DNA from: Candidatus Gastranaerophilales bacterium | GTDB taxonomy: Bacteria > Cyanobacteriota > Vampirovibrionia > Gastranaerophilales > Gastranaerophilaceae | Reading direction: 5' to 3' | DNA: 64,000 nucleotides | Assembly (NCBI GenBank): GCA_016280955.1 | Contig: JAEEHV010000080.1 | Location: 1 to 64,000, forward strand | Part shown: positions 1 to 64,000 of the stretch, one piece after another | Layout of the letters: each line of letters starts with the position of its first letter | Position numbering within the stretch: the stretch's first letter is position 1 | The notes under the pieces: generated by a model | Database searches by the model: none | What the model saw: the letters and a program-made list of their open reading frames with translations, nothing else | What the model was told of the DNA's origin: nothing | Position numbers and translations under genes: made by a program

Positions 1-399
1 ACAAAATACCGCAAACAAATGAAAGGTAGAATGAAAGGCACCGAAACAAGAGGTGTTGATTTCGAATTCGGTCGTTACGCACTCAGAGCTCTTGAGCCGG
101 GTTGGATTACAAGCCGTCAGATAGAAGCTGCAAGACGTGCAATGACAAGAGAAATCAAACGTGGCGGTAACGTTTGGATTAAAATATTCCCGGATAAACC
201 GATTACTGCGAAACCTGCTGAAACTCGTATGGGTTCCGGTAAAGGTAACGTTGAATACTGGGTAGCGGTTGTAAAACCAAACAGAATCTTATTTGAACTT
301 GATTACTTTGACAGAGAAGTTGCAGTTCATGCTTTAGAGCTTGCTGCACAAAAACTTCCTATTAAGGTTAAAGTTATTGAAAAAGAGCCACAGGCTTAA
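1..399 (+). CDS. rplP: 50S ribosomal protein L16 (5'-truncated by window edge)
   Basis: Large-subunit protein that helps shape the A site and the peptidyl-transferase region. The reading frame is open from base 1: six codons (T-K-Y-R-K-Q) precede the ATG at 19 and match the usual [10 protein letters not shown] start of L16, so the gene begins upstream of the window and the ATG at 19 is internal. The body carries the family blocks RGxDxxFGxYAL, [13 protein letters not shown] and [19 protein letters not shown]. It is the first visible member of the S10/spc-type operon, 33 bp before rpmC. Identification is secure; only the first few residues are missing. Confidence 0.97.
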
Positions 400-432
400 G
401 ATACAAGTAAACTAATTAAGGAAAATAAAACA

Positions 433-630
433 ATGAAATTAAGTGAAATGCGTGAAAAAACAGTTGAAGAACTTAAGCAATTCGTTTTAGATTCAAAGAA
501 AGCTTTGATGGATGCAAGAATCAAGTTATCTATGCACAAACTTGAAAATACAGCAGAGATTTCCAAGACTAAAAGAGCAATTGCTCAAGCAAAAACTGTT
601 ATTAAAGAAAAGGAGGCAGCTAATGCCTAA
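433..630 (+). CDS. rpmC: 50S ribosomal protein L29
   Basis: Small helical protein (65 aa) near the polypeptide exit tunnel. It opens with MKLSEMREKTVEELKQF, the standard L29 helix, and continues with the second charged helix typical of the family; length is normal. Its last codons overlap the start of rpsQ by 8 nt (623-630), and the rpsQ ribosome-binding site (AGGAGG at 611-616) lies inside it, so the two are likely translationally coupled. Position between L16 and S17 is the canonical bacterial order. Confidence 0.95.
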   Translation: MKLSEMREKTVEELKQFVLDSKKALMDARIKLSMHKLENTAEISKTKRAIAQAKTVIKEKEAANA

Positions 631-868
631 GAAAGAAAAACAAGGTGTAGTAATCTCGGATAAGATGGACAAAACAGTTGTTGTTAAAGTTGCATCTTAC
701 GATCCGCACCCGAAATATAAAAAGATTATTGAATCAAACAAAAACTACAAAGCTCATGACGAAAAGAATGAATGCGGTATAGGTGACGTAGTAAGAATTA
801 TCGAATCCAAACCAATTTCAGGCAGCAAAAGATGGGTTGTAGAATCTATCGTTGAAAAAGCTAAGTAG
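623..868 (+). CDS. rpsQ: 30S ribosomal protein S17
   Basis: Small-subunit primary rRNA-binding protein, 81 aa. The ATG at 623 is preferred over an upstream in-frame start at 512 because AGGAGG lies 6-7 nt upstream and the resulting N-terminus (MPKKEKQGVVISDKMDKTVVV) is the usual S17 start. The OB-fold blocks HPKYKK, YKAHDE, GDVVRIIESKPIS and KRWVVESIVEKA are all present. It overlaps rpmC by 8 nt. It is followed by a 145-bp spacer with repeats, unusually long inside this operon. Confidence 0.96.
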   Translation: MPKKEKQGVVISDKMDKTVVVKVASYDPHPKYKKIIESNKNYKAHDEKNECGIGDVVRIIESKPISGSKRWVVESIVEKAK

Positions 869-1013
869 TTCTTAAAAGGCACTAAGGCACCAGGGCATTA
901 AGGCACTGGGAGTTAAGTGCAACATCATTACTTAATGTAATGCGCTGGGGGTAAATAAAGGTACCCAAAAGTAGGTCAGGTAATGTCTGACAAAATAGAG
1001 AAGGAAAAGAAAA
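869..1013 (+). repeat. Repeat-bearing spacer between rpsQ and rplN
   Basis: 145 bp without a gene. It contains an imperfect tandem of GGCAC/TTAA units at about 876-912, a small inverted repeat cattac/gtaatg (927-932, 938-943), and the 11-mer gggggtaaata at 948-958 that recurs at 1799 and 55307. The end supplies the rplN ribosome-binding site (GAAGGA). A compact ribosomal operon normally has very short spacers here, so this looks like inserted short repeat sequence that does not stop transcription. Confidence 0.6.
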
Positions 1014-1382
1014 ATGATACAACAAGAAACAAGACTGGTAGTCGCAGATAATACAGGTGCTAAAGAATTATTAGTTATCCGTGTAATGGGTAGTTCTAAT
1101 AAGAAATTTGCATCAGTTGGTGATGTTGTTGTAGCAACTGTTAAGGATGCAACTCCTAATATGACAGTTAAAAAATCTGAAGTTGTTAAGGCTGTTATCG
1201 TCAGAACAAAACACGATATCAAACGTGCTGACGGTTCAGTTATCAGATTTGATGAAAATGCTGCAGTAATTATCGCAAAAGACGGTAACCCGAGAGGAAC
1301 CCGTGTATTTGGACCTGTAGCAAGAGAACTTCGTGATAAAAACTTTATGAAGATAGTTTCACTTGCACCTGAGGTAATATAG
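1014..1382 (+). CDS. rplN: 50S ribosomal protein L14
   Basis: Large-subunit protein at the intersubunit interface, 122 aa, standard length. The start [18 protein letters not shown] is the family hallmark, followed by the [13 protein letters not shown] block and the C-terminal [16 protein letters not shown] block. A GAAGGA ribosome-binding site lies about 9 nt upstream. It is followed after 56 bp by rplX. Confidence 0.97.
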
Positions 1383-1438
1383 TTTTTCTGTTTAGAAAAA
1401 GCTATAAGTCCCTCACAATTAAAATGGAGAAATAAAAA

Positions 1439-1774
1439 ATGGCAAATTCAAAGAAAAGCTTGCATGTTAAAACCGGTGACAGAGTCGTCATTACGGCTGG
1501 CAAGGATAAAGGAAAACAAGGTAACATCAAAAAAGCAATGCCTTCTGAAGGAAAAGTTATAGTAGAAGGTGCTAACATGGTTACCAAAGCTACAAAAGCT
1601 AATCCTGCTTACGGTATTCAGGGCGGATTAATCAAGAAGGAAGCTCCTATTGATTCATCTAACGTTATGATTATATGCCCAAGCTGCGAAAAAGCAACAA
1701 GAGTAGCACACAAAATCGTTGACGGAAAAAAAGTTCGCGTTTGTAAAAAATGTGGTGAACAGCTCAACGACTAA
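1439..1774 (+). CDS. rplX: 50S ribosomal protein L24
   Basis: Assembly-initiating large-subunit protein, 111 aa. The KOW motif is clear (VKTGDRVVITAGKDKGKQGNI, about residues 10-30), and the C-terminal region carries CPSC and CKKC pairs (around residues 79-82 and 102-105) consistent with a bound zinc. GGAG upstream sets the ATG at 1439. It is separated from rplE by a 120-bp spacer. Confidence 0.95.
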   Translation: MANSKKSLHVKTGDRVVITAGKDKGKQGNIKKAMPSEGKVIVEGANMVTKATKANPAYGIQGGLIKKEAPIDSSNVMIICPSCEKATRVAHKIVDGKKVRVCKKCGEQLND

Positions 1775-1894
1775 TTACTAAATACGCGGCCGAGGGGCGG
1801 GGGTAAATATAATTTTAGCCCTTACACAGAAGAATAACTTTAAGTTACAGTTTGCCCGCTGCGGTCAATCGTATCAATTATAAGGAATGGAAAA
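1775..1894 (+). repeat. GC-rich insert in the rplX-rplE spacer
   Basis: 120 bp with no gene. Positions 1785-1803 form a short GC-rich patch (cggccgaggggcgggggt) standing out from the AT-rich surroundings and run into the 11-mer gggggtaaata at 1799-1809. The last bases provide the rplE ribosome-binding site (AAGGAA). No hairpin with a U-tract is seen, so read-through to rplE is expected. Confidence 0.5.
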
Positions 1895-2452
1895 ATGACA
1901 AAAACAAAAAGCTTAAAAGAAAAATACAATTCAGAAGTTAAAGCTGCACTTAAAGAAAAATTCGGTTACAAAAATGATATGATGATTCCTAAACTTCATA
2001 AAATCGTTTTGAACATGGGTGTTGGTGAAGCTTCTCACAACTCAAAAATAGCTGATGCAATTCAGGCTCAATTAACAAAGATTGCCGGACAACACGCAGT
2101 AGTTACCAAGGCTAAAAAATCAATCGCTTCTTATAAGCTGAGAGAAGGTATGCCTGTTGGTGCTATGGTTACATTACGTGGTGAAAAGATGTATGATTTC
2201 TTGCAAAAGTTAATCTGTGTAGTTCTTCCGCGTATCAGAGACTTCCGTGGTGTTTCTGCTAAGAGCTTTGATGGCAGAGGTAACTATACTCTTGGTTTAA
2301 AAGAACAATCTTTGTTCCCTGAAATCACTTATGAAGAAGTTGATTTGGTAAAAGGTATGAACGTATCTGTTATCACAACTGCTAATACTGATGATGAAGC
2401 AAGAGAACTTCTCAGATTGTTGGGAATGCCTTTCAAAGGAATGAATAAATAG
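1895..2452 (+). CDS. rplE: 50S ribosomal protein L5
   Basis: Central-protuberance protein that binds 5S rRNA, 185 aa, normal length. Recognisable blocks are the start [64 protein letters not shown] and the C-terminal [18 protein letters not shown]. An AAGGAA site precedes the ATG. Its TAG stop codon lies inside the first unit of a heptanucleotide repeat that fills the following spacer. Confidence 0.97.
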
Positions 2453-2606
2453 TGGAAAGTGGAAAATGGTAAGTGGAAAGTTGTTAAATATTTCCAGTCC
2501 CATTTGAAGTTTTTCATAAGTTAACAATAGTTAGTACAAAAATAAAATTGGAAATGAGAATGTGCAAATTGAAATAACTTTCAACTTTCAACTTTCAACT
2601 TTCCAC
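2451..2606 (+). repeat. Opposed heptanucleotide tandem repeats between rplE and rpsN
   Basis: The 174-bp spacer starts with a 7-bp-period repeat of AGTGGAA-type units (2451-2483: agtggaa, agtggaa, aatggta, agtggaa, agttg) and ends with the opposite orientation, TTTCAAC units closing with TTTCCAC (about 2578-2606). Together they form an imperfect inverted repeat of about 26-33 bp that could fold into a long hairpin around a loop of some 95 nt. The pattern resembles the short tandemly repeated heptamers known from cyanobacteria. It sits in an active ribosomal operon. Confidence 0.7.
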
Positions 2607-2626
2607 TAGTAAAAGGAGATAAATTC

Positions 2627-2833
2627 ATGGCTAAGAAAGCGATGATAAATAAAGAAGAAACAAGACGTGAATTAGCTGCTAAGGGTAAATATCCTTCAGT
2701 CAGACTTCACAACAGATGCAGTATTTGCGGCAGACCTCACGGTTTCCACAGAGATTTCGGTCTTTGCAGAATCTGTTTGAGAAAGATGGCTCACCAGGGA
2801 TTACTTCCGGGTGTAACTAAAGCATCTTGGTAG
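2627..2833 (+). CDS. rpsN: 30S ribosomal protein S14, zinc-binding (type Z)
   Basis: Small-subunit head protein, 68 aa. It has the short zinc form: C31-x-x-C34 and C47-x-x-C50 flanking [12 protein letters not shown], and the family ending LPGVTKASW. The N-terminus is about seven residues longer than the usual 61-aa form. AAAAGGAG lies just upstream. Canonically rpsH and rplF would follow; here a terminator hairpin and an unrelated gene follow instead. Confidence 0.96.
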
Positions 2834-2901
2834 TATTATTTATTTAAAATATTATTGGGCGAGTATGCCCAAACTATCTTGTTTGCAGAAATAATTTTAA
2901 T

Positions 2902-2931
2902 AAAGCGACTTGATTTTCGTCAGGTCGCTTT
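2902..2931 (+). terminator. Terminator hairpin after rpsN
   Basis: Stem aaagcgacttga (2902-2913) pairs with tcaggtcgcttt (2920-2931) with one G-U pair around a 6-nt loop. The U-rich end is weak (cttta). It marks the likely end of the ribosomal operon. Confidence 0.7.
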
Positions 2932-3049
2932 ATAATGTGTTAAAAAGTTTTCTAAATAAATATTAAATAATGTAACAATTTGTGGTTATTCTTTAAAGTT
3001 TTATAAAAATTAGCCGTAATAACTAGTAATAAGTTTTCAGGAGAATTAC

Positions 3050-3790
3050 ATGAGCGGTTATAATTTCGATTTTATTCAGAGCAGATATGGTAATGCAATA
3101 ACTAAGCAGGCATTTGACCAATTGGATGCTCTTGACGGAAAACAAGACAATGAAATTGATAACAGTGTATTTGATACTGTAGAAGAAGTTATAATATTGT
3201 ACAACAGCTTTATTGAAAACAAAAGCGAATTCAAGAGCTGTTTAGAAAAAGCCAGTGATATGGCAAAGAAAGTTGCAGATATATTGGTACCATCTTTTGA
3301 AGCAACTAAAGATGTAGCTGAAAACGAGCCTGTTGATACAGATACAGATAACACAATAAAACGTAAAAAACAAAAAAAAGTTCAGGATAAAGAACCTCCG
3401 GCTGTTCAGAGAATGGAGGAAATTGCAAAGGAAATACTTGAAAAAGCAGAAGAAGCCGCAAAAAACGAAGATGATATGTTTTCAAACGACATAACAAAAA
3501 TTAAAAATTTCCCTTTGGGCGTTGTTATCAAAAATTTTGGAATTAAAATAAATTATGATGATCCAAGTAATGATGACGCATCTTTTGATATATTGAACGG
3601 TAAAACAACCATACAACGAGTTCCTGACGGGTTAGAAATAACTATTGTTTTTGAATATAACGGACAAACTTATACAAAAAAAGCTTTTTCAAAAACTGAA
3701 AACATAATGAAACAGCTTAAAGAAGATTATACAATTGAACGGGTAGATGAATGCAATTCATCAATTAATGGAGGTAATGTATCAGGTTAA
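3050..3790 (+). CDS. Hypothetical acidic protein
   Basis: Unknown protein of 246 aa with no signal peptide and no membrane segment. Residues 20-40 (AFDQLDALDGKQDNEIDNSV) loosely resemble an EF-hand-like helix-loop with acidic residues, but the spacing does not fit a canonical calcium loop. Residues about 100-150 are highly charged (KRKKQKKVQDKEPP, then a Lys/Glu-rich predicted helix), and the C-terminal 80 residues look like a small beta domain (GLEITIVFEYNGQTYTKKAF). CAGGAG gives a good ribosome-binding site for the ATG at 3050. It stands alone between two terminators, so it is probably monocistronic. Confidence 0.75.
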   Translation: MSGYNFDFIQSRYGNAITKQAFDQLDALDGKQDNEIDNSVFDTVEEVIILYNSFIENKSEFKSCLEKASDMAKKVADILVPSFEATKDVAENEPVDTDTDNTIKRKKQKKVQDKEPPAVQRMEEIAKEILEKAEEAAKNEDDMFSNDITKIKNFPLGVVIKNFGIKINYDDPSNDDASFDILNGKTTIQRVPDGLEITIVFEYNGQTYTKKAFSKTENIMKQLKEDYTIERVDECNSSINGGNVSG

Positions 3791-3861
3791 TACAAAAAAC
3801 TAATATAATTATTTTAAACAAATTATTACATTGTTTAATATTATAATATGTAAATAATAAA

Positions 3862-3893
3862 TAACGGTGCGGACAATTTTGTCCGCACCGTTA
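3862..3893. terminator. Bidirectional terminator between convergent genes
   Basis: A perfect 13-bp stem (taacggtgcggac at 3862-3874 with gtccgcaccgtta at 3881-3893) around a 6-nt loop, followed on the plus strand by atatttt and preceded by A-rich sequence. It lies between the 3050 gene and nrdD, which converge. Confidence 0.85.
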
Positions 3894-3916
3894 ATATTTT
3901 AAAATTCTATTTACTC

Positions 3917-6205
3917 CTACATTGATTTTCTGTCAGCAATTTCTTCCATCTTGTGGTCTGCAAGACGAGAGTCGCCTTTAACTCTGGAGTATGAAAGATA
4001 TCCGTTCATACGGTCGATTTTTGTAAGGTTTCTGCTTCCGCATTTCGGGCAGACATCCATACTTAATTCTTCGTGACCGCAATCATCGCAGTATGCGAGT
4101 GAAAGGTTAACACCTTCATAGAATCCCATATCCATAGCACGAAGAACCAGAGTTTTAACAGCATCTGTATTGTAGTCGAGCGGATATTTTACATACTGAA
4201 TCTTACCGCCGTTCATCAAATCCCAGAAACGTTTCTCAAGATCCTGTTTTTGGATTGGTGTAATATCTTCAGATACATGGCAGTGGAAACTGTTTGAAAC
4301 GTATGGCTTATCAGATACATGAGAAACGACACCGTATTTTTTACGGAATTGTTTTACCTGTAAACCGCAGAGGTTTTCAGCAGGTGTGCCGTAAAGCGCA
4401 TACATGTTACCGTCTTCTTTTTTGAACTGATTTACTTTTTCGTTAATGTATTTCATAACATCAATTGCAAACTGACCGTCTTCAACAAGTGATTTTCCAT
4501 TATAAAGCTCCTGAAGTTCGTTCAAGGCAGTAATACCGAATGATGCTGTTGCTGATTTTAACAGAGGTTTAATCTTGTCGTGAATACCCAAATGACCGCC
4601 CAAGAATCCGCCTTCGCAGTATGCTAACGGGTTAACTGATGCCTTCATTTCTCCCAAGTATTCATAAGTTCTTATATGAAGCTGTCTAATTAATTCCATA
4701 TAGTAATCAAGAACTTCATAGAAATCTCTGCTTTCTTTCTTAGCCTTAGCATAAATCATTGGTAAGTGTAAGCTGATTGCACCGATGTTGAAACGACCTA
4801 CAAAGATTGGTTTATCGTTTTCGTCTGCCGGCTCCATACCGCCTCTTTCATACCAAGGTGATAAGAATGCTCTGCATCCCATAGGAGAAACAACTCTTCC
4901 GTATTTCTTATACATAGATGCTACATAACCTTCGCCTGAAAGTGATAACCAGTCAGGGTACATAGCTTTCTTAGAGCACTCAATGCCTGCTTCAAACAAA
5001 TCATAGTTGATTTTGCCTTCACCATGAAGATTTTCATCATATAAGAAAACTATTTTAGGGAATAATACCGGCTTTTTGTTGCCATGTTTGCCCTGACCGT
5101 TCATACGAATTTTTAACATAGCTTTGGTAGCCATTTTTTCGTATTGTTCGGTTCCAAGACCTGCTGTAACCGTAATAAACGGATAGTCACCACGGGAGGA
5201 TGCTACAGTGTTAAACTTGTATTCCCACCCCTGGAAACCTTGTTCAAAATCTTTTTGAACATCATTTAAAGCTGCTTCTCTTGCTTTTTCAAAGTCCAGA
5301 CCTAAGCATAAATATTTTTCATTTTGTCTTTGGAATGTTTTTTCGGCATAAGGAGCCAAAATCTTATCAACTTCCGGAACAGTGAAACCGCCGTATTGTT
5401 GGCTTGCTGCTGCCATAACAATATCACCGATTACATCAAATGCAACATCAAGTGATTTTGGTTCGTTGTACCAGAGATTGCCCATTTCAAATCCGCCTTT
5501 AAGAACAGATGCAACATCAAATAAACAGCAGTTCATTGTGTCACGTCTTGCAGACATATCGTGGATATAAATATAGCCGTCTCTGATTGCCTGAAGTTCA
5601 TCTACTGTTAAGAAAAACTTTTTGTATAATTCTTTGTTAAGTTCATTGAAAATCAAAGAACGTTTTGTTGAAACCAAAGTAGAATCCGCATTAGAGTTTT
5701 CTTTGTCACCGATGTACATAATTCTCTGAGATTCCTGATAAACTTTGTCTAACATATGAACAAAGTCTTGCTTGTAGTTTCTGTAGTTTCTGTAGCTTTG
5801 AGCCACACTCGGATTAAGAGCCTCAAGTGCACCTTCAACAAAATTGTGCATTTCAGCAATTGTAATTTCTGTTTTACCGCTCTTTGCAATATTAATAGCT
5901 ACAAAATCGCAAATATTTTTAATTTCTTCGTCAGATAGTTTTACTAATACTCTTGTAGCGGATTTAGAGATTGCATTAATAATCTTGGTATCATCAAAAT
6001 TTTCTTTTGTTCCGTCTTTTTTAATGACATGAATATTTTCCAGTTTAACCGGTTTAATCTGTTGTGCCTGTAATTGTGCAACCTGAGAGATAAATTCCTT
6101 GTTTGGAGTTCCCGAATTACGCATTACATCTGTAGCAACACCCGCTGTTGCTCTTGTTGATGAGAATTCTACTATATTATCTTCCTTATTTAAACTGTTC
6201 TGCAT
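3917..6205 (-). CDS. nrdD: Anaerobic (class III) ribonucleoside-triphosphate reductase
   Basis: Makes deoxyribonucleotides in the absence of oxygen using a glycyl radical. The 762-aa protein has an N-terminal ATP-cone (about residues 55-150, HVIKKDGTKENFDDTKIINAI), the catalytic barrel, a zinc site CDDC...CPKC near residues 708-725, and the C-terminal glycyl-radical motif RMNGYLSY with the radical glycine at about G735. The activase NrdG is not in this window. The ribosome-binding site (reverse of acctcct) sits 9-12 nt before the ATG. Its presence without an aerobic reductase here fits an anaerobic lifestyle. Confidence 0.96.
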   Translation of the reverse strand: MQNSLNKEDNIVEFSSTRATAGVATDVMRNSGTPNKEFISQVAQLQAQQIKPVKLENIHVIKKDGTKENFDDTKIINAISKSATRVLVKLSDEEIKNICDFVAINIAKSGKTEITIAEMHNFVEGALEALNPSVAQSYRNYRNYKQDFVHMLDKVYQESQRIMYIGDKENSNADSTLVSTKRSLIFNELNKELYKKFFLTVDELQAIRDGYIYIHDMSARRDTMNCCLFDVASVLKGGFEMGNLWYNEPKSLDVAFDVIGDIVMAAASQQYGGFTVPEVDKILAPYAEKTFQRQNEKYLCLGLDFEKAREAALNDVQKDFEQGFQGWEYKFNTVASSRGDYPFITVTAGLGTEQYEKMATKAMLKIRMNGQGKHGNKKPVLFPKIVFLYDENLHGEGKINYDLFEAGIECSKKAMYPDWLSLSGEGYVASMYKKYGRVVSPMGCRAFLSPWYERGGMEPADENDKPIFVGRFNIGAISLHLPMIYAKAKKESRDFYEVLDYYMELIRQLHIRTYEYLGEMKASVNPLAYCEGGFLGGHLGIHDKIKPLLKSATASFGITALNELQELYNGKSLVEDGQFAIDVMKYINEKVNQFKKEDGNMYALYGTPAENLCGLQVKQFRKKYGVVSHVSDKPYVSNSFHCHVSEDITPIQKQDLEKRFWDLMNGGKIQYVKYPLDYNTDAVKTLVLRAMDMGFYEGVNLSLAYCDDCGHEELSMDVCPKCGSRNLTKIDRMNGYLSYSRVKGDSRLADHKMEEIADRKSM

Positions 6206-6565
6206 TTGAATACAAACCTCCTAATCGTACGTTGCCAAAGGTAAGCTATTTATATCTCCTAACCTTACCTTCTAATTAGAGAATAACATCTTCCCCAAAA
6301 AATCTAATCCACTATATAAATGATAATTCAAAAAATCAATCTTATCAATAAATTAATAAAACTTATCAATACTCTCAAATGCAGTTATATCAAGGCATTT
6401 ACATTTCGAAATATTGTTAATTTTGTAACAGTTTTTTCATGTTTTTTATCTGAAATTTATTGACAAAACAGCTAAATATTATCAATTGTGAATTTCACAC
6501 CAATAATTGCCAGCGGTATGAAAAATTTCCCATGCCCGTGTTATTCATACATTTTTTTATTTTAA
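6206..6565. other. 360-bp intergenic region upstream of nrdD
   Basis: No gene is seen. Reading toward nrdD, the last 100 bp contain an inverted repeat, aaggtaag (6238-6245) with cttacctt (6264-6271), separated by 18 nt, just upstream of the nrdD ribosome-binding site; it could be an operator or a leader hairpin. The rest is very AT-rich. I could not find a clear copy of the NrdR box. Confidence 0.4.
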
Positions 6566-7351
6566 TTATCTTATGCATTTTGCAATGGCATAAACACTAA
6601 CGGTATTTATGTATGCTCCCAGGATTCCGATAAATAAAAATACTAATGAAAATGCTATTATCGGGTATTTTAATGTGAGCATGGCACAAGGAATAAAAGC
6701 AATTACAAATAATATTATCATAAGCAATGATGCCAGTATTAATATACCTACGTATTTATAGTAAATATCTGAATTTGCTTTAATTAATCTTATTATTTCT
6801 TTAAAGTTAAAGAATGCCAGCGGCTCCTCTGTTGTTGCGAACAGCCTGATAGCTGACGGATAATATATACAGGATGCAATAAAGAGAAGCATTGCAAATA
6901 GGATAAGTACTGCGATACCAAGTATTGTTGCGGTTATGTTATTTATATGAAATAAAACAGCAAAAATTATTGCCAGAATAATTCCTATGGTTAATATTGC
7001 AAAAAAGACGGCAAGTCCTAATAAAAGCTGACCTGCAAAGCATTTTAATCCCAAAAGACTGTCTTTTTTAAAGTTAAACATAGGTAAAAGAAAGTTTTGA
7101 TTTTGTTCCGTAAGACTTTTTATACAAGAAGCCCAATAACCATAATAGAGAATCTGTGCAACGAGTGAAACACAACTCATAACAAAGAATATTCCCAAAT
7201 ACTTAAGCGGACCGATGTGCTCAGCTCCGTTTGAGATAATTTGCGGCAATAAGTTTATCATTATTAATACAAAGAATATAAAAAATTTATTCAGGATTTT
7301 GTTATCCAAAAACATATATTTAAAAGCATAAAACGGACTTGTCTGATTCAT
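6566..7351 (-). CDS. DUF4013-like integral membrane protein
   Basis: About 261 aa with five to six hydrophobic segments. The block SCIYYPSAIRLFATTEEPL followed by FFNFKEIIRLIKAN resembles the conserved middle of the DUF4013 family of unknown membrane proteins. I chose the ATG at 7351 (MNQTSPFYAF) rather than the in-frame ATG 12 nt upstream because a TGAGGT ribosome-binding site lies at the right distance only for the former. No function is known. It lies upstream of nrdD on the same strand but 360 bp away, so it need not be co-transcribed. Confidence 0.75.
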   Translation of the reverse strand: MNQTSPFYAFKYMFLDNKILNKFFIFFVLIMINLLPQIISNGAEHIGPLKYLGIFFVMSCVSLVAQILYYGYWASCIKSLTEQNQNFLLPMFNFKKDSLLGLKCFAGQLLLGLAVFFAILTIGIILAIIFAVLFHINNITATILGIAVLILFAMLLFIASCIYYPSAIRLFATTEEPLAFFNFKEIIRLIKANSDIYYKYVGILILASLLMIILFVIAFIPCAMLTLKYPIIAFSLVFLFIGILGAYINTVSVYAIAKCIR

Positions 7352-7435
7352 ATTTAACCTCATAAATTAGTTACACATATTACAAATACTATAATTTAAT
7401 TACATTTGCATCATTTGAATACAGTATTATTTGTT

Positions 7436-7894
7436 TCAGGCATTGTTTTGTATCGGTTCGGCTTCAAGCATAAATGTTACCGGCCCGTCATTTATAAGTG
7501 ATACTTCCATCATTGCACCAAATTGTCCGTGTCCGGTTTTTATCCCGAATGAGTTAATTTGGGTAATAAAATATTCATAAAGTTCGTTTGCAATTTGAGG
7601 GGGAGCGGATTTGTCAAAACTCGGTCTGGTTCCTTTTTTGCAGTCACCGCACAATGTAAACTGAGAAACAATAAGCATTTCGCCGTTAATATCGACAAGT
7701 GAAAGGTTCATTTTGTCGTTTTCATCAGGAAAAATTCTGAGATTAGCGGCTTTTTTTGCAAGTTTTTCAACTTGTTCTGCAGTATCTCCCTTCTCAATTC
7801 CGACAAATGCTAAAATTCCTTTTTCAATAGCAGAATAGAGCTTATTGTCAATATTAACCGAAGCTTCGGATACACGTTGTATGAGAACTTTCAT
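7436..7894 (-). CDS. dtd: D-aminoacyl-tRNA deacylase
   Basis: Hydrolyses D-amino acids (and glycine mischarged on tRNA-Ala) from tRNA, a translation quality-control enzyme. The 152-aa sequence starts MKVLIQRVSEASV and has the two active-site motifs: SQFTL (about residues 78-82) and NDGPVT (about 136-141, here N-D-G rather than N-S-G). Length is normal. The start overlaps the stop of the Maf gene by 1 nt (TAATG), with the ribosome-binding site AGAGGAAA inside the upstream gene, so the two are translationally coupled. Confidence 0.96.
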   Translation of the reverse strand: MKVLIQRVSEASVNIDNKLYSAIEKGILAFVGIEKGDTAEQVEKLAKKAANLRIFPDENDKMNLSLVDINGEMLIVSQFTLCGDCKKGTRPSFDKSAPPQIANELYEYFITQINSFGIKTGHGQFGAMMEVSLINDGPVTFMLEAEPIQNNA

Positions 7895-9855
7895 TATATT
7901 TCCTCTAAAATTCTTTCAATAGTTTGATTTACGGCATTGATTTTCTGTTCCGCTTTTTCTGCAAATGCCGTAATTCTGTTTGCAATATTAAGTACAGATT
8001 CGACTGTAAATTCTCGTGTCATTTTCATTTCATAATCAATGTCAATTCTTTCTGCAACAGTCATAAAATCAAACAGCGGATTTGCTTTTGTAAAATCATA
8101 TCCGAGAGCGGTATAACCTGTTGAGAGCCGTTTAAGTGTTTTTAAAATCTCCTGAGATACATTGTTATATCTGTTTATATCATTCACAAGATTTCCGCCG
8201 ATTTTTTTGAGTTCATCAATTATAAACAATGCGGGTTTAAGACTTTCTTTTTGTTTAAACAGGTTATCTTTTATAAATTCGATATCATAACAGAAATCGG
8301 ATTTTAATTCACGGGAGCCTGTAGGTTCCGAATCTTTGAGGGCATCTTCCAGCGGCATATTTTTAAATCCGTCTATCTGAGCACCGACAAGTGAAGTGTT
8401 AATATATTCTCTGTCGGGATAAGTCTGTGTATATTCGGTTAACGGTTGAATAAATGCAGCATAGACCGATTCTGTCGGAATCATATCCCCTTTAATCCCT
8501 TTGACATAATAAAGAGAATTGTTCAGACTGTTAATTCTTTCAATCGCCTTTCTTTTTCTGATTTCAGGATTATCATAGTTCCCGAGTGATGTACAAAAGT
8601 TTTCAAAATCTTTGGCAACAATTTCCCATTTTTTTGAAGTTTCATTATACTGACATACTAAGTCTTTGTATGCAGAATCTTTACTGTAGCATTGACCTTC
8701 TATGTATGCCAAATCTTGTCCGACCAGAATAATTTTTTTGCAGCCTAAAATTCTGGCAACATTCAGCGCAGTATAAGATACTGTTCCTTTTGACGAATAT
8801 TCTTTGTTTGTAATGCCTGCTGTATCACACCAGAAAGTATTTACGGGAAAATTATTGGAAATATGAGAATAGGTGTTCTTATATTGGAATTTTCTTAAGT
8901 TCGGATTAGAAAAAGGTTCGGTTATAAAATTTACATCTTTTAGTTTTTCTTCAAGACCTTTAATTTGTCTTGAACAGTCGTTCGCTTCTATTATACAGAG
9001 AAAATCCGGTGTAATATTATGATGTGCAATAGCTTTCATTGCTGTTCCGACAACTATAAGTATTATGTTATCCCGGTATTTTTTAATTGTTTCAATATTT
9101 CTGTCCAGTGTTGGTCCTGCGGAAACAACAACAGCAGTTTTTCCTTCAAAGTAATTTTTAAATTCACCTATAGGAATTTCATGTATAAGTTTCGGAATAT
9201 TTTCTATTGTTTTTATTAATAAAGAGAAGAATTTTTCTTTTGTATATTTTAAATCCAGACTAAATCTTCCGATTGCTCGCTGAAGTTCGGTAACCATATT
9301 GTTAAATTTTTCCGGATCAATATCCTGATATGCTGTAGTTGAAAGTAAAAGCGGTGTATTTTTCATATTGGATTTACGGTAAATATATTCCGTAACTTCA
9401 TCAAAACTGTCTGTTATATATACGTTGCCTCTCAAAATATCGTTTTCAAAATTTACAAGCGAGAATGCCGTATACAGAATATTTAAATCAGGTTCATATA
9501 ATATAACCGTTCCCTGTGATTTTGCTGCTGTAACCTGAAATAAATATCCAAGACCGATTCCGTACAAAAGATGAATTGTAACAGGACTGTTTTCTGCCAT
9601 TGCAAAAATTTGTCCTGCTTCCAGAAGCGGACTTCTCGGGTTATGAAGGTATTTGCCTTTATATAAAAAATTATAAGCATTGTTTTCTTTAACCAGTTGC
9701 GGAACATCTGTTAAAATGTATGTTTTCAATTTGTCAGCAAGTTTTTCTCCTTCGGCTCCCTTCTGTCTCAGAGCATTTATATTTTTTTCAAAAACGTTTT
9801 TATCCATTCTGTAAAATTCCCCGTCCGCATAATAATCTATTCCTGATTGTAACAT
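7894..9855 (-). CDS. Maf/motility accessory factor glycosyltransferase (DUF115)
   Basis: Member of the motility-accessory-factor family, which transfers nonulosonic acids such as pseudaminic or legionaminic acid onto flagellin Ser/Thr residues before export. Of 653 aa, residues about 235-385 form the diagnostic domain: GKTAVVVSAGPTLDRN (238-253), SKGTVSYTALNVARILG and ILVGQDLAY (376-384). The flanking N- and C-terminal regions are mostly helical, as in the family. No Shine-Dalgarno is visible; a TATAAA element ends 7 nt before the ATG, so the message may be leaderless. Directly divergent is a flagellin-like gene, the probable substrate. The acceptor and sugar are inferred from family knowledge. 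Confidence 0.85.
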   Translation of the reverse strand: MLQSGIDYYADGEFYRMDKNVFEKNINALRQKGAEGEKLADKLKTYILTDVPQLVKENNAYNFLYKGKYLHNPRSPLLEAGQIFAMAENSPVTIHLLYGIGLGYLFQVTAAKSQGTVILYEPDLNILYTAFSLVNFENDILRGNVYITDSFDEVTEYIYRKSNMKNTPLLLSTTAYQDIDPEKFNNMVTELQRAIGRFSLDLKYTKEKFFSLLIKTIENIPKLIHEIPIGEFKNYFEGKTAVVVSAGPTLDRNIETIKKYRDNIILIVVGTAMKAIAHHNITPDFLCIIEANDCSRQIKGLEEKLKDVNFITEPFSNPNLRKFQYKNTYSHISNNFPVNTFWCDTAGITNKEYSSKGTVSYTALNVARILGCKKIILVGQDLAYIEGQCYSKDSAYKDLVCQYNETSKKWEIVAKDFENFCTSLGNYDNPEIRKRKAIERINSLNNSLYYVKGIKGDMIPTESVYAAFIQPLTEYTQTYPDREYINTSLVGAQIDGFKNMPLEDALKDSEPTGSRELKSDFCYDIEFIKDNLFKQKESLKPALFIIDELKKIGGNLVNDINRYNNVSQEILKTLKRLSTGYTALGYDFTKANPLFDFMTVAERIDIDYEMKMTREFTVESVLNIANRITAFAEKAEQKINAVNQTIERILEEI

Positions 9856-10123
9856 TTTGTCTTTTATAGAGCAATTTATTAAGCAAAAGTCATACCGTTC
9901 AGGTCTGTTAATTTATGTAACGATTTTTCATATTACCGTTATTTAATGTCTGAAATGTGGAACTTTCCATTATAAGGTTATGCGGTAACGGATTGCCGTC
10001 AGGTTTGGAAACTGCCATAAAAGCAGAATAAACAAAAAGAAAGGTATTATATCAGGTAAAAACAGATATTAATGGTTTATTCAATATACAGGTATGACAA
10101 AAAATAACTGAAAGGAAAAAATA

Positions 10124-11047
10124 ATGGAATCAATTAATGCAAGCCAGTCATCTGCAATGGTACAAAAAAATCTCTTGGAATCGATTAATAATGTTCAAAA
10201 ACATAATAAAACTTCGGGATTTTTGCCCAACGATGTAAGTGACGCAGGAGCATATGTGGTAGGTCAGGAGCTTATGGGCGGAACTATAGGTTTTGACAGC
10301 TTCTTTGATAAAGTCGCAATGTTTAAAGACGGTATCAGTACCGCACAAAATACTTTTGATAAAATGCGGGAACAAGGTGAATGTTTACTTGCATTGATTA
10401 ACAGAGCTCATTCAGGTGAAGAAAGCGAAGAAGGACTCAGTGCAATGAATGCTGAGGCTAACAAACTCATTGAATCCATAAACAGTTTATATAGCGGTAC
10501 GGAATTTAACGGTAAAAGTCTGTTTTCCGAACCTATGAGTATGAAAGTTCCTGATTGGCGGAATATTTTTGGTGTTCCGGAATCATCTGAAACGGAATCG
10601 GCTGAAAAAGAAATCTCTGAAATGTTAGCATCAATATCTGTTAATTTTGATATGTCAGGGATTTTTGGTGACAATTCAGCTTTCGGAATGTCCGGTTCGG
10701 CAGAGATTAAAATCGGATATACGGAAGACGGTGCATTACAGATTACTGTTGATGCAAGCATGAGCTTTGATTTATCGGGAATAAGCCAGTATGGTGTTCA
10801 GTCGGATAATTCACTTGATATAATCAATAACTTCCTTGATATGCTGGGCATACAACAAGGCAGACTTGGTGATGCTTCTAACTTCATGGATGCATTATTT
10901 GAACAGGCATTCGGTAATATGGGCGGTTTTGGTCCGGGATTTGCCGTTGAAAACAATGGTGTAACAAAAGGTGAAATTGTTCAGCACGCATCAATTACAC
11001 TTGATGGTGCAAATCAGATGCCAAATATTGCAATTAACATACTTTAA
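10124..11047 (+). CDS. Divergent flagellin-like protein
   Basis: A 307-aa protein with flagellin signatures at both ends. Residues 39-75 (SDAGAYVVGQELMGG and AMFKDGISTAQ) match the flagellin block DDAAGLAIS..MRGQ and NAxDGISLLQTA, residues 111-134 (EANKLIESINSLYSGTEFNG, then KSLF) match the EIDRIAxxTEFNGxKLL block, and residues 280-307 (VTKGEIVQHASITLDGANQMP) match the C-terminal MTKxxILQQAGxxxLxQANQxP. The middle carries a beta-rich, variable domain. The usual SRIRDAD segment is replaced by a Gly/Phe-rich stretch (FGNMGGFGPGFAVENN). AAAGGAA precedes the ATG. It is divergent from the Maf glycosyltransferase. It could be the filament subunit, a minor flagellin or a hook-associated relative. 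Confidence 0.75.
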   Translation: MESINASQSSAMVQKNLLESINNVQKHNKTSGFLPNDVSDAGAYVVGQELMGGTIGFDSFFDKVAMFKDGISTAQNTFDKMREQGECLLALINRAHSGEESEEGLSAMNAEANKLIESINSLYSGTEFNGKSLFSEPMSMKVPDWRNIFGVPESSETESAEKEISEMLASISVNFDMSGIFGDNSAFGMSGSAEIKIGYTEDGALQITVDASMSFDLSGISQYGVQSDNSLDIINNFLDMLGIQQGRLGDASNFMDALFEQAFGNMGGFGPGFAVENNGVTKGEIVQHASITLDGANQMPNIAINIL

Positions 11048-11060
11048 ATAATAACGGTAA

Positions 11061-13712
11061 TTATTCAAAATCCGCTAAAGTTTTTTCCTGTTTAATGTCC
11101 TGTTTAAGATGATAAACAAGGTAGTCTTTGCTGTTCTTTGCTTTATAATTCGGGTTTGACTGGCTCTTAAAGAATTCTTTCGGCGATTTAATCATTTGCC
11201 AGAGGTTTTTGCGTTCCTGTGCCTGCTGCAACTCTTCATATTCGTTTTGTTTGTTAATAGCTTTTCTTATAATATTAGCTATTGATAAACTCTGTGAGAA
11301 TTTGCCGTCTTTATTTACAACATTGCCTATTGATTCTTGTGCCCATATTTCTAATAGTGCATTAAAGGATTTGCCTGCCGAAGTTCGTGCTTTTTCCAGA
11401 CTTAACTGACTGTCACCGGGCATTATGTCCATATTTTTCATAATATTTGATGTTAATTTTATTATTTCGTTGTTATTCATCGTATTTAATCTGATATCTG
11501 AATCAAAGAATATTTTTGTCAGCACTTCTTCCACTTTTTTCTCTGCTTCTTCTTTAGAAAGAAAGCTTGCTGATAAATCCGCATCTGATATAAAGTATTT
11601 TGCCAAATCTTTAGCATCACCATGTTCCAGATACTGTGTAAGTCTCATTGAACGTTCAGCCTGCTCTGCCGTTAAATCAATGGTATTACCTGTATCAATT
11701 AACGTAAATGCCTTTTTATCATGGTTTTTCAGTGCTTTAGTATCGACAAAAATATTTCCGGGGTGAATATCCGCATGCAAAGTTCTGCCGGCTTTGTCTG
11801 TCTTATACAATTGTTCAACCAAAACTTTTAAGTATTCATCTATCAGATAATCCATATCTTTTTCTGATAACTTCAAATCCGCTGCAACGGAACCGTAGTT
11901 TTCTTTTTCTGCTTTTAAACGTTCAACTTCTTTTTCATAGTATTTTTTCATATCCGGTTTTTTCGTGTTTTTTGCATGTTTTTCGTATATTTTTATATAG
12001 AAGTCAATTCTGTTAATTTCCAGCAGTTTTTTCAGGCTTATGCCATCAGCTTTTTCCATTATGTAAAGTCCGTTTTTAACTTCCTTAGGTTTGACAACCC
12101 TTGCGGTTTTTGTATAATCAACAAGTTTTTGTGCCGCTTTCATTTCGTTATTAAAGTCTATTTCTTTACTTACACTTTCTGCCAGATTTTCAATATTTTT
12201 GATTAAATATTTCTTTTCGGCATCGGTTTTACCTGTTTGTGCATTTACCATATCAATAAATTTTTGTTTATCTCTTGCTATTTTATCTGCATCGATACCT
12301 TTTTTAAGCATCTTAACGCAGACTTCTTTACCATCCGGAGTTTCAACCAGATAAGTTTCAGCAACAGTACCGGTACCCATGTTAACTTTTGTTTTATATC
12401 CTTCACCTAGTTTGGATTTGATTTCCTGAGCTGCTTCTTCAAGAGTTCGTGTCGGAGGACAGCCTTCCTGGAGAGCGGAAGCCAGTTCATCACCGTTTTG
12501 TATTTGTTTTAATTTAACTGCAAAAATGTTTTCATCAGAAAGTGCGGTAATTCTTTCTTCAATACTCTTACCTGTTGCGCTGCTTAAATCAACAAGTTCT
12601 TTAATTTTAGCATCACTGAATATTAAATCATTAATTTGTTCGAAAGCGGATTTTCCGCTGTACGGATTATCTTTTAATTTTTCATGTGCATTTATTTCTT
12701 TAAATGCAATCTCTAAATTCTTATCAAATTCTGCCGAAAATCTTCCTTTTTTAGCCATAGGAATTAATGTTGCGGCAGCAAGTGCTGCGTGCGTAACTCC
12801 GTCATTGGTTAAGTTTTCTACATATCCGTTTAATGTTTTTTGGCTGTGTTTTTGACCTACAAAATATCTGTTTAAGCTGTTTCCGACAAGATATGTAGGG
12901 ATACCGACAATTGCTCCTCCGAGAATTGACAGAGGCATCATAGCACCGTTTATTGCACCTGAGAGGAATCCTCTCAGATTTGAATTGCGTTTTGAACTGT
13001 TGTGCATTTTTTTGCTGATTTTGTATGCAGCTTTATCGTAAGGATTTTTTGCACCGTTAAAATCTTTTTTGTCAGTTTTAAATTCCTGTGAGCCGATTCG
13101 GTTTAACTGAAGAACCTGAAGTTTGGTTAATCCGCCGATTAATGCTGCAATTCCGGTTGTAAACATTGCCAGTTTCGTTTTGGAGGTTGCTGAAAAAGCA
13201 AGAATCCTGCCGTATATTTTTTTTGTCGTTTTCCAGTTCAGACCGCCTTTGCCGACATCTTCAAGAAATGTTGATAATGTTGTTTTTGTGCCGAACTTTT
13301 CATTAAGTGCTTTTCCGGCATGGTGTAATTTGGCTTCATTTCTTATGCCGAAATATGTTATACCAGCTGCTCCAACTGAGAATAAATCTCCTAAAACCTG
13401 TGCGGAATTTTCCTGAGATGTATTATAATCATTAACGGTTTTTATAAACTCTGCTTTTGAAACTTCGCCGGATTTTACCTTCTGAAGTTTTTCTTCAACC
13501 TTTTTTGAGCCGATACCGAATCCGGTTAAATTTTTTATTTTGTTATAAAGTTTTTCAATTAAGCCCGTATTTTTCTTTTTTTCATGCTGCCAAAATTTAT
13601 CCGCACCCACAGGATGCCTTGGGGCATACTGAACCTGATTCGGTTTATTTTCGGCAGTTTTGCTTACTTCTGTTACCGGTTTTAGTTGCGGGTTGGTTGA
13701 AATTTCAGTCAT
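11061..13712 (-). CDS. ABC1/UbiB-type atypical protein kinase with membrane N-terminal region
   Basis: 883 aa. The C-terminal half is an ABC1 (AarF/UbiB/ADCK) kinase-like fold: a glycine loop GTGTVAETYLV (446-456), the ATP-binding lysine in VCVKML (K467), the family KEIDFNNE motif (516-523), the catalytic HADIHPGN (646-653; usually HADPHPGN) and the metal-binding LIDTG (671-675). The N-terminal 400 residues are not UbiB-like: a Pro-rich start, then Gly/Ala-rich hydrophobic stretches at about 105-122, 183-196 and 250-278. The usual KxGQ motif is not seen. UbiB relatives act in quinone or lipid metabolism; the role here is unknown. AAGGGAAA marks the start. Confidence 0.8.
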   Translation of the reverse strand: MTEISTNPQLKPVTEVSKTAENKPNQVQYAPRHPVGADKFWQHEKKKNTGLIEKLYNKIKNLTGFGIGSKKVEEKLQKVKSGEVSKAEFIKTVNDYNTSQENSAQVLGDLFSVGAAGITYFGIRNEAKLHHAGKALNEKFGTKTTLSTFLEDVGKGGLNWKTTKKIYGRILAFSATSKTKLAMFTTGIAALIGGLTKLQVLQLNRIGSQEFKTDKKDFNGAKNPYDKAAYKISKKMHNSSKRNSNLRGFLSGAINGAMMPLSILGGAIVGIPTYLVGNSLNRYFVGQKHSQKTLNGYVENLTNDGVTHAALAAATLIPMAKKGRFSAEFDKNLEIAFKEINAHEKLKDNPYSGKSAFEQINDLIFSDAKIKELVDLSSATGKSIEERITALSDENIFAVKLKQIQNGDELASALQEGCPPTRTLEEAAQEIKSKLGEGYKTKVNMGTGTVAETYLVETPDGKEVCVKMLKKGIDADKIARDKQKFIDMVNAQTGKTDAEKKYLIKNIENLAESVSKEIDFNNEMKAAQKLVDYTKTARVVKPKEVKNGLYIMEKADGISLKKLLEINRIDFYIKIYEKHAKNTKKPDMKKYYEKEVERLKAEKENYGSVAADLKLSEKDMDYLIDEYLKVLVEQLYKTDKAGRTLHADIHPGNIFVDTKALKNHDKKAFTLIDTGNTIDLTAEQAERSMRLTQYLEHGDAKDLAKYFISDADLSASFLSKEEAEKKVEEVLTKIFFDSDIRLNTMNNNEIIKLTSNIMKNMDIMPGDSQLSLEKARTSAGKSFNALLEIWAQESIGNVVNKDGKFSQSLSIANIIRKAINKQNEYEELQQAQERKNLWQMIKSPKEFFKSQSNPNYKAKNSKDYLVYHLKQDIKQEKTLADFE

Positions 13713-13865
13713 AATTTTCCCTTAAAACTAATCTTACATACCCTTTTAAAGTATAGGAAAAACTAAAAATTGCTTTATTTCTGCATTATAATTAACAAAA
13801 CTTTACATTTTATAATCCGAAAATTTATACTGTACTAAAGAATTTATTTTGCTTTTTTCAAATTA

Positions 13866-13894
13866 TTGACTATGGCATGCTTTATGCATAAAAT
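13866..13894 (+). promoter_or_regulatory. Sigma-70-type promoter of trkA, leaderless spacing
   Basis: TTGACT (13866-13871), a 17-nt spacer, and TAAAAT (13889-13894). Only six bases separate the -10 from the ATG at 13901, so transcription should start at or next to the start codon. No Shine-Dalgarno is present. Confidence 0.7.
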
Positions 13895-13900
13895 GAACTT

Positions 13901-15241
13901 ATGAAAATAATAATTTTCGGTGCGAACGAAATTGGCTTTATGATAGCAAGTGAGTTCTATACCGACAACGATATTACCGTAATAGACGAAGAAAAAAATA
14001 AAATTGATTCATTCAATAAACTGGATGTGGGCTTTATTTCCGGAAATGCATCAAATATTGATGTGCTAAAACAGGTAGGGTTAAAGGAAAATGATATTTT
14101 TATAGCCTGTACCGGCTCAGACGAGTTAAATATAGTTGCTTGTCTTACCGTAAAACGTGTTTGCAGGGCGAAAACAATTTGTTTTGTCAGAAAAGAAGAA
14201 TATAAATCATCACTCGGAATTGCAAAAGATGCAGAATACGGCAGTGATTTTTATATTGATAATATAATATGGCCAGAAGATTTGTTAACTCAGGAAATAT
14301 TCAGAATTATTACCGTAGCAAAAGCTCTTGATGTTGAGAACTTTGCTAACGGAAAGGCTCGGTTGTTAGAATATAAAATTCCAAAATATTCAATGCTGGT
14401 AAATTCACAGGTCAAAAATTGTGAGTTTCCGAAAGATACTCTTATTGTCGGAATAACGCGCGAAGGCGAACTCTTTATTCCGAACGGAGAAACCACTCTT
14501 TTAGAAGGTGATAAAGTTATTTTTATGGGACTTTCGCATTCCCTGAATGTTTTGGCCGGAAAGTTTTTTCATGAAAAAGAATTTGTGAAATACGTAACAA
14601 TTATTGGCGGCGGAAGTGTCGGACTTAAGCTCGCTAAAACTTTAAGCAGTTTTAATTTGAAACTTAAGATAATTGAAAAAGATGAAGACAGATGCCACTA
14701 TCTGTCAGAGGAGCTTGATAATGTTCTTGTTATAAACGGTGACGGAACGGATTTGGAACTTTTGAATGAGGAGGATATATCATCTTCTGATGTTGTAGTC
14801 AGTGTTACAAACAATGATGAAAAGAACTTGTTGTGTTCGCTCTTATTAAAACACCTCGGCACACCAAGAGTAATCTCAAGAGTAACCAAAGACACAAACA
14901 TTGCATTATTTGAACAGGTAGGTATTGATATTGCAATCTCATCCAAAACCGTTTCAATGAACGAAATTAAAAACAACATACGCAGTACAAATATAGGTAT
15001 TCTGGCAACTGTTGAACAGGGTAAGGGTGAAGTTTTGAATATTGATTTGCCGCAGAATATCACAACCGTAAAATTAATGGACTTGAAACTTCCTTCCAAG
15101 GCAATTATCGGCATAATCAGGCGCAGAAACCGTATTATAATTCCGCACGGAGCAACTGAAATTATGAGCGGAGACAGTCTTATTGTATTCACAACAAGTA
15201 CCAATGCTCCGATAATTAAAAAATATTTTGAAAAAATATAA
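13901..15241 (+). CDS. trkA: Trk potassium uptake regulatory subunit TrkA
   Basis: Cytoplasmic NAD-binding gating subunit of the Trk/Ktr potassium transporters. The 446-aa protein has two RCK repeats: the first Rossmann domain starts MKIIIFGANEIGFMIASEF (the usual GxGxxG is GANEIG), the second has IIGGGSVGLKLAKTL near residue 235; each is followed by a TrkA-C domain (about 140-225 and 365-446, GATEIMSGDSLIVF). Length is normal. No trkH lies in the window, so the membrane subunit is encoded elsewhere. It appears to be transcribed from its own promoter as a leaderless message. Confidence 0.93.
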   Translation: MKIIIFGANEIGFMIASEFYTDNDITVIDEEKNKIDSFNKLDVGFISGNASNIDVLKQVGLKENDIFIACTGSDELNIVACLTVKRVCRAKTICFVRKEEYKSSLGIAKDAEYGSDFYIDNIIWPEDLLTQEIFRIITVAKALDVENFANGKARLLEYKIPKYSMLVNSQVKNCEFPKDTLIVGITREGELFIPNGETTLLEGDKVIFMGLSHSLNVLAGKFFHEKEFVKYVTIIGGGSVGLKLAKTLSSFNLKLKIIEKDEDRCHYLSEELDNVLVINGDGTDLELLNEEDISSSDVVVSVTNNDEKNLLCSLLLKHLGTPRVISRVTKDTNIALFEQVGIDIAISSKTVSMNEIKNNIRSTNIGILATVEQGKGEVLNIDLPQNITTVKLMDLKLPSKAIIGIIRRRNRIIIPHGATEIMSGDSLIVFTTSTNAPIIKKYFEKI

Positions 15242-15353
15242 CAGATTTCAAGGTTTTGCTGCAAGATGTAATTTTAACAAAACTTTACAAACTGGCAATT
15301 TATTATTTTTCAATAACTTTATATAATTGTAGGTTAGAAAAATAGGAATTATT

Positions 15354-16748
15354 GTGGTTATCGGTGTAAATTACAATATAAATAATTCACCCGGGTTTAG
15401 AAATGGTGTGACTTTTAGGGCAGATGAACCTCCAAAAGCATCAATATTCACTAAGCCCATAGATAAAGTTGAGCAGATTGCAAACACTGTCGACGATTTA
15501 GTTTCTGTTAATCAGGATGAGGAAAAGAAAAAATCTCACAAAAAGATTATACGTGTCGGCAGTATCGTATTTGTATTGAGTATTTTCGGATTAATGCTTA
15601 ACCCTAAAATATCTTCATCTTTGGTTAATAAATTGAAAACCAAAAGTAAAAAAGCCGCCAATAATGCGAAAGTTGACGATTCTCTTTGGGGCAAATGGAA
15701 TAAGGTTAAAGAAAAATTATTGCAGGGACTTACTAATTCAATTCAGGTTTTAAATAATTTAAATTCATTTAAAGACGAAGGTTTTCAAAAACTATGTTCA
15801 AAAACACCTGTAAGCAAAAAGATGCATGGCGGAATTACACAAGCTTTTGACAAAATAAGTAAACATACGGTTTATCAAAAGTATGATAAAGCATACAAGA
15901 AAATGAATAAACTGGATGAAATAATGCATCATTACAAAAACAGACTTTCTGTGTCCGATCAAAAGCTGTTAGAGGAAAAACTCAGAGAAATTGACAGGAT
16001 GCAGGAATTTTTCGGCAAAGATAAGATAACAGCAAGGCTGACCGAACAGGAAAAAGCTATGAAAAATCTTGAGAGGGATGTCTGGGAAAAAATGAAGTCA
16101 TTTAAGGATGGTTTTTTTGACAGTACAAAATCAAAGACAAAGCATACAAAAGATGTCTATACTTTCTGGGCGGAAGATATACTTATGCCCGAAAGAAACA
16201 GGGTTGAACAGGAAGGAAAACATGCTGTGGATGCCCTTGTCGGTGACGGAAAGACTAAAAAGGGAGCATATAATGAAGTAATTGATTTGCTGTCACGACA
16301 TTTGCAGGCGGACGAAAAAAGTGCTTTTGAGGATACGGTTAAAAAGACTGAAAAACTTTTGAGGTCGGCAAATAAGAGTGAATGTATAGAATATTTTGAT
16401 AAGAAACGTGATTTAATGCTTGGCAGTGCTCCGACTGATGTAGTTACCGCTTTAGGCAGCTTGGCGGCATGTGCGGTTGCAATCGGTGTTGCAGATTCTA
16501 AGGAGGACAGAATTTCACGGGCAATAACCGGTGCATTTCCTGTTATTGCCGGTCTTGGTGTTTCAACCGCATTGACGGCTATGTTATTTTCCGGCGGCAA
16601 AGGTATGGCTCTCGGTACCGGATTTAGTATGTTATTAAGTGCTCTTGGAAATGGTATTAACCGCGTAATTTACCCCAGAGAAAAATCGCCGGATTTGTAT
16701 TATGCAAAAAATGAAGAAAAAAACAAAACTAAACCAAAATCAGCATAA
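15354..16748 (+). CDS. Hypothetical membrane protein with N-terminal FRNG tag
   Basis: 464 aa, GTG start at 15354 with AGGA about 8 nt upstream; no other in-frame start precedes the conserved-looking N-terminus. Residues 12-23 (SPGFRNGVTFRA) form the short Phe/Gly-containing motif seen at the N-terminus of several other proteins in the window. A hydrophobic segment follows at about 66-85 (IIRVGSIVFVLSIFGLMLN), then some 270 residues of charged helix, then Ala/Gly-rich hydrophobic segments at about 360-440. No known family is recognised. A TATAAT at 15322-15327 is a possible promoter. Architecture resembles the 61855 gene and the N-terminal part of the 11061 gene. Confidence 0.75.
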   Translation: MVIGVNYNINNSPGFRNGVTFRADEPPKASIFTKPIDKVEQIANTVDDLVSVNQDEEKKKSHKKIIRVGSIVFVLSIFGLMLNPKISSSLVNKLKTKSKKAANNAKVDDSLWGKWNKVKEKLLQGLTNSIQVLNNLNSFKDEGFQKLCSKTPVSKKMHGGITQAFDKISKHTVYQKYDKAYKKMNKLDEIMHHYKNRLSVSDQKLLEEKLREIDRMQEFFGKDKITARLTEQEKAMKNLERDVWEKMKSFKDGFFDSTKSKTKHTKDVYTFWAEDILMPERNRVEQEGKHAVDALVGDGKTKKGAYNEVIDLLSRHLQADEKSAFEDTVKKTEKLLRSANKSECIEYFDKKRDLMLGSAPTDVVTALGSLAACAVAIGVADSKEDRISRAITGAFPVIAGLGVSTALTAMLFSGGKGMALGTGFSMLLSALGNGINRVIYPREKSPDLYYAKNEEKNKTKPKSA

Positions 16749-16830
16749 GTTTCAACCCCTTTGAATTTTGATTAATTTTTCCGTAAAATAGTGTATAATT
16801 GTATTATTCTTATAATTAAAAGGATAAAAA

Positions 16831-17298
16831 ATGAAAACAGCATTATACGCAGGAAGTTTTGATCCGATAACCTACGGTCACCTTGATATTCTGAAAAGGG
16901 GAATGGAAATTTTTGACAAAATTATTGTTGCGGCTGTACAAAATGACAGCAAGCAAGCCATGTTATCCGTTCAGGAAAGAATTGATTTGATAAAAGAATG
17001 TACCGAAAATATGCCCGGAATAGAAGTGTGTTCTTATGACGGTTTAACAGTTGATTTTGCACGGGAAAAAAATGCCGGCTTTTTGCTTCGCGGACTGAGA
17101 AATTCTGCTGATTTTGAGTACGAAAATCAGCTGGCACAAAATAACACAATTCTTGCACCTGAGATACAGACAGTTTTTCTTATGTCTAAGCCCGAACTGT
17201 CTTTTATTACTTCTTCCGGTGTCAGAGAAATACTTAAACACAACGGCGATATATCAAAGTTAGTTCCCGAACAGGTAGCAAAATTCCTGTCACATTAG
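16831..17298 (+). CDS. coaD: Phosphopantetheine adenylyltransferase
   Basis: Fourth step of coenzyme A biosynthesis: ATP plus 4'-phosphopantetheine to dephospho-CoA. The 155-aa sequence has the nucleotidyltransferase motif AGSFDPITYGHLDI with the catalytic T/YxGH (H18), the LLRGLRNSADFEYE block, and the C-terminal SSGVREILKHNGDIS. AAAAGGA precedes the ATG; a TATAAT lies at about 16793-16798. Its stop overlaps the stop of the convergent cheA gene by a few bases (17295-17298), leaving no room for a terminator between them. Confidence 0.97.
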   Translation: MKTALYAGSFDPITYGHLDILKRGMEIFDKIIVAAVQNDSKQAMLSVQERIDLIKECTENMPGIEVCSYDGLTVDFAREKNAGFLLRGLRNSADFEYENQLAQNNTILAPEIQTVFLMSKPELSFITSSGVREILKHNGDISKLVPEQVAKFLSH

Positions 17299-20200
17299 GA
17301 TTCATGGTGTCTTGTAAGAACATCTTTAACTTGATTAATAAATTCATCCTGATTAAAGTTTTCTTTACACATGTAGTATTCAATTTTCTTTTCAAGACGT
17401 TTCATTGCAATTGCCGGTGCGACAGAACTCATTGCAATAATCGGTATATCCGCATACATTTCATCGTCTTTTAACTTGTTGATAAACTGGTATCCGTCTA
17501 TTTTCGGCATTGTGATGTCGGAAATAATCAAATCATAGTGGTTAGCTTTAAGTTTTTCCATAGCTTCATCTACATCAGCAACAACATCAATGTTATATCC
17601 TGCATTTGTAAGAATATTTTTTGTCATTGTTCTTGTAGTGATTGAATCATCAACTACTAATATTTTCTTATAAGACAATACATCTGCAGGCAGTAAGCCT
17701 TGATTTGCAGCAGAAATAGCTGCATTGGTAAAGTCAAATCTCAGGATATCCTGCATATTCAGAATTAAACACAACTCACCTGATGCAAGGTTTGTAATAC
17801 CGGATATATTTTTAACTTTATACAGCGGAGCAGACAATTTTTTCTGTAAGATATCCTGATCGCCAAGTAATTTATCAACAACAAGTCCGACGGTTTTATC
17901 ATCAGTCTCAATAATCAGAATAGTTTCTCTTTCTTCCCTCTTTTCTGTTTCAAGTCCGAGGATATCAGACAGATAATAAAGCGGAATAATACTGTCATTA
18001 TATACAATAGAGCGAACACCGTTGTTTGTTGTTATTTCAGATTGTTTTTTTACAATAAATGTTGTAATCATCTGTATCGGAACTGCGAAAATTTGTCCGG
18101 ATATAATAACCAGAAATACTCTGAGTGTAGTGAGTGTTACCGGAATTTCAATGTGTACGCAGCTGCCCTTGCCGAATTCGGAAATTACTTTAACCTTTCC
18201 GTTTAATTGCGAAATCTTTGTTTTAACAATATCTAAGCCGATTCCGCGTCCGGATATGCTTGTAATAGAGTCTCCGGTGGTAAATCCGGGCCAGAATATA
18301 ATATTCATAATGGCTTCATCAGTCATATTCTGAATTTCTTCTTTTGTTAAAAATCCTCTTGAGACCGCTCTGTCTTTTATCTTTTCAAGATTAAATCCCC
18401 GTCCGTCATCAGCAACATCAATAATTACCTTGTTATCATCCTGTTTTGCGGATAACATGATTTTTCCGACAGGACTTTTTCCTGATGCAATTCTTTCTTC
18501 TTTTGATTCAATACCGTGGTCAATAGCATTTCTTAAGATATGTATGAGCGGAGTTTTAATTTCCTCAATGATTTTTTTGTCGGCACAGGTTTCGTTCCCT
18601 TCAATTTCAAAATCAATGTCTTTACCTTTTTCGTTAGCGATATCACGTACCATTCTTGAAAAAGAGTTGAAAACCGTAGAGATTGGTAATACACGGATAT
18701 TCTTAACCATAGATTCCATCTCATCTATAATAAGACGCATTTTAATATCATCTTCTTTTGAAGACCTGTATAGTGAATTAAGGTCATAAATTGTTCTGGA
18801 TACGTTTTGCGTAATGTCTGATATAAGCGAAAATACCTGCTTTACAAAAGCAGTCATATACTGCTCGGAACCGGCACCCTGTAAATATTTTCTGTTGTAA
18901 TATCGTAGGTAGTTTGTTGTTTTAATTAAATCTTTCTGACATGCTTCGTTTGAATTTTTAATACTGTCAATTTTTTCAAGATTTTTTTCGGTTTTAATCT
19001 TTGTAATAATCAGTTCGCCAAGTTGGTTTACCAGCAAATCAAGTTTTTGGGCATTAACATGCAGTGTTTTAATTTCGGTTGATGAGCTTGATTTATTTTG
19101 TGCATTCTGAGTTGACAGATTTTTAATCTCTGTTACTTCGGAATCTTTTTTATAACTCATTTCCAGCAGCTGCTTCATAATTTCGATTTGTTGAACAATA
19201 AGCTCGCTGTCAATGCTTTCATTTGGAGAACCGCAATATTCTATACCGCTTTTGAGAGTTTGAACCATCTGTTCTTCAAGTACAACTGAATTTTCACTGA
19301 TAAAGTCTAAGATTTCTATACAAGAATTGACTATTTCAAGTATATTTGAGTCATCGGTTTGCTCTTTCAGCTTAAGCATGTCTTCTTTAATTTCAGCAGC
19401 ATGAATACTGCTTCCCTGAAGCATGTTAATTTTTTCCGCAACATCAAAGAAGGTATTACCGTCGCTTACGGTTTCAATATAAGTTGTGGTATATTTTGCC
19501 GCTGCAGAACTTAATTCGTTACGAAGTTCAAGAATCTCGCTTATGGTAAATGTATTTGATGCATTCATTACAAAATCAAGTTTTGTAATAACATTTTCTA
19601 AAGACACTTTAATTTCATATAAATCACTGTCTCTGAAATATGAATAAATTTTTTCCACTTCTTCTTTTAGAAGTATGATATCTTGCGATTCTTCTTCCGG
19701 AACAATACTGTCAATAATTTCAAAACATCTGTTAAAACTAAAGTTTATTTCTTCCTGATACAAACCCAAGGATTTTTCTGTATCAATACTGGTATCACGA
19801 AGCTTGGAAATGTTTATATCGTCATTTGAATTAATAGCAGGCAGCTTTTCTTCATTTGATTCCATAACAGGAATATCCAGCTTAGTCATATTAAGCCCCA
19901 GAATATCCAGTCCCGGCATTCCGCCGTGCTGCTCCTCGCCAGTATCTGACAGTTCAACATCTAAAATATATTCAAGATTTGAAATTGCAGCAGAAAAATC
20001 ATCATCAATAATCTCTCGTTTATTATGTATTGATTCCTGCAGATATTTTGAAACAAGCTCAAGCGAATGAGAAATTACATTGATTATATTTTGATCCATT
20101 GAGCTGTGGGAAGTGTTGATTGAATCAAAAATATCTTCCATTTTGTGAATAAGCTGTTGAATATTGTTAAACCCAACCATTCTGACAGCGCCCTTCAAGC

Positions 20201-20363
20201 TGTGCATGTCACGATATATGGTTGAGATTATCTCCAAATTTGACGGAGATTTTTCTAAATCATAAAGAGAGGAGAATATACGTTCAATTATATCCTCGCT
20301 TTCTGATTGAAAAAGTTGAAACAACTCATTATTATTACTATTATCGTTTTCTATGAAGTCCAT
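17295..20363 (-). CDS. cheA: Hybrid chemotaxis histidine kinase CheA with C-terminal receiver
   Basis: 1022-aa signalling kinase. Order of parts: HPt domain with phospho-acceptor H54 in MHSLKGA; a long, poorly conserved linker without an obvious CheY-docking P2 domain; dimerisation region; HATPase with NAIDHG, DDGRGFNLEKI and GRGIGLDIVK; a CheW-like domain; and a receiver domain starting at about residue 899 with the phospho-aspartate D949 in DITMPKIDGYQ. Such CheA-REC fusions belong to alternative chemosensory or type IV pilus-like pathways as well as to flagellar ones. It follows the receptor gene by 27 bp. No Shine-Dalgarno is visible before the ATG. Confidence 0.93.
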   Translation of the reverse strand: MDFIENDNSNNNELFQLFQSESEDIIERIFSSLYDLEKSPSNLEIISTIYRDMHSLKGAVRMVGFNNIQQLIHKMEDIFDSINTSHSSMDQNIINVISHSLELVSKYLQESIHNKREIIDDDFSAAISNLEYILDVELSDTGEEQHGGMPGLDILGLNMTKLDIPVMESNEEKLPAINSNDDINISKLRDTSIDTEKSLGLYQEEINFSFNRCFEIIDSIVPEEESQDIILLKEEVEKIYSYFRDSDLYEIKVSLENVITKLDFVMNASNTFTISEILELRNELSSAAAKYTTTYIETVSDGNTFFDVAEKINMLQGSSIHAAEIKEDMLKLKEQTDDSNILEIVNSCIEILDFISENSVVLEEQMVQTLKSGIEYCGSPNESIDSELIVQQIEIMKQLLEMSYKKDSEVTEIKNLSTQNAQNKSSSSTEIKTLHVNAQKLDLLVNQLGELIITKIKTEKNLEKIDSIKNSNEACQKDLIKTTNYLRYYNRKYLQGAGSEQYMTAFVKQVFSLISDITQNVSRTIYDLNSLYRSSKEDDIKMRLIIDEMESMVKNIRVLPISTVFNSFSRMVRDIANEKGKDIDFEIEGNETCADKKIIEEIKTPLIHILRNAIDHGIESKEERIASGKSPVGKIMLSAKQDDNKVIIDVADDGRGFNLEKIKDRAVSRGFLTKEEIQNMTDEAIMNIIFWPGFTTGDSITSISGRGIGLDIVKTKISQLNGKVKVISEFGKGSCVHIEIPVTLTTLRVFLVIISGQIFAVPIQMITTFIVKKQSEITTNNGVRSIVYNDSIIPLYYLSDILGLETEKREERETILIIETDDKTVGLVVDKLLGDQDILQKKLSAPLYKVKNISGITNLASGELCLILNMQDILRFDFTNAAISAANQGLLPADVLSYKKILVVDDSITTRTMTKNILTNAGYNIDVVADVDEAMEKLKANHYDLIISDITMPKIDGYQFINKLKDDEMYADIPIIAMSSVAPAIAMKRLEKKIEYYMCKENFNQDEFINQVKDVLTRHHES

Positions 20364-20390
20364 TTGATTATTCTATGCAATAAACCGAAT

Positions 20391-21440
20391 TTATACGTTT
20401 TCATTAATTGAAGTTTTAATATCGTTTGAAAGATTTGTCAGAGAAGTGATTTTATCAGAATAAACACTTAATTCCTGAATAAGTTCTGAAGATATTTCCG
20501 AATTTTCTTCATCAAGTGCGTTTAATTTTTCTATAATATCACTCTGCTTAACTGCATTTTTATTAATAGCATCAAGTGAATCGAGAACATCTTTAATCAG
20601 GTTTAATAAAGTATCTGAATCACCGGAAAGAGTATTAATATCTCTTACAACCGCTTCAATTTCTTTTGAACCTTCTTCTGTAGCCATAACTGTAGAGTTT
20701 GTGGTGTATTGAATGTTGCTTGTTAACGAAGTGATTTTTGTAATTGCCTGTTTGGATTCATCTGCAAGTTTTCTGATTTCTCCGGCAACAACTGCAAAAC
20801 CTTTACCGTGTTCGCCGGCTCTTGCTGCTTCAACAGCTGCGTTAAGAGCGAGCATATTTGTTTGTTCCGCAATATCATCTACAACACCGATTGTATTTCC
20901 GATTTGTTGAGAGTGTTCGGACAGCTCCAAAATCAGTTCCGCAATCATTTGAATTTTCTGTCTGAGTATAAGCATTTTTTCTGCATTTGCAGATATAGAA
21001 TCATGTTCTTTTTGAGAGAAATTAATTGACTGATTAATTTGTCTTTCAGTATTTTTTGACATAGAAATCGAGTCCTCGGATATAGTTTTTAATTTGTCAA
21101 TAAGACCGGACAAAGCTTTATGATTTGCAATTAAAACATCAAAAGAACGTTTCTGAGCACTAACTGATTCAAGAACATTATCTGCTGTTGTTAGTATTGA
21201 ATCTGACTGAACAGAAAGTGATTTTTTTATAAGTTTGTTAATCCACTGTTTTGTAATAGATTGTGAAAGTATATTAATTACTGCAACAAGTGCAACAAAC
21301 ATTAATGCATCAAAAAGCCCTACACCTTTTATTTTGGCAAAAGCCAAAAAAAGCACACATGTAACAACAAAAACCCCTAAGTCTATTGAACATTTTATGT
21401 TAAACTTTTGTCTGAGTCCTAAATTCCATTCATTATTCAC
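20391..21440 (-). CDS. Methyl-accepting chemotaxis protein
   Basis: About 349 aa chemoreceptor. Two close hydrophobic segments near the N-terminus ([13 protein letters not shown] and [16 protein letters not shown]) form a membrane hairpin with almost no periplasmic loop, so sensing is probably cytoplasmic or membrane-borne. The signalling tip is canonical ([33 protein letters not shown]). The GTG at 21440 is preferred over the upstream ATG at 21470: AGGAGAG sits correctly only for the GTG, and a TATAAT (complement of 21473-21478) lies so close to the ATG that a transcript would start past it. It is in line with cheA. Confidence 0.92.
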
Positions 21441-21525
21441 TTCTTCTCTCCTATAGTTTTTTTTTAACATTTATTATATAATTATTTTATACTAAATTTT
21501 TAAAAATTGGAATATATAAATTAAT

Positions 21526-22980
21526 ATGGCAATAAAAATATTATTGGTAGAAGATAGTAAATCTCAGCTGATGTTTTTAAAAGAAGGGCTTGAAAAACAC
21601 GATTTTGTTGTGGAAACATCTTCGGACGGTGCAGAAGCGTATCGTAAGGTTTTTGAATACGCTCCGGATTTGGTTCTGTCGGACATTATGATGCCTATAA
21701 TTGATGGTTATCAGCTTTGCAGATTGTTAAAGAATAAAGACGAAACAAAAAAGATACCGGTTATACTCTTAACCGTGCTTGACAATAAAATTGACAGTTT
21801 TTGGGGGAAAAAAGCAGGTGCTCAGTTGTTTTTATCTAAGAATATAGATATTGACGAGCTTGTTAAACAAATTTATGCAACAGTCCGCAGATATCCTGTT
21901 ACCGATGAATACAAGCAGGTTATTTTAGAGCACAATGTTACGGATAATTCCGCCCAATCACAGCTTAATATTATATTGAATGACTTATTGCTGAAATCAG
22001 TATTTTCCAATGAATTTAGAAATTTAAGTGACTTTATGAATTATGAGAGAATTTTGGTAGAAAAAATGTTCTCTCTTTTGAGCTCGTTTGTAGAGTACAC
22101 TATTGCAGGTGTTTATTTTGCATCTCCGGATGACTTTTCGGAAAATATTTTGTACATAGATACTCTGGGCAGAAATATTTCAAAAGGTGTTCTTTCGGAT
22201 ATTCAGTATGATTTTTTCAGAAAACTGGAGGATATTAAAACCGTCAGAGATACAAAATTTGAAGTTGTTCGAATTCTTTTGGGTAAAGAAATAGATTATG
22301 TTTTTAATGATTTGAAGTCAAAAATTATCATTCCGCTTGTATTTGATAAAAAGCTGATAGGCGGAATTTGTTTCTATTCACGTTCTGATATGGATTATGC
22401 TTCATTCAGGTATTTTGATATTATGATAAGCGAGCTGCTTGCTATATTTAAGATGAAATATCAATATACAGAAAAAGAATTTATGTCTGTACTCGATGGT
22501 CTTACAGGCTTATACAACAGACGTCAGTTTGAATTGGGGCTTGAACAGGAATTTAACCGTACCAAAAGACATCCGGCAGATTTCAGCATGGCAATATTGG
22601 ATATTGATTTCTTCAAAAAAGTTAATGATACCCACGGACATCAGTACGGTGACTATGTTTTGAAAACGGTTTCAGATATTATGAAGGCATGTTTCAGAAA
22701 AACAGATTTGTTATACAGATACGGTGGTGAAGAATTAGTCATGATAATGCCTGAAACTAATATTGAAGGAGCTTTAATTCCGGTACAGAGATTACGCCGT
22801 TCGGTAGAAGAATATGACTTTGATTACAACGGTGTTAAGGCAAAAGTAACGGTTAGTATCGGTTTAACAATGAATTTTCAGGAATTCAAAAGCTCTGCAG
22901 ACATGTTAAAATCGGCTGATGAATCGCTGTACAAAGCTAAGGAAAGCGGAAGAAACAGGGTAATTGTATACAATGAGTAA
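21526..22980 (+). CDS. Response regulator with GGDEF diguanylate cyclase output
   Basis: 484 aa. Receiver domain residues 1-120 with phospho-aspartate D53 in LSDIMMPIIDGY; a GAF-like sensory region at about 150-320; and a GGDEF domain (330-484) with the active-site GGEEL at 400-404. The inhibitory I-site RxxD (RKTD, 391-394) stands exactly five residues upstream, so product feedback by c-di-GMP is expected. By context it is probably phosphorylated by the neighbouring hybrid CheA, as in Wsp-type systems. It overlaps the next gene by 8 nt (ATGAGTAA). No Shine-Dalgarno precedes the start. Confidence 0.92.
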   Translation: MAIKILLVEDSKSQLMFLKEGLEKHDFVVETSSDGAEAYRKVFEYAPDLVLSDIMMPIIDGYQLCRLLKNKDETKKIPVILLTVLDNKIDSFWGKKAGAQLFLSKNIDIDELVKQIYATVRRYPVTDEYKQVILEHNVTDNSAQSQLNIILNDLLLKSVFSNEFRNLSDFMNYERILVEKMFSLLSSFVEYTIAGVYFASPDDFSENILYIDTLGRNISKGVLSDIQYDFFRKLEDIKTVRDTKFEVVRILLGKEIDYVFNDLKSKIIIPLVFDKKLIGGICFYSRSDMDYASFRYFDIMISELLAIFKMKYQYTEKEFMSVLDGLTGLYNRRQFELGLEQEFNRTKRHPADFSMAILDIDFFKKVNDTHGHQYGDYVLKTVSDIMKACFRKTDLLYRYGGEELVMIMPETNIEGALIPVQRLRRSVEEYDFDYNGVKAKVTVSIGLTMNFQEFKSSADMLKSADESLYKAKESGRNRVIVYNE

Positions 22981-23968
22981 TTATATTGAACAGAAAAAAA
23001 ATACACATCTTTATTTTGAATTGGGTAAAAATAAATATGCCATAAATTCAAATAATGTTCTGGAAATTATGAAACTTCCGGCACTTGATTATCCTCAGCG
23101 GCTGCCGAACAATATTATCGGTCTGCTAAAGTACAATAACTTTGTTATAAATGTAGTTGATATAAGATTTTATCTGGATATAGAAGTTACTCCTTATTCC
23201 GTAAATAATGAACTTTTAATAGTAAAAACGGATGAAACAATATTTGGTATAGTAACTGACAAGATTTCAGGTATTGTGCCGTTTGAGTCATCAAAGGTTG
23301 ATACAATTCCTTTTGTTGACAGTAAAACAATCATTGATGCGATATACAAGCATAAAAATGAAACAGTATATATTATCAATATTTTTTCAATAGAGAATCT
23401 TTTGAAAGGAACAATACATTCCGTCAATATTGATATCCCCTCTCTTTATCCGCAGGATGAAACTTCAAAGCATATAATGAGAGCAAGAACGCAGAATATT
23501 GCTGACAAATCATCTCTTTCTCTGATGTCGGGCGGACTTCATTCAAAACGCAAATTTATATCTTTTAATTTGAACGAAGGTTCATATTGTATAATGCTCG
23601 ATTATGTAAAAGAGGTTTTAAAAGATACTCCTATAACAAATGTTCCCGGAACACCTGAATTTATTGAAGGAATTATGAACCTAAGGGGTGATTATATTAC
23701 CGTTTTAAATCTGAGAAAATTTTTGGGTATGTCAAAACAAGTTCAGGCAAATGATAAAAAGCCTGTTATCATAGTCAGTTGCAACGATATGGAGCTTGCT
23801 TTTCTTATAGATAAGATTAATGAATTGTTTGAAATTCAGGAAGATAAAATTATGGGTTCAAGCGAAAGTTATTTTGCCAGTGAATTTATATACAACAAAA
23901 TGCCCTATACTATATTAAACATTGAGAAAATATTTACGGATAAAAGAATTATTGTCACGGATATGTAG
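22973..23968 (+). CDS. Double CheW-domain coupling protein
   Basis: 331 aa with two CheW-like domains in tandem: the first at about 12-140 (YFELGKNKYAINSNNVLEIMK, then LLKYNNFVINVVDIRFYL), the second at about 190-325 (FISFNLNEGSYCIMLDYVKEV, then GIMNLRGDYITVLNLRKFLGM). Such proteins tether receptors to CheA. I take the ATG at 22973, which overlaps the upstream stop, over a TTG nine bases earlier. Its pairing with a receptor, hybrid CheA and diguanylate cyclase defines a compact signalling cluster. No CheR or CheB methylation enzyme is present. Confidence 0.9.
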   Translation: MSNYIEQKKNTHLYFELGKNKYAINSNNVLEIMKLPALDYPQRLPNNIIGLLKYNNFVINVVDIRFYLDIEVTPYSVNNELLIVKTDETIFGIVTDKISGIVPFESSKVDTIPFVDSKTIIDAIYKHKNETVYIINIFSIENLLKGTIHSVNIDIPSLYPQDETSKHIMRARTQNIADKSSLSLMSGGLHSKRKFISFNLNEGSYCIMLDYVKEVLKDTPITNVPGTPEFIEGIMNLRGDYITVLNLRKFLGMSKQVQANDKKPVIIVSCNDMELAFLIDKINELFEIQEDKIMGSSESYFASEFIYNKMPYTILNIEKIFTDKRIIVTDM

Positions 23969-23984
23969 TTTTTAGAACCGTTTT

Positions 23985-24818
23985 TTATCTTAGTTTATAC
24001 AAGTCACGTACATTGTTACATAAAAGATTCTGTAACAGAATTTCGTCTTTAAAATGTTCCAGAATTTTTACATAGAATGTGTTAAGATTTTTTGCATAAA
24101 GTTCGGGAGTTTGGTTGAATTCGCCAATCGGAGCATCTGATGCCCAAAGGATTCTGTTTGTATAATCACCTTTGGATGTGTTTTTTAATTTTTCTATAAG
24201 CGTGATAGTGTCCTCATGGTTGCCGGTACCGAAATCCATCCAGGAAATATCGGCATAGAGTGTGGCATCGTTATTTTCAATTGATTCCAACAAAATTTCA
24301 ATAGCTGCATCATGTGAAGGTTTTGGTCCTGTTGAGAGGTGTCCCAAAATAATAGGTACTGTCGGGAATTCTTTTGCTTTTTCATATATAAGTAAAGGTG
24401 AAGAAAACCTTGATTTTATATGTCCCGAGTGGAACAGGCATGGTTTTTTGTATTCTTTGGCGAGTTCCAGATATTTGTCATATTTTGGTGAATTTGCCGG
24501 TAGTTTCATACACTCGGGATGAAATTTTAATCCTATAAATTCGGGATATTCTGCCAAAAGATATTTCATAACATGTGCATCCAAGGATTTATCGACTTGG
24601 CAAACGGCAAGCGGTTTAAATTTTTTATATTTGCGGGCAACTCTTAACATATCAAGATTACAATCAAGTTCGTTTTTGAAATTAATTCCGTCAATACCTT
24701 CAATATTGGAGCATATAGCATATTCAATATTGTCTCCAAGCAATGAAAGAACAAACTCCGGAGAAAAATCTCCCCACACTGAATTTCTGCCGTAATGTAT
24801 ATGTGAATCAATAACCAT
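23985..24818 (-). CDS. Amidohydrolase-family (TIM-barrel) hydrolase
   Basis: 277 aa, metal-dependent hydrolase of the amidohydrolase-2 family. Metal-ligand motifs are visible: MVIDSHIHYG (H6, H8), LKFHPE, FHSGH, IILGHLS and the distal SDAPIG aspartate. The substrate cannot be told; relatives include decarboxylases and lactonases. There is no Shine-Dalgarno; an extended -10 (TGATACAAT on the minus strand, 24826-24834) ends 7 nt before the ATG, so the mRNA may be leaderless. Confidence 0.85.
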   Translation of the reverse strand: MVIDSHIHYGRNSVWGDFSPEFVLSLLGDNIEYAICSNIEGIDGINFKNELDCNLDMLRVARKYKKFKPLAVCQVDKSLDAHVMKYLLAEYPEFIGLKFHPECMKLPANSPKYDKYLELAKEYKKPCLFHSGHIKSRFSSPLLIYEKAKEFPTVPIILGHLSTGPKPSHDAAIEILLESIENNDATLYADISWMDFGTGNHEDTITLIEKLKNTSKGDYTNRILWASDAPIGEFNQTPELYAKNLNTFYVKILEHFKDEILLQNLLCNNVRDLYKLR

Positions 24819-24825
24819 ATTCGGT

Positions 24826-24834
24826 ATTGTATCA
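24826..24834 (-). promoter_or_regulatory. Extended -10 element of the amidohydrolase gene
   Basis: TG-A-TACAAT on the minus strand, seven bases before the start codon, with no ribosome-binding site between. This places the probable transcript start at the ATG. Confidence 0.5.
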
Positions 24835-24925
24835 TAAAACGAAGGTTTGAAATGGGATTTTGTATAATTGTCCGAATTTATGTGGTAACATGTTGCTTAT
24901 AAATCAAAAGTAAGGAGCAGACAGG

Positions 24926-26005
24926 ATGAAAATATTGGTCGGAATGTCAGGTGGAGTAGATTCTTCGGTAACGGCACTTCTATTAAAGCAACAGGGGCAT
25001 GAAGTAATTGGTGCTACGATGGCTATATGGGGAGAAAGGGGAGTAAAAGAGCAGTTAAAAGATAAGCTTCCCAAAAGGCATGGTGCTTGTTTTGGTCCTG
25101 ATGAAAAAGAGGATATTGAAGGTGCCAGGAAAATTGCGGAGGAAATCGGAATTCCGTTTTATGTTTTTGATTGTGCAAAGCAGTATGAAGAAATAGTTTT
25201 GGATAATTTTAAAAAAGAATATTTGAGCGGACATACTCCAAATCCCTGTGTCTGGTGTAATTCTCTGATTAAGTTTGATGTTTTGCCGCGCCTTGCCCAA
25301 GCAAACGGTATTGATTTTGATAAATTTGCGACAGGGCATTATGCGAGAATTGACCAAAAAGACGGCAGGTATGTATTAAGAAGGGGAATAAATCCTAAAA
25401 AAGACCAATCATATTTCCTGTACAGATTGAAACAGGAGCAATTATCCAAAATTTATTTACCGCTTGGTGACAAAACCAAAGATGAAATAAGGGATATAGC
25501 AAAAGCGAACGGACTTACTGTTGCAGAAAAACCCGACAGTCAGGATTTTTATTACGGTGATTACAACGAACTTCTCGGTGTAGCAGAAAAAGAGGGTAAT
25601 ATTGTTGATTTGAGCGGTAAAGTTTTGGGAACTCACAAAGGTATATGGAACTATACAATAGGTCAGAGAAAAGGTGTCGGAATATCTTCGACAGAGCCTT
25701 TGTATGTTCTTGAATTACGCAAAGATACAAATGAAGTTGTTATAGGACCAAAAGATAAAACAATGAAAGATAGTTTGAAAGCTTCTGATTTGAACTGGAT
25801 AATTCCTCCTGAAGAAAAAATATTTAAAGCTCAGGCAAAAATCCGCTCAACACAGCAGCCTACGGAAGTTAATGTTACCGTTGACGGTGATGAGATTATT
25901 GTCAAATTTGATGATATGCAAAAATCAATAGCAATCGGGCAATCTGTTGTAATATATAATGAAGATTTGGTTCTTGGCGGCGGAATTATTACCGAGGTAA
26001 TTTAA
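24926..26005 (+). CDS. mnmA: tRNA-specific 2-thiouridylase MnmA, SQDFY-type
   Basis: Thiolates U34 of Lys, Glu and Gln tRNAs. The 359-aa protein has the PP-loop SGGVDSS (8-14), the tRNA-binding YTIGQRKGVG and the cysteine motif NPCVWCN (C108, C111). The second catalytic cysteine of the classical enzyme, normally in a DSxxxCF motif, is replaced: KPDSQDFYYGDY (203-213) has tyrosines and no cysteine follows. The CxxC at 108-111 plus C55 in GACFGPDE suggests an iron-sulphur-dependent subtype instead of persulphide chemistry, but that is inference. AAGGAG precedes the ATG. Confidence 0.9.
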   Translation: MKILVGMSGGVDSSVTALLLKQQGHEVIGATMAIWGERGVKEQLKDKLPKRHGACFGPDEKEDIEGARKIAEEIGIPFYVFDCAKQYEEIVLDNFKKEYLSGHTPNPCVWCNSLIKFDVLPRLAQANGIDFDKFATGHYARIDQKDGRYVLRRGINPKKDQSYFLYRLKQEQLSKIYLPLGDKTKDEIRDIAKANGLTVAEKPDSQDFYYGDYNELLGVAEKEGNIVDLSGKVLGTHKGIWNYTIGQRKGVGISSTEPLYVLELRKDTNEVVIGPKDKTMKDSLKASDLNWIIPPEEKIFKAQAKIRSTQQPTEVNVTVDGDEIIVKFDDMQKSIAIGQSVVIYNEDLVLGGGIITEVI

Positions 26006-26009
26006 ACTT

Positions 26010-27971
26010 TTAATAAATATTTCCGTACATCCAATATGACCTTAGAACTTTTTTTACATAATTTTTGGTTTCGGGGTATGGAATTTGTTCAACAAATTCA
26101 TCTGTATCGCTGTATAGAAGTTTGGTAAACCAGCTTGTAACGGAGCCGATGCCTCCGTTGTATGCAGTAATTGCATATAAATCTCTGTTTAGCAGCGAAC
26201 GTTTAAGCCCTGAATAATAGAAACTTCCGGCGGTGATATTTGATACTTCGGGGCTTAAAGTTGACGGAATATTGTTCTTCTTAACTACTTCATTGTATGT
26301 TGCAGGCATAAGCTGCATAAGACCGTTTGCTCCGGCAGAGCTTTTTGCAAAAGGATTGAAGTGGCTTTCTTCTTTGATTATCGATTGCAGAATTATCGGG
26401 TTATTTCCGCCCTTAACTTTTTCAACTATATTGAAATAGTGGAGCGGATATACAAGACGCCATCTCAAATCTTCAAACGGAGGCTTGCTTTCAAGTTCTT
26501 CCATTGCATTTCTTGCCAAAATTGCAGAAACCGTATAATCTCCCTTTTCATAAGCAATCCAGCTTTGTATAAATTTATCTTTTTTGCACAGTTCTTCTAC
26601 CAAATCATAATCTTTTAAAAGTGCAAGGTTGACTACAAGGTTTTTATCAAGAGATTTTATGTATGGGAAAACAACCGGTTTCGGATTTATGTCAAGGAAT
26701 GGCAGAAAACCGTCATCTTTGTATAAATTGTTGCTTGCTCTAAGTGCATAATAACTGTCCGGATATTTTGCAAGAACCTGTTTAAAATAGTTATTAGCAC
26801 TCTCGTAATGTTTGAGCTTGAAGGATATTTTTCCCATATAATAGGTAACGGCAGGACTTGATTTAACATTTATAAATTTTCTGACATGCAGATAACCAAG
26901 TCTTTGAGCATCATAATATCTTTTTTGCAGATATTTATTTATAAATACATTATAGAGTGCATCAGCAGAAAACTGACCGTCGGGATATTTTTCGTAAAGA
27001 GTTCTGTAGCATGCTTCTTTTGCATCAGAAGCGACAACCTCATTACAATTCAGGTATGCTACATAATCCGCTCCGGTATATTTTAATCCCAAGCCGCTGA
27101 GTTTATTAATTCCGTTTTTTCTTGGCGAGAAGGTTGCAACATAATTATCAATAACGTCATATACATCTTGCGGATCCGTCGCTGCTGCAAATTCTTTCAG
27201 TCCTTTTTCCGCAAATTCATTTGCCTTATCTTTATTCCCGAGTTTATATTCATTTTTTGCAAAATCAGCCCAGCTTTCGGATAGTTGTGTCAGGTTAAAG
27301 TGTTCCTTTGCTTTTGCGTATTCCCCGTTTGCATAGTAAGATTTTGCTATAAGCAGGTTGTCATAACCTGAAAGTTTTAACTTAAGATTTTTTATTTCAT
27401 CAATAGCATCAAGCGAATATCTGCCGTCAGGAGCTTTTTCTATATATGTTTTAAAATAGATAAAAGACTTATTTTTTGCTTTAAGTCTGTGTTTCCCGGA
27501 CTCCGGAATACTTGTGTTATTTATTTTCCCCAAATAATAATTTGAAGCAATCGCATAATCACTTGACGGATATTTCTTTATTATTTTTTTGAATTGCCTT
27601 TTTGCCCCTTTATCGTTGAGTTCATACATCAGATAAGCCATATTGTATTCACTTATTGGAACAATTGATGTTTTTGAATGGGAATGAACAATTCTTTTGT
27701 ATTTTTTTATTGCAACCTGTTTTTTATCCAAATTTGTAGCACATCTTGCCTGTCTGAACAATGCTGCCTGTTTAAGGTTTGAATTGTACGGAACTTTTGC
27801 AAAAGTGGAGTATGCAAGTTCAAAGTCACCGGATTTATATGCTTTAAGTGCTTCGGAATACTTTTCTACACCACGTTCTCCGGCAGAAGTATTTGAATAT
27901 ACAAAGAAACCGATTGTTATTATTGACAATCCTATAACCCAATATAAATCAAATCTGTGCCGTCTTCTCAT
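26010..27971 (-). CDS. TPR-containing lytic murein transglycosylase (Slt-like)
   Basis: 653 aa. An N-terminal hydrophobic anchor (VIGLSIITIGFFVYSNTSAG, about residues 14-33) is followed by around 450 residues of tetratricopeptide-like helical repeats and a C-terminal goose-type lysozyme domain. The catalytic glutamate is in IIKEESHFNPFAKSSAGANG, followed by GLMQLMPAT and the AYNGG motif. It would cleave peptidoglycan glycan strands in the periplasm, forming anhydro-muropeptides. This long-repeat form resembles soluble lytic transglycosylase Slt70. It converges with mnmA with only 4 bp between. Confidence 0.9.
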   Translation of the reverse strand: MRRRHRFDLYWVIGLSIITIGFFVYSNTSAGERGVEKYSEALKAYKSGDFELAYSTFAKVPYNSNLKQAALFRQARCATNLDKKQVAIKKYKRIVHSHSKTSIVPISEYNMAYLMYELNDKGAKRQFKKIIKKYPSSDYAIASNYYLGKINNTSIPESGKHRLKAKNKSFIYFKTYIEKAPDGRYSLDAIDEIKNLKLKLSGYDNLLIAKSYYANGEYAKAKEHFNLTQLSESWADFAKNEYKLGNKDKANEFAEKGLKEFAAATDPQDVYDVIDNYVATFSPRKNGINKLSGLGLKYTGADYVAYLNCNEVVASDAKEACYRTLYEKYPDGQFSADALYNVFINKYLQKRYYDAQRLGYLHVRKFINVKSSPAVTYYMGKISFKLKHYESANNYFKQVLAKYPDSYYALRASNNLYKDDGFLPFLDINPKPVVFPYIKSLDKNLVVNLALLKDYDLVEELCKKDKFIQSWIAYEKGDYTVSAILARNAMEELESKPPFEDLRWRLVYPLHYFNIVEKVKGGNNPIILQSIIKEESHFNPFAKSSAGANGLMQLMPATYNEVVKKNNIPSTLSPEVSNITAGSFYYSGLKRSLLNRDLYAITAYNGGIGSVTSWFTKLLYSDTDEFVEQIPYPETKNYVKKVLRSYWMYGNIY

Positions 27972-28315
27972 TCAACTTAATCCCAATTCTAAAATAAACT
28001 CTCTCAGTACCTTATATGCGAAGGCAGTGCTAATAATAATATTTTAATATAACAATATGCAAAATCAAAATTCCGTAATAAAAAATTACATTTTATCTTC
28101 CGAAAAAATAATTCTGAAGGATAAACCTGTTCTAAAAAAACGAAAAACCGCATCTTTGCTTTATACTGCAATAATTTTATGTTATGTCAGAAGCCTGTCA
28201 GAAGAAACGTAACAATGTAATTTGTTTTGTAAACATTTGTTAACGATACTTGATTCCATGGCAAATTCTAATTAAGAAAATACTTTATATAAGTATATAG
28301 GAAACCGGATTAACA
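27972..28315. other. 344-bp intergenic region upstream of the HD-GYP pair
   Basis: No confident gene. A 51-codon open frame (28057-28212, plus strand; MQNQNSVIKNYILSSEK..., with a hydrophobic stretch TASLLYTAIILCYV) exists but has no ribosome-binding site, so I do not call it. Promoters for both divergent genes must lie here; 28264-28300 is AT-rich with tactttatataagtatat near 28280. Confidence 0.4.
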
Positions 28316-28588
28316 ATGAACTTTATCAACAACCTTACAGCTTTATTCCCGCGCGTTGGTGCGGCGGTGCAATCCAGACCTGTGTTCAGAGGAACACCGG
28401 CAGCAGCTGCATTTGAGTCTGATGTTAAATATGTTGGTGACAGTTATACCTCAAACCCTGTATATGACATGCTTGGCAGCAGAGAAGATATGCTCAAAGC
28501 GGCTCAATCGAGTGAAGTAATAAGAAATCGCTGTAAAGAATACGGTATTCCTTTTGAAATGAATTTTGACGTATTAGAGGATATGTAA
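28316..28588 (+). CDS. Small protein with N-terminal VFRG tag, coupled to HD-GYP gene
   Basis: 90 aa, no recognised family. The first 25 residues are hydrophobic and Ala-rich and include SRPVFRGTPAAAAF, similar to the Phe-[Lys/Arg]-Gly motif near the N-terminus of five other proteins in the window. The rest is a short helical region ending IPFEMNFDVLEDM. Its stop overlaps the next gene's start (TAATG), so the two are co-translated. AGGAAA lies 12 nt upstream. It may deliver or regulate the HD-GYP protein. Confidence 0.7.
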   Translation: MNFINNLTALFPRVGAAVQSRPVFRGTPAAAAFESDVKYVGDSYTSNPVYDMLGSREDMLKAAQSSEVIRNRCKEYGIPFEMNFDVLEDM

Positions 28589-29094
28589 TGAAAAAAAATG
28601 GGCACTTGAGTGCAACCAGAATTATAGCAGCAAAAATTTATTCAATGCTGCCAAAAGCTTTAAAAAGTGAAGTAAACCTTGTTGATTTGCAACAGGCTGC
28701 AATGTTGCATGATATTGGGAAAGTGTTTATACCAAAAGAAATTTTATATAAGCAGGGTGCTTTAACCCAAAGAGAAAAAGAAATTATGAACCTTCATGCA
28801 GAGTTCAGCTATGAACTTTTAAAACAAAGAGGTATAAAAGAAAGTGTTTTAAGATTAATTAAATACCATCATCAAAGACCTGACAAAACAGGTTATCCTT
28901 GTGCGGATGAGGATTTTGAATATACACTGTCTTCTCAGATATTGAGTGCTGCAGACAAGTATTCCGCTCTTACCGAACAGAGAGCATACCATACTGCCTG
29001 TACAAAGTCAGAAGCACTGGCTATTATATATGAGGATGTTGATGCCGGTGTAATATCTCAGGAAGTATATGATGCACTGAAAAAAGCCGCATAA
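28588..29094 (+). CDS. HD-GYP-type phosphohydrolase domain protein
   Basis: 168 aa, essentially one HD-GYP domain. Visible motifs: metal-binding HDIGK (41-45), a downstream histidine H70 in NLHAEFSYELL (canonical HPxxGxxIL), HHQRPDKTGYP (94-104; canonical HHExxDGxGYP, here with Glu replaced by Gln) and ADKYSALTEQRAYH. HD-GYP proteins hydrolyse cyclic di-GMP; the Glu to Gln change and the short form leave activity uncertain. It pairs logically with the diguanylate cyclase at 21526. A terminator follows. Confidence 0.82.
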   Translation: MKKNGHLSATRIIAAKIYSMLPKALKSEVNLVDLQQAAMLHDIGKVFIPKEILYKQGALTQREKEIMNLHAEFSYELLKQRGIKESVLRLIKYHHQRPDKTGYPCADEDFEYTLSSQILSAADKYSALTEQRAYHTACTKSEALAIIYEDVDAGVISQEVYDALKKAA

Positions 29095-29114
29095 AAAATT
29101 TATTATAAAAAAAA

Positions 29115-29136
29115 CCCCTTTTTGTTTTGAAAGGGG
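29115..29136 (+). terminator. Terminator after the HD-GYP gene
   Basis: Stem ccccttt (29115-29121) with aaagggg (29130-29136), 8-nt loop, followed by atgtttttt. Confidence 0.8.
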
Positions 29137-29200
29137 ATGTTTTTTAAAAATTTCAAATGGTAAGATTTTTATACTATCTGTTAATACTCTCTTATATTCT

Positions 29201-29629
29201 TTATTTTGTTCCGTATTTAAAGTCTTCCTGGATATTGCTTGAAAGCATTGATCTGACTGATTCTATAAGTGCTTTTGTTTCTTCAAGTTCCGTACTGCTT
29301 ACGGTAATTTGTGAATCAAGTTCAGCTTCCCAGGCATTTAATTCTTCTAATTCCTGCTGATATGCTGCCTGAATCTTTTTCATTTCTTCTTCGAAATCAG
29401 GAATTTCTGTATAATCTCTGTATAATGTTTTGTACTCTTCATTTTCATCAAAAAGAGTTCTGAAGTATTCTCTTACTTCTTCTTCATCCTGAGCTCTGAG
29501 TGTTGTCTGATCGCCCTGATTCTGTATAGCTAAGAGCTTCAATGTCTCTATTCTGCCAATCTCAGTGTTTATGGCATTCTTTCTTAGCGTATAGCATAAT
29601 AATGTTTCGTGTAAATTTGCGATAGACAT
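29201..29629 (-). CDS. Hypothetical coiled-coil protein
   Basis: 142 aa, almost entirely Glu/Leu-rich helix; heptad-like patterns run through residues about 75-130 (MKKIQAAYQQELEELNAWEAEL). No signal peptide, no membrane segment, no family recognised. A GGTGAT site sits 6 nt before the ATG. It lies upstream of nothing on its strand except the 3' flank of the HD-GYP terminator, so it is probably monocistronic. Confidence 0.7.
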   Translation of the reverse strand: MSIANLHETLLCYTLRKNAINTEIGRIETLKLLAIQNQGDQTTLRAQDEEEVREYFRTLFDENEEYKTLYRDYTEIPDFEEEMKKIQAAYQQELEELNAWEAELDSQITVSSTELEETKALIESVRSMLSSNIQEDFKYGTK

Positions 29630-29735
29630 TTTAAATCACCATCTGTTTTTTAAATCTTACATATATATAAAGTATGTAAAAGATATGTGATTTCACGTTT
29701 CGTCTATTTTGTTACAAAACTTTACAAAACTAATA

Positions 29736-31184
29736 CTAGCCTTCAAGTATTTTTCTTACAAGCTCATTAACGGTTTTCGGATTAGCTCTGCCTTTTGTTT
29801 CTTTCATAACCTGACCGACAAAGAAACCAAGAAGGTTAGTTTTACCGTTTCTGTAGGATTCGATTTCTGCAGGATGAGAGTTAACGACCTTTTCAACAAT
29901 TTCTTTGATTGCACCTTCGTCTGAAATTTGGCTCAGACCTTTCTTTTCAACAATAGCAGATGCTTTTTCTCCGTTAACTATCATTTCTTCAACAAGGATT
30001 TGTTTACCAATGTTATTTGATATTGTTCCTTTTTCGATTAAAGTGATTAATTCCGCTAAGTTCTCCGGGGTTAATTTTGTTTCATTAATCTCAACTTTGT
30101 TTTCTTTTAAGTAAGCTGCAATTTCGCCCATCATGAAGTTAACTGCAGTCTTAGGGTTAGCACCCAGTTCAAGAGTTTTGTCAAAGAACAGTGCAAGAGG
30201 CATTTGTTCAACAATTACACTTGCGTCATATTCGCTCAAACCCAAACCCATGTATCGTTGTCTTTTTTGTTCAGGCAGCTCCGGCATGGTTTTTCTGATA
30301 TCTTCAACCCATTCTCTTGAAATTTCCAACGGCATCAAATCCGGTTCAGGGAAATATCTGTAATCGTGGGCATCTTCTTTACCTCTCATGGAACGTGTTT
30401 CTTTGATGTTATCGTCCCACAGACGGGTTTCCTGAACAACTTCGCCGCCTTCTTCAACGATTTCGATTTGTCTGTCAATTTCGTATTCAATAGCTCTCTG
30501 AAGTGCAGAGAAGCTGTTTACGTTTTTAATTTCGGCTCTTGTGCCGAATTTTGTTGAGCCTTTAGGCATAATAGAAATATTGGCATCACATCTCATTGAA
30601 CCTTCTTCAAGGTTTCCGTCACAAACACCAAGGTAACGAACTATGTTACGAAGTTCTTCCATATAGTTTCTTGCTTCTTCACTGGAACGCATATCAGGTT
30701 CGGAAACAATTTCCAAAAGCGGAGTTCCTGCTCTGTTTAAGTCAACAAGTGAATAAGTCGCACCATTGATACCTGCTGCACCGACGTGTACGAGTTTACC
30801 TGCATCTTCTTCGAGGTGCGCACGTGTTATACCAATCTTTTTACCTTTAACATTTAACCAGCCGTTTACACAAATCGGTTCATCATATTGTGAAATCTGA
30901 TAACCTTTCGGCAGGTCAGGATAAAAATATTGTTTTCTGTCAAATTTGCATCTTTTAGGAATCTCGCAGTTAAGTGCAAGTCCTAACAAAATACCCATAT
31001 TAACGCATTCTTTATTCAAAACAGGCAAAACACCCGGCATACCTAAAGTAATTGCGCTGGTGTGAGAGTTCTGCTCACTTCCGAATTCTGTTGAATCCGG
31101 TGCAAAAATTTTTGATTTTGTTTTTAACTGAGCATGAACTTCTAGTCCGATAACGACTTCATATTTATCTCTTAAATCTGTCAT
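29736..31184 (-). CDS. gatB: Aspartyl/glutamyl-tRNA amidotransferase subunit B
   Basis: Kinase/transamidase subunit of GatCAB, which converts misacylated Glu-tRNA-Gln or Asp-tRNA-Asn. 482 aa with the family start YEVVIGLEVHAQLKTKSKIF, the DLPKGYQISQYDEPI and NRAGTPLLEIVSEPDMRSSEEA blocks, DANISI, and a YqeY-like C-terminal tail. The start MTDLRDKYEV at 31184 is chosen over an upstream in-frame ATG because GTGAGGAT lies 7 nt before it. GatA and GatC are not adjacent, so the subunits are dispersed. Confidence 0.96.
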   Translation of the reverse strand: MTDLRDKYEVVIGLEVHAQLKTKSKIFAPDSTEFGSEQNSHTSAITLGMPGVLPVLNKECVNMGILLGLALNCEIPKRCKFDRKQYFYPDLPKGYQISQYDEPICVNGWLNVKGKKIGITRAHLEEDAGKLVHVGAAGINGATYSLVDLNRAGTPLLEIVSEPDMRSSEEARNYMEELRNIVRYLGVCDGNLEEGSMRCDANISIMPKGSTKFGTRAEIKNVNSFSALQRAIEYEIDRQIEIVEEGGEVVQETRLWDDNIKETRSMRGKEDAHDYRYFPEPDLMPLEISREWVEDIRKTMPELPEQKRQRYMGLGLSEYDASVIVEQMPLALFFDKTLELGANPKTAVNFMMGEIAAYLKENKVEINETKLTPENLAELITLIEKGTISNNIGKQILVEEMIVNGEKASAIVEKKGLSQISDEGAIKEIVEKVVNSHPAEIESYRNGKTNLLGFFVGQVMKETKGRANPKTVNELVRKILEG

Positions 31185-31272
31185 AATTATATCCTCACTT
31201 CTTATTTTATAATAACACAAACATAATTATGAGAATTTAAAAAGGTTCAAATATAAACAAATGTATAAAATT

Positions 31273-31644
31273 TTAGCAGCCCCTTTTTGTTGAAGTTCTT
31301 TCTAATAATTCTTTGTTCCATTCTTTTTCAGCTTTTTTTATTGCTTTTTTTATATTGTCAATAACTGTTGTTACATCACGGAAAACATTTTCAAGCAAAA
31401 ATTCGCCACCGCCGTATGCTTCCGTCAAATCACCATAAATTTTATGTGAAAAGTGCATTTTTGAAATTTCATTGTTGATTACTACATCAGTTTCATAACG
31501 CTTTTCCAGGTAATTGATAAAATTTATATTTTCAATTCTTGAAGCGAATTCGCCAAGTTTTGTAACGTTTTCCGTACTGACAATGCCATTCACTTTTAAA
31601 CCTTTAAATGTCATTGGATTGTAATTTGTATTAATGTTGTTCAT
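31273..31644 (-). CDS. Small protein with N-terminal TFKG tag
   Basis: 123 aa, no recognised family. The start at 31644 (MNNINTNYNPMTFKGLKVNG) is set by AAAGGAAC 7 nt upstream; an earlier in-frame ATG has no such site. The N-terminal MTFKG belongs to the recurring Phe-[Lys/Arg/Gly]-Gly motif of this window. The remainder is mixed helix and strand with a charged Lys/Glu helix at the C-terminus ending TSTKRGC. It lies 88 bp upstream of gatB on the same strand. Confidence 0.75.
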   Translation of the reverse strand: MNNINTNYNPMTFKGLKVNGIVSTENVTKLGEFASRIENINFINYLEKRYETDVVINNEISKMHFSHKIYGDLTEAYGGGEFLLENVFRDVTTVIDNIKKAIKKAEKEWNKELLERTSTKRGC

Positions 31645-31700
31645 ATTTGTTCCTTTCTTTATAGGTATCAAAACACCTAAAAATTTTTTTTGCTAAAAAA

Positions 31701-31732
31701 TAACGGGATGCAATATTTATTGCATCCCGTTA
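31701..31732. terminator. Terminator upstream of the tagged small gene
   Basis: Near-perfect palindrome: taacgggatgcaata (31701-31715) with tattgcatcccgtta (31718-31732); the two central bases are unpaired, so the real loop is larger. A-rich and T-rich flanks on either side fit termination of the acyl-CoA ligase transcript on the minus strand (aaaaaattttttt at about 31680-31699). Confidence 0.8.
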
Positions 31733-31750
31733 CATAATATTTTTGAATAT

Positions 31751-33442
31751 TTACAGTTTGATAAGTTCTCTTACTTCTTTTCTTTTAACTTTTCTTGTAG
31801 TAGTTTTCGGAAGTTCGTCTTTTGTGATTACGATATTTGTCGGACGTTTGTACTGAGCCAATCTGTCAGAGAGTGATTTAACTTCAACTCTAATCATGCG
31901 TTCAATATCTTCTTCCGAATAGCTGCTGTAAAGTTCTGATTTCGGAACAATAACAGCCGTAACTTCTTCGGTACCGTCTTTTGCACCAAATGTTCTTGAA
32001 GTGCCGAGAACACAAACTTCAGCAACATAATTGCTCTTTTCTAATACTGCTTCTACTTCTTCAGGGAATACCTTTTTACCGCCGTTCAAAACAATCATGT
32101 TTTTGATTCTGCCTGTAATATACAAGTGGTTTGTACTATCCAGTCTTGCAATATCGCCTGTATGCAGCCATCCTTCTTCATCAATAACTTCTGCAGTCAT
32201 TTCCGGTTGATTGTGATATCCCTTCATAACGGACGGACCTCTGAGTAAAAGTTCTCCGGTGTTTTTATCAATTTTTGCTTCATAGTTTTTAAGCGGAACA
32301 CCTACGCATGCCATGTCATAACGTTTATCAGTGTTTACGCAAACAACAGGGCTTGTTTCGGAAAGTCCGTAACCCTGATAAACCTTTATACCTATTCTTT
32401 CAAAGAATTCACCTACATCTAAGTCAAGCGGAGCTCCGCCGGCAATACATCCAAAGAATTTTCCGCCAAAACTATCGTGAATTTTCTTGAATAATAATCT
32501 TTTAATACCATAAGAAGGAATAAATTTTGCTAAATGATACATTGCACCGAATATCCATTGTGCAATTTTTGGTGCATTTTTGAGTTCTTTTTCGATACCT
32601 GCTTTAAGAAGTTTTAAGAATGCAGGAACAACAATCATAAACTCAACACCTTTTTCCTTCATAATATCGGTAATATCTTTCGGTTTAAGACTTGTTGTAT
32701 AGTAAACAGTATGTCCAAAGTTCAAAAACATTGAGAAACCTACTGTCATTTCAAACAGGTGGTTCATCGGAAGGATTGAAAGCATTGTAATCTTTCTTCC
32801 GTCCGGTAAAATCTCATGAAGCGGATCCTGTAAACACTCTAATTGTGCATTTACATTCTTGAATGAAATCTCAACACCCTTCGGAGCGCCTGTTGTACCT
32901 GATGTATAAATGATTAATGCAGTAGATTTAGAGCTTCTTTGTCTCCATTTTGCATTGTATTCTTCAGGAAGTGCATAAATACTTGTAACTTCCGAGTTAT
33001 AAAATACTTCATCTGTCAAAAGAATATGTTTGATAGAAGGAATATCCTTTTGCAATTTTAATGCCATATCCAAATAATGTTGTGAGACAAACATTACGGT
33101 CGGTAAACAGTCTGATAAAATATTTGTAAGTTCATACTGTGATAACTTTATATCCAGAGGAATTGTTACACAACCAGCAAGAGTTGATGCAAATACACAT
33201 GCTCCGTATTCTGGTTTTGATTCCGAAAGAATAGCAACACCTTCGCCTTTTTTGATATCAAGTGTTTCTATCAGGTATTTTGCTATTTTTCTTGAGAATA
33301 AACCCAATCCTTTGTACGTAAGCTCTTTCCAGCCGTAACGACTTCTGATACCGAGAGCTATACGGTTTTCATAATCTGCTGTTTTGTTTTCAATGTGAGA
33401 TAAAATTCCGCTATTTCTAAGTTCCTTCTTTTCCCCACGCAT
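31751..33442 (-). CDS. Long-chain acyl-CoA synthetase / AMP-forming ligase
   Basis: 563-aa adenylate-forming enzyme that activates a carboxylic acid (probably a fatty acid) with ATP and loads it on CoA or a carrier. Motifs: P-loop-like IYTSGTTGAPKG (178-189), YQGYGLSETSP, GWLHTGDIARL, GRIKNMIVLNGGKKVFPEEVE and a C-terminal KTTTRKVKRKEV with the catalytic lysine. No membrane anchor. AAGGAG lies about 10 nt before the ATG. It is the only lipid-activation gene here apart from fabH/fabD. The exact chain length cannot be read from sequence. Confidence 0.88.
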   Translation of the reverse strand: MRGEKKELRNSGILSHIENKTADYENRIALGIRSRYGWKELTYKGLGLFSRKIAKYLIETLDIKKGEGVAILSESKPEYGACVFASTLAGCVTIPLDIKLSQYELTNILSDCLPTVMFVSQHYLDMALKLQKDIPSIKHILLTDEVFYNSEVTSIYALPEEYNAKWRQRSSKSTALIIYTSGTTGAPKGVEISFKNVNAQLECLQDPLHEILPDGRKITMLSILPMNHLFEMTVGFSMFLNFGHTVYYTTSLKPKDITDIMKEKGVEFMIVVPAFLKLLKAGIEKELKNAPKIAQWIFGAMYHLAKFIPSYGIKRLLFKKIHDSFGGKFFGCIAGGAPLDLDVGEFFERIGIKVYQGYGLSETSPVVCVNTDKRYDMACVGVPLKNYEAKIDKNTGELLLRGPSVMKGYHNQPEMTAEVIDEEGWLHTGDIARLDSTNHLYITGRIKNMIVLNGGKKVFPEEVEAVLEKSNYVAEVCVLGTSRTFGAKDGTEEVTAVIVPKSELYSSYSEEDIERMIRVEVKSLSDRLAQYKRPTNIVITKDELPKTTTRKVKRKEVRELIKL

Positions 33443-33568
33443 AAGTTTGACTCCTTAATTCCAAAATGCTAACACACTAAAATACATTAATATTCTACTA
33501 TAAAAACCTTAAAATGCAAATACGGAATATATAAATTTATAAAAAATCAAGTTATAGCATAAAAAAGA

Positions 33569-33632
33569 AGTGACTTGTCTGTCAGGAAATGCACTTGTAT
33601 TGTGCATTTTTGGCTCTTTGTTGCAAGTCACT
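33569..33632. terminator. Structured terminator with nested hairpin
   Basis: Outer stem agtgacttg (33569-33577) with caagtcact (33624-33632); inner hairpin aaatgcac (33587-33594) with gtgcattt (33602-33609). T-runs flank both sides (ctttttaaag on plus, the complement of 33561-33566 on minus). It follows the 33658 gene on the minus strand. Confidence 0.65.
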
Positions 33633-33657
33633 CTTTTTAAAGTTGTTTTGTTAATTA

Positions 33658-34059
33658 TTAATAACTACCCTTCATGGCTCCTGCAAAACCGAGCAGGAAA
33701 CCAAAAGTAATTCCGAGCAGGAATAAAACAGCAAAAACTATAATACCGGCAATAGCCCATTTTTTCTGATTTTCATGAAATGCTTCTACACTCGGAAACT
33801 GTTTGTTTTGCCATGCCAGCTCATTACCTTTAATACCAAGCCAGATACAAAACGCAAAACCGGCAAGTCCGCCAATAAAAGGTATAAAGCTTAATGCAAG
33901 AGCAATTAATGCTATGTAGGTTTTGTTTCCCAAGCCCCAAATCCAACTGAGCAGAAAAGCTCCCCAGTTAAATTTACCTGATACTTCGGGTGGAACAACG
34001 TTATTAAAACCTGCTCCGGGATTTCCCAAAGGTGTGCCGTTTTGATTTCCAAAAGTCAT
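33658..34059 (-). CDS. Small integral membrane protein
   Basis: 133 aa. A Gly/Pro/Asn-rich N-terminus is followed by KFNWGAFLLSWIWGLGNKTY and hydrophobic helices at about 51-75 and 102-127. The FNWGAFLLxWxWG signature is shared by small bacterial membrane proteins that resemble DUF2628 and are often misannotated; function is unknown. A good AAAGGAAG ribosome-binding site precedes the ATG. It ends at the structured terminator above. Confidence 0.7.
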   Translation of the reverse strand: MTFGNQNGTPLGNPGAGFNNVVPPEVSGKFNWGAFLLSWIWGLGNKTYIALIALALSFIPFIGGLAGFAFCIWLGIKGNELAWQNKQFPSVEAFHENQKKWAIAGIIVFAVLFLLGITFGFLLGFAGAMKGSY

Positions 34060-34173
34060 AATACTTCCTTTCTTTTTTTGTAACCAGCATATTATATAAT
34101 ATTTATCAAGGTATTAACTCATATATTTAGTTTATTTAAACGGAACAACTTCCTTTAAATGTAATTAAATTTG

Positions 34174-34202
34174 TTTACCGTGAAAAAATTTTATTTTATA
34201 AT
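34174..34202 (+). promoter_or_regulatory. Promoter of the AsmA-like gene, leaderless spacing
   Basis: TTTACC (34174-34179), 17-nt spacer, TATAAT (34197-34202). Eight bases separate the -10 from the ATG at 34211 and no Shine-Dalgarno is present. Confidence 0.7.
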
Positions 34203-34210
34203 TTTCTATT

Positions 34211-36970
34211 ATGAAGAGAATCGCTTTGAAAACAATTTTGAAAATTACAAGCATAACTGTTTTTACACTTTTACTGTTTGCGTTTGCTTCATATAAGTGG
34301 TGCATTCCTGCTTTGGTTTCAAATCCTGTAATAATAAATTTTGCCCAAAAAGAAGCGAGCAAAATTCTTAATGCGGATGTTACAATTCAGAATCCAAAAC
34401 TAAAAACAGGCGGTACAATTTCCTTTACGGTTGATAAATTTGCAATAGATAAAAATAACAGGAATTATTTGACACTTGCTGATATTGATATTCTTTTATC
34501 ATTAAGAGATTTATACAAAAGACGTATTATAGTAAGAAAAGTTTTGGCAAAAGATGTTTTTGCAGATGTTTACAATTTGTCCGGTCTGTTTCCTCAAAAA
34601 GAGCAAAAAAAAGAATCAGAATCATCTTTTATAACATTTGACATGTATAATATTTTGCTGGGTGTTAAAAATTGCAGAATATTATATGACAACCCTGATT
34701 TTAAAGTTGATTTTACAGCAAAGCATGCAGTCTTTGACAGAACACAGGCAAGAAAATTTTTGCACTTTGATTTTGATTTAATGCTTGAAAAAGACGGGCA
34801 TCAGATATCAGTTTCAGCAAACGACCAAAACAGAATTTTTATGGATGATGGTATTGCATATATAAAAGATTTTCCTATTTCCATAGAAGATTCAAATATT
34901 GTTATAAATGCTTTTTTGACGAGAAAAAAAGAATATGAACTCAGAATCTCAGCCAAAAATTTTAATGCAGATGACATTGCGGATATAGTAAGTTCAAATC
35001 TTATTGTGGCAAACGGCAGACAAATGCTTGAGCCGGTAAAAAATATAAAGGGAAGTGTTAACTTTGATGTAAAATTCGTTAAAAATGTACTAAACGGAAC
35101 TGTCAGCATAAACGATGTTTATTTAGAGGTTAAACCTCTCCTTAATATGCCTGTCAGAATTACAAAGGGTAATGTTCTGATAGGGGATAAAGATATAAAA
35201 TTAGATGATTTTGAAGGATATTATAACAACAAGAAAACCAACACCCTCTCAATGAAAGGTGATGTTAAAGATTATCAGCATACTTGCGATACTGTTCTTT
35301 TTTCGGATATTTTTGTAACGAATGACTTTTTTAAGAATTATCTTTCAAAAATGCTTGGTTCTCCGATTCAGCTTGTCGGAGATTCAATGTCAAAACTGTT
35401 AATTAAATCAAAGAACGGTTCTTTGGATATTTTGTGGTTCTTTTTGCTAAAGGAAAACCACGGTTTCAAGTTCGGGGAACAGTCAATGGTACTCAAGGAT
35501 TACAAAACGTTTTTTAAGGTTGATCTGAGTATTATAAAGAACATTCTTAAAATTAATACAATAAATTATCATATAACCAAAGAACTTAAGCGCGGAATGA
35601 CACCGCTTGTACAGATTGACGGTAATATTGACATGGCTGATAATATGAAAATTCTTGATTTGAATATAAACATGCCCCGAGAACTTCCAAGTGAATTTTT
35701 AAACTTTTTGGCATGCCAAAAAATATTCAAAAAAGGTTATGTATCCGGAAAAATGCACATGGATAACCATGGAGATTATGCAAAACTTGATGGAAATTTT
35801 AAATTTGACAAAGTTCTTGTTCCCGCACAGAGAATGTATATAAAATCAGCGGAACTTTTCGCAAAGGATGACAAAATAATACTAAAATCCAACGGCAGAT
35901 ATAAAAGGACAAGCTATTCTTTAAACGGACATGCCGATAATAAGCTGCTTTTGCCGATTATGGTAAGGGATGTTAATCTGACACTGGATGATGTTGACGT
36001 GGAGAGATTTCTTGTTCAGCAGCAGCAAACTGCCCGAGAGGAAGTGCAGGACGCAAAAAGTGCATTGGTTTCTAAAGGTACTGAAAATGAAGAAGATGAA
36101 CCGTTAAAATTTACAAAAGGTCTTGTAGTGGTTGAAAAATGCGGACTGAATCTGATTAAAGGCAAATATAAAGAAATAAATTTCGGAAACTTGCATGCGG
36201 ATATGACACTTGATAAAGACGGTGTACTTAATTTGAAATCGAACAGATTTGATATAGCGGAGGGTTTTTCAACACTCAGAACCAGAGCTGATTTGGTAAA
36301 TAATAAATATTATTTGAAGCTGGGAATAAAAGATGTTGATTCCGATAAAATAGCTTCGGCAATGCTCGGATTGCCCCGTCAGATAAGCGGTAAAGCAAAA
36401 GGTTTAATAGAAATTAATACTGACGAAACATTCAGACTTAACGGTAATATCAAATTTAAGATAAATAACGGTACAATAGAGCAGGTAGGATATGTAGAAT
36501 ATATTTTGAATGTTGCATCATTGTTCAGAAACCCGCTGGCAATGATATCACCGACAACAATCTTTGATATGGTTAATATCCCTGAGGGCAGATTTAATGA
36601 AATACAGGGTGAAATGCAGCTGGAAGACAATGTTATTAAACGTATGAAAATTGAGTCAAGTGCTGATGAACTGGCAACATTTATAATTGGCAGATATGAC
36701 TTATCCACAAACGATGCATCTCTCAGAATATATACAAAATTTTCGGGGAAATCAAAGGGTTTTGCAGGATTTTTGAGGAATTTTTCGCTGAATACTCTGG
36801 CAACAAAAATTTCTATCAGCGCCAGAAATGACAGTAATTATTATGCGAACGAACTTTCTATGATTCCAAAGCTCAAAAACGGCGAAGATAAAGCTCAGGT
36901 ATTTATAACCAAAGTTGATGGTGATGTAATAAATTACAATTTCTTATCATCACTTAAAAGAATTAAATAA
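34211..36970 (+). CDS. AsmA-like envelope protein
   Basis: 919 aa with one N-terminal membrane anchor (about residues 9-32) and a very long beta-rich body, the layout of AsmA/YhdP/TamB bridge proteins that move phospholipids or assist outer-membrane assembly. The C-terminal 250 residues (FRLNGNIKFKINNGTIEQVG, IFDMVNIPEGRFNEIQGEMQ, ASLRIYTKFSGKSKGFAGF) resemble the AsmA-like C-terminal region. A short charged linker sits at about 610-635. It points to a diderm envelope. It converges on the glycosyltransferase with 7 bp between. Confidence 0.8.
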   Translation: MKRIALKTILKITSITVFTLLLFAFASYKWCIPALVSNPVIINFAQKEASKILNADVTIQNPKLKTGGTISFTVDKFAIDKNNRNYLTLADIDILLSLRDLYKRRIIVRKVLAKDVFADVYNLSGLFPQKEQKKESESSFITFDMYNILLGVKNCRILYDNPDFKVDFTAKHAVFDRTQARKFLHFDFDLMLEKDGHQISVSANDQNRIFMDDGIAYIKDFPISIEDSNIVINAFLTRKKEYELRISAKNFNADDIADIVSSNLIVANGRQMLEPVKNIKGSVNFDVKFVKNVLNGTVSINDVYLEVKPLLNMPVRITKGNVLIGDKDIKLDDFEGYYNNKKTNTLSMKGDVKDYQHTCDTVLFSDIFVTNDFFKNYLSKMLGSPIQLVGDSMSKLLIKSKNGSLDILWFFLLKENHGFKFGEQSMVLKDYKTFFKVDLSIIKNILKINTINYHITKELKRGMTPLVQIDGNIDMADNMKILDLNINMPRELPSEFLNFLACQKIFKKGYVSGKMHMDNHGDYAKLDGNFKFDKVLVPAQRMYIKSAELFAKDDKIILKSNGRYKRTSYSLNGHADNKLLLPIMVRDVNLTLDDVDVERFLVQQQQTAREEVQDAKSALVSKGTENEEDEPLKFTKGLVVVEKCGLNLIKGKYKEINFGNLHADMTLDKDGVLNLKSNRFDIAEGFSTLRTRADLVNNKYYLKLGIKDVDSDKIASAMLGLPRQISGKAKGLIEINTDETFRLNGNIKFKINNGTIEQVGYVEYILNVASLFRNPLAMISPTTIFDMVNIPEGRFNEIQGEMQLEDNVIKRMKIESSADELATFIIGRYDLSTNDASLRIYTKFSGKSKGFAGFLRNFSLNTLATKISISARNDSNYYANELSMIPKLKNGEDKAQVFITKVDGDVINYNFLSSLKRIK

Positions 36971-36977
36971 GAAAAAT

Positions 36978-37940
36978 TTATAATATTTCTGTTTCTTTTA
37001 TGTATCTTGGTCTTGCTTTTACTTCATTAAAAATTTGTCCCAGATACTCGCCGATTATTCCGAGGCAGAATATTTGCAGTCCGCCGAAGAATGCCATAAG
37101 AATTACGAGTGTTGCCCAGCCGCCGGGTGTGGTATGGAATATATATTTTTCCGCAAGAACTTCAAGGGCAAGCAAAACACTTCCCAGCATTGTTATTACA
37201 CCGCATGCGGCAATGATTCTTAACGGAACAATACTGAAAGCGGTGATACCGTTAAGTGCCAGGCTTGTCAGCGAGAAGAAATTGAACTTTGAGCATCCTA
37301 AAGCTCTTGGTTTTACATCAAAATGCACATAAGATGTCTTCAGCCCTATTTCGTGGAAAAATCCTCTAAGGAACAAGCCTTCTTCATTGTATTGGGCTAA
37401 GATATCAAGTCCGCGTTTGCTAACAAGTCTGAAGTCAGAATGATTTGGCGGAATTTTAACTCCCAATATATTCATTAGTTTATAGAAACAAAGAGCTGTA
37501 TATTTTTTAAAGAAAGAATCAGTTTTCCGGTCATTTCTGATACCGGAAACGATATCTGCACCTTTATGGAATTCATCGATAAAAGTTTCAATAGCATTTT
37601 CGTCCTGCTGCAAGTCGGCATCTATTGATACGATACAGTCGCATCCTATATTTCTTGCTCCGAGCAGTCCTGCAATAAGTGCTTTTTGATTTCCGTAGTT
37701 TCTGATAAATTTTGTACCTTTAATTTTTTCTCCGTATGCGGAATGCAGATTTTCAATAATTTCCCACGTAGAATCTTTTGAACCGTCATCTACAAGATAA
37801 ATATAACTGTCAGCAGATATTTTTCCTTTATCTATAATTCCGTTCAATACATTCAAAAGTGTTTCTGTTGTTTGTTTAAGTATTAATTCCTCGTTAAAAC
37901 ACGGAATTACTATTGCAAGTCTTGATTTGTTTTCGCTCAT
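36978..37940 (-). CDS. Polyisoprenyl-phosphate-type glycosyltransferase, family 2
   Basis: 320 aa. GT-A domain start LAIVIPCFNEELILKQT, the metal-binding DAD in VSIDADLQQDENAI, and DFRLVSKRG, followed by two C-terminal membrane helices (about 235-260 and 270-300) ending NEVKARPRYI. This is the dolichol/undecaprenyl-phosphate sugar transferase (GtrB/ArnC/DPM1-like) layout: it would load a sugar onto undecaprenyl phosphate at the inner membrane. The start at 37940 (MSENKSR) is chosen for its GAGGAA site. It is divergent from the ChbG/HpnK deacetylase, a likely partner. Confidence 0.88.
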   Translation of the reverse strand: MSENKSRLAIVIPCFNEELILKQTTETLLNVLNGIIDKGKISADSYIYLVDDGSKDSTWEIIENLHSAYGEKIKGTKFIRNYGNQKALIAGLLGARNIGCDCIVSIDADLQQDENAIETFIDEFHKGADIVSGIRNDRKTDSFFKKYTALCFYKLMNILGVKIPPNHSDFRLVSKRGLDILAQYNEEGLFLRGFFHEIGLKTSYVHFDVKPRALGCSKFNFFSLTSLALNGITAFSIVPLRIIAACGVITMLGSVLLALEVLAEKYIFHTTPGGWATLVILMAFFGGLQIFCLGIIGEYLGQIFNEVKARPRYIKETEIL

Positions 37941-38024
37941 TGTATTCCTCGTAAAAATATAATACAATAAAAATTATAATATTAGAAGTGTGGCTGATAT
38001 TTAATTAATAATTGGGAGAATTTT

Positions 38025-38882
38025 ATGGCGGATAAAAAATTTATACTCAACGCAGACGATTTCGGAATGAGTTCTGCTTATAATACGGCAGTGCTTGAAG
38101 GGTACGGAAAAGGTCTTTTAAAAAGCACCAGTCTTACTCCAAACGGTGAAGCTTTTGAACAAGCCGTTGATAAAATTATCCCCAAATGTCCCGATTTGGG
38201 AATAGGTGTACATCTTAATATTATTGAGGGTAAATCTCTGTGCAAAGAGCTTGAGGAGCTGACTGATGTTAACGGGATTTTTAAAAATTCTTATTTGAAA
38301 CTTATACTCAAATCGTATAGTCTTAATAATACAAAATTTATGAATGAACTTGAAAGAGAGTTCAGAGCTCAGATAGAAAAAGTAAAAGATGCCGGAATAA
38401 AAATCACGCATATAGATTCTCATGTTCATACTCATGCAATTCCTCCGATATTTGAACTGGTTTGCAGATTGGCAAAGGAATACGGGATAAATGAGGTCCG
38501 GACTCAAAGAGAAAAATTGTATTTTGTTCCTGATATAGCCGTACATTTTCAGAAAAAATATTTTGTAAATCTGATAAAAATTGCACTTTTGGCAGTTTTT
38601 TCACATATAAATCGTCCTGTGGTAAAAAGGTTTGGTCTTAATACGAACGACTATCTTCTCGGTGTGGGATATACTTCCATGATGGATAATTTGACAATTT
38701 TTTCCGGCTTAAAGATTCTTGAAAATAAATCCGGTATTGTTGCTGAAGCACTTATTCATCCTTGCCGCTACGAAGACGGAACAATAGATAACCATTTTAC
38801 CGAGTACAGAATCACCCAAAATGAAAAACTGAAAGAAAATATTGAGAGCCTCGGATATGAGGTTGTAAATTATTCGGAATAG
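38025..38882 (+). CDS. ChbG/HpnK-family carbohydrate deacetylase
   Basis: 285-aa YdjC-type deacetylase. Metal and catalytic residues are visible: LNADDFGMS (D11, D12), HLNI, ITHIDSHVHTHAIPP and a late HPCRYED. Members remove acetyl groups from N-acetylated sugars, either chito-oligosaccharides or lipid-linked glycans. Next to a polyisoprenyl glycosyltransferase, a lipid-linked amino sugar is a plausible substrate. GGGAGAATTTT precedes the ATG. Confidence 0.85.
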   Translation: MADKKFILNADDFGMSSAYNTAVLEGYGKGLLKSTSLTPNGEAFEQAVDKIIPKCPDLGIGVHLNIIEGKSLCKELEELTDVNGIFKNSYLKLILKSYSLNNTKFMNELEREFRAQIEKVKDAGIKITHIDSHVHTHAIPPIFELVCRLAKEYGINEVRTQREKLYFVPDIAVHFQKKYFVNLIKIALLAVFSHINRPVVKRFGLNTNDYLLGVGYTSMMDNLTIFSGLKILENKSGIVAEALIHPCRYEDGTIDNHFTEYRITQNEKLKENIESLGYEVVNYSE

Positions 38883-39058
38883 ATTTACCCGAAATATTAA
38901 GTTTTGCAAAATAATGTTAAAAGTTTTTATAATGTTGTAACAGTTGTAATATCTATACATATAAGTTTACACTTTATTGACAATTAATATCATATTTGAT
39001 AAAATAAAAACAGAAGAATGTAATATACTTGGTTTGTACAAGAAGAGAAAGGAATTTT

Positions 39059-39733
39059 ATGATGAAAAAGAATGGTTTTACTCTTGCTGAAGTTTTGATT
39101 ACTTTGGCTATCATTGGTGTAGTTGCTACATTAACACTTCCTGCATTAATGACTAACACTAATGAACAACAATCAATCGCAGGACTTAAAAAAGGTATTA
39201 ACACATTGACTGAAGCAGCTCAAATGAACTCAGCATTAGAAGGATTTGATTATTCAGGTCTTGTTACTAATGAAAAAAAGACTACTGACGAAGTAGGTAA
39301 TGCACAACAATCTTTGTATGGTTTGATTACAACAAGAGCTTCTGTTGATGTAGGTAAAAGTGGTACAGGCAAAGGCTGGAGACAAAATGGTTCTACTAAT
39401 ACAACCAACTTTGTAATCTACTTCAGAGACGGTGCTTGTATTTCTTTCAACCCGAATGCTATGAGTACAGTTATTACAGGTAGCCACGGTAGTACTGCAA
39501 AAGACGGTATTAAAATCGTATATGACGTAAACGGTAACAAATCACCAAACATTTTATCAAACTGTGCTAAAAAACCTGCTGGTCAAGGAGCTGATATAGC
39601 ACAAGGAAGCGCTAAACTTGAAGATATTTGTATAAAAGAAAACCGTGTAATCAAAGACCAATTTGGTGTAGTTCTTACAGGTGGATATGCTCTTCCGAAC
39701 GGACCTGCAGCAAGATGGGCTGTTGCTCAATAA
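39059..39733 (+). CDS. Type IV/II secretion pseudopilin
   Basis: 224 aa. Leader MMKKNG, then the prepilin-peptidase cleavage site G|FTLAEV and the hydrophobic helix LITLAIIGVVATLTLPAL. The body has Gly- and Asn-rich segments and three cysteines. The ribosome-binding site AGAAAGGA puts the start at 39059, not at an upstream in-frame codon at 39029. Codon use (GCT, GGT, ACT, AAC rich) resembles the ribosomal genes rather than its neighbours, suggesting high expression. It is monocistronic with its own strong terminator and no other pilus or secretion genes nearby. Confidence 0.9.
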   Translation: MMKKNGFTLAEVLITLAIIGVVATLTLPALMTNTNEQQSIAGLKKGINTLTEAAQMNSALEGFDYSGLVTNEKKTTDEVGNAQQSLYGLITTRASVDVGKSGTGKGWRQNGSTNTTNFVIYFRDGACISFNPNAMSTVITGSHGSTAKDGIKIVYDVNGNKSPNILSNCAKKPAGQGADIAQGSAKLEDICIKENRVIKDQFGVVLTGGYALPNGPAARWAVAQ

Positions 39734-39824
39734 CAGCAAAACAATCGGATTTATTATTTAATCCGTTCAGGACAGGTTACTTAACAACCTAAAAAGAAGG
39801 TAAAGATTAGAGTAAACCATATAT

Positions 39825-39858
39825 AAAGTATCGAGAGTGTCAAAGCTCTCGATACTTT
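39825..39858 (+). terminator. Strong terminator after the pseudopilin gene
   Basis: Stem aaagtatcgagag (39825-39837) with ctctcgatacttt (39846-39858), 8-nt loop, T-run 39856-39861. Confidence 0.93.
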
Positions 39859-39871
39859 TTTGCTTAATTTA

Positions 39872-39880
39872 TGCTAGAAT
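39872..39880 (+). promoter_or_regulatory. Extended -10 of the UbiA-like gene
   Basis: TG-C-TAGAAT ends six bases before the ATG at 39887; no Shine-Dalgarno. The promoter starts immediately after the preceding terminator. Confidence 0.6.
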
Positions 39881-39886
39881 ATAATT

Positions 39887-40870
39887 ATGTTTAAAAATAT
39901 TCCTATTTTATTTGAATGTTCGAGAGTTTTTTCGCTGCCAATGACAATTTTTTCATGGCTGGTTGTATTTGTTGCAGCTATTTTTGATTCCGGTAATATT
40001 TTATACGGGATAATTGCTCTTTTTGCAATTTGCCTTGTGCATATGGGTGCAAATATTTTAGATGATTATTTTGATTATAAGTCACTTATAAAACAGGTTA
40101 ATTTTGATAAAAAAGAGTATCTGGAATCAACTCAGAAAACGAAGTGCCGATATTTGGTATCGGGTGTTGTAAGTGAAAAAGAATTTCTAATAACCGCATT
40201 TCTATACTTCGGATTAGCAGGTTTGGCAGGCTTATTTTTCTTTATAAAATGCGGAAAGCCTGTATTGTATTACACTGCAGCAGCCGGCATGATTGTTCTT
40301 TTGTATTCGTTTATGTCCAAAATTAAACTATCTGAGGTTGCAGTAGCTCTTGCATACGGACCGATATTGTATGGCGGTGTTTATTATGTTATGACAAAAA
40401 CAATATCCTGGGAGATTTTTGTGCTTGCGATTCCCACGATGCTTATGACTGTCGTACTTTTATACATTCATACGGTTATGGATTATGATTTTGATTTGAA
40501 GGAAGGTCATTTGACGGTAGCAAACTCTTTTAATTCTCAGCTTGAATCACTCGTTGTATTAAAGTTTTTGTTAATAGCTGCATATCTTGCTCCGATTCTT
40601 TTGTGTATTTTTGATATTTCAGACTGGCAGGTTTTGCTTACGTTTTTAACAATTCCGCTTGCTGTAGATTTATATAAATCGATGGCAGATTATTCTGCTG
40701 ATACGGATTCTGTTCCCGAAAAAAAATGGTTTCATTTTCCGATGGAAAATATGAAACATATAGAAGAAATTCATGCAGAAAGTTTTATGATAAGAATGTA
40801 CCAGTCAAGAAACCTGATGATGTACTTTTCGTTACTGCTTACTTTGGGATTATGTCTTTCAATTTTTTAA
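39887..40870 (+). CDS. UbiA-family prenyltransferase
   Basis: 327-aa polytopic membrane enzyme. First Asp-rich motif ANILDDYFDYKS (N56, D60, D63), second in the region HTVMDYDFDLKEGHLTVA; both bind the magnesium-diphosphate of a polyprenyl donor. Around eight hydrophobic helices. Relatives (MenA, UbiA, chlorophyll synthase) prenylate aromatic acceptors; a 1,4-dihydroxy-2-naphthoate type is possible but not proven. An insertion between motifs (KKEYLESTQKTKCRYLVSG) is longer than usual. Probably leaderless. Confidence 0.8.
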   Translation: MFKNIPILFECSRVFSLPMTIFSWLVVFVAAIFDSGNILYGIIALFAICLVHMGANILDDYFDYKSLIKQVNFDKKEYLESTQKTKCRYLVSGVVSEKEFLITAFLYFGLAGLAGLFFFIKCGKPVLYYTAAAGMIVLLYSFMSKIKLSEVAVALAYGPILYGGVYYVMTKTISWEIFVLAIPTMLMTVVLLYIHTVMDYDFDLKEGHLTVANSFNSQLESLVVLKFLLIAAYLAPILLCIFDISDWQVLLTFLTIPLAVDLYKSMADYSADTDSVPEKKWFHFPMENMKHIEEIHAESFMIRMYQSRNLMMYFSLLLTLGLCLSIF

Positions 40871-40972
40871 ATTCCGTAACTTAAATTAACAAATTGTTGT
40901 TTAAGCAGCTCTTTTTGTATAGAATTTATACATAGAGAGAGTTAGAAAACTATCACAATTACAGGAGTAAAA

Positions 40973-41194
40973 ATGGGAGAAACATTCGGAAGAAACCCGT
41001 TTATGGATTACAGAAACAGTGTACCGTTTATGGATTTGTCAGGCTTTGTAGTAAAACAGCCGCACGCAGTTGATGAATGTCCGGTACAGTCATTAAAAAT
41101 GCAGTTATTTAAAAAAAAGTGTTCAGGAATGATTAATTTGCGTCGTCTGAAATACCGTGCTATGTGCGAGGTATATAGAAATGGCAGAAAATAA
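40973..41194 (+). CDS. Small hypothetical protein upstream of proA
   Basis: 73 aa. A clear ribosome-binding site (CAGGAG) precedes the ATG. Composition is Cys- and basic-residue-rich at the end (KKKCSGMINLRRLKYRAMCEVY). No family is recognised. Its last 14 nt overlap the start of proA, whose ribosome-binding site lies inside it, so it may act as a translational lead-in to proA or be an independent small protein. Confidence 0.6.
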   Translation: MGETFGRNPFMDYRNSVPFMDLSGFVVKQPHAVDECPVQSLKMQLFKKKCSGMINLRRLKYRAMCEVYRNGRK

Positions 41195-42437
41195 TTTTAC
41201 GGAAATTGCCATAAAGGCTAAATGTGCATCCAAAAAAATTGCATCAATTTCCGGTGAATTAAAAAATCTTGCATTGATAAATATTGCTGACAATATAGAA
41301 AATAATTCCCAAAAGATTTTTGATGCTAACCGCATTGATTTGGAACAGGCTCAGATTTTGGTTCAGAAAGGTGAGCTTACAAAATCAACTTTTAATCGTT
41401 TAAAACTTGATGAAAATAAAATGCGTGATATGGTTCAGGGCATAAGAGATATTATCGCCCTCGATAACCCTATCGGAAAAGTTCTTTTAAAACGGGAATT
41501 GGATGAAGGGTTGGTGTTAACCAAAGTTTCTTGTCCAATCGGTGTATTGGGTATAATATTTGAAGCCCGTCCGGACGTAATAGCTCAGATATCAGCTCTT
41601 GCAATAAAATCAGCAAATGCAGTAATCCTTAAAGGCGGTAAAGAATCTTTGAATACAAATAAAGCAATTATGTCCGTCATACAGGATGGTTTGAATAAAA
41701 CACCCGGATTTCCGGAAAATGTGTTAACTCAAGTTTTTACAAGAGATGATGTTGCTGAAATGCTTAAACAGGATAAATATATAGATCTTATTATTCCGAG
41801 AGGCGGAAATAATCTGGTTAAATTCATAAAAGAGAATACAAAAATCCCTGTTTTAGGGCATGCAGACGGCATTTGCCATATATATATAGATGAAAGTGCT
41901 GATTTTGAAAAAGCCAAAAAAGTTGTAACAGATGCAAAAACCCAATACCCAAGTGCATGTAATTCAGTTGAGACACTGCTTGTACACAAGAATTGGGGCA
42001 GAAAAAAAGAACTGACGGATGCTTTGGAACAGAACGGAATTAAAATTATATATAATCCGGAAAGCTGGCACAAAGAATATTCGGACAAAATTCTTTCATA
42101 CAAAGAGGTTGATTCTCTTGAGGATGCAATTAGCCATATAAATGAATATTCTTCAGGGCATACGGAATCAATTATTACGGAAAATGAGCATAATGCAAAA
42201 ATATTTATGGATTCGGTAGATTCTTCGGGTGTATATCATAATGTTTCAACCCGTTTTGCAGACGGTTTCAGATACGGTTTTGGTGCGGAGGTCGGAATTT
42301 CTACAAATAAGACGCACGCAAGAGGACCGGTAGGGCTTGAAGGATTAACAATATACAAATACAATATAGAAGGTAACGGACATATTGTTAAGGATTATGC
42401 CGAAGGGAAAAAACAATTTCATCACAGGGATTTGTAA
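41181..42437 (+). CDS. proA: Gamma-glutamyl phosphate reductase
   Basis: Second step of proline synthesis: NADPH-dependent reduction of glutamyl-5-phosphate. 418 aa with the aldehyde-dehydrogenase-like blocks VSCPIGVLGIIFEARPDVIAQ, IPRGGNNLVKFI, the catalytic-cysteine region YPSACNSVETLLVH, and the ending RGPVGLEGLTIYKY. The ATG at 41181 is chosen because it gives the conventional N-terminus and GAGG lies upstream. proB is not in this window. Confidence 0.96.
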   Translation: MAENNFTEIAIKAKCASKKIASISGELKNLALINIADNIENNSQKIFDANRIDLEQAQILVQKGELTKSTFNRLKLDENKMRDMVQGIRDIIALDNPIGKVLLKRELDEGLVLTKVSCPIGVLGIIFEARPDVIAQISALAIKSANAVILKGGKESLNTNKAIMSVIQDGLNKTPGFPENVLTQVFTRDDVAEMLKQDKYIDLIIPRGGNNLVKFIKENTKIPVLGHADGICHIYIDESADFEKAKKVVTDAKTQYPSACNSVETLLVHKNWGRKKELTDALEQNGIKIIYNPESWHKEYSDKILSYKEVDSLEDAISHINEYSSGHTESIITENEHNAKIFMDSVDSSGVYHNVSTRFADGFRYGFGAEVGISTNKTHARGPVGLEGLTIYKYNIEGNGHIVKDYAEGKKQFHHRDL

Positions 42438-42473
42438 TTTTATAATGAGGGTGTTTAGGGCGAGGAGTTAAGT

Positions 42474-43253
42474 ATGAAAATCGGTGTTGTCGGTTTGGGG
42501 TTAATAGGCGGTTCAATTTTTAAGAATCTTCTTGAAGGCAAAAAGTATGAACTTGTAGGAATATCAAGAAGTGTAAATGAGTACAACGTATCAAACAATT
42601 ATGAAAATCTGAAGGGGTGTAATCTTGTTTTTGTCTGCACTCCGATGAATGCTACACTTGAAGTTCTTGACAGACTCAACGGAATTTTGGATGAAAATAC
42701 TGTAGTTACTGATGTATGCAGTTTAAAGGAATTTGTTTCCAAAAAGACATATAATTTTAAATTTATTCCGTCTCATCCAATGGCAGGAACGGAGCATCAG
42801 GGCTGGGCTTATGCATTTCCGGATTTATTTCAGGGAGCGGTTTGGGCTGTTACATTGAAAGAGGATACAAATCATGCGGATTATGAACTCCTTAAGACAG
42901 TAATAGAAGAACTGGGTGCAACTCCGGTAATAACAACACCTCAGGAACATGACAAAGCCGTTGCGCTGATATCTCATGCTCCAATGCTTATTGCACAAGC
43001 TTTGTGTAAGAATATAGAAAATAATGAGCTTGCTCAAAAACTAGCTGCATCAGGCTTTAGAGATACAACAAGACTGGCGATGTCCAATGTTGAAATGGCT
43101 AATGATATGGTTATTATGAACAAGGATAATATTCGGGATGTTGTTACCCTTCTGAATTCAAATATAGATAAATTATTTGACGGGAATTATAAAGAGCAGG
43201 CTTCAGAGATTAAAGAGTTCAGAGAAAATTTGTATAAAAATAAGCAAGATTAA
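42474..43253 (+). CDS. tyrA: Prephenate dehydrogenase (TyrA family)
   Basis: Tyrosine branch of aromatic amino acid synthesis, oxidative decarboxylation of prephenate (or arogenate). 259 aa, short form with no chorismate mutase or ACT domain. NAD-binding GLGLIGGS (7-14), FVCTPMNAT, and the family SHPMAGTEHQGWAYA block with the catalytic histidine. Cofactor and prephenate/arogenate preference cannot be told. It lies 36 bp after proA with GAGGAG before the ATG, so the two amino-acid genes may be one transcript. Confidence 0.9.
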   Translation: MKIGVVGLGLIGGSIFKNLLEGKKYELVGISRSVNEYNVSNNYENLKGCNLVFVCTPMNATLEVLDRLNGILDENTVVTDVCSLKEFVSKKTYNFKFIPSHPMAGTEHQGWAYAFPDLFQGAVWAVTLKEDTNHADYELLKTVIEELGATPVITTPQEHDKAVALISHAPMLIAQALCKNIENNELAQKLAASGFRDTTRLAMSNVEMANDMVIMNKDNIRDVVTLLNSNIDKLFDGNYKEQASEIKEFRENLYKNKQD

Positions 43254-43260
43254 TCTTATT

Positions 43261-44067
43261 TTACGGACTGTTATAAAATTTAATCTCATTAAGTTTTTGA
43301 TATGTGGCAGAAAGGCAAATGTATAACAAATCTTCTTCCGTTTGCGGCTTTTTGAATCCAAAACGGAAACCGGTATTATACAATATTCCGTCTTCTTCTA
43401 TAATTTCCGAATTAAAAAATCCGACAAAATTTGCTTTTTCATTATTAAGCAATGTTTCCAGTTTTTTTGAATAATCATGCAAGTTGTTATTGTCAATTCC
43501 GTCTTCGGGAAAAGTTAAAAGGTGTTTTCCGTCATATAGCGATACAATTGTTCTTTTTGTTCCGTTAAGATACTTTTCCAAAAATACTGTTTTTGATATT
43601 TCAGGTCTTGTATTTGCAATGTTTTGTCTTATATCAATAATGTCCTGTATAGAATTTGCTTTTTTCAAAATACCATTTCCTTTAACCAAAACAGGAAATT
43701 CGACTGGCAAATTAATAATTGGCGGAACATTAATATCATATTCCATCAGCATTTTTCTTGCATAATCATGTGACAATCCCAAATCAGTCCAGTCCGGTGT
43801 TATTGCAAAACAATTTATCATAAATCGTTTCATAACATTGGTAATACCTTCTAAAACCCACCTTTCATCATTAACAAGAACAATATCAACTTGCAGAGCT
43901 TTGCATATTTGAGCAAGTTCTCTGAAGGTGTTAAATTTAACGGCAATGCAACCATCTATTTCTTCGTCTGAAGTAATATACAGCTTATTCAGATATTTTG
44001 AATTTTGTATTTCATTAATAAGAACAGTATTTTGGGTACCGACAATCATTACGTTTAATGAGTGCAT
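43261..44067 (-). CDS. Degenerate PurD-like (GAR synthetase-like) protein
   Basis: 268 aa related to phosphoribosylamine-glycine ligase but much shorter than the usual 420 or so residues. The N-terminal domain fits (LNVMIVGTQNTVLINEIQNS, ALQVDIVLVNDERWVLEG, YARKMLMEYDINVPPI), as do pieces of the ATP-grasp fold (FPVLVKGNGI; VFLEKYLNGTKRTIVSLYDG; FRFGFKKPQ). The ATP-grasp glycine loop is missing, and in the final motif, normally ExNxRFGDPE, the metal-binding Glu and Asn are Asn and Gly. It is probably not a working PurD. The ATG at 44067 (GGAGGG upstream) overlaps the PurN-like gene by 13 nt. Confidence 0.7.
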   Translation of the reverse strand: MHSLNVMIVGTQNTVLINEIQNSKYLNKLYITSDEEIDGCIAVKFNTFRELAQICKALQVDIVLVNDERWVLEGITNVMKRFMINCFAITPDWTDLGLSHDYARKMLMEYDINVPPIINLPVEFPVLVKGNGILKKANSIQDIIDIRQNIANTRPEISKTVFLEKYLNGTKRTIVSLYDGKHLLTFPEDGIDNNNLHDYSKKLETLLNNEKANFVGFFNSEIIEEDGILYNTGFRFGFKKPQTEEDLLYICLSATYQKLNEIKFYNSP

Positions 44068-44537
44068 GCCTGACACCCTCCGCAATTTCCGCTGCAGCCT
44101 CCGGTATTATTTAATGAAGAAGGTTCAAAAACCTCCCCATTCAGTAATTTTTCAATTACGACAGGATAAATTGTCTGCTCCAGATATGTTAGTTCCTGTT
44201 TTATTTCATCGTAGTGTAAATTATTTTTTATAAATACGGGGTATTGTGCTATGATTTTTTTTGATTTTTTAAAATAAATTGTAATACCTGATACTTTAAC
44301 TCCCGCAAGGACAGCATCTTTTACGGGTTCTTCAGAATCAAAAGCAGGCAAAAGTGAATGGTGGCAGGCAACAGCTTCTCCGTCATAATTCCCTTTGTAA
44401 TTTGATAAAATAACCAAATCATATTGCTCCATATTGTTCGGAGTTGTCATACAATCTGTCAAACAATCGGAGAGCCGGTATTTTATCGCATCAATTGTTG
44501 AATTATAATCAGAGTACAAAATTGCCGCTTTTTTCAT
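44055..44537 (-). CDS. Degenerate PurN-like protein with C-terminal cysteine cluster
   Basis: 160 aa resembling the C-terminal two-thirds of glycinamide ribonucleotide formyltransferase: YDLVILSNYKGNY, CHHSLLPAF (canonical NIHPSLLP), VLAGVKVSGITIYF, and LEQTIYPVVIEKLLNGEVF. The first 50 or so residues of PurN are absent. The catalytic histidine of HPSLLP is kept, but the neighbouring Asn and the downstream catalytic Asp (normally in the DxGP loop) are missing. The C-terminus adds a C148-x3-C-x2-C-x2-C158 cluster (GGCSGNCGGCQACTH) that could bind zinc or iron-sulphur. Probably leaderless; overlaps the PurD-like gene. Confidence 0.7.
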   Translation of the reverse strand: MKKAAILYSDYNSTIDAIKYRLSDCLTDCMTTPNNMEQYDLVILSNYKGNYDGEAVACHHSLLPAFDSEEPVKDAVLAGVKVSGITIYFKKSKKIIAQYPVFIKNNLHYDEIKQELTYLEQTIYPVVIEKLLNGEVFEPSSLNNTGGCSGNCGGCQACTH

Positions 44538-44543
44538 AACAAA

Positions 44544-44552
44544 ATTATACCA
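44544..44552 (-). promoter_or_regulatory. Extended -10 of the PurN-like gene
   Basis: TG-G-TATAAT on the minus strand; the hexamer ends six bases before the ATG at 44537 and no Shine-Dalgarno is present. Confidence 0.65.
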
Positions 44553-44585
44553 CAGCGAAATATAATATATAAAACATCAGTCAGG

Positions 44586-45455
44586 CTATCCCCTGAGAAA
44601 GTTTGTAATTATGCGTTTTGTTTTGCACCAGATACAGGAATCTTTTGGTATAATATCCCTGATTTCTGATATTTTGTAAGGTTCAGGCTGCGGAGTTCTC
44701 TGATAATTAACCGCAGGTTTGCCCAGCAGCATTGCATAAATCGGAGAGTATCCTTTTGGTATTTCAAGGATTTCGCATAACTCCGGAAATATTTTTATAC
44801 AAAGTTCTGCATATCCGCACCAACATGTACCTAAACCCAGACTTTGAGCATATAATTCAATATAGCTTAATGCAATTATAGGATCCTGCGAAGCACAGGG
44901 TGCAGATAATGGTGATGATACGACAATCATGTGCGGTGCATCTCTGAAAACAATATCTTCTCCTTTTTCAAAACATTCACGGTAAACTTCAAAGTGTTTA
45001 ACAACAGGAGAGAGAATTTTATTATTTAAAAGTTTTAAAAAGTTTTTGTTAACTTTTTCTTTTAAAGCTCTCATTACGGCTTTCTTTTCTACTATAGAAA
45101 AATGTAGTTTGTGAGAGTTACATCCTGTAGGTATGTATGGAAACATTGCTTTGAGTTTCTCAAAAAGTTCTTCGGATATTTCCTCATCTTTATATTGCCT
45201 TATGCTTCTTCTGGATTTGATTAAGGACAGAATAGTTTTTGTTGAGCAGTCTTCCGAATCTTCAGGAATTTTGCCGTTAAATGATAAAGCTCCTTTTGGA
45301 CAAATTGCAAGACAGTGCTGGCAGCCCAGACAGTTTCCCGGTCGTTTCATATAAGGATAATTTTCGTCATCAAATTCAATACATCTTGCAACGCAATCTG
45401 ACACGCATAATCCGCATTGTATACACTTTTCTTTATCAATAGTAATGTTATTCAT
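44586..45455 (-). CDS. Ferredoxin-nitroreductase fusion protein
   Basis: 289 aa. The N-terminal 60 residues hold two 4Fe-4S motifs (CIQCGLCVSDC and CLGCQHCLAICPKGAL), followed by a nitroreductase-fold FMN domain (IKSRRSIRQYKDEEIS, about 80-250, then GLGTCWCGYAEL). Such fusions take electrons from ferredoxin-like clusters and reduce small electrophiles in anaerobes; the substrate is unknown. AAGGAAAG precedes the ATG. The gene lies 16 bp after rseP and 48 bp before the PurN-like gene on the same strand. Confidence 0.88.
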   Translation of the reverse strand: MNNITIDKEKCIQCGLCVSDCVARCIEFDDENYPYMKRPGNCLGCQHCLAICPKGALSFNGKIPEDSEDCSTKTILSLIKSRRSIRQYKDEEISEELFEKLKAMFPYIPTGCNSHKLHFSIVEKKAVMRALKEKVNKNFLKLLNNKILSPVVKHFEVYRECFEKGEDIVFRDAPHMIVVSSPLSAPCASQDPIIALSYIELYAQSLGLGTCWCGYAELCIKIFPELCEILEIPKGYSPIYAMLLGKPAVNYQRTPQPEPYKISEIRDIIPKDSCIWCKTKRIITNFLRG

Positions 45456-45471
45456 ACAAACTTTCCTTATT

Positions 45472-46833
45472 TTATTTTCCCGTTATTAAAATAATATCGT
45501 TAAATACAACAAATATCATCAATATTATCAGAAGAGAGAAGAAAACGGTTGAAATTAATTCAATAATTTTTTCATCAACAGGTTTGCCGATAATTTTTTC
45601 TATTGTAAGGAACATTAAATGTCCTCCGTCAAGAGCCGGAATAGGCAGAATATTAAGAATTGCAAGGTTCATTGAAATGAGTGCCGCAAGCAGAAGTCCG
45701 GAACTTTTGCCTCCTTTGTCAATCATATCTCCGCCGATTTTTGTAATTGCAACAACACCATGCATATCTTTAAGCGGTATATTTCCGGTAAAAAGCTGTC
45801 CGAGAGAATACATCATCATATAAGTATTATCCCAGAGATAGCTCCAGCTTTCTTTTATTATTAATGAAGGTGTATTTGTTTCAACCATAACTTTTTTTGT
45901 CATAAGTCCCAGACCGATAAGCCCCTTTTCATCAGGATAAATCGGATTAAGTGCGATTTCTTCACCGTTTCTTTCAACAATAATATTTACGGGATGTTTA
46001 CCATTTGAAATAGCTTTTGCCAAATCATGCAATGTATGTTTTCCGTCTGAAATATAAGTTGTTTTATCATCTACTGTTTTTACAAGTTCCGAAAGATTTT
46101 CATCAATTTTTTCACCTTCGGACTTATAGTATTTTGCTCCTCTTGCTGCATACTTATCAAGAGTAATAACTTCCTGTGCCTGTGCGGACGGAAGTCTTAT
46201 TGCCAGTCCTTCCGGAATTTCTTCATCTTTAACAAGTCCGGGGTTAAGTTCTTTAAGTTTTGTATAATTTTGTTCAACAATCTCTTTTTTTATAAGTCCG
46301 TTGTGTTTTGCACTGTTTTTGACAATTGTAACAAACGAATAAACGTTGTTAATTTCGCAGCCGTTAGCTTTTAGTATTCTGTCACCTGCCTGTAATCCGG
46401 ATTGCCTGATGCTTGCATCTTTAGGGGCATTAATTTCTCCCGAATAAACTTCGTAATTTCCGGAAGGAAGTTTTCCTGAAACAGTTGCTACAAGCATGAC
46501 AAGAGCAATACCACAAATTACGTTTGCAATTACACCTGCAGATACAACAATAACACGCTGCCAAACAGGTTTATTAACAAATCTCTCAGGGGAATCTTTC
46601 GGTAAATCACAGTCTTTTTCATCATCGGGAAATGAAACATAACCGCCCAGCAGCATTGCATGAACAAGTATTTCAACGTTTCCGACTTTTGTTTTGTATA
46701 GTGTAGGTCCAATCGGTAAACCAAAACCGAATTTATCAACTCTGATTCCGAATGCCCTTGCTGCAATAAAATGCCCTGCTTCGTGTACCAGAATTAACAA
46801 ACTTAACAGGATTATCATTATAAAAATTGACAT
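45472..46833 (-). CDS. rseP: RseP-type site-2 intramembrane metalloprotease
   Basis: 453 aa. Zinc ligands HEAGH at residues 17-21 in the first membrane helix, the third ligand region ILNILPIPALDGGHLMFL near the C-terminus, and PDZ-like regions between (GLQAGDRILKANGCEINNV; then a second at about 250-300). It cuts membrane-bound anti-sigma factors or signal peptide remnants. An unusual insertion of charged residues lies in the middle (about 170-240). GGAGAAG precedes the ATG and TATTATAGT upstream is a possible -10. Confidence 0.92.
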   Translation of the reverse strand: MSIFIMIILLSLLILVHEAGHFIAARAFGIRVDKFGFGLPIGPTLYKTKVGNVEILVHAMLLGGYVSFPDDEKDCDLPKDSPERFVNKPVWQRVIVVSAGVIANVICGIALVMLVATVSGKLPSGNYEVYSGEINAPKDASIRQSGLQAGDRILKANGCEINNVYSFVTIVKNSAKHNGLIKKEIVEQNYTKLKELNPGLVKDEEIPEGLAIRLPSAQAQEVITLDKYAARGAKYYKSEGEKIDENLSELVKTVDDKTTYISDGKHTLHDLAKAISNGKHPVNIIVERNGEEIALNPIYPDEKGLIGLGLMTKKVMVETNTPSLIIKESWSYLWDNTYMMMYSLGQLFTGNIPLKDMHGVVAITKIGGDMIDKGGKSSGLLLAALISMNLAILNILPIPALDGGHLMFLTIEKIIGKPVDEKIIELISTVFFSLLIILMIFVVFNDIILITGK

Positions 46834-47018
46834 AAAAGCTTCTCCAAAATACTATAATACCTAAACTATTTTAGCATAAAATTAACCAATAAAAATAAAA
46901 AGTAAAATTACCTTGAATCCTAATCTATTTTTGGTTAAAACAATTTCGAAAAATTAATTCATTAGCATGATAAAAATCGGAAAAAATTTGTTATAATATT
47001 TATAGACGAGGTCTTTAT

Positions 47019-47267
47019 ATGAAAAAGTTGTGTGCATATATACTTTTATTATCAATATTAATTCTTTGCACAACATCGTGCAATAAACAACCATCGCAAA
47101 AACAGAATTTGATTCAGTCAAAACGCAGATTTGCAGAATATATGGAGCCGCAGCAGCATAAAGATCCCAACACTGTAGATTTGTCAGAAGGACCAAAGTT
47201 AAAATATGATGCAAATTTAGGTCCCAAAAATTTGAATTTTGATATAAAGATTGTAGATCCGTATTAA
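47019..47267 (+). CDS. Small putative lipoprotein
   Basis: 82 aa. A signal peptide (MKKLCAYILLLSILILCTTSC) ends at a lipobox-like CTTSC, weak at the -3 position; the mature part is polar with KQPSQKQN and no recognised domain. GAGGT precedes the ATG by 8 nt. It is followed 19 bp later by another small gene. Confidence 0.7.
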   Translation: MKKLCAYILLLSILILCTTSCNKQPSQKQNLIQSKRRFAEYMEPQQHKDPNTVDLSEGPKLKYDANLGPKNLNFDIKIVDPY

Positions 47268-47286
47268 AAAAGGAGTGCAAAAATAA

Positions 47287-47676
47287 TTGAACTCGCTTAA
47301 TAATCAAAAGCAGCAAATGGAAATCCTGAATAACAGGAAGTTTGTTGGCAGACTTATATATTCTGTTCTGACAGAAAGACGTTGTGTGCGTGAGGCTCTA
47401 AAGTTATTTCCCGATACAAGGGACAAGAATATTGAATGTGCCTATCATGCTCTTGTGCATTATGAAGCGGATGAAGATTTCAGATATCATGACATAGAAT
47501 ACCGGGAAGAACAAAATGATTATCTCGAGTTTATAGCGGAAACTCTGGTTGCAGGAAAGGATTTACCGGAAAATATAATATCCGACTATGAGGATTATTA
47601 TAAAGGTACGGCAGGATTATGGAAAGACGGATTTAACGGGTTTTTAAAGGAATTTTTCAGGTTTATAAATACTTAA
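47287..47676 (+). CDS. Hypothetical small acidic protein (TTG start)
   Basis: 129 aa of unknown function. TTG at 47287 is preferred because AAAGGAG lies upstream at 47268-47275, although 11-12 nt away; an internal ATG (MEILNN) is an alternative. The sequence has RLIYSVLTERRCVREALKLF and a His/Tyr-rich stretch (YHALVHYEADEDFRYHDIEY), then ENIISDYEDYY, all predicted helical. No membrane segment. It follows the lipoprotein gene by 19 bp, so they are likely co-transcribed. Confidence 0.65.
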   Translation: MNSLNNQKQQMEILNNRKFVGRLIYSVLTERRCVREALKLFPDTRDKNIECAYHALVHYEADEDFRYHDIEYREEQNDYLEFIAETLVAGKDLPENIISDYEDYYKGTAGLWKDGFNGFLKEFFRFINT

Positions 47677-47678
47677 GT

Positions 47679-47819
47679 TTAACGTAAACCCTTTTCCGGA
47701 TGTGCGGAGTTTGATTGTATTATTTCATAAAATTCGTTCTTATCAATATTGACACCCATATTTTTAGTATCAACGATAAATTTCTTTTTCTTTTTTGTAC
47801 TTTTTGGACGCATATCCAT
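47679..47819 (-). CDS. Lysine-rich 46-aa small protein
   Basis: A 46-codon open frame on the minus strand (MDMRPKSTKKKKKFIVDTKN, then a predicted amphipathic helix IDKNEFYEIIQSNS). AGGGA lies about 11 nt before the ATG. It ends 2 bp from the convergent 47287 gene. Too short for confident calling; the Lys run could bind nucleic acid. Confidence 0.4.
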   Translation of the reverse strand: MDMRPKSTKKKKKFIVDTKNMGVNIDKNEFYEIIQSNSAHPEKGLR

Positions 47820-47830
47820 AACTAAAATTA

Positions 47831-47870
47831 TCCCTCACTCCAACCCTCTCCCGTCGGCGAGGGGGAGTTT
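47831..47870. repeat. GC-rich hairpin repeat element
   Basis: A GC-rich hairpin (ccctctcccgtcggcg and its partner gagggggag) inside a 40-bp patch that differs sharply from the AT-rich surroundings. Similar ccctcactccaaccctctccc patches occur between genes in many bacteria, so it looks like a dispersed repeat. It could stop transcription of panD (minus strand). Confidence 0.45.
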
Positions 47871-47882
47871 CCGTTATATTTT

Positions 47883-48233
47883 TTAACTGATTATTTCATT
47901 ATTTTCGCCAACCTGAACTATTGTCGGTTTATGGGTTTTAATTTCTTTTTCATCAAGTTGTGCATAAGTAACAATAATAATTTTATCGCCAGGCTGAGCT
48001 TTTCTTGCTGCCGCACCGTTTAAGCAAAAAACTTTCGAACCTCTTTTTCCTTTTAGTGCATAGGTTTGAAATCTTTCACCGTTATTAATATTTAATATTT
48101 CGACTTTTTCCCATTCTAAAATATTGGCTTTTTCCAAAAATTCTTCATCAACCGTGATTGAACCAACGTAGTTTAAATTTGCGTCAGTAACGGTTGCTCT
48201 GTGTATTTTGGAGTGTAAAAATTCTCTTAGCAT
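47883..48233 (-). CDS. panD: Aspartate 1-decarboxylase
   Basis: Makes beta-alanine for pantothenate and coenzyme A. 116 aa, normal length. The self-cleavage site G-S is in [12 protein letters not shown], and the start [18 protein letters not shown] is the family N-terminus. The ATG at 48233 has GAGGGAA upstream; an upstream in-frame ATG gives a non-family extension. The neighbouring mobile element landed in its 5' flank, beyond its promoter region. Confidence 0.96.
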
Positions 48234-48320
48234 GTTTTTCCCTCGGATTTTATGATAACACAAAGAGATTAATATATACACATTGAAATTAAAATTGTCT
48301 GTAATAAAACAATGGTAATA

Positions 48321-48328
48321 TTATTTTT
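48321..48328 (+). repeat. 8-bp target-site duplication, left copy
   Basis: ttattttt immediately outside the left terminal repeat; an identical 8-mer flanks the right end at 50573-50580. Confidence 0.8.
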
Positions 48329-48354
48329 GGTAACTATATACAATGTTACAGTAA
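48329..48354 (+). repeat. Left terminal inverted repeat, 26 bp
   Basis: Begins ggtaactatatacaatgt and is the exact reverse complement of 50547-50572. Confidence 0.9.
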
Positions 48355-48420
48355 ACTTAAAAAATCTATCTGAATTTTTATATTAAAGTATAGGACTTTA
48401 AAGAAAGAGGATTTTTACTT

Positions 48421-48681
48421 ATGGATATTAAACAACTTAATGAAGATTTAAACAAAATTTTAACAGAATCGGTTGAATTGAATGAGCATAAAATTTTCTA
48501 CTATATGGTAGAAATGTATAGAAAATATTATTCCTTAAAATCACAGGAGGAAAAAGATTCCTATATTGAATATAAAGAACAAGATTTAGCCGATTGGGAT
48601 AAAGATGTTAATTATGCAGAAGCCGTAAAACGTTTCAAAGAACTTATTGTAGCACCATTTAGATGGGAATTAAGTTTGTAA
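48421..48681 (+). CDS. Transposon passenger gene 1, unknown small protein
   Basis: 86 aa, acidic and helical: MDIKQLNEDLNKILTES, then HKIFYYMVEMYRKYYSL and a DWDKDVNYAEAVKRFKEL stretch. No known domain. It starts 66 bp inside the left repeat with AAAGAGG upstream of the ATG and ends 4 bp from the convergent transposase stop. Being inside the element, it is carried by it; a toxin-antitoxin or regulatory role cannot be inferred from the sequence. Confidence 0.75.
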   Translation: MDIKQLNEDLNKILTESVELNEHKIFYYMVEMYRKYYSLKSQEEKDSYIEYKEQDLADWDKDVNYAEAVKRFKELIVAPFRWELSL

Positions 48682-48684
48682 ATT

Positions 48685-49623
48685 TTAAGCAGCGATTAAA
48701 TCTTGGTAACGAGTTCTAACCGTCATATTTGTTAAGAGTCTTGTAAACCTTTCGTTTTCGTCATAATCCTTTGTATTGAAACGAAATACAAACTCGTCTA
48801 AGTATTTTTGCAAGTGTTTTCTGCTTGTAAAGTGGTAAATACCGATTAATCCTCTTTTAACCAAAGACCAAAAGCCTTCAATGCTGTTTGTAAAGGCAAG
48901 TCCGTCAACATATTGATTTAGGTTATGTCTGACTATTGCATGAATGTAGAATTGAGATATACGGTTATATCCTAAATATTCGTCTGTATAGATATTTGCA
49001 GAATCTCTCACGCAACGGATAATCTCTTTTGTAAGGGTATCGGCAGAAGTTTTTGGAACAACTTTTGCATTAACTTTTCCTTTACGTTCTACCATACCTA
49101 AAACAGCAACTTTATCCTTTAAACTTCTTCCCTGACAATGTTCAACCTTTTTGTCTTTATGGCGGTTAATATTCTTACCACCGATATAAGTTTCATCAAC
49201 TTCAACCTGTCCGTTAAGAATGTTATTGTTTTCAAACTCAAAGCATTTTCTAATCCTTTGTAACATAAACCATGCAGTCTTTTGAGTAACATGTAAGTCT
49301 TTATGAAGTTGAAGCGATGCAATACCCTTCTTATGAGAAGTAATCAAGTAAATAGCCATAAACCACTTCCTCAGAGAGATATTAGATGCTTCAAAAAGAG
49401 TTCTGGTTCTAACATTAAAGTATCTGTTAGAGTTTTTGCAGTAGTAACGATTATCTTTGCATTTATATACCTTAGAGGTTTCGTCAAAAGGACTTACTAC
49501 TTCATCATTCCATCTGATTAGTTCCAAAAACTTTATGCAAGCATTTTCTGTCGGAAATGCCTTTTGCAAATCGAACAAACACTTGAAACTATTAAGTTTT
49601 TGAATAAATCTATCGTTCTTCAT
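48685..49623 (-). CDS. IS1595-family (ISXO2-like) DDE transposase
   Basis: 312 aa. Core motifs: SLRKWFMAIYLITSHKKGIA, QKTAWFMLQRIRKCF, the first catalytic region VEVDETYIGGK, the second YTDEYLGY, and the third NSIEGFWSLVKRGLIGIYH. The N-terminal zinc ribbon of the family is decayed: the first CxxC is replaced (SPFDE) and only two cysteines remain (YKCKDNRYYCKN). The ATG at 49623 is taken; a GTG 39 nt upstream (at 49662) is possible. It is the only transposase in the window. Confidence 0.93.
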   Translation of the reverse strand: MKNDRFIQKLNSFKCLFDLQKAFPTENACIKFLELIRWNDEVVSPFDETSKVYKCKDNRYYCKNSNRYFNVRTRTLFEASNISLRKWFMAIYLITSHKKGIASLQLHKDLHVTQKTAWFMLQRIRKCFEFENNNILNGQVEVDETYIGGKNINRHKDKKVEHCQGRSLKDKVAVLGMVERKGKVNAKVVPKTSADTLTKEIIRCVRDSANIYTDEYLGYNRISQFYIHAIVRHNLNQYVDGLAFTNSIEGFWSLVKRGLIGIYHFTSRKHLQKYLDEFVFRFNTKDYDENERFTRLLTNMTVRTRYQDLIAA

Positions 49624-49778
49624 ACTTTTATTGTAGCGGTTCGGCCTGTCAGAATCGGTCACAGCCCTTGAGTAGAGTTGCTTTTAATTGTTTTTGAGAC
49701 ACAATTCTTTACATTCAACTATCGGCTCTAATATATTATACTGGAGTTTTTAAACAAACTACTTTTTTGTGAAATATA

Positions 49779-49819
49779 GAAGGACGGATTAAAGAAAATC
49801 ATTCCTTAATCCGTCCTTC
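49779..49819. repeat. 14-bp hairpin inside the transposon
   Basis: gaaggacggattaa (49779-49792) pairs perfectly with ttaatccgtccttc (49806-49819). No T-run follows on either strand. It stands between the 192-aa gene's stop and the transposase's 5' side and may insulate them or protect the transposase from read-through. Confidence 0.6.
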
Positions 49820-49840
49820 AAAACAAAATATATAAATCTA

Positions 49841-50419
49841 TTATAGTCCTAATTTTGATTGAATACTTTCAAGTTCTTTTAAATCCTCAACCTTAAATTC
49901 ATGAACTTTCGTATTTACAAACATTTTTTGTGATTGTTCAGATACCAATTCAAAGATTCGACTAATATACGCTTTAGTATATTTTTTATATCCTGCAATA
50001 AAATCTTTAAAACTTCCATCTTGTTTATAATCTTTGTATTTAATTTCTTCTTTTGCTTTCTTAGAAAACTCTTTTGATTTTTCTCTTGATGCAAATGTCC
50101 ACATTATTTCTTTATCTTCCCCTGTAAATAAAACAAATGAATGATAGCCTTTTTCTAAAGGTTTATCAATGGGCCTAAAATTAAAGCGACCTAGTATTTC
50201 AGAACCTGTTGTAGCCTTTTTACCTAATTTATGTAAAATAAGATTTAAGTAATATCCAAATGTTGTACTTCCTATTTTATCTCCTTCAATTTTGCTAATC
50301 ATTTTATCAAATTCAACAGAACATTGATGTAATTTATCAGGATTTTTAAATGCACTTTTGCGAACTCTTATTAAATTAATCTGACCAAAACTTGTATTAT
50401 CAACCTTATTTATTTCCAT
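49841..50419 (-). CDS. Transposon passenger gene 2, protein with N-terminal SFG tag
   Basis: 192 aa, unknown family, basic and helical. The ATG at 50419 (MEINKVDNTSFGQINLIRVR) is set by AGGAAAGG 7-10 nt upstream; a GTG three codons earlier is less likely. The DNTSFGQ motif is a variant of the Phe-Gly tag near the N-terminus of several host proteins. Other visible pieces: KGYHSFVLFTGEDKEIMWTF and a Lys-rich middle. It begins 128 bp inside the right repeat and points inward. Confidence 0.75.
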   Translation of the reverse strand: MEINKVDNTSFGQINLIRVRKSAFKNPDKLHQCSVEFDKMISKIEGDKIGSTTFGYYLNLILHKLGKKATTGSEILGRFNFRPIDKPLEKGYHSFVLFTGEDKEIMWTFASREKSKEFSKKAKEEIKYKDYKQDGSFKDFIAGYKKYTKAYISRIFELVSEQSQKMFVNTKVHEFKVEDLKELESIQSKLGL

Positions 50420-50546
50420 GTTTGCCACCTTTCCTAAAGTTATAAAAACATCTAAAAAATTTGTTTGCTATCAAACTTAATAAATATTTACAAATTCGTG
50501 AATAGAAATAGGTATTAAATAGGTGACTGTGATGTTTTAGCCAAAA

Positions 50547-50572
50547 TTACTGTAACATTGTATATAGTTACC
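50547..50572 (-). repeat. Right terminal inverted repeat, 26 bp
   Basis: Exact reverse complement of 48329-48354; ends gttacc. Confidence 0.9.
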
Positions 50573-50580
50573 TTATTTTT
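50573..50580 (+). repeat. 8-bp target-site duplication, right copy
   Basis: ttattttt, identical to 48321-48328, directly outside the right terminal repeat. Confidence 0.8.
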
Positions 50581-50618
50581 TTATATTATAATAAGACAAG
50601 TGAGGAGATGTGTGTACA

Positions 50619-50966
50619 ATGAAGATTGATTCTGTACAAAATTATTGTTGTGTGCCGAATTTTAAAGGCAGGTTTTTTAAGGAGGGTGCATTCAGACAGC
50701 TGGAAAACAGTTTAACCGGTTCTGATAAAGATACTTTTAAAAGGATAGTTAAAAACATAGAAGAAACTTCAGATGAGCATAGCTGGTGGTTCGATACATC
50801 AAGCATCAGAAACGGCAGAATGAAAATTGCCGTTATAGGACAGCTAAACAAAGACGGTACCCCAAGAAGACCGGGATATTTTCTGGATGAAGCAAAAAAC
50901 TCTCTGGAACTTTTTAAACGTCTGGAAATCTGGTATAAAAATAATGTTGAAGGATATAAAGGATAG
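50619..50966 (+). CDS. Small protein with N-terminal NFKG tag
   Basis: 115 aa. The ATG at 50619 is chosen over a GTG at 50610 because GAGGAG (50602-50607) is correctly spaced for the ATG only. N-terminus MKIDSVQNYCCVPNFKGRFF carries the tag motif. The rest is an alpha/beta sequence (HSWWFDTSSIRNGRMKIAVIG) with no recognised family. The mobile element inserted just upstream, at 50573, so its promoter may have been changed by the insertion. Confidence 0.75.
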   Translation: MKIDSVQNYCCVPNFKGRFFKEGAFRQLENSLTGSDKDTFKRIVKNIEETSDEHSWWFDTSSIRNGRMKIAVIGQLNKDGTPRRPGYFLDEAKNSLELFKRLEIWYKNNVEGYKG

Positions 50967-50971
50967 TTTGA

Positions 50972-51790
50972 TTATATAATACTTCTTTTCAATCTTTCAG
51001 AGCGATTTTCACTCAAAAGATTTTTAAGTTTCATAATAGCCTGTGCGTGGAGCTGCGAGATTCTTGATTCTGATACGTTAATTGTTTCACCGATTTCTTT
51101 TAATGTCATGTTTTCGTGATAATAGAGAACCATTATTGTTCTCTCTCTTTCGGGTAATCTTTTCAAAGCATCCTCCAGCTCTTTTTTAACATCTTTTTCT
51201 TCCAGTTCTTCGTGAGGGTTTAGATTATGTGAATCCTGAATTGTATCAATAATCTCAATATCTCCGTCATTGGAGCCCTTTTTGTCATATATTGATGTAA
51301 CGGTTGTGTCTTCTGACAGGAGTTGTTCTACCTTTTCTTTTTCTATTCCGAGATAATTTGCTACCTCGCTGTTGGTTGCTGTGCGTCCAAATTTTATTTT
51401 AAGTTCTTCCTGAGCTTCTTTTACATCTTTAATCTTTCTTCGTATGCTTCTCGGAAGGAAGTCTTGAGAGCGGATTTTATCAATAATATTTCCTCTTATA
51501 CGAACAAGTGCATAAGTTTCAAATCTTGCTCCCATTTTTGGTGAGAATTTTTCTACTGCATCAATTAGACCTTCAACACCGTAAGAAGAAATGTCTTCAA
51601 ATGAAAAAGTCGGCGGGAGTGAAACTTTAACACGACCTACAACATATTTTGTCAGATAAATATATTGCAGAATAAGTGCATCACGAAGTTCTTTATTGTT
51701 GTGGTCAGCAAAGTATTGTTCCCACATTTGGGCAAGTTCTTCGTTGCTAACGCGTTTTATTTTGTTATATGATGATGCGTTTTGTTCCAT
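50972..51790 (-). CDS. fliA: FliA/WhiG-type sigma factor
   Basis: 272 aa, sigma-70 family group 3. Region 2 (LILQYIYLTKYVVGRV ... EDISSYGVEGLIDAVEKF), region 3 (LPRSIRRKIKDVKEAQEEL), and region 4 with the helix-turn-helix LKEIGETINVSESRISQLHAQAI. This is the alternative sigma of flagellar and stress regulons in many bacteria and fits the flagellin-like and Maf genes at 7894-11047. No anti-sigma gene is adjacent. I cannot separate FliA from SigB-like relatives with certainty. Confidence 0.85.
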   Translation of the reverse strand: MEQNASSYNKIKRVSNEELAQMWEQYFADHNNKELRDALILQYIYLTKYVVGRVKVSLPPTFSFEDISSYGVEGLIDAVEKFSPKMGARFETYALVRIRGNIIDKIRSQDFLPRSIRRKIKDVKEAQEELKIKFGRTATNSEVANYLGIEKEKVEQLLSEDTTVTSIYDKKGSNDGDIEIIDTIQDSHNLNPHEELEEKDVKKELEDALKRLPERERTIMVLYYHENMTLKEIGETINVSESRISQLHAQAIMKLKNLLSENRSERLKRSII

Positions 51791-51965
51791 CCCTTTAGTC
51801 CTAACATGTCATTTCTTATTCTATCTTTTTTTCAAAAAATCTCTATCGTTTATTTGGATGAAATTGTTAAGAAATATGAACACATATTTTTGTACACGTC
51901 TTATGCATTTATATGCTTGGTTTTTTGTGATATTATTTTTATTGAGTAAAAAAGGGAAAATACAT

Positions 51966-52739
51966 ATGAAATTATCGCCGGTAAATAGCTATGACAGTAC
52001 AGGTTTCGGTCACACTTTTAAAGTAAGTATATGTGTAAGGAATGGTGCGGGAGAACAGTACACTTTTATAAATCCCGTTAATAATACAAAGTTATATAAA
52101 GAATTAAACTCAAAGTTTGTAGGCTGGCTGAACGAGGACTTTATAACCAATATGCGTATGCGTTTGAAAAAGCCCAGAAAATTAATAAGAAAACAAACGG
52201 AACGAGATAAAGAAGGAAAACGACAGTTAACGGAAGCTCTTACTAAAATAGATAAAGATTACCGGGAGATTAACTTAACCCGTTCAGTATACAATGATAA
52301 AGGGCTAGGCTATATTGCAACAGGAATTGATGTTCCGATAATAGAAAATCTGCACGGTGCAACTCAAATCGGGCTGGCAAAAGCGGATGCACTTGAATTG
52401 TATGGTTTAACACGCACACCTTATGTGGATGCCGTTGTAAAGGAATTTAAAAACAACAGTATCAGTTATGCAAAAGCACCGGACAATCTTCTGCGCTCAA
52501 AGGGCGGCAGAGAGATTATGCTCAGACTGAATTTTATAAAAACGGGTGAAAAGAAAAACAAACCGGTTTATGAATTTGAAAATTTTGAATTTCATCCGAT
52601 TAAAAAAACGGCAAAACAGAAGATGCTGACAGGTGATTTATTTATGTCAGAGTCTTTCCAACCACAGCCTGAGAGGTCTTATATGGATGAATACCGCAAA
52701 ACAATAATTAATCAGATTAATAAAATAATAGGCAAATAA
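51966..52739 (+). CDS. Hypothetical protein with N-terminal GFG tag
   Basis: 257 aa. The start at 51966 (MKLSPVNSYDSTGFGHTFKV) follows AAAAGGGAAA, while the upstream part of the frame (from 51696) overlaps the sigma factor gene on the other strand and is not coding-like. DSTGFGHTF is a variant of the recurring tag. Residues 60-100 are very basic (RMRLKKPRKLIRKQTERDKE), and the remainder is mixed. No known family. Confidence 0.7.
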   Translation: MKLSPVNSYDSTGFGHTFKVSICVRNGAGEQYTFINPVNNTKLYKELNSKFVGWLNEDFITNMRMRLKKPRKLIRKQTERDKEGKRQLTEALTKIDKDYREINLTRSVYNDKGLGYIATGIDVPIIENLHGATQIGLAKADALELYGLTRTPYVDAVVKEFKNNSISYAKAPDNLLRSKGGREIMLRLNFIKTGEKKNKPVYEFENFEFHPIKKTAKQKMLTGDLFMSESFQPQPERSYMDEYRKTIINQINKIIGK

Positions 52740-52798
52740 TGAAAATGAGGAATATAACGAGCAAATAAATATGCTCGGATTATATAAAAGGAGAGAAA

Positions 52799-54292
52799 AT
52801 GTTAAATTTATCAGCATTTGGGAAAAATGACATCAGAGGAATATACGGTGAAGATGTGACAGAGGAATTATTCTATTATACGGGACGTGGTTTTGTTCAG
52901 TATCTTGCAAGAGAATCTAAGAGAATTCCTTCAGAGATATGGATTACGGTATGCAGAGATGCTCGTTTGCATTCTCCGTCACTTTCAAAATCTTTAATAG
53001 ACGGCATTCGTTCCTGTGGTGCAAATGTTGTTGATCTGGGGCTTGCACCTACACCGATAGGATATTATTCCGAAGCAGCCGGGCTGCCCCATGCTATAAC
53101 AAAATATCTTCCTGTAACGGGTGCTTTAATTATCACCGCAAGTCATAATCCAAGCCAATATAACGGACTTAAAATGACTTATGCAAAACAAACTTTGGGC
53201 GAGGCACAGATAAAAGTTGTTAAGGAACTGACGGAAGAAGAATACAAACTTCAGATACCGCCATCTCCGTTCGGTCAGCTTGTTGAATATGATATTATTC
53301 CTGATTATATAGAGGATATGAAAAACAGATTCGGAAGAATTGGTGAAGGGGTTAAAGTTGTTGTGGATTCGGCAAACGGAACCGGAGGAATTGTCGGTCC
53401 GAGATTATACAGAGCTTTGGGATGTGAAGTTGTAGAGTTATACTCTCTCCCGGACGGAAGATTTCCGCACCACCATCCTAATCCGAGTGATGAAAAAACT
53501 CTTAATGATATTAAAAAGGCTGTAGTTGCAAATAATGCAGATATCGGTATTGCTTATGACGGGGACAGTGACAGAATAGGAGTAATTGATTCAAACGGAA
53601 ATTCGCTTACGGGTGATAAGCTGCTTCTTATTTATGCGGAGGATATTATTAAAGAATATAAAGATAAAGAAATAAAACCGTTTATCGTTTCGGAAGTAAA
53701 ATGCTCACAGGTGTTATATGATACAATAGAAAAAATGGGCGGTGTTGCTGTCATGTGCAAAACCGGGCATGGTTACATTAAAGCAAAAATGAGAGAAACA
53801 GGAGCTGTTTTAGCCGGAGAAATGAGCGGACACACTTTCTTTAAAGACCGGTATTACGGTTTTGATGATGCAGTGTATGCCGGTTGCAGAATTATAGAAA
53901 TAATTGCAAATAAAAAGAAACTTAATCCGGAGTTCAAAATTTCAGACATTCTGAAACCGTTTGAATCAGTATATAGCTCTCAGGAAGTAAGACTTGCTTG
54001 TCCGAATTCTTTAAAAGCTCCGACATTAGAAAGTTTTCAGGCAGTAATTGCTGAAAATCCCGATTTCTTCGGAACAAAAATAGCTGATATAATTACAATT
54101 GACGGAATGAGAATAGTATTTGCGGATGGCGGCGGATTTGCTTTAATCAGACAAAGCAACACAGAGCCGGTATTTACACTTCGTTTTGAAGCCGATAACA
54201 AGGAAAATGCCCAAAAATATGAAGAACTGATGGTTAATAAGTTGTTGGAAATAATACAAAATACATCAAAAAATTTGGCAGTTGTACAATAA
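52799..54292 (+). CDS. Phosphomannomutase / phosphoglucomutase
   Basis: 497 aa alpha-D-phosphohexomutase. Catalytic serine S115 in ITASHNPSQYNG, metal loop AYDGDSDRIGVID, and the sugar-binding GEMSGHTFF and late RQSNTEPVFTLRFEA loops. It interconverts hexose-1-phosphate and hexose-6-phosphate for nucleotide-sugar, LPS or exopolysaccharide synthesis; the exact sugar (Man, Glc) is unclear. AAAAGGAGAG precedes the ATG. Confidence 0.92.
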   Translation: MLNLSAFGKNDIRGIYGEDVTEELFYYTGRGFVQYLARESKRIPSEIWITVCRDARLHSPSLSKSLIDGIRSCGANVVDLGLAPTPIGYYSEAAGLPHAITKYLPVTGALIITASHNPSQYNGLKMTYAKQTLGEAQIKVVKELTEEEYKLQIPPSPFGQLVEYDIIPDYIEDMKNRFGRIGEGVKVVVDSANGTGGIVGPRLYRALGCEVVELYSLPDGRFPHHHPNPSDEKTLNDIKKAVVANNADIGIAYDGDSDRIGVIDSNGNSLTGDKLLLIYAEDIIKEYKDKEIKPFIVSEVKCSQVLYDTIEKMGGVAVMCKTGHGYIKAKMRETGAVLAGEMSGHTFFKDRYYGFDDAVYAGCRIIEIIANKKKLNPEFKISDILKPFESVYSSQEVRLACPNSLKAPTLESFQAVIAENPDFFGTKIADIITIDGMRIVFADGGGFALIRQSNTEPVFTLRFEADNKENAQKYEELMVNKLLEIIQNTSKNLAVVQ

Positions 54293-54313
54293 ATAGATAG
54301 ATAGAGGGTTTTT

Positions 54314-54901
54314 ATGGATAATGAAGTTGATGACATATTGAATGAATATGTGCAGGAACAAAAAAAAGAACTGGATGATGTTCTTGCAAAAATTGATGCC
54401 GGAGAGCGGACTACAATAAATTATCTAGAAGCATATATGTGCTATTACTACATGCAGGAAAAAAACGAATATCAGGCAGAACTTGAAAAATATGCGGAAC
54501 TGGTTATGCAAATCGCCAGAGAAGATATTGAAAGAAATAGAGATGTTGCAAGTGCATATTCTTCAATGGCATATATTTATAAATATTCTAAAAATTATGA
54601 GCAAGCAATGTATTGTATAAATAAAGCGATAGAACTTGAACCGGAAAACGCTGATTATTATCTTGTAAGAGGAAATTTCTATAAAGATATTAAGAAAAAT
54701 TCTCTTGCGGAAGCTGATTTTGCCAAAGCTCAGGAGTTGAATCCGTCACTTAAGGAAACAATAGAAATAAGTAAAAGAGCAGATAAACTTATTAAGGAAT
54801 CTCGGAGAATAAACGTTCTTTTCTATATTCTTATGGGAGTAGTGGCAATTTATGTAATATATTTTGTATATGAATTAATTGTTAAATTAATTAACCTGTA
54901 A
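54314..54901 (+). CDS. TPR protein with C-terminal membrane anchor
   Basis: 195 aa. Two or three tetratricopeptide-like repeats (about 70-150, with ASAYSSMAYIYKYSKNYEQAM and CINKAIELEPENADYYLVRG) and a C-terminal membrane helix (about 168-188, INVLFYILMGVVAIYVIYFV), so a tail-anchored protein-protein adaptor. GAGGG precedes the ATG. It starts 22 bp after the phosphomutase gene. Confidence 0.8.
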   Translation: MDNEVDDILNEYVQEQKKELDDVLAKIDAGERTTINYLEAYMCYYYMQEKNEYQAELEKYAELVMQIAREDIERNRDVASAYSSMAYIYKYSKNYEQAMYCINKAIELEPENADYYLVRGNFYKDIKKNSLAEADFAKAQELNPSLKETIEISKRADKLIKESRRINVLFYILMGVVAIYVIYFVYELIVKLINL

Positions 54902-54926
54902 ATATTTACAGTATATTGGAGGGTTT

Positions 54927-55292
54927 ATGTTTGAATTAAAAGCACAAATGTATTTTTCAGCTGCACATCATCTGCTTAACTATGACGGTGCATGTGAAAA
55001 CATGCATGGGCATAATTGGCTGGTAGAAGCTTATGTTCGGGGAACCGAGCTGGATAAAAGTAATATACTTGTAGATTATAAAAATATTAAGAAAAATCTA
55101 AAAGAAGTGCTTGATTATCTTGATCACAAAGATATTAACGAATTACCCGAGTTTAAAGGGATAAGCCCAAGTAGCGAGGTTTTATCAAGGTATATTTATA
55201 CTGAAATGAAACAACGTATTCCGCAAACAAGCAAAATCTCTGTTTGGGAAACTTCAACATCCTGTGCTTCATACTGGCAGGAGCAGGGGTAA
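54927..55292 (+). CDS. queD: 6-carboxytetrahydropterin synthase
   Basis: First committed step toward queuosine (preQ0): converts dihydroneopterin triphosphate to 6-carboxy-tetrahydropterin. 121 aa, normal. Zinc histidines in SAAHHLLNYDGACENMHGHNW (H14 or H15, H27, H29) and the catalytic C23; the YLDHKDIN and ETSTSCASYW blocks complete the fold. GGAGGG precedes the ATG. queE and queC are not adjacent. Confidence 0.93.
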   Translation: MFELKAQMYFSAAHHLLNYDGACENMHGHNWLVEAYVRGTELDKSNILVDYKNIKKNLKEVLDYLDHKDINELPEFKGISPSSEVLSRYIYTEMKQRIPQTSKISVWETSTSCASYWQEQG

Positions 55293-55317
55293 AGGGGTAA
55301 ATATAGGGGGTAAATAT
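55286..55317 (+). repeat. Tandem GGGGTAAATAT-type repeat after queD
   Basis: Three tandem units (aggggtaa, aggggtaaatat, agggggtaaatat) start at the queD 3' end. The last unit contains the same 11-mer gggggtaaata found in the ribosomal spacers (948, 1799). Confidence 0.7.
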
Positions 55318-55347
55318 CGTTTAGGTTAATCTTTAGAAGGGGGTTAA

Positions 55348-56190
55348 ATGGATTTAATACAGTCTGTTTTAATGGGAATAGTACAGGGCTTAAGTGAATT
55401 TTTACCAATTTCAAGTTCTGCTCATTTGGTTTTTACTTCAAATTTTTATAAAGTTTTTAAAGGGATAGAAATTGTTCAGGAATCAAATCAGGAAGTTTTT
55501 CTGGATATTATGCTTCATCTCGGAACCTTGATTGCTGTTTTGATATTTTTCAGAAAAGAAATAATGGAAATCTTGAAAGCACTTTATTCCGGGCTAAAGA
55601 ACAAAGATTATTCCTCAAAAGATTTTAAAACAGGTGTATATATAATATTGGGTACTGTTATTACTGTTTTGATTGCATTTCCGCTAAACGAGGTTGCGGA
55701 GTTACTTGTGTTTAAACCGGCTGTAGTAGGTGTACTTCTTATTTTTACCGGTTGCTTGCTTTTATTTAGTGAATGGTACGGCAAAAGAGTAAAAGATAAA
55801 AAAGACATATCAATTACAAGTTCAATTTTGATTGCCGTAGCACAAGGTTTGGCGGCATTGCCCGGGTTTTCACGTTCGGGGCTGACAATAGCAACTGGCT
55901 TATTGAGCGGACACGACAGAACTGTTGCTGCAAGATACTCTTTTCTTCTGAGTATTCCGATAATTTTGGGTGCATCAATGGTGTATCCTCTTATAAAGCT
56001 CGATTTTGCTGAAGTTGTTACTTATAATTGGATTGCAATTATAGCCGGAACAATAGTTTCGGCAATTGTAGGGTATTTATGCATAAAGTATTTTTTAAAG
56101 TTTGTAGGCAGGTTTTCTTTGGGAATTTTCGGGTATTATTGTCTGATTATGGGAATTGTGACTGCAGTATTTTTTGGTTTTTTTGTATAA
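55348..56190 (+). CDS. uppP: Undecaprenyl-diphosphatase (BacA/UppP)
   Basis: Recycles the lipid carrier for peptidoglycan and other polymers, and can give bacitracin resistance. 280 aa, about eight membrane helices, with the family motifs GIVQGLSEFLPISSSAHLVF (near residues 11-30) and ALPGFSRSGLTIATG. A charged cytoplasmic loop lies around residues 80-100. GGGGG precedes the ATG. Confidence 0.95.
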   Translation: MDLIQSVLMGIVQGLSEFLPISSSAHLVFTSNFYKVFKGIEIVQESNQEVFLDIMLHLGTLIAVLIFFRKEIMEILKALYSGLKNKDYSSKDFKTGVYIILGTVITVLIAFPLNEVAELLVFKPAVVGVLLIFTGCLLLFSEWYGKRVKDKKDISITSSILIAVAQGLAALPGFSRSGLTIATGLLSGHDRTVAARYSFLLSIPIILGASMVYPLIKLDFAEVVTYNWIAIIAGTIVSAIVGYLCIKYFLKFVGRFSLGIFGYYCLIMGIVTAVFFGFFV

Positions 56191-56208
56191 ATACTTCTGA
56201 TAATTTTA

Positions 56209-56217
56209 TGTTAAAAT
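56209..56217 (+). promoter_or_regulatory. Extended -10 of the sensor kinase gene
   Basis: TG-T-TAAAAT ends six bases before the ATG at 56224; no Shine-Dalgarno is present. Confidence 0.6.
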
Positions 56218-56223
56218 AACTCT

Positions 56224-57894
56224 ATGGTTCAATTTTTTTCAAAACGTCGTTTAAAGATTGCTGAGCAAATAATTGTTGTCAGTTTTTTTGCGGTGTTAAT
56301 TCCGATGACAATAAGCGGTTTTGTTATAAATAATGTTAACCAGCAATCAAACAGGGCACAACTCAGAGCTGCTGCGGTTATGATATCAAAAATTGTTTCC
56401 GAAGAAATTGATGTTTTTGAACAGTCAATCAACAACGAACTGAATCAAATAATATATACTCTTGATTATTATAAAAATTCCGGTCAGGAGCAGAAATATC
56501 TTGATTCGGTAATTCAGAGTATGCCTTTTTATAAGGAATTGAAAATTGTTGATTCGGCAGAATTGCTGGAGCAGTATAAGGTTTATAATGTACGTGACTA
56601 TGCCGTATTTAACCGTCAGTTAAAAGACGGCAGATATATTGTTGCAATTCTTGATCTGGAGAATTTAAAAAAAGACTGGTTTAAAACTTTAACCGAAGAT
56701 AAACGACAAATTTATATTTTAGACGGAAGGACAAACGAACTATTTGCATCCAGCAATTACACAGCAGAAGGTTTTAATGCAAGTGTGGCACAGCTTCCAA
56801 AACGATTGGAAGAAAATGTGCCGGTTATTTTCGGTAAAGTGAAAAATAAACCGCTTGTTTATTTAAAAAAGACAAATCCGAATGCTTTGATTATTGTTAA
56901 TACAACAGAAGATATCAAAAAGAATGCCATTGACTATAACCGTGACAGAATTATACTTTCAATTCTTATCACAATGCTTGCAATTTTCTTTGTTGTAGGC
57001 TTGTACACTTCGTATTTGTATATTAATATTCGTCAGCTTTTCAAGGCAATTATTGCAATATCCAAAGGTAACTATGCAAGAAGAATAAGACTTTTAACAA
57101 ATATATTTACTCCTTTTGAGATAGTATTTTTGGGAACAGAATTTAACAGAATGGTAAATCAGATTCATAAATCTTATGTGCAGATAAATAAAAAGAATAA
57201 AGAACTGAAACAGCTTGATGAATTCCGTTCAAATATGATTGATACGGTTTCTCACGAATTCAGAACACCGCTTACAAGCATTCAGGGCTATACTTCAAGG
57301 CTTTTGCGTCAGGATATTGAAATTGATGAAGAAACAAGACAAAAATCTCTTAAGATTATAAAACGTCAGTCCGAAAGACTAAAACGAATGATAGAAGATT
57401 TGCTTGTCATTCCTGATATAGAGGGGGCAAAACTTAATTTTAATCTGATTAACATTCCAATAAATACAGTTATTGAAAATTCAATACTTCTTGTAAAAAA
57501 TGATTCCGGAAAAGAAATTATTAACAATGTCCAAAACTGTTCAACAGAAATTGTTGCGGATAACGACAGAATAGAGCAGGTTTTTGTTAACCTTATTGAA
57601 AATGCAATAAAATATTCAACGGAAGGAAGTCCTATTACTCTCGATTACGAAACCGAAGGTAATAAATTAATTGTCAGTGTTAAGAATGAGTACGATATAA
57701 TTCCGAGAGAAAAATTAAAAACTTTATTTGATAAATTTGTACGTCTTGATGATTCTACAACCAGAACAACCAGAGGAACAGGTTTGGGGTTGTTTATAGT
57801 TAAAGGATTGGTTGAAGCGATGAATGGTGAAATCAGATTATATTCAAATGACGAATGCGGTTTTTGTGTAAAAATTTATATGCCGCTTGCATAA
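56224..57894 (+). CDS. Transmembrane sensor histidine kinase
   Basis: 556 aa. First membrane helix about 14-36, an extracytoplasmic sensor of about 200 residues (CACHE-like in size), second helix about 242-264, HAMP-like linker, then HisKA with the phospho-acceptor H344 in DTVSHEFRTPLTSIQGY, and a HATPase with NLIENAIKYS and RGTGLGLFIVKG. The D-box residues are not clearly conserved. No response regulator is adjacent. Likely leaderless. Confidence 0.9.
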   Translation: MVQFFSKRRLKIAEQIIVVSFFAVLIPMTISGFVINNVNQQSNRAQLRAAAVMISKIVSEEIDVFEQSINNELNQIIYTLDYYKNSGQEQKYLDSVIQSMPFYKELKIVDSAELLEQYKVYNVRDYAVFNRQLKDGRYIVAILDLENLKKDWFKTLTEDKRQIYILDGRTNELFASSNYTAEGFNASVAQLPKRLEENVPVIFGKVKNKPLVYLKKTNPNALIIVNTTEDIKKNAIDYNRDRIILSILITMLAIFFVVGLYTSYLYINIRQLFKAIIAISKGNYARRIRLLTNIFTPFEIVFLGTEFNRMVNQIHKSYVQINKKNKELKQLDEFRSNMIDTVSHEFRTPLTSIQGYTSRLLRQDIEIDEETRQKSLKIIKRQSERLKRMIEDLLVIPDIEGAKLNFNLINIPINTVIENSILLVKNDSGKEIINNVQNCSTEIVADNDRIEQVFVNLIENAIKYSTEGSPITLDYETEGNKLIVSVKNEYDIIPREKLKTLFDKFVRLDDSTTRTTRGTGLGLFIVKGLVEAMNGEIRLYSNDECGFCVKIYMPLA

Positions 57895-58036
57895 TTGTAA
57901 CAATGTAACAATATATGTTACACTTTGTATGCAAGATTTTTAATGCTTATCGGCACATATTAATCTGTCACAAAATTATTCATGGTATAATTTTTATAAG
58001 TGCAAAAGGATATATGTTTTTTAAGAGGAAGATTTA

Positions 58037-59050
58037 ATGGGCAATAATTTTATACCGTTAAAAATTGCAGGGATAGGATATTCGGTTCCCGACACGGTTA
58101 TAACAAACGAAGATTTAACTAAATTATATGAAACATCAGATGAATGGATATATTCAAGAACAGGTATAAAAGAAAGACGGGTTGTTTCAGGTAATGAAAC
58201 GGCAATTGATTTGGGTTTTGCGGCAGCAAAACAGGCAATAGAAAAATCAGGTATTAATGCTGACAACATTGACTGTATCATATCAGCAGCATCCGTTCCG
58301 CCTCAATTATATCCGACACTTGCATGTACGTTGCAGGCAAAATTGGGTATCAAAAAAACAATTCCCGCATTTGATATGACAGCTGCATGTTCGGGGCTTA
58401 TTTATGCACTTCAGGTGGCAAGAGGTATGATTGGAACGGGAATATATAAAAATATTCTTATTGTAGCGGCTGATAACAATTCAAGAATTACAAACTGGCA
58501 AGACAGAGGTACTTCAATATTGTTTGGTGACGGTGCGGGTGCGGTTGTTGTTACTGCTTCCGATGACGGAGTAGATGATATTTTATCAATAAATATCAGT
58601 GCAGACGGTTCAATCGGACAGATGATATATACAAACATGCCGGCAAATAACTGTCCTCTGGTTGAACAGGCAGATACGGTCGGTGACGGTCTTATTCATA
58701 TGAATGGCAAAGAAGTATATAAGTTTGCCGTATCAACCGTTCCGTCTTATGTTGTTGACTGTATAGAAAAATCAGGAATGACATCTGAGGAGATTGATTA
58801 TTTAATTCCGCATCAGGCAAACCAGAGAATTATTGAATCAATTCAAAACAGACTTAAATATTCGGATGAAAAAGTCATTTCAAATATTAAATATTATGGA
58901 AATACTTCAGCTGCTTCTATTCCGATTGCATTAGCGGAAGGTGTTGAACAGGGAAAAATAAAACTTCCTTCGACTGCGGTTCTTTGCGGGTTTGGTGCCG
59001 GCATGACATGGGGTGCCGCTGTTGTCAGACTTCGTGAAGGAATTTGCTAA
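58037..59050 (+). CDS. fabH: 3-oxoacyl-ACP synthase III
   Basis: Starts fatty acid synthesis by condensing acetyl-CoA with malonyl-ACP. 337 aa with the catalytic triad: C118 in MTAACSGL, His in IPHQANQRI, Asn in YYGNTSAASIP. Length is normal. AGAGGAAG precedes the ATG. In many genomes plsX lies upstream and fabD directly downstream; here three unknown genes intervene before fabD. Confidence 0.96.
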   Translation: MGNNFIPLKIAGIGYSVPDTVITNEDLTKLYETSDEWIYSRTGIKERRVVSGNETAIDLGFAAAKQAIEKSGINADNIDCIISAASVPPQLYPTLACTLQAKLGIKKTIPAFDMTAACSGLIYALQVARGMIGTGIYKNILIVAADNNSRITNWQDRGTSILFGDGAGAVVVTASDDGVDDILSINISADGSIGQMIYTNMPANNCPLVEQADTVGDGLIHMNGKEVYKFAVSTVPSYVVDCIEKSGMTSEEIDYLIPHQANQRIIESIQNRLKYSDEKVISNIKYYGNTSAASIPIALAEGVEQGKIKLPSTAVLCGFGAGMTWGAAVVRLREGIC

Positions 59051-59069
59051 AAAGGGGAGCATATAAATT

Positions 59070-59816
59070 ATGCAGGATATATACAGAGGCAACGGATTAC
59101 CAAAGATTGAAGATGAACCGGATAAACCGGAAATTCCGATTTTTAAAATAATATTTGCCGTAATAATTATTTTTATGATTGTCCGGCATTTCAGTTTTGA
59201 CAATACCGTTCTGAAAAATGTTGATATGGAGCCTTTTTCCGAGCCGATTCAGGAGTCGCTGGAAAAACCGATGCAGTTTAAACAAAAAATTAAAGGCGGA
59301 GAAGCAATAATAACTCCGATTGCGAGCTATAAAATATACGGCAGAGTTTATCAGCACCATTACCGACCAATGAAATTATACGGAGCAGCTGTAGAACCGT
59401 ATGATGTTTCAATAGGGTTTGGTGATTTTAGGCATAAAGAAGTTTTTAAAGTTATAAAAGTTCGTATGGCGGGAACAATTTCATATTGGTCATGTAGCGG
59501 CAGAAATTGGGGAAAAATCAGCAGTAAATATTTTAAGGATAAAACACCGACACACTATTTTACAAATAATCATCTTTGCCCTGCTAACAGTAAGGTTCGC
59601 CGAGGTATCAGCAGGTTAAGAAATAAAGATGTCGTGTACATAGAGGGCTATCTTATAAAGTATAAATATTACAGAAAAGACGGTCGTGTAGAAGAAGGTA
59701 TATCCAGCACCGCAAGAAATGATAACGAACCAGGTTATCATGGTGATAACGGAAATGGCAGCTGCGAGCAGATTTATGTAACAAGAATTGTTACAAGACA
59801 CGGTGATTACAAATAA
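59070..59816 (+). CDS. Membrane-anchored protein of an uncharacterised family
   Basis: 248 aa with one hydrophobic helix near residues 25-41 and a large extracytoplasmic domain. Blocks such as DVSIGFGDF, MAGTISYWSCSG, TNNHLCPANSKVRRGI, DVVYIEGYLIKY and GNGSCEQIYV follow a pattern I recall from proteins of unknown function in Proteobacteria (GWG near the start, H-NxHLxPA, EGxL, G-G-CE). Function is unknown. AAGGGGAG precedes the ATG. It starts 20 bp after fabH, so it is probably co-transcribed. Confidence 0.7.
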   Translation: MQDIYRGNGLPKIEDEPDKPEIPIFKIIFAVIIIFMIVRHFSFDNTVLKNVDMEPFSEPIQESLEKPMQFKQKIKGGEAIITPIASYKIYGRVYQHHYRPMKLYGAAVEPYDVSIGFGDFRHKEVFKVIKVRMAGTISYWSCSGRNWGKISSKYFKDKTPTHYFTNNHLCPANSKVRRGISRLRNKDVVYIEGYLIKYKYYRKDGRVEEGISSTARNDNEPGYHGDNGNGSCEQIYVTRIVTRHGDYK

Positions 59817-59835
59817 TATATTACGGGGAACAAAT

Positions 59836-60123
59836 ATGCCAAACGGACATAAAATTTGCTTATTGGGATTAGGGAGTGTAAAAAGTTATATTCATGCTGC
59901 AATAACGGCAGGAGCTTATTCACATAATATAATTGAACCTGTAAAAGTTCCTTCCGGAAACTTAAATATAGCAAATCCTTATAAGTCAGGAAAGATGGAT
60001 TTTGAAATTACACCGGATTTTAATATTGTGAAAAAAGAACATTTCAAATCTCTTTGTGATATATATAAAAGTGTTCAGAGAAAATATTATCCTGAAAAAG
60101 ATGTTTATAAGAAAGGGATTTAA
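59836..60123 (+). CDS. Small hypothetical protein between fabH and fabD
   Basis: 95 aa. The ATG at 59836 follows GGGGAA; an in-frame extension upstream overlaps the previous gene. N-terminus MPNGHKICLLGLGSVKSYIH with no recognised family; basic C-terminus. It ends 2 bp before the next gene's start, as in a tight operon. Confidence 0.65.
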   Translation: MPNGHKICLLGLGSVKSYIHAAITAGAYSHNIIEPVKVPSGNLNIANPYKSGKMDFEITPDFNIVKKEHFKSLCDIYKSVQRKYYPEKDVYKKGI

Positions 60124-60125
60124 GT

Positions 60126-60452
60126 ATGCCGGGTATAGAAAAGATAAATTTATGGAACAGTGCTTCAAGACAAAATATTAAGAATGTTTTGGGTTATGCC
60201 GTAAAAAAACGCAATGGATATTATAAAGACATAAAAATGGTAGACGAACGCAGAGGCGATACAATAGAAAGTTTTGCTACGGCAGGATTTTTGAATATCG
60301 GTCATACATTAAAAGAAAGAACATTCGGAATTACTGAACTTGGTGAAGAATATTACAGGGATGTTTTTGGAGATTATAATTACTGGAGCGAGAAAATAGC
60401 CGGAAAATGGGAAAGATTTAAAAAAAGATTATTTAATAAGGAGAGTAAATAA
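60126..60452 (+). CDS. Small hypothetical protein before fabD
   Basis: 108 aa, basic, helical, no family recognised (start MPGIEKINLWNSASRQNIKN). Its stop TAA shares its last A with the ATG of fabD, so translation is coupled. AAGGGA lies at the end of the preceding gene. This order fabH-x-y-z-fabD is tight enough to be a single transcript. Confidence 0.7.
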   Translation: MPGIEKINLWNSASRQNIKNVLGYAVKKRNGYYKDIKMVDERRGDTIESFATAGFLNIGHTLKERTFGITELGEEYYRDVFGDYNYWSEKIAGKWERFKKRLFNKESK

Positions 60453-61399
60453 TGGTTAAAAAAATAGCATTTTTATTCCCGGGACAAGGCTCACAGTCAG
60501 TCGGAATGGGAAAAGATATATATGAAAATTATGAAGCTGCTAAAGAAATATATGATATAGCAGACAGTACGCTTGGCAGAAGTATATCAAATATATGTTT
60601 TGAAGGTCCAGAGGAAGATTTAAAACAAACAGTAAATACTCAGCCTTGCATAGTAACAACCTCAATTGCTCTCATGGAAGCATTGCGTACGGAATTAAAT
60701 ATTGTTCCTGACTATACCGCAGGGCACAGCTTGGGCGAATATTGTGCAATGTTTGCATCAGGTGTAATGAGTCTTGAAACTACTCTCAGACTTATTCAAA
60801 AAAGGGCAGAGCTCATGGGAGAGGTTAAAGGCGGAAGCATGGCTGCAATTCTTAATGCAGCAGATGAAGTTTTAAAAGCAGGGCTTGCCGAGGGTTCAAA
60901 AATCGGATATGTTGATGTAGCAAACTACAATTCTCCTGCTCAGGTTGTTATAACAGGTGATGAAAATGCCGTAAAAGCGGCAGGTGATTATGTTCTTGCA
61001 AACGGCGCAAGACGGGTAGTTCCGTTGGCTGTTTCAGGGGCATTTCATTCTAAATTTATGCAGGAGGCAGGAGCTGTTTTTGCGGAATTTATTGAAGATG
61101 CTGATTTGAACGATTCCTCAATTCCTGTAATAACAAATGTTGATGCAGAGCTTACAACACATGCGGAAGACTTTAGAGCAAAAATGCCTAAGCAGATTTA
61201 TTCTTCCGTTCATTGGACTCAGACTATTCAAAAAATGTCGGAAGAAGGTGTGGATACATTTATTGAAATCGGTCCGGGCAAGGTGCTTGCAGGACTTAAT
61301 AAAAAAATTATTCCTGATGCTAATGTTTATAATATTTTTGATAAAGCATCACTTGACAGTACCGTTGCCGCGCTCAAAGAACAGATGGTAAATGTATAA
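60452..61399 (+). CDS. fabD: Malonyl-CoA:ACP transacylase
   Basis: Loads malonyl onto acyl carrier protein. 315 aa with FLFPGQGSQSVGMG, the catalytic serine S93 in AGHSLGEY, and the histidine in SGAFHSKFM. Length is normal. AAGGAGAG before the ATG lies in the upstream gene. The rest of the fab cluster (fabG, acpP, fabF) does not follow: rpsT does. Confidence 0.96.
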   Translation: MVKKIAFLFPGQGSQSVGMGKDIYENYEAAKEIYDIADSTLGRSISNICFEGPEEDLKQTVNTQPCIVTTSIALMEALRTELNIVPDYTAGHSLGEYCAMFASGVMSLETTLRLIQKRAELMGEVKGGSMAAILNAADEVLKAGLAEGSKIGYVDVANYNSPAQVVITGDENAVKAAGDYVLANGARRVVPLAVSGAFHSKFMQEAGAVFAEFIEDADLNDSSIPVITNVDAELTTHAEDFRAKMPKQIYSSVHWTQTIQKMSEEGVDTFIEIGPGKVLAGLNKKIIPDANVYNIFDKASLDSTVAALKEQMVNV

Positions 61400-61524
61400 A
61401 TTTATACTTTACAATAAAAATTCTTGTGTAATAATAAAGATACTCACTATCCTCAAGTGAAAAGGCTTAATTTAAAGAGTCATTAACTTTAAATAACAGC
61501 CAAGTACGAAAGGAAGAAATACAA
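61400..61524 (+). promoter_or_regulatory. rpsT leader region
   Basis: 125 bp before rpsT. A small inverted repeat tttaaag (61471-61477) with ctttaaa (61487-61493) and the AAAGGAAG ribosome-binding site are visible. Autoregulation by S20 is known in Enterobacteria, but no matching structure can be asserted here. Confidence 0.35.
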
Positions 61525-61791
61525 ATGGCAAATATTAAGTCAGCAAAGAAAAGAATTCTTACAGCAGAAGCAAACAGACAAAGAAACGTAGCAGTTAAAT
61601 CCGAAATCAAAACTGCAATGAAAAAAGCATTATTATTAGCAGAAGGTAAAGACAGTGATGCTTTAAATGCTTCAATTTCTGAAGTTTACAAACTTTGTGA
61701 CAAAGCTGTTTCAAAAGGTATTTTGCACAAAAATACAGCTGCAAGAAAGAAATCAAGACTTGTTCTTGCTATCAAGAAATTAGCTAAGTAA
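61525..61791 (+). CDS. rpsT: 30S ribosomal protein S20
   Basis: Primary 16S rRNA-binding protein, 88 aa, a three-helix bundle. The start MANIKSAKKRILTAEANRQR and the end NTAARKKSRLVLAIKKLAK are the family signatures. AAAGGAAG precedes the ATG. A strong terminator follows, so it is a separate unit. Confidence 0.97.
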   Translation: MANIKSAKKRILTAEANRQRNVAVKSEIKTAMKKALLLAEGKDSDALNASISEVYKLCDKAVSKGILHKNTAARKKSRLVLAIKKLAK

Positions 61792-61807
61792 TTTAGTTAA
61801 CAAAATT

Positions 61808-61844
61808 AAAAAAGCGGCGGATTGATTCAATCCGCCGCTTTTTT
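61808..61844. terminator. Strong bidirectional terminator after rpsT
   Basis: Stem aaaaaagcggcggatt (61808-61823) with aatccgccgctttttt (61829-61844), a 5-nt loop; U-runs on both strands. Convergent with the 61855 gene. Confidence 0.95.
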
Positions 61845-61854
61845 AATGCTGATT

Positions 61855-63834
61855 TTAAACTGATTTATTTTCTTTGGCAGATTTTACAAGTTGTTCTTTT
61901 TGTTCTCTGATTGCGGAGTTTCTTGTGTGATCTCCGAGAATTTGATATCCGCTTGCTGTTAAAGTTTCGGAGCAGCCCTGAAGGGTTGTGAATGTATTTT
62001 GAATAACAGGATTTGAATGTGTAAATGCTCTCAAAACTCCGCCCGTTGTACCTATAAACCAGTCGCCTGTCGGAATGCTGTAGGTTATGCCTTTTGCTTT
62101 GCCTTTGTATGCGTCATATTCCATCATGTTTTTGTCTGTTGCTACGAAAGTGTTATCTTTTGCATCAATTATATTTTTCTTTTCAAGTTCATCACCGTTC
62201 TTACCTAACAGCCATCTGGTAAGTGCCATCGAAGTCCAGCTTGAGCCGGAAGATGTTGATGCAAGTGTAACACCCAGTAATGTCATTAATCCGCCTACTG
62301 CAAGACCAATTACCGGCTTACCTCCGATTATGGGAATTTTGTTCATTTTTTGTATGGTTTTTTCTGTGAATAATTTTTCAGACATTTTTCTGTTTGGTGT
62401 AATCCCCATTTTGCTCAGAGTTTTATCTGCTCTCAAATAATCAACTACACCCTGAAATGTCGGAATAAATGCGGCACTGCTTAATATACCTCCTGTAATT
62501 CCTGCAGCGGCAAAGCCTAAACCTGTTGCAAAACCAAAGTTATTTTGGTCTTGGAAAAAGTCTTTGCCGGCTCCTAAACAATCATCCATACTTAATGACA
62601 TTGTTCCCAAGATTAATGCAGTTAATGCTGCTCCTCTTGTATTTTTGAATTTCGTAATCGGGTTAACCCATTTTTTTAATCCCTGAGATTGTATTGCCTT
62701 TTGTTGAACAATAAATTCACCGCCTTCAAAGCCGATGTTTTTCATATATCGTTCAATGAGCTTGGTTCCGGCGAGCTCACCGTCTTTTGTGTATATTGTG
62801 CCGTTTTTATTAAGCTTATTGAATTTTTTTACACATTTGTCTAGAATTGCCTGACCTTCTTGCGGGTTTTTACGTATAAACTCGGCAAACTTTTCTGATT
62901 GCTTAATCCCCTCTTTCATTGCCTTGCCTTCAAAATAACCTTTGCCTAAACCAATGCCAAGTGCCAGCATGAGCGGCCATGCAATCCATTGTGAAGATTG
63001 TCCGGCATCCGAAAGCTCCTCTGACTGCATTTCTTTTTGAGCAAATGTAGCAGAATGTTTTTTTATTTCAGGCCGGATTTTTTCCAAAAATTTTGCTAAC
63101 TCAGGAGACTTTTCATTTAATTCTTCTAAGTCTTCTTGTGAAAGATTTAATAAATTATAAGTTTTTCCGTCATATTCGGCTTCAACTTTGTAATACCTGT
63201 CTAAGAAGTTTTTAACCTGCATAATTTCTTCTTTTTGTTCATCGGATATATGCATTTGTTCAACTCTTTTTTCAACATCCTTTTTGTCTTTGGAAAGAAG
63301 TGTAAACATATCTTTAATTCTGGCTTTAAATATATTTACTCTTACATCGTGAAACAGATACAGTTCTTTTACCTTTTCGGTTTGTTCTTCGTTTAATCCT
63401 TTTTCCTTGCAGTATTCTTCAATCGGTTTGTAGCTGTCATTTTTTCTGTGTATAAAATTGAAAAAGTCTGTTTTAATATCATTCCAGTATTGCTCTGACT
63501 GGATTCCGCCAATGCTTCCTTTCAGCAAATTTCCGGAATAAATATCACGATATTCTTTGTCATTGTAATTTGAGATTTTGATTTTAAATCCCGTAGGAAT
63601 TTGAATACCTTCAGCTTCAGCACGTCCTTCAATATATTCTTTTAAAAATAAATTATCTTCTGTATTTGTAACATAATCCTTTTGCTTTGGATTTTTGTCT
63701 TTTTCATTATTTGCAATAATTTCTGATAATTTTTCTTTGATTGAGGCAGTATTTGCAGAGTCTATTTTTTGCCACATTTCATCGATTTTTGCCTGTGTTG
63801 CTGAATCTCTTCCGCTTACGTTCAGATTCCCCAT
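61855..63834 (-). CDS. Large hypothetical membrane protein
   Basis: 659 aa, no known family. Start MGNLNVSGRDSATQAK at 63834, with GGGAGA upstream; a TTG five codons earlier is possible. The first 270 residues are charged and helical. Then hydrophobic, Gly/Ala-rich segments at about 280-300 (WPLMLALGIGLGKGYF), 410-425, 435-465 (FATGLGFAAAGITGGILSSA) and 505-525 (VIGLAVGGLMTLLGVTLAS). Its layout of helical cytoplasmic part plus Gly-rich membrane part recalls the genes at 15354 and 11061. A role in membrane organisation is possible but only a guess. Confidence 0.75.
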   Translation of the reverse strand: MGNLNVSGRDSATQAKIDEMWQKIDSANTASIKEKLSEIIANNEKDKNPKQKDYVTNTEDNLFLKEYIEGRAEAEGIQIPTGFKIKISNYNDKEYRDIYSGNLLKGSIGGIQSEQYWNDIKTDFFNFIHRKNDSYKPIEEYCKEKGLNEEQTEKVKELYLFHDVRVNIFKARIKDMFTLLSKDKKDVEKRVEQMHISDEQKEEIMQVKNFLDRYYKVEAEYDGKTYNLLNLSQEDLEELNEKSPELAKFLEKIRPEIKKHSATFAQKEMQSEELSDAGQSSQWIAWPLMLALGIGLGKGYFEGKAMKEGIKQSEKFAEFIRKNPQEGQAILDKCVKKFNKLNKNGTIYTKDGELAGTKLIERYMKNIGFEGGEFIVQQKAIQSQGLKKWVNPITKFKNTRGAALTALILGTMSLSMDDCLGAGKDFFQDQNNFGFATGLGFAAAGITGGILSSAAFIPTFQGVVDYLRADKTLSKMGITPNRKMSEKLFTEKTIQKMNKIPIIGGKPVIGLAVGGLMTLLGVTLASTSSGSSWTSMALTRWLLGKNGDELEKKNIIDAKDNTFVATDKNMMEYDAYKGKAKGITYSIPTGDWFIGTTGGVLRAFTHSNPVIQNTFTTLQGCSETLTASGYQILGDHTRNSAIREQKEQLVKSAKENKSV

Positions 63835-64000
63835 ATTTATTTCTCCCAAAAGTTTAAACTTATCCCGTGTTCTTACTTATATATAAAAAGTGTTTTTTAT
63901 TGCAGAAATTGTCTGTATATTAAGTTTTGTAAAATATTAAGGGTAATGATGTTAGTGTTATTATTTTATGTGGAACATGCAATGACGGGTAATATGGATA

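Follow-up and report, generated by a model that had tools for sequence, protein, structure and literature searches.

Passenger genes are known to be carried by transporter IS (tIS) of the IS1595 family (PMC3129680, citing Siguier, Gagnevin and Chandler 2009), and MITEs and mobile insertion cassettes (MICs) are named there as known forms (PMC3129680). The kind of element described here is therefore already known. Such tIS possess an IS1595 transposase, terminal inverted repeats, an 8-bp target duplication and passengers unrelated to transposition. All of these are found in a 2,244-bp element at positions 48329–50572 of the window (the whole 64,000-nucleotide stretch of DNA that was analysed). 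The element differs from the described tIS in its cargo genes and in its lineage, a Gastranaerophilaceae one whose sister elements hold restriction enzymes in the corresponding slot; no description of either was found in the open papers that were searched. No publication linking 'IS1595 family' with KilA-N was found, and none of the titles and abstracts listed for mobile elements of this lineage addressed this element. To judge from the searchable literature, the lineage, its cargo and the comparison of slots seem to be new.

The preferred explanation, with a probability of roughly 0.8, is that the locus is a complete IS1595-family tIS from a Gastranaerophilaceae lineage of elements, in which the core (26-bp ends and DDE transposase) is constant and the genes between the core and the ends are exchanged.

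Ends, transposase and insertion site

Two passenger genes and one intact IS1595 transposase are located between the ends. The left (48329–48354, plus strand) and right (50547–50572, minus strand) 26-bp terminal inverted repeats start with GG and are perfect (26/26 positions complementary). The target-site duplication TTATTTTT abuts both repeats on the outer side (48321–48328 and 50573–50580). The preliminary description had reported perfect 26-bp repeats with an exact 8-bp repeat outside them, precisely as found here, and inverted repeats with an 8-bp target duplication are as expected of the IS1595 family.

The transposase gene (48685–49662, minus strand) encodes 325 aa from a GTG start, an ATG being present at 49623. 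Its product matches Pfam DDE_Tnp_IS1595 (PF12762; E 1.6e-43, 148.7 bits, cut-off 27) and the NCBIfam IS1595 family (NF033547; 196.9 bits, cut-off 75), and its D, D and E motifs are intact; it is a DDE transposase of the IS1595 (ISXO2-like) type. A close relative (82% identity) is found in 'Candidatus Gastranaerophilales' RUI120 (L064). Judging from family knowledge, the transposase would bind the 26-bp ends and cut out or copy the element, so that the element would be moved by its own enzyme. It would then be joined to AT-rich 8-bp targets with the cargo carried along, a step of which the duplication and the empty site are observed.

When both flanks were joined with one TTATTTTT and the genus was searched, matches crossed the junction in four genomes (G066, G017, G005 and G067). 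In the empty-site alignment, panD and the next gene are separated by a short AT-rich spacer and no element is present. The empty-site genomes belong to other species (70–77% identity), and the comparison is between species only. These sites establish insertion relative to the sister species and say nothing on the enzyme responsible. An empty site in relatives had been proposed as a check of the initial claim of a complete IS1595-type transposon with passengers. The claim is borne out by the ends, the duplication, the transposase and the empty site in the four sister species. Of the accompanying assessment 'probably recent', the perfect repeats and duplication are compatible with it, while the comparison behind the age runs between species only.

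The cargo slot and the 192-aa passenger

Two sister elements from Gastranaerophilaceae (L202 and L204) have near-identical ends, 8/8 duplications and transposases 78–79% identical to that of the window. L204 (genome G251; 5,670 bp, transposase 79%) carries a 1,072-aa Eco57I/TaqI-type IIG enzyme, a 124-aa protein (whose LicD match was judged doubtful) and two small ORFs. Besides a 778-aa N6-methylase/type IIG-like protein, L202 (genome G325; 5,244 bp, transposase 78%) carries a DUF1828 protein and one of 167 aa. In both, the enzyme gene is located directly upstream of the transposase gene and co-oriented with it, which is the place of the 192-aa gene here; these are the only two intact elements whose transposase is close enough (78–79%) for direct comparison of the slot. 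Sister elements with restriction-type genes in the cargo slot appear to be new and were overlooked by the preliminary description. Most of the assemblies appear metagenomic and some sister elements could be misassembled, which is argued against by their intact duplications. In a more distant element (L259, genome G188; 4,882 bp, 8/8 duplication, transposase 62%), the load consists of Fic and Schlafen-AlbA proteins together with a C-terminal fragment of a type ISP/IIG enzyme. The window element itself is not a restriction-modification carrier: neither passenger has a methylase or endonuclease domain by Pfam, NCBIfam or PADLOC, whereas such domains are present in L202 and L204.

Beyond phages, plasmids and conjugative elements, a small and simple transposon is thereby suggested to move accessory genes, restriction-type ones among them, from chromosome to chromosome in a little-studied gut lineage. 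Cargo exchange could proceed by recombination, and a small group of sister elements that share their ends but differ in load allows it to be tested. In a wider proposal, the IS1595 elements found in gut Gastranaerophilaceae would serve as a platform on which defence genes are exchanged as cargo. Its parts would be fixed ends and transposase, a small gene with a constant promoter and N-terminus and a variable C-terminus, and a slot swapping type IIG enzymes, Fic/AlbA and others; the 192-aa family would then be an undescribed defence protein. This proposal is speculative and considered doubtful.

The passenger gene in the slot (49841–50428, minus strand) encodes 192 aa (195 aa from GTG) and belongs to a family of Gastranaerophilaceae proteins that bear an F-[GK] tag at the N-terminus. 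In a profile search, 27 of the 383 genomes of the order contained relatives; these are patchily distributed, and almost all belong to Gastranaerophilaceae. The 18 homologous loci scanned are solo genes beside ordinary genes, and no element ends were found near them. As in tIS, passengers unrelated to transposition are present between the ends, and the 192-aa family is chromosomal outside such elements. Since the family is elsewhere solo and chromosomal, capture of a lineage gene fits; this lineage-specific gene would have been picked up by the element, probably within Gastranaerophilaceae. It fills the slot, upstream of the transposase gene, that is taken up by type IIG restriction-methylase-type genes in two sisters. 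A lineage-specific, unstudied protein family is thereby tied to a mobile element.

At the N-terminus, the aligned family members have in common a stretch of the form NF[GK]QVNLIQIPKKAF. The window copy retains the family tag and the HSF core, without part of the middle, and is the longest branch and the most diverged member in a 17-member tree, with no firm placement. No donor was identified from the tree, which counts against the preferred explanation, as does a GC content of the copy below that of the window. The divergence, the missing part of the middle and the low GC content (26.7% versus 34% for the window) could also be expected of an ordinary IS1595 insertion in which two random pieces of host DNA were trapped, functionless for the element and the host. 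Such trapping is quite improbable: the reading frames of both the 192-aa and the 86-aa gene are intact, the passenger keeps its tag and HSF core, and the promoter and N-terminus of the 86-aa gene are conserved in a sister element. In addition, a very stable terminator-like hairpin with an 18-bp stem (49779–49819, minus strand; −28.3 kcal/mol, z −8.6) is located 3' of the passenger gene and sets it apart from the transposase gene.

The 192-aa protein could instead be a phage-defence protein, the element being one more carrier in a defence-carrying transposon lineage. The gene occupies the exact slot of the type IIG restriction-methylase-type genes of two sisters, the family is patchily distributed, and Fic, RhuM, BstA-like and KAP-NTPase proteins (PADLOC model matches) are the load of other relatives. 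However, no PADLOC family matched the 192-aa protein above noise (HEC-01A, E 0.007), its chromosomal homologues adjoin ordinary genes without evident defence clusters, and its fold is not predictable (single-sequence prediction with pLDDT 41, too weak for a fold search); a defence role is considered unlikely. The searches of Pfam and NCBIfam gave no family and no known fold was matched, and the passenger was not found in viral contigs and plasmids.

The Phe-Gly tag noticed earlier at the N-terminus of the 192-aa protein is confirmed, and it is typical of the family, whose conserved N-terminal stretch contains F-[GKR]. As to the accompanying remark that it also occurs on host proteins, some unrelated host N-termini resemble it, and the strict pattern was observed in six proteins against 0.65 expected from shuffles. 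Host proteins with a similar N-terminal stretch are encoded in the window at 50619–50966 and 31273–31671 and in L088, L229, L126, L128 and L121. In these mutually unrelated proteins the stretch ends approximately in [PNT]-x-F-[KRQG]-[AGS], as in the 192-aa passenger. In this lineage, the stretch could act as a targeting signal.

The 86-aa gene at the left end

The small gene (48421–48681, plus strand; 86 aa) reads from the left end toward the transposase gene and is convergent with it. Its promoter/leader with the first codons (48357–48464, plus strand) is 84% identical over 111 nt to the equivalent region of L204; the matching DNA begins immediately inside the left end and includes the first 15 codons. 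The N-terminal 44 aa of the protein are 41% identical to the 124-aa protein in the same slot of L204, a similarity resting on one sister element, while the C-terminal half differs and is not conserved. Otherwise this slot is variable: it is occupied by a GIY-YIG gene in G015 (L066) and is empty in L064. On these sequence grounds the 86-aa gene is an element-linked accessory gene that tracks the left end and has its promoter and N-terminus in common with one sister element; this had been missed by the preliminary description.

A single-sequence search revealed no relatives of the 86-aa protein in the 383 genomes of the order, no family was assigned in Pfam, NCBIfam or PADLOC, and comparison with plasmids, phages and PDB gave nothing above noise. 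Its single-sequence fold prediction (pLDDT 64) is too weak for a fold search.

The two passengers had also been proposed to form a toxin–antitoxin pair, which would stabilise the element. A small acidic protein is indeed combined with a larger one without an assigned function, and in a relative (L060) a SocA/Panacea antitoxin-domain gene is found beside a gene without an assigned function. An adjacent, co-directed pair occurring together is not what is observed here, however. The genes are located at opposite ends and on opposite strands with the transposase gene between them, the 192-aa family occurs in more than 20 genomes whereas no relative of the 86-aa protein was found in the 383 genomes of the order, and the 86-aa gene tracks the left end of the element instead. 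Position, strand and phyletic distribution do not support the proposal, and a toxin–antitoxin pair is very improbable indeed.

Related ends and accessory proteins in other genomes

The 26-bp end was found with up to three mismatches in 11 of 65 genomes of the same genus and with up to two mismatches in 25 of 383 genomes of the order, the reversed pattern giving 0 in both searches. Recurrence across genomes with none for the reversed control indicates more than chance. In the same-genus search, 44 matches to the end were obtained in G066. Further full copies of the element were not found in its own genome, where it is single-copy. The check proposed earlier, a search for other copies bounded by the same repeats, gave none in the element's own genome; in relatives, near-identical ends are present. 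A solitary element end is located at G000:C28:76466-76491 (L009:6466-6491), just 3' of an rnc-like gene, with no convincing partner in the 2.5 kb covered downstream of it. A match at G000:C4:24419, AT-rich and within a TPR-like gene, was judged to be due to chance.

MITEs of ~110–240 bp with the same ends, many with exact 8/8 duplications, are present in G066, G188, G116, G166 and G124. The interiors of those in G066 (e.g., L077:2434-2605) contain a TCATTCTGA...GAAGAATC repeat. Three cassettes of the same family of bacteria, L203 (4,667 bp), L221 (2,730 bp) and L102 (1,574 bp), lack a transposase but have these ends and an 8/8 duplication. The proteins of L203 and L221 are mutually related and have NPPY/NPPI methylase-like motifs, without a methylase Pfam domain; the L102 cassette has one ORF of 281 aa with no family assigned. 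These short or transposase-less elements of related genomes, with the same ends and 8-bp duplications, correspond to MITEs and MICs, from which the window element differs in having its own transposase. The related MITEs and cassettes are probably moved in trans.

More distant IS1595 elements, mostly from Bacteroidota (L055–L061, L065), have a KilA-N, P63C or RhuM gene as neighbour of the transposase gene (transposases 50–64% identical, related ends, AT-rich 8-bp duplications). In most of them the accessory gene and the transposase stop overlap by ~8 nt, whereas the small gene of the window is convergent and unrelated. In L055, L056, L057, L058, L059, L060, L061, L062, L065, L258 and L261, a similar C-terminus, roughly S-[DE]-F-[DN]-x-x-L-K-K-A-L-x-[FY]-[ND]-P-[KN], is found on unrelated accessory proteins beside the transposase (KilA-N, P63C, RhuM and an 89-aa protein), and most of the tail-bearing genes show the ~8-nt overlap. 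The common C-terminal tail may dock these proteins to one partner. In L055, a related IS1595 element with an exact 8-bp duplication, the KilA-N protein (L055:4148-5008) has a C-terminal part that matches BstA, a protein of phage defence (PADLOC, E 7e-15).
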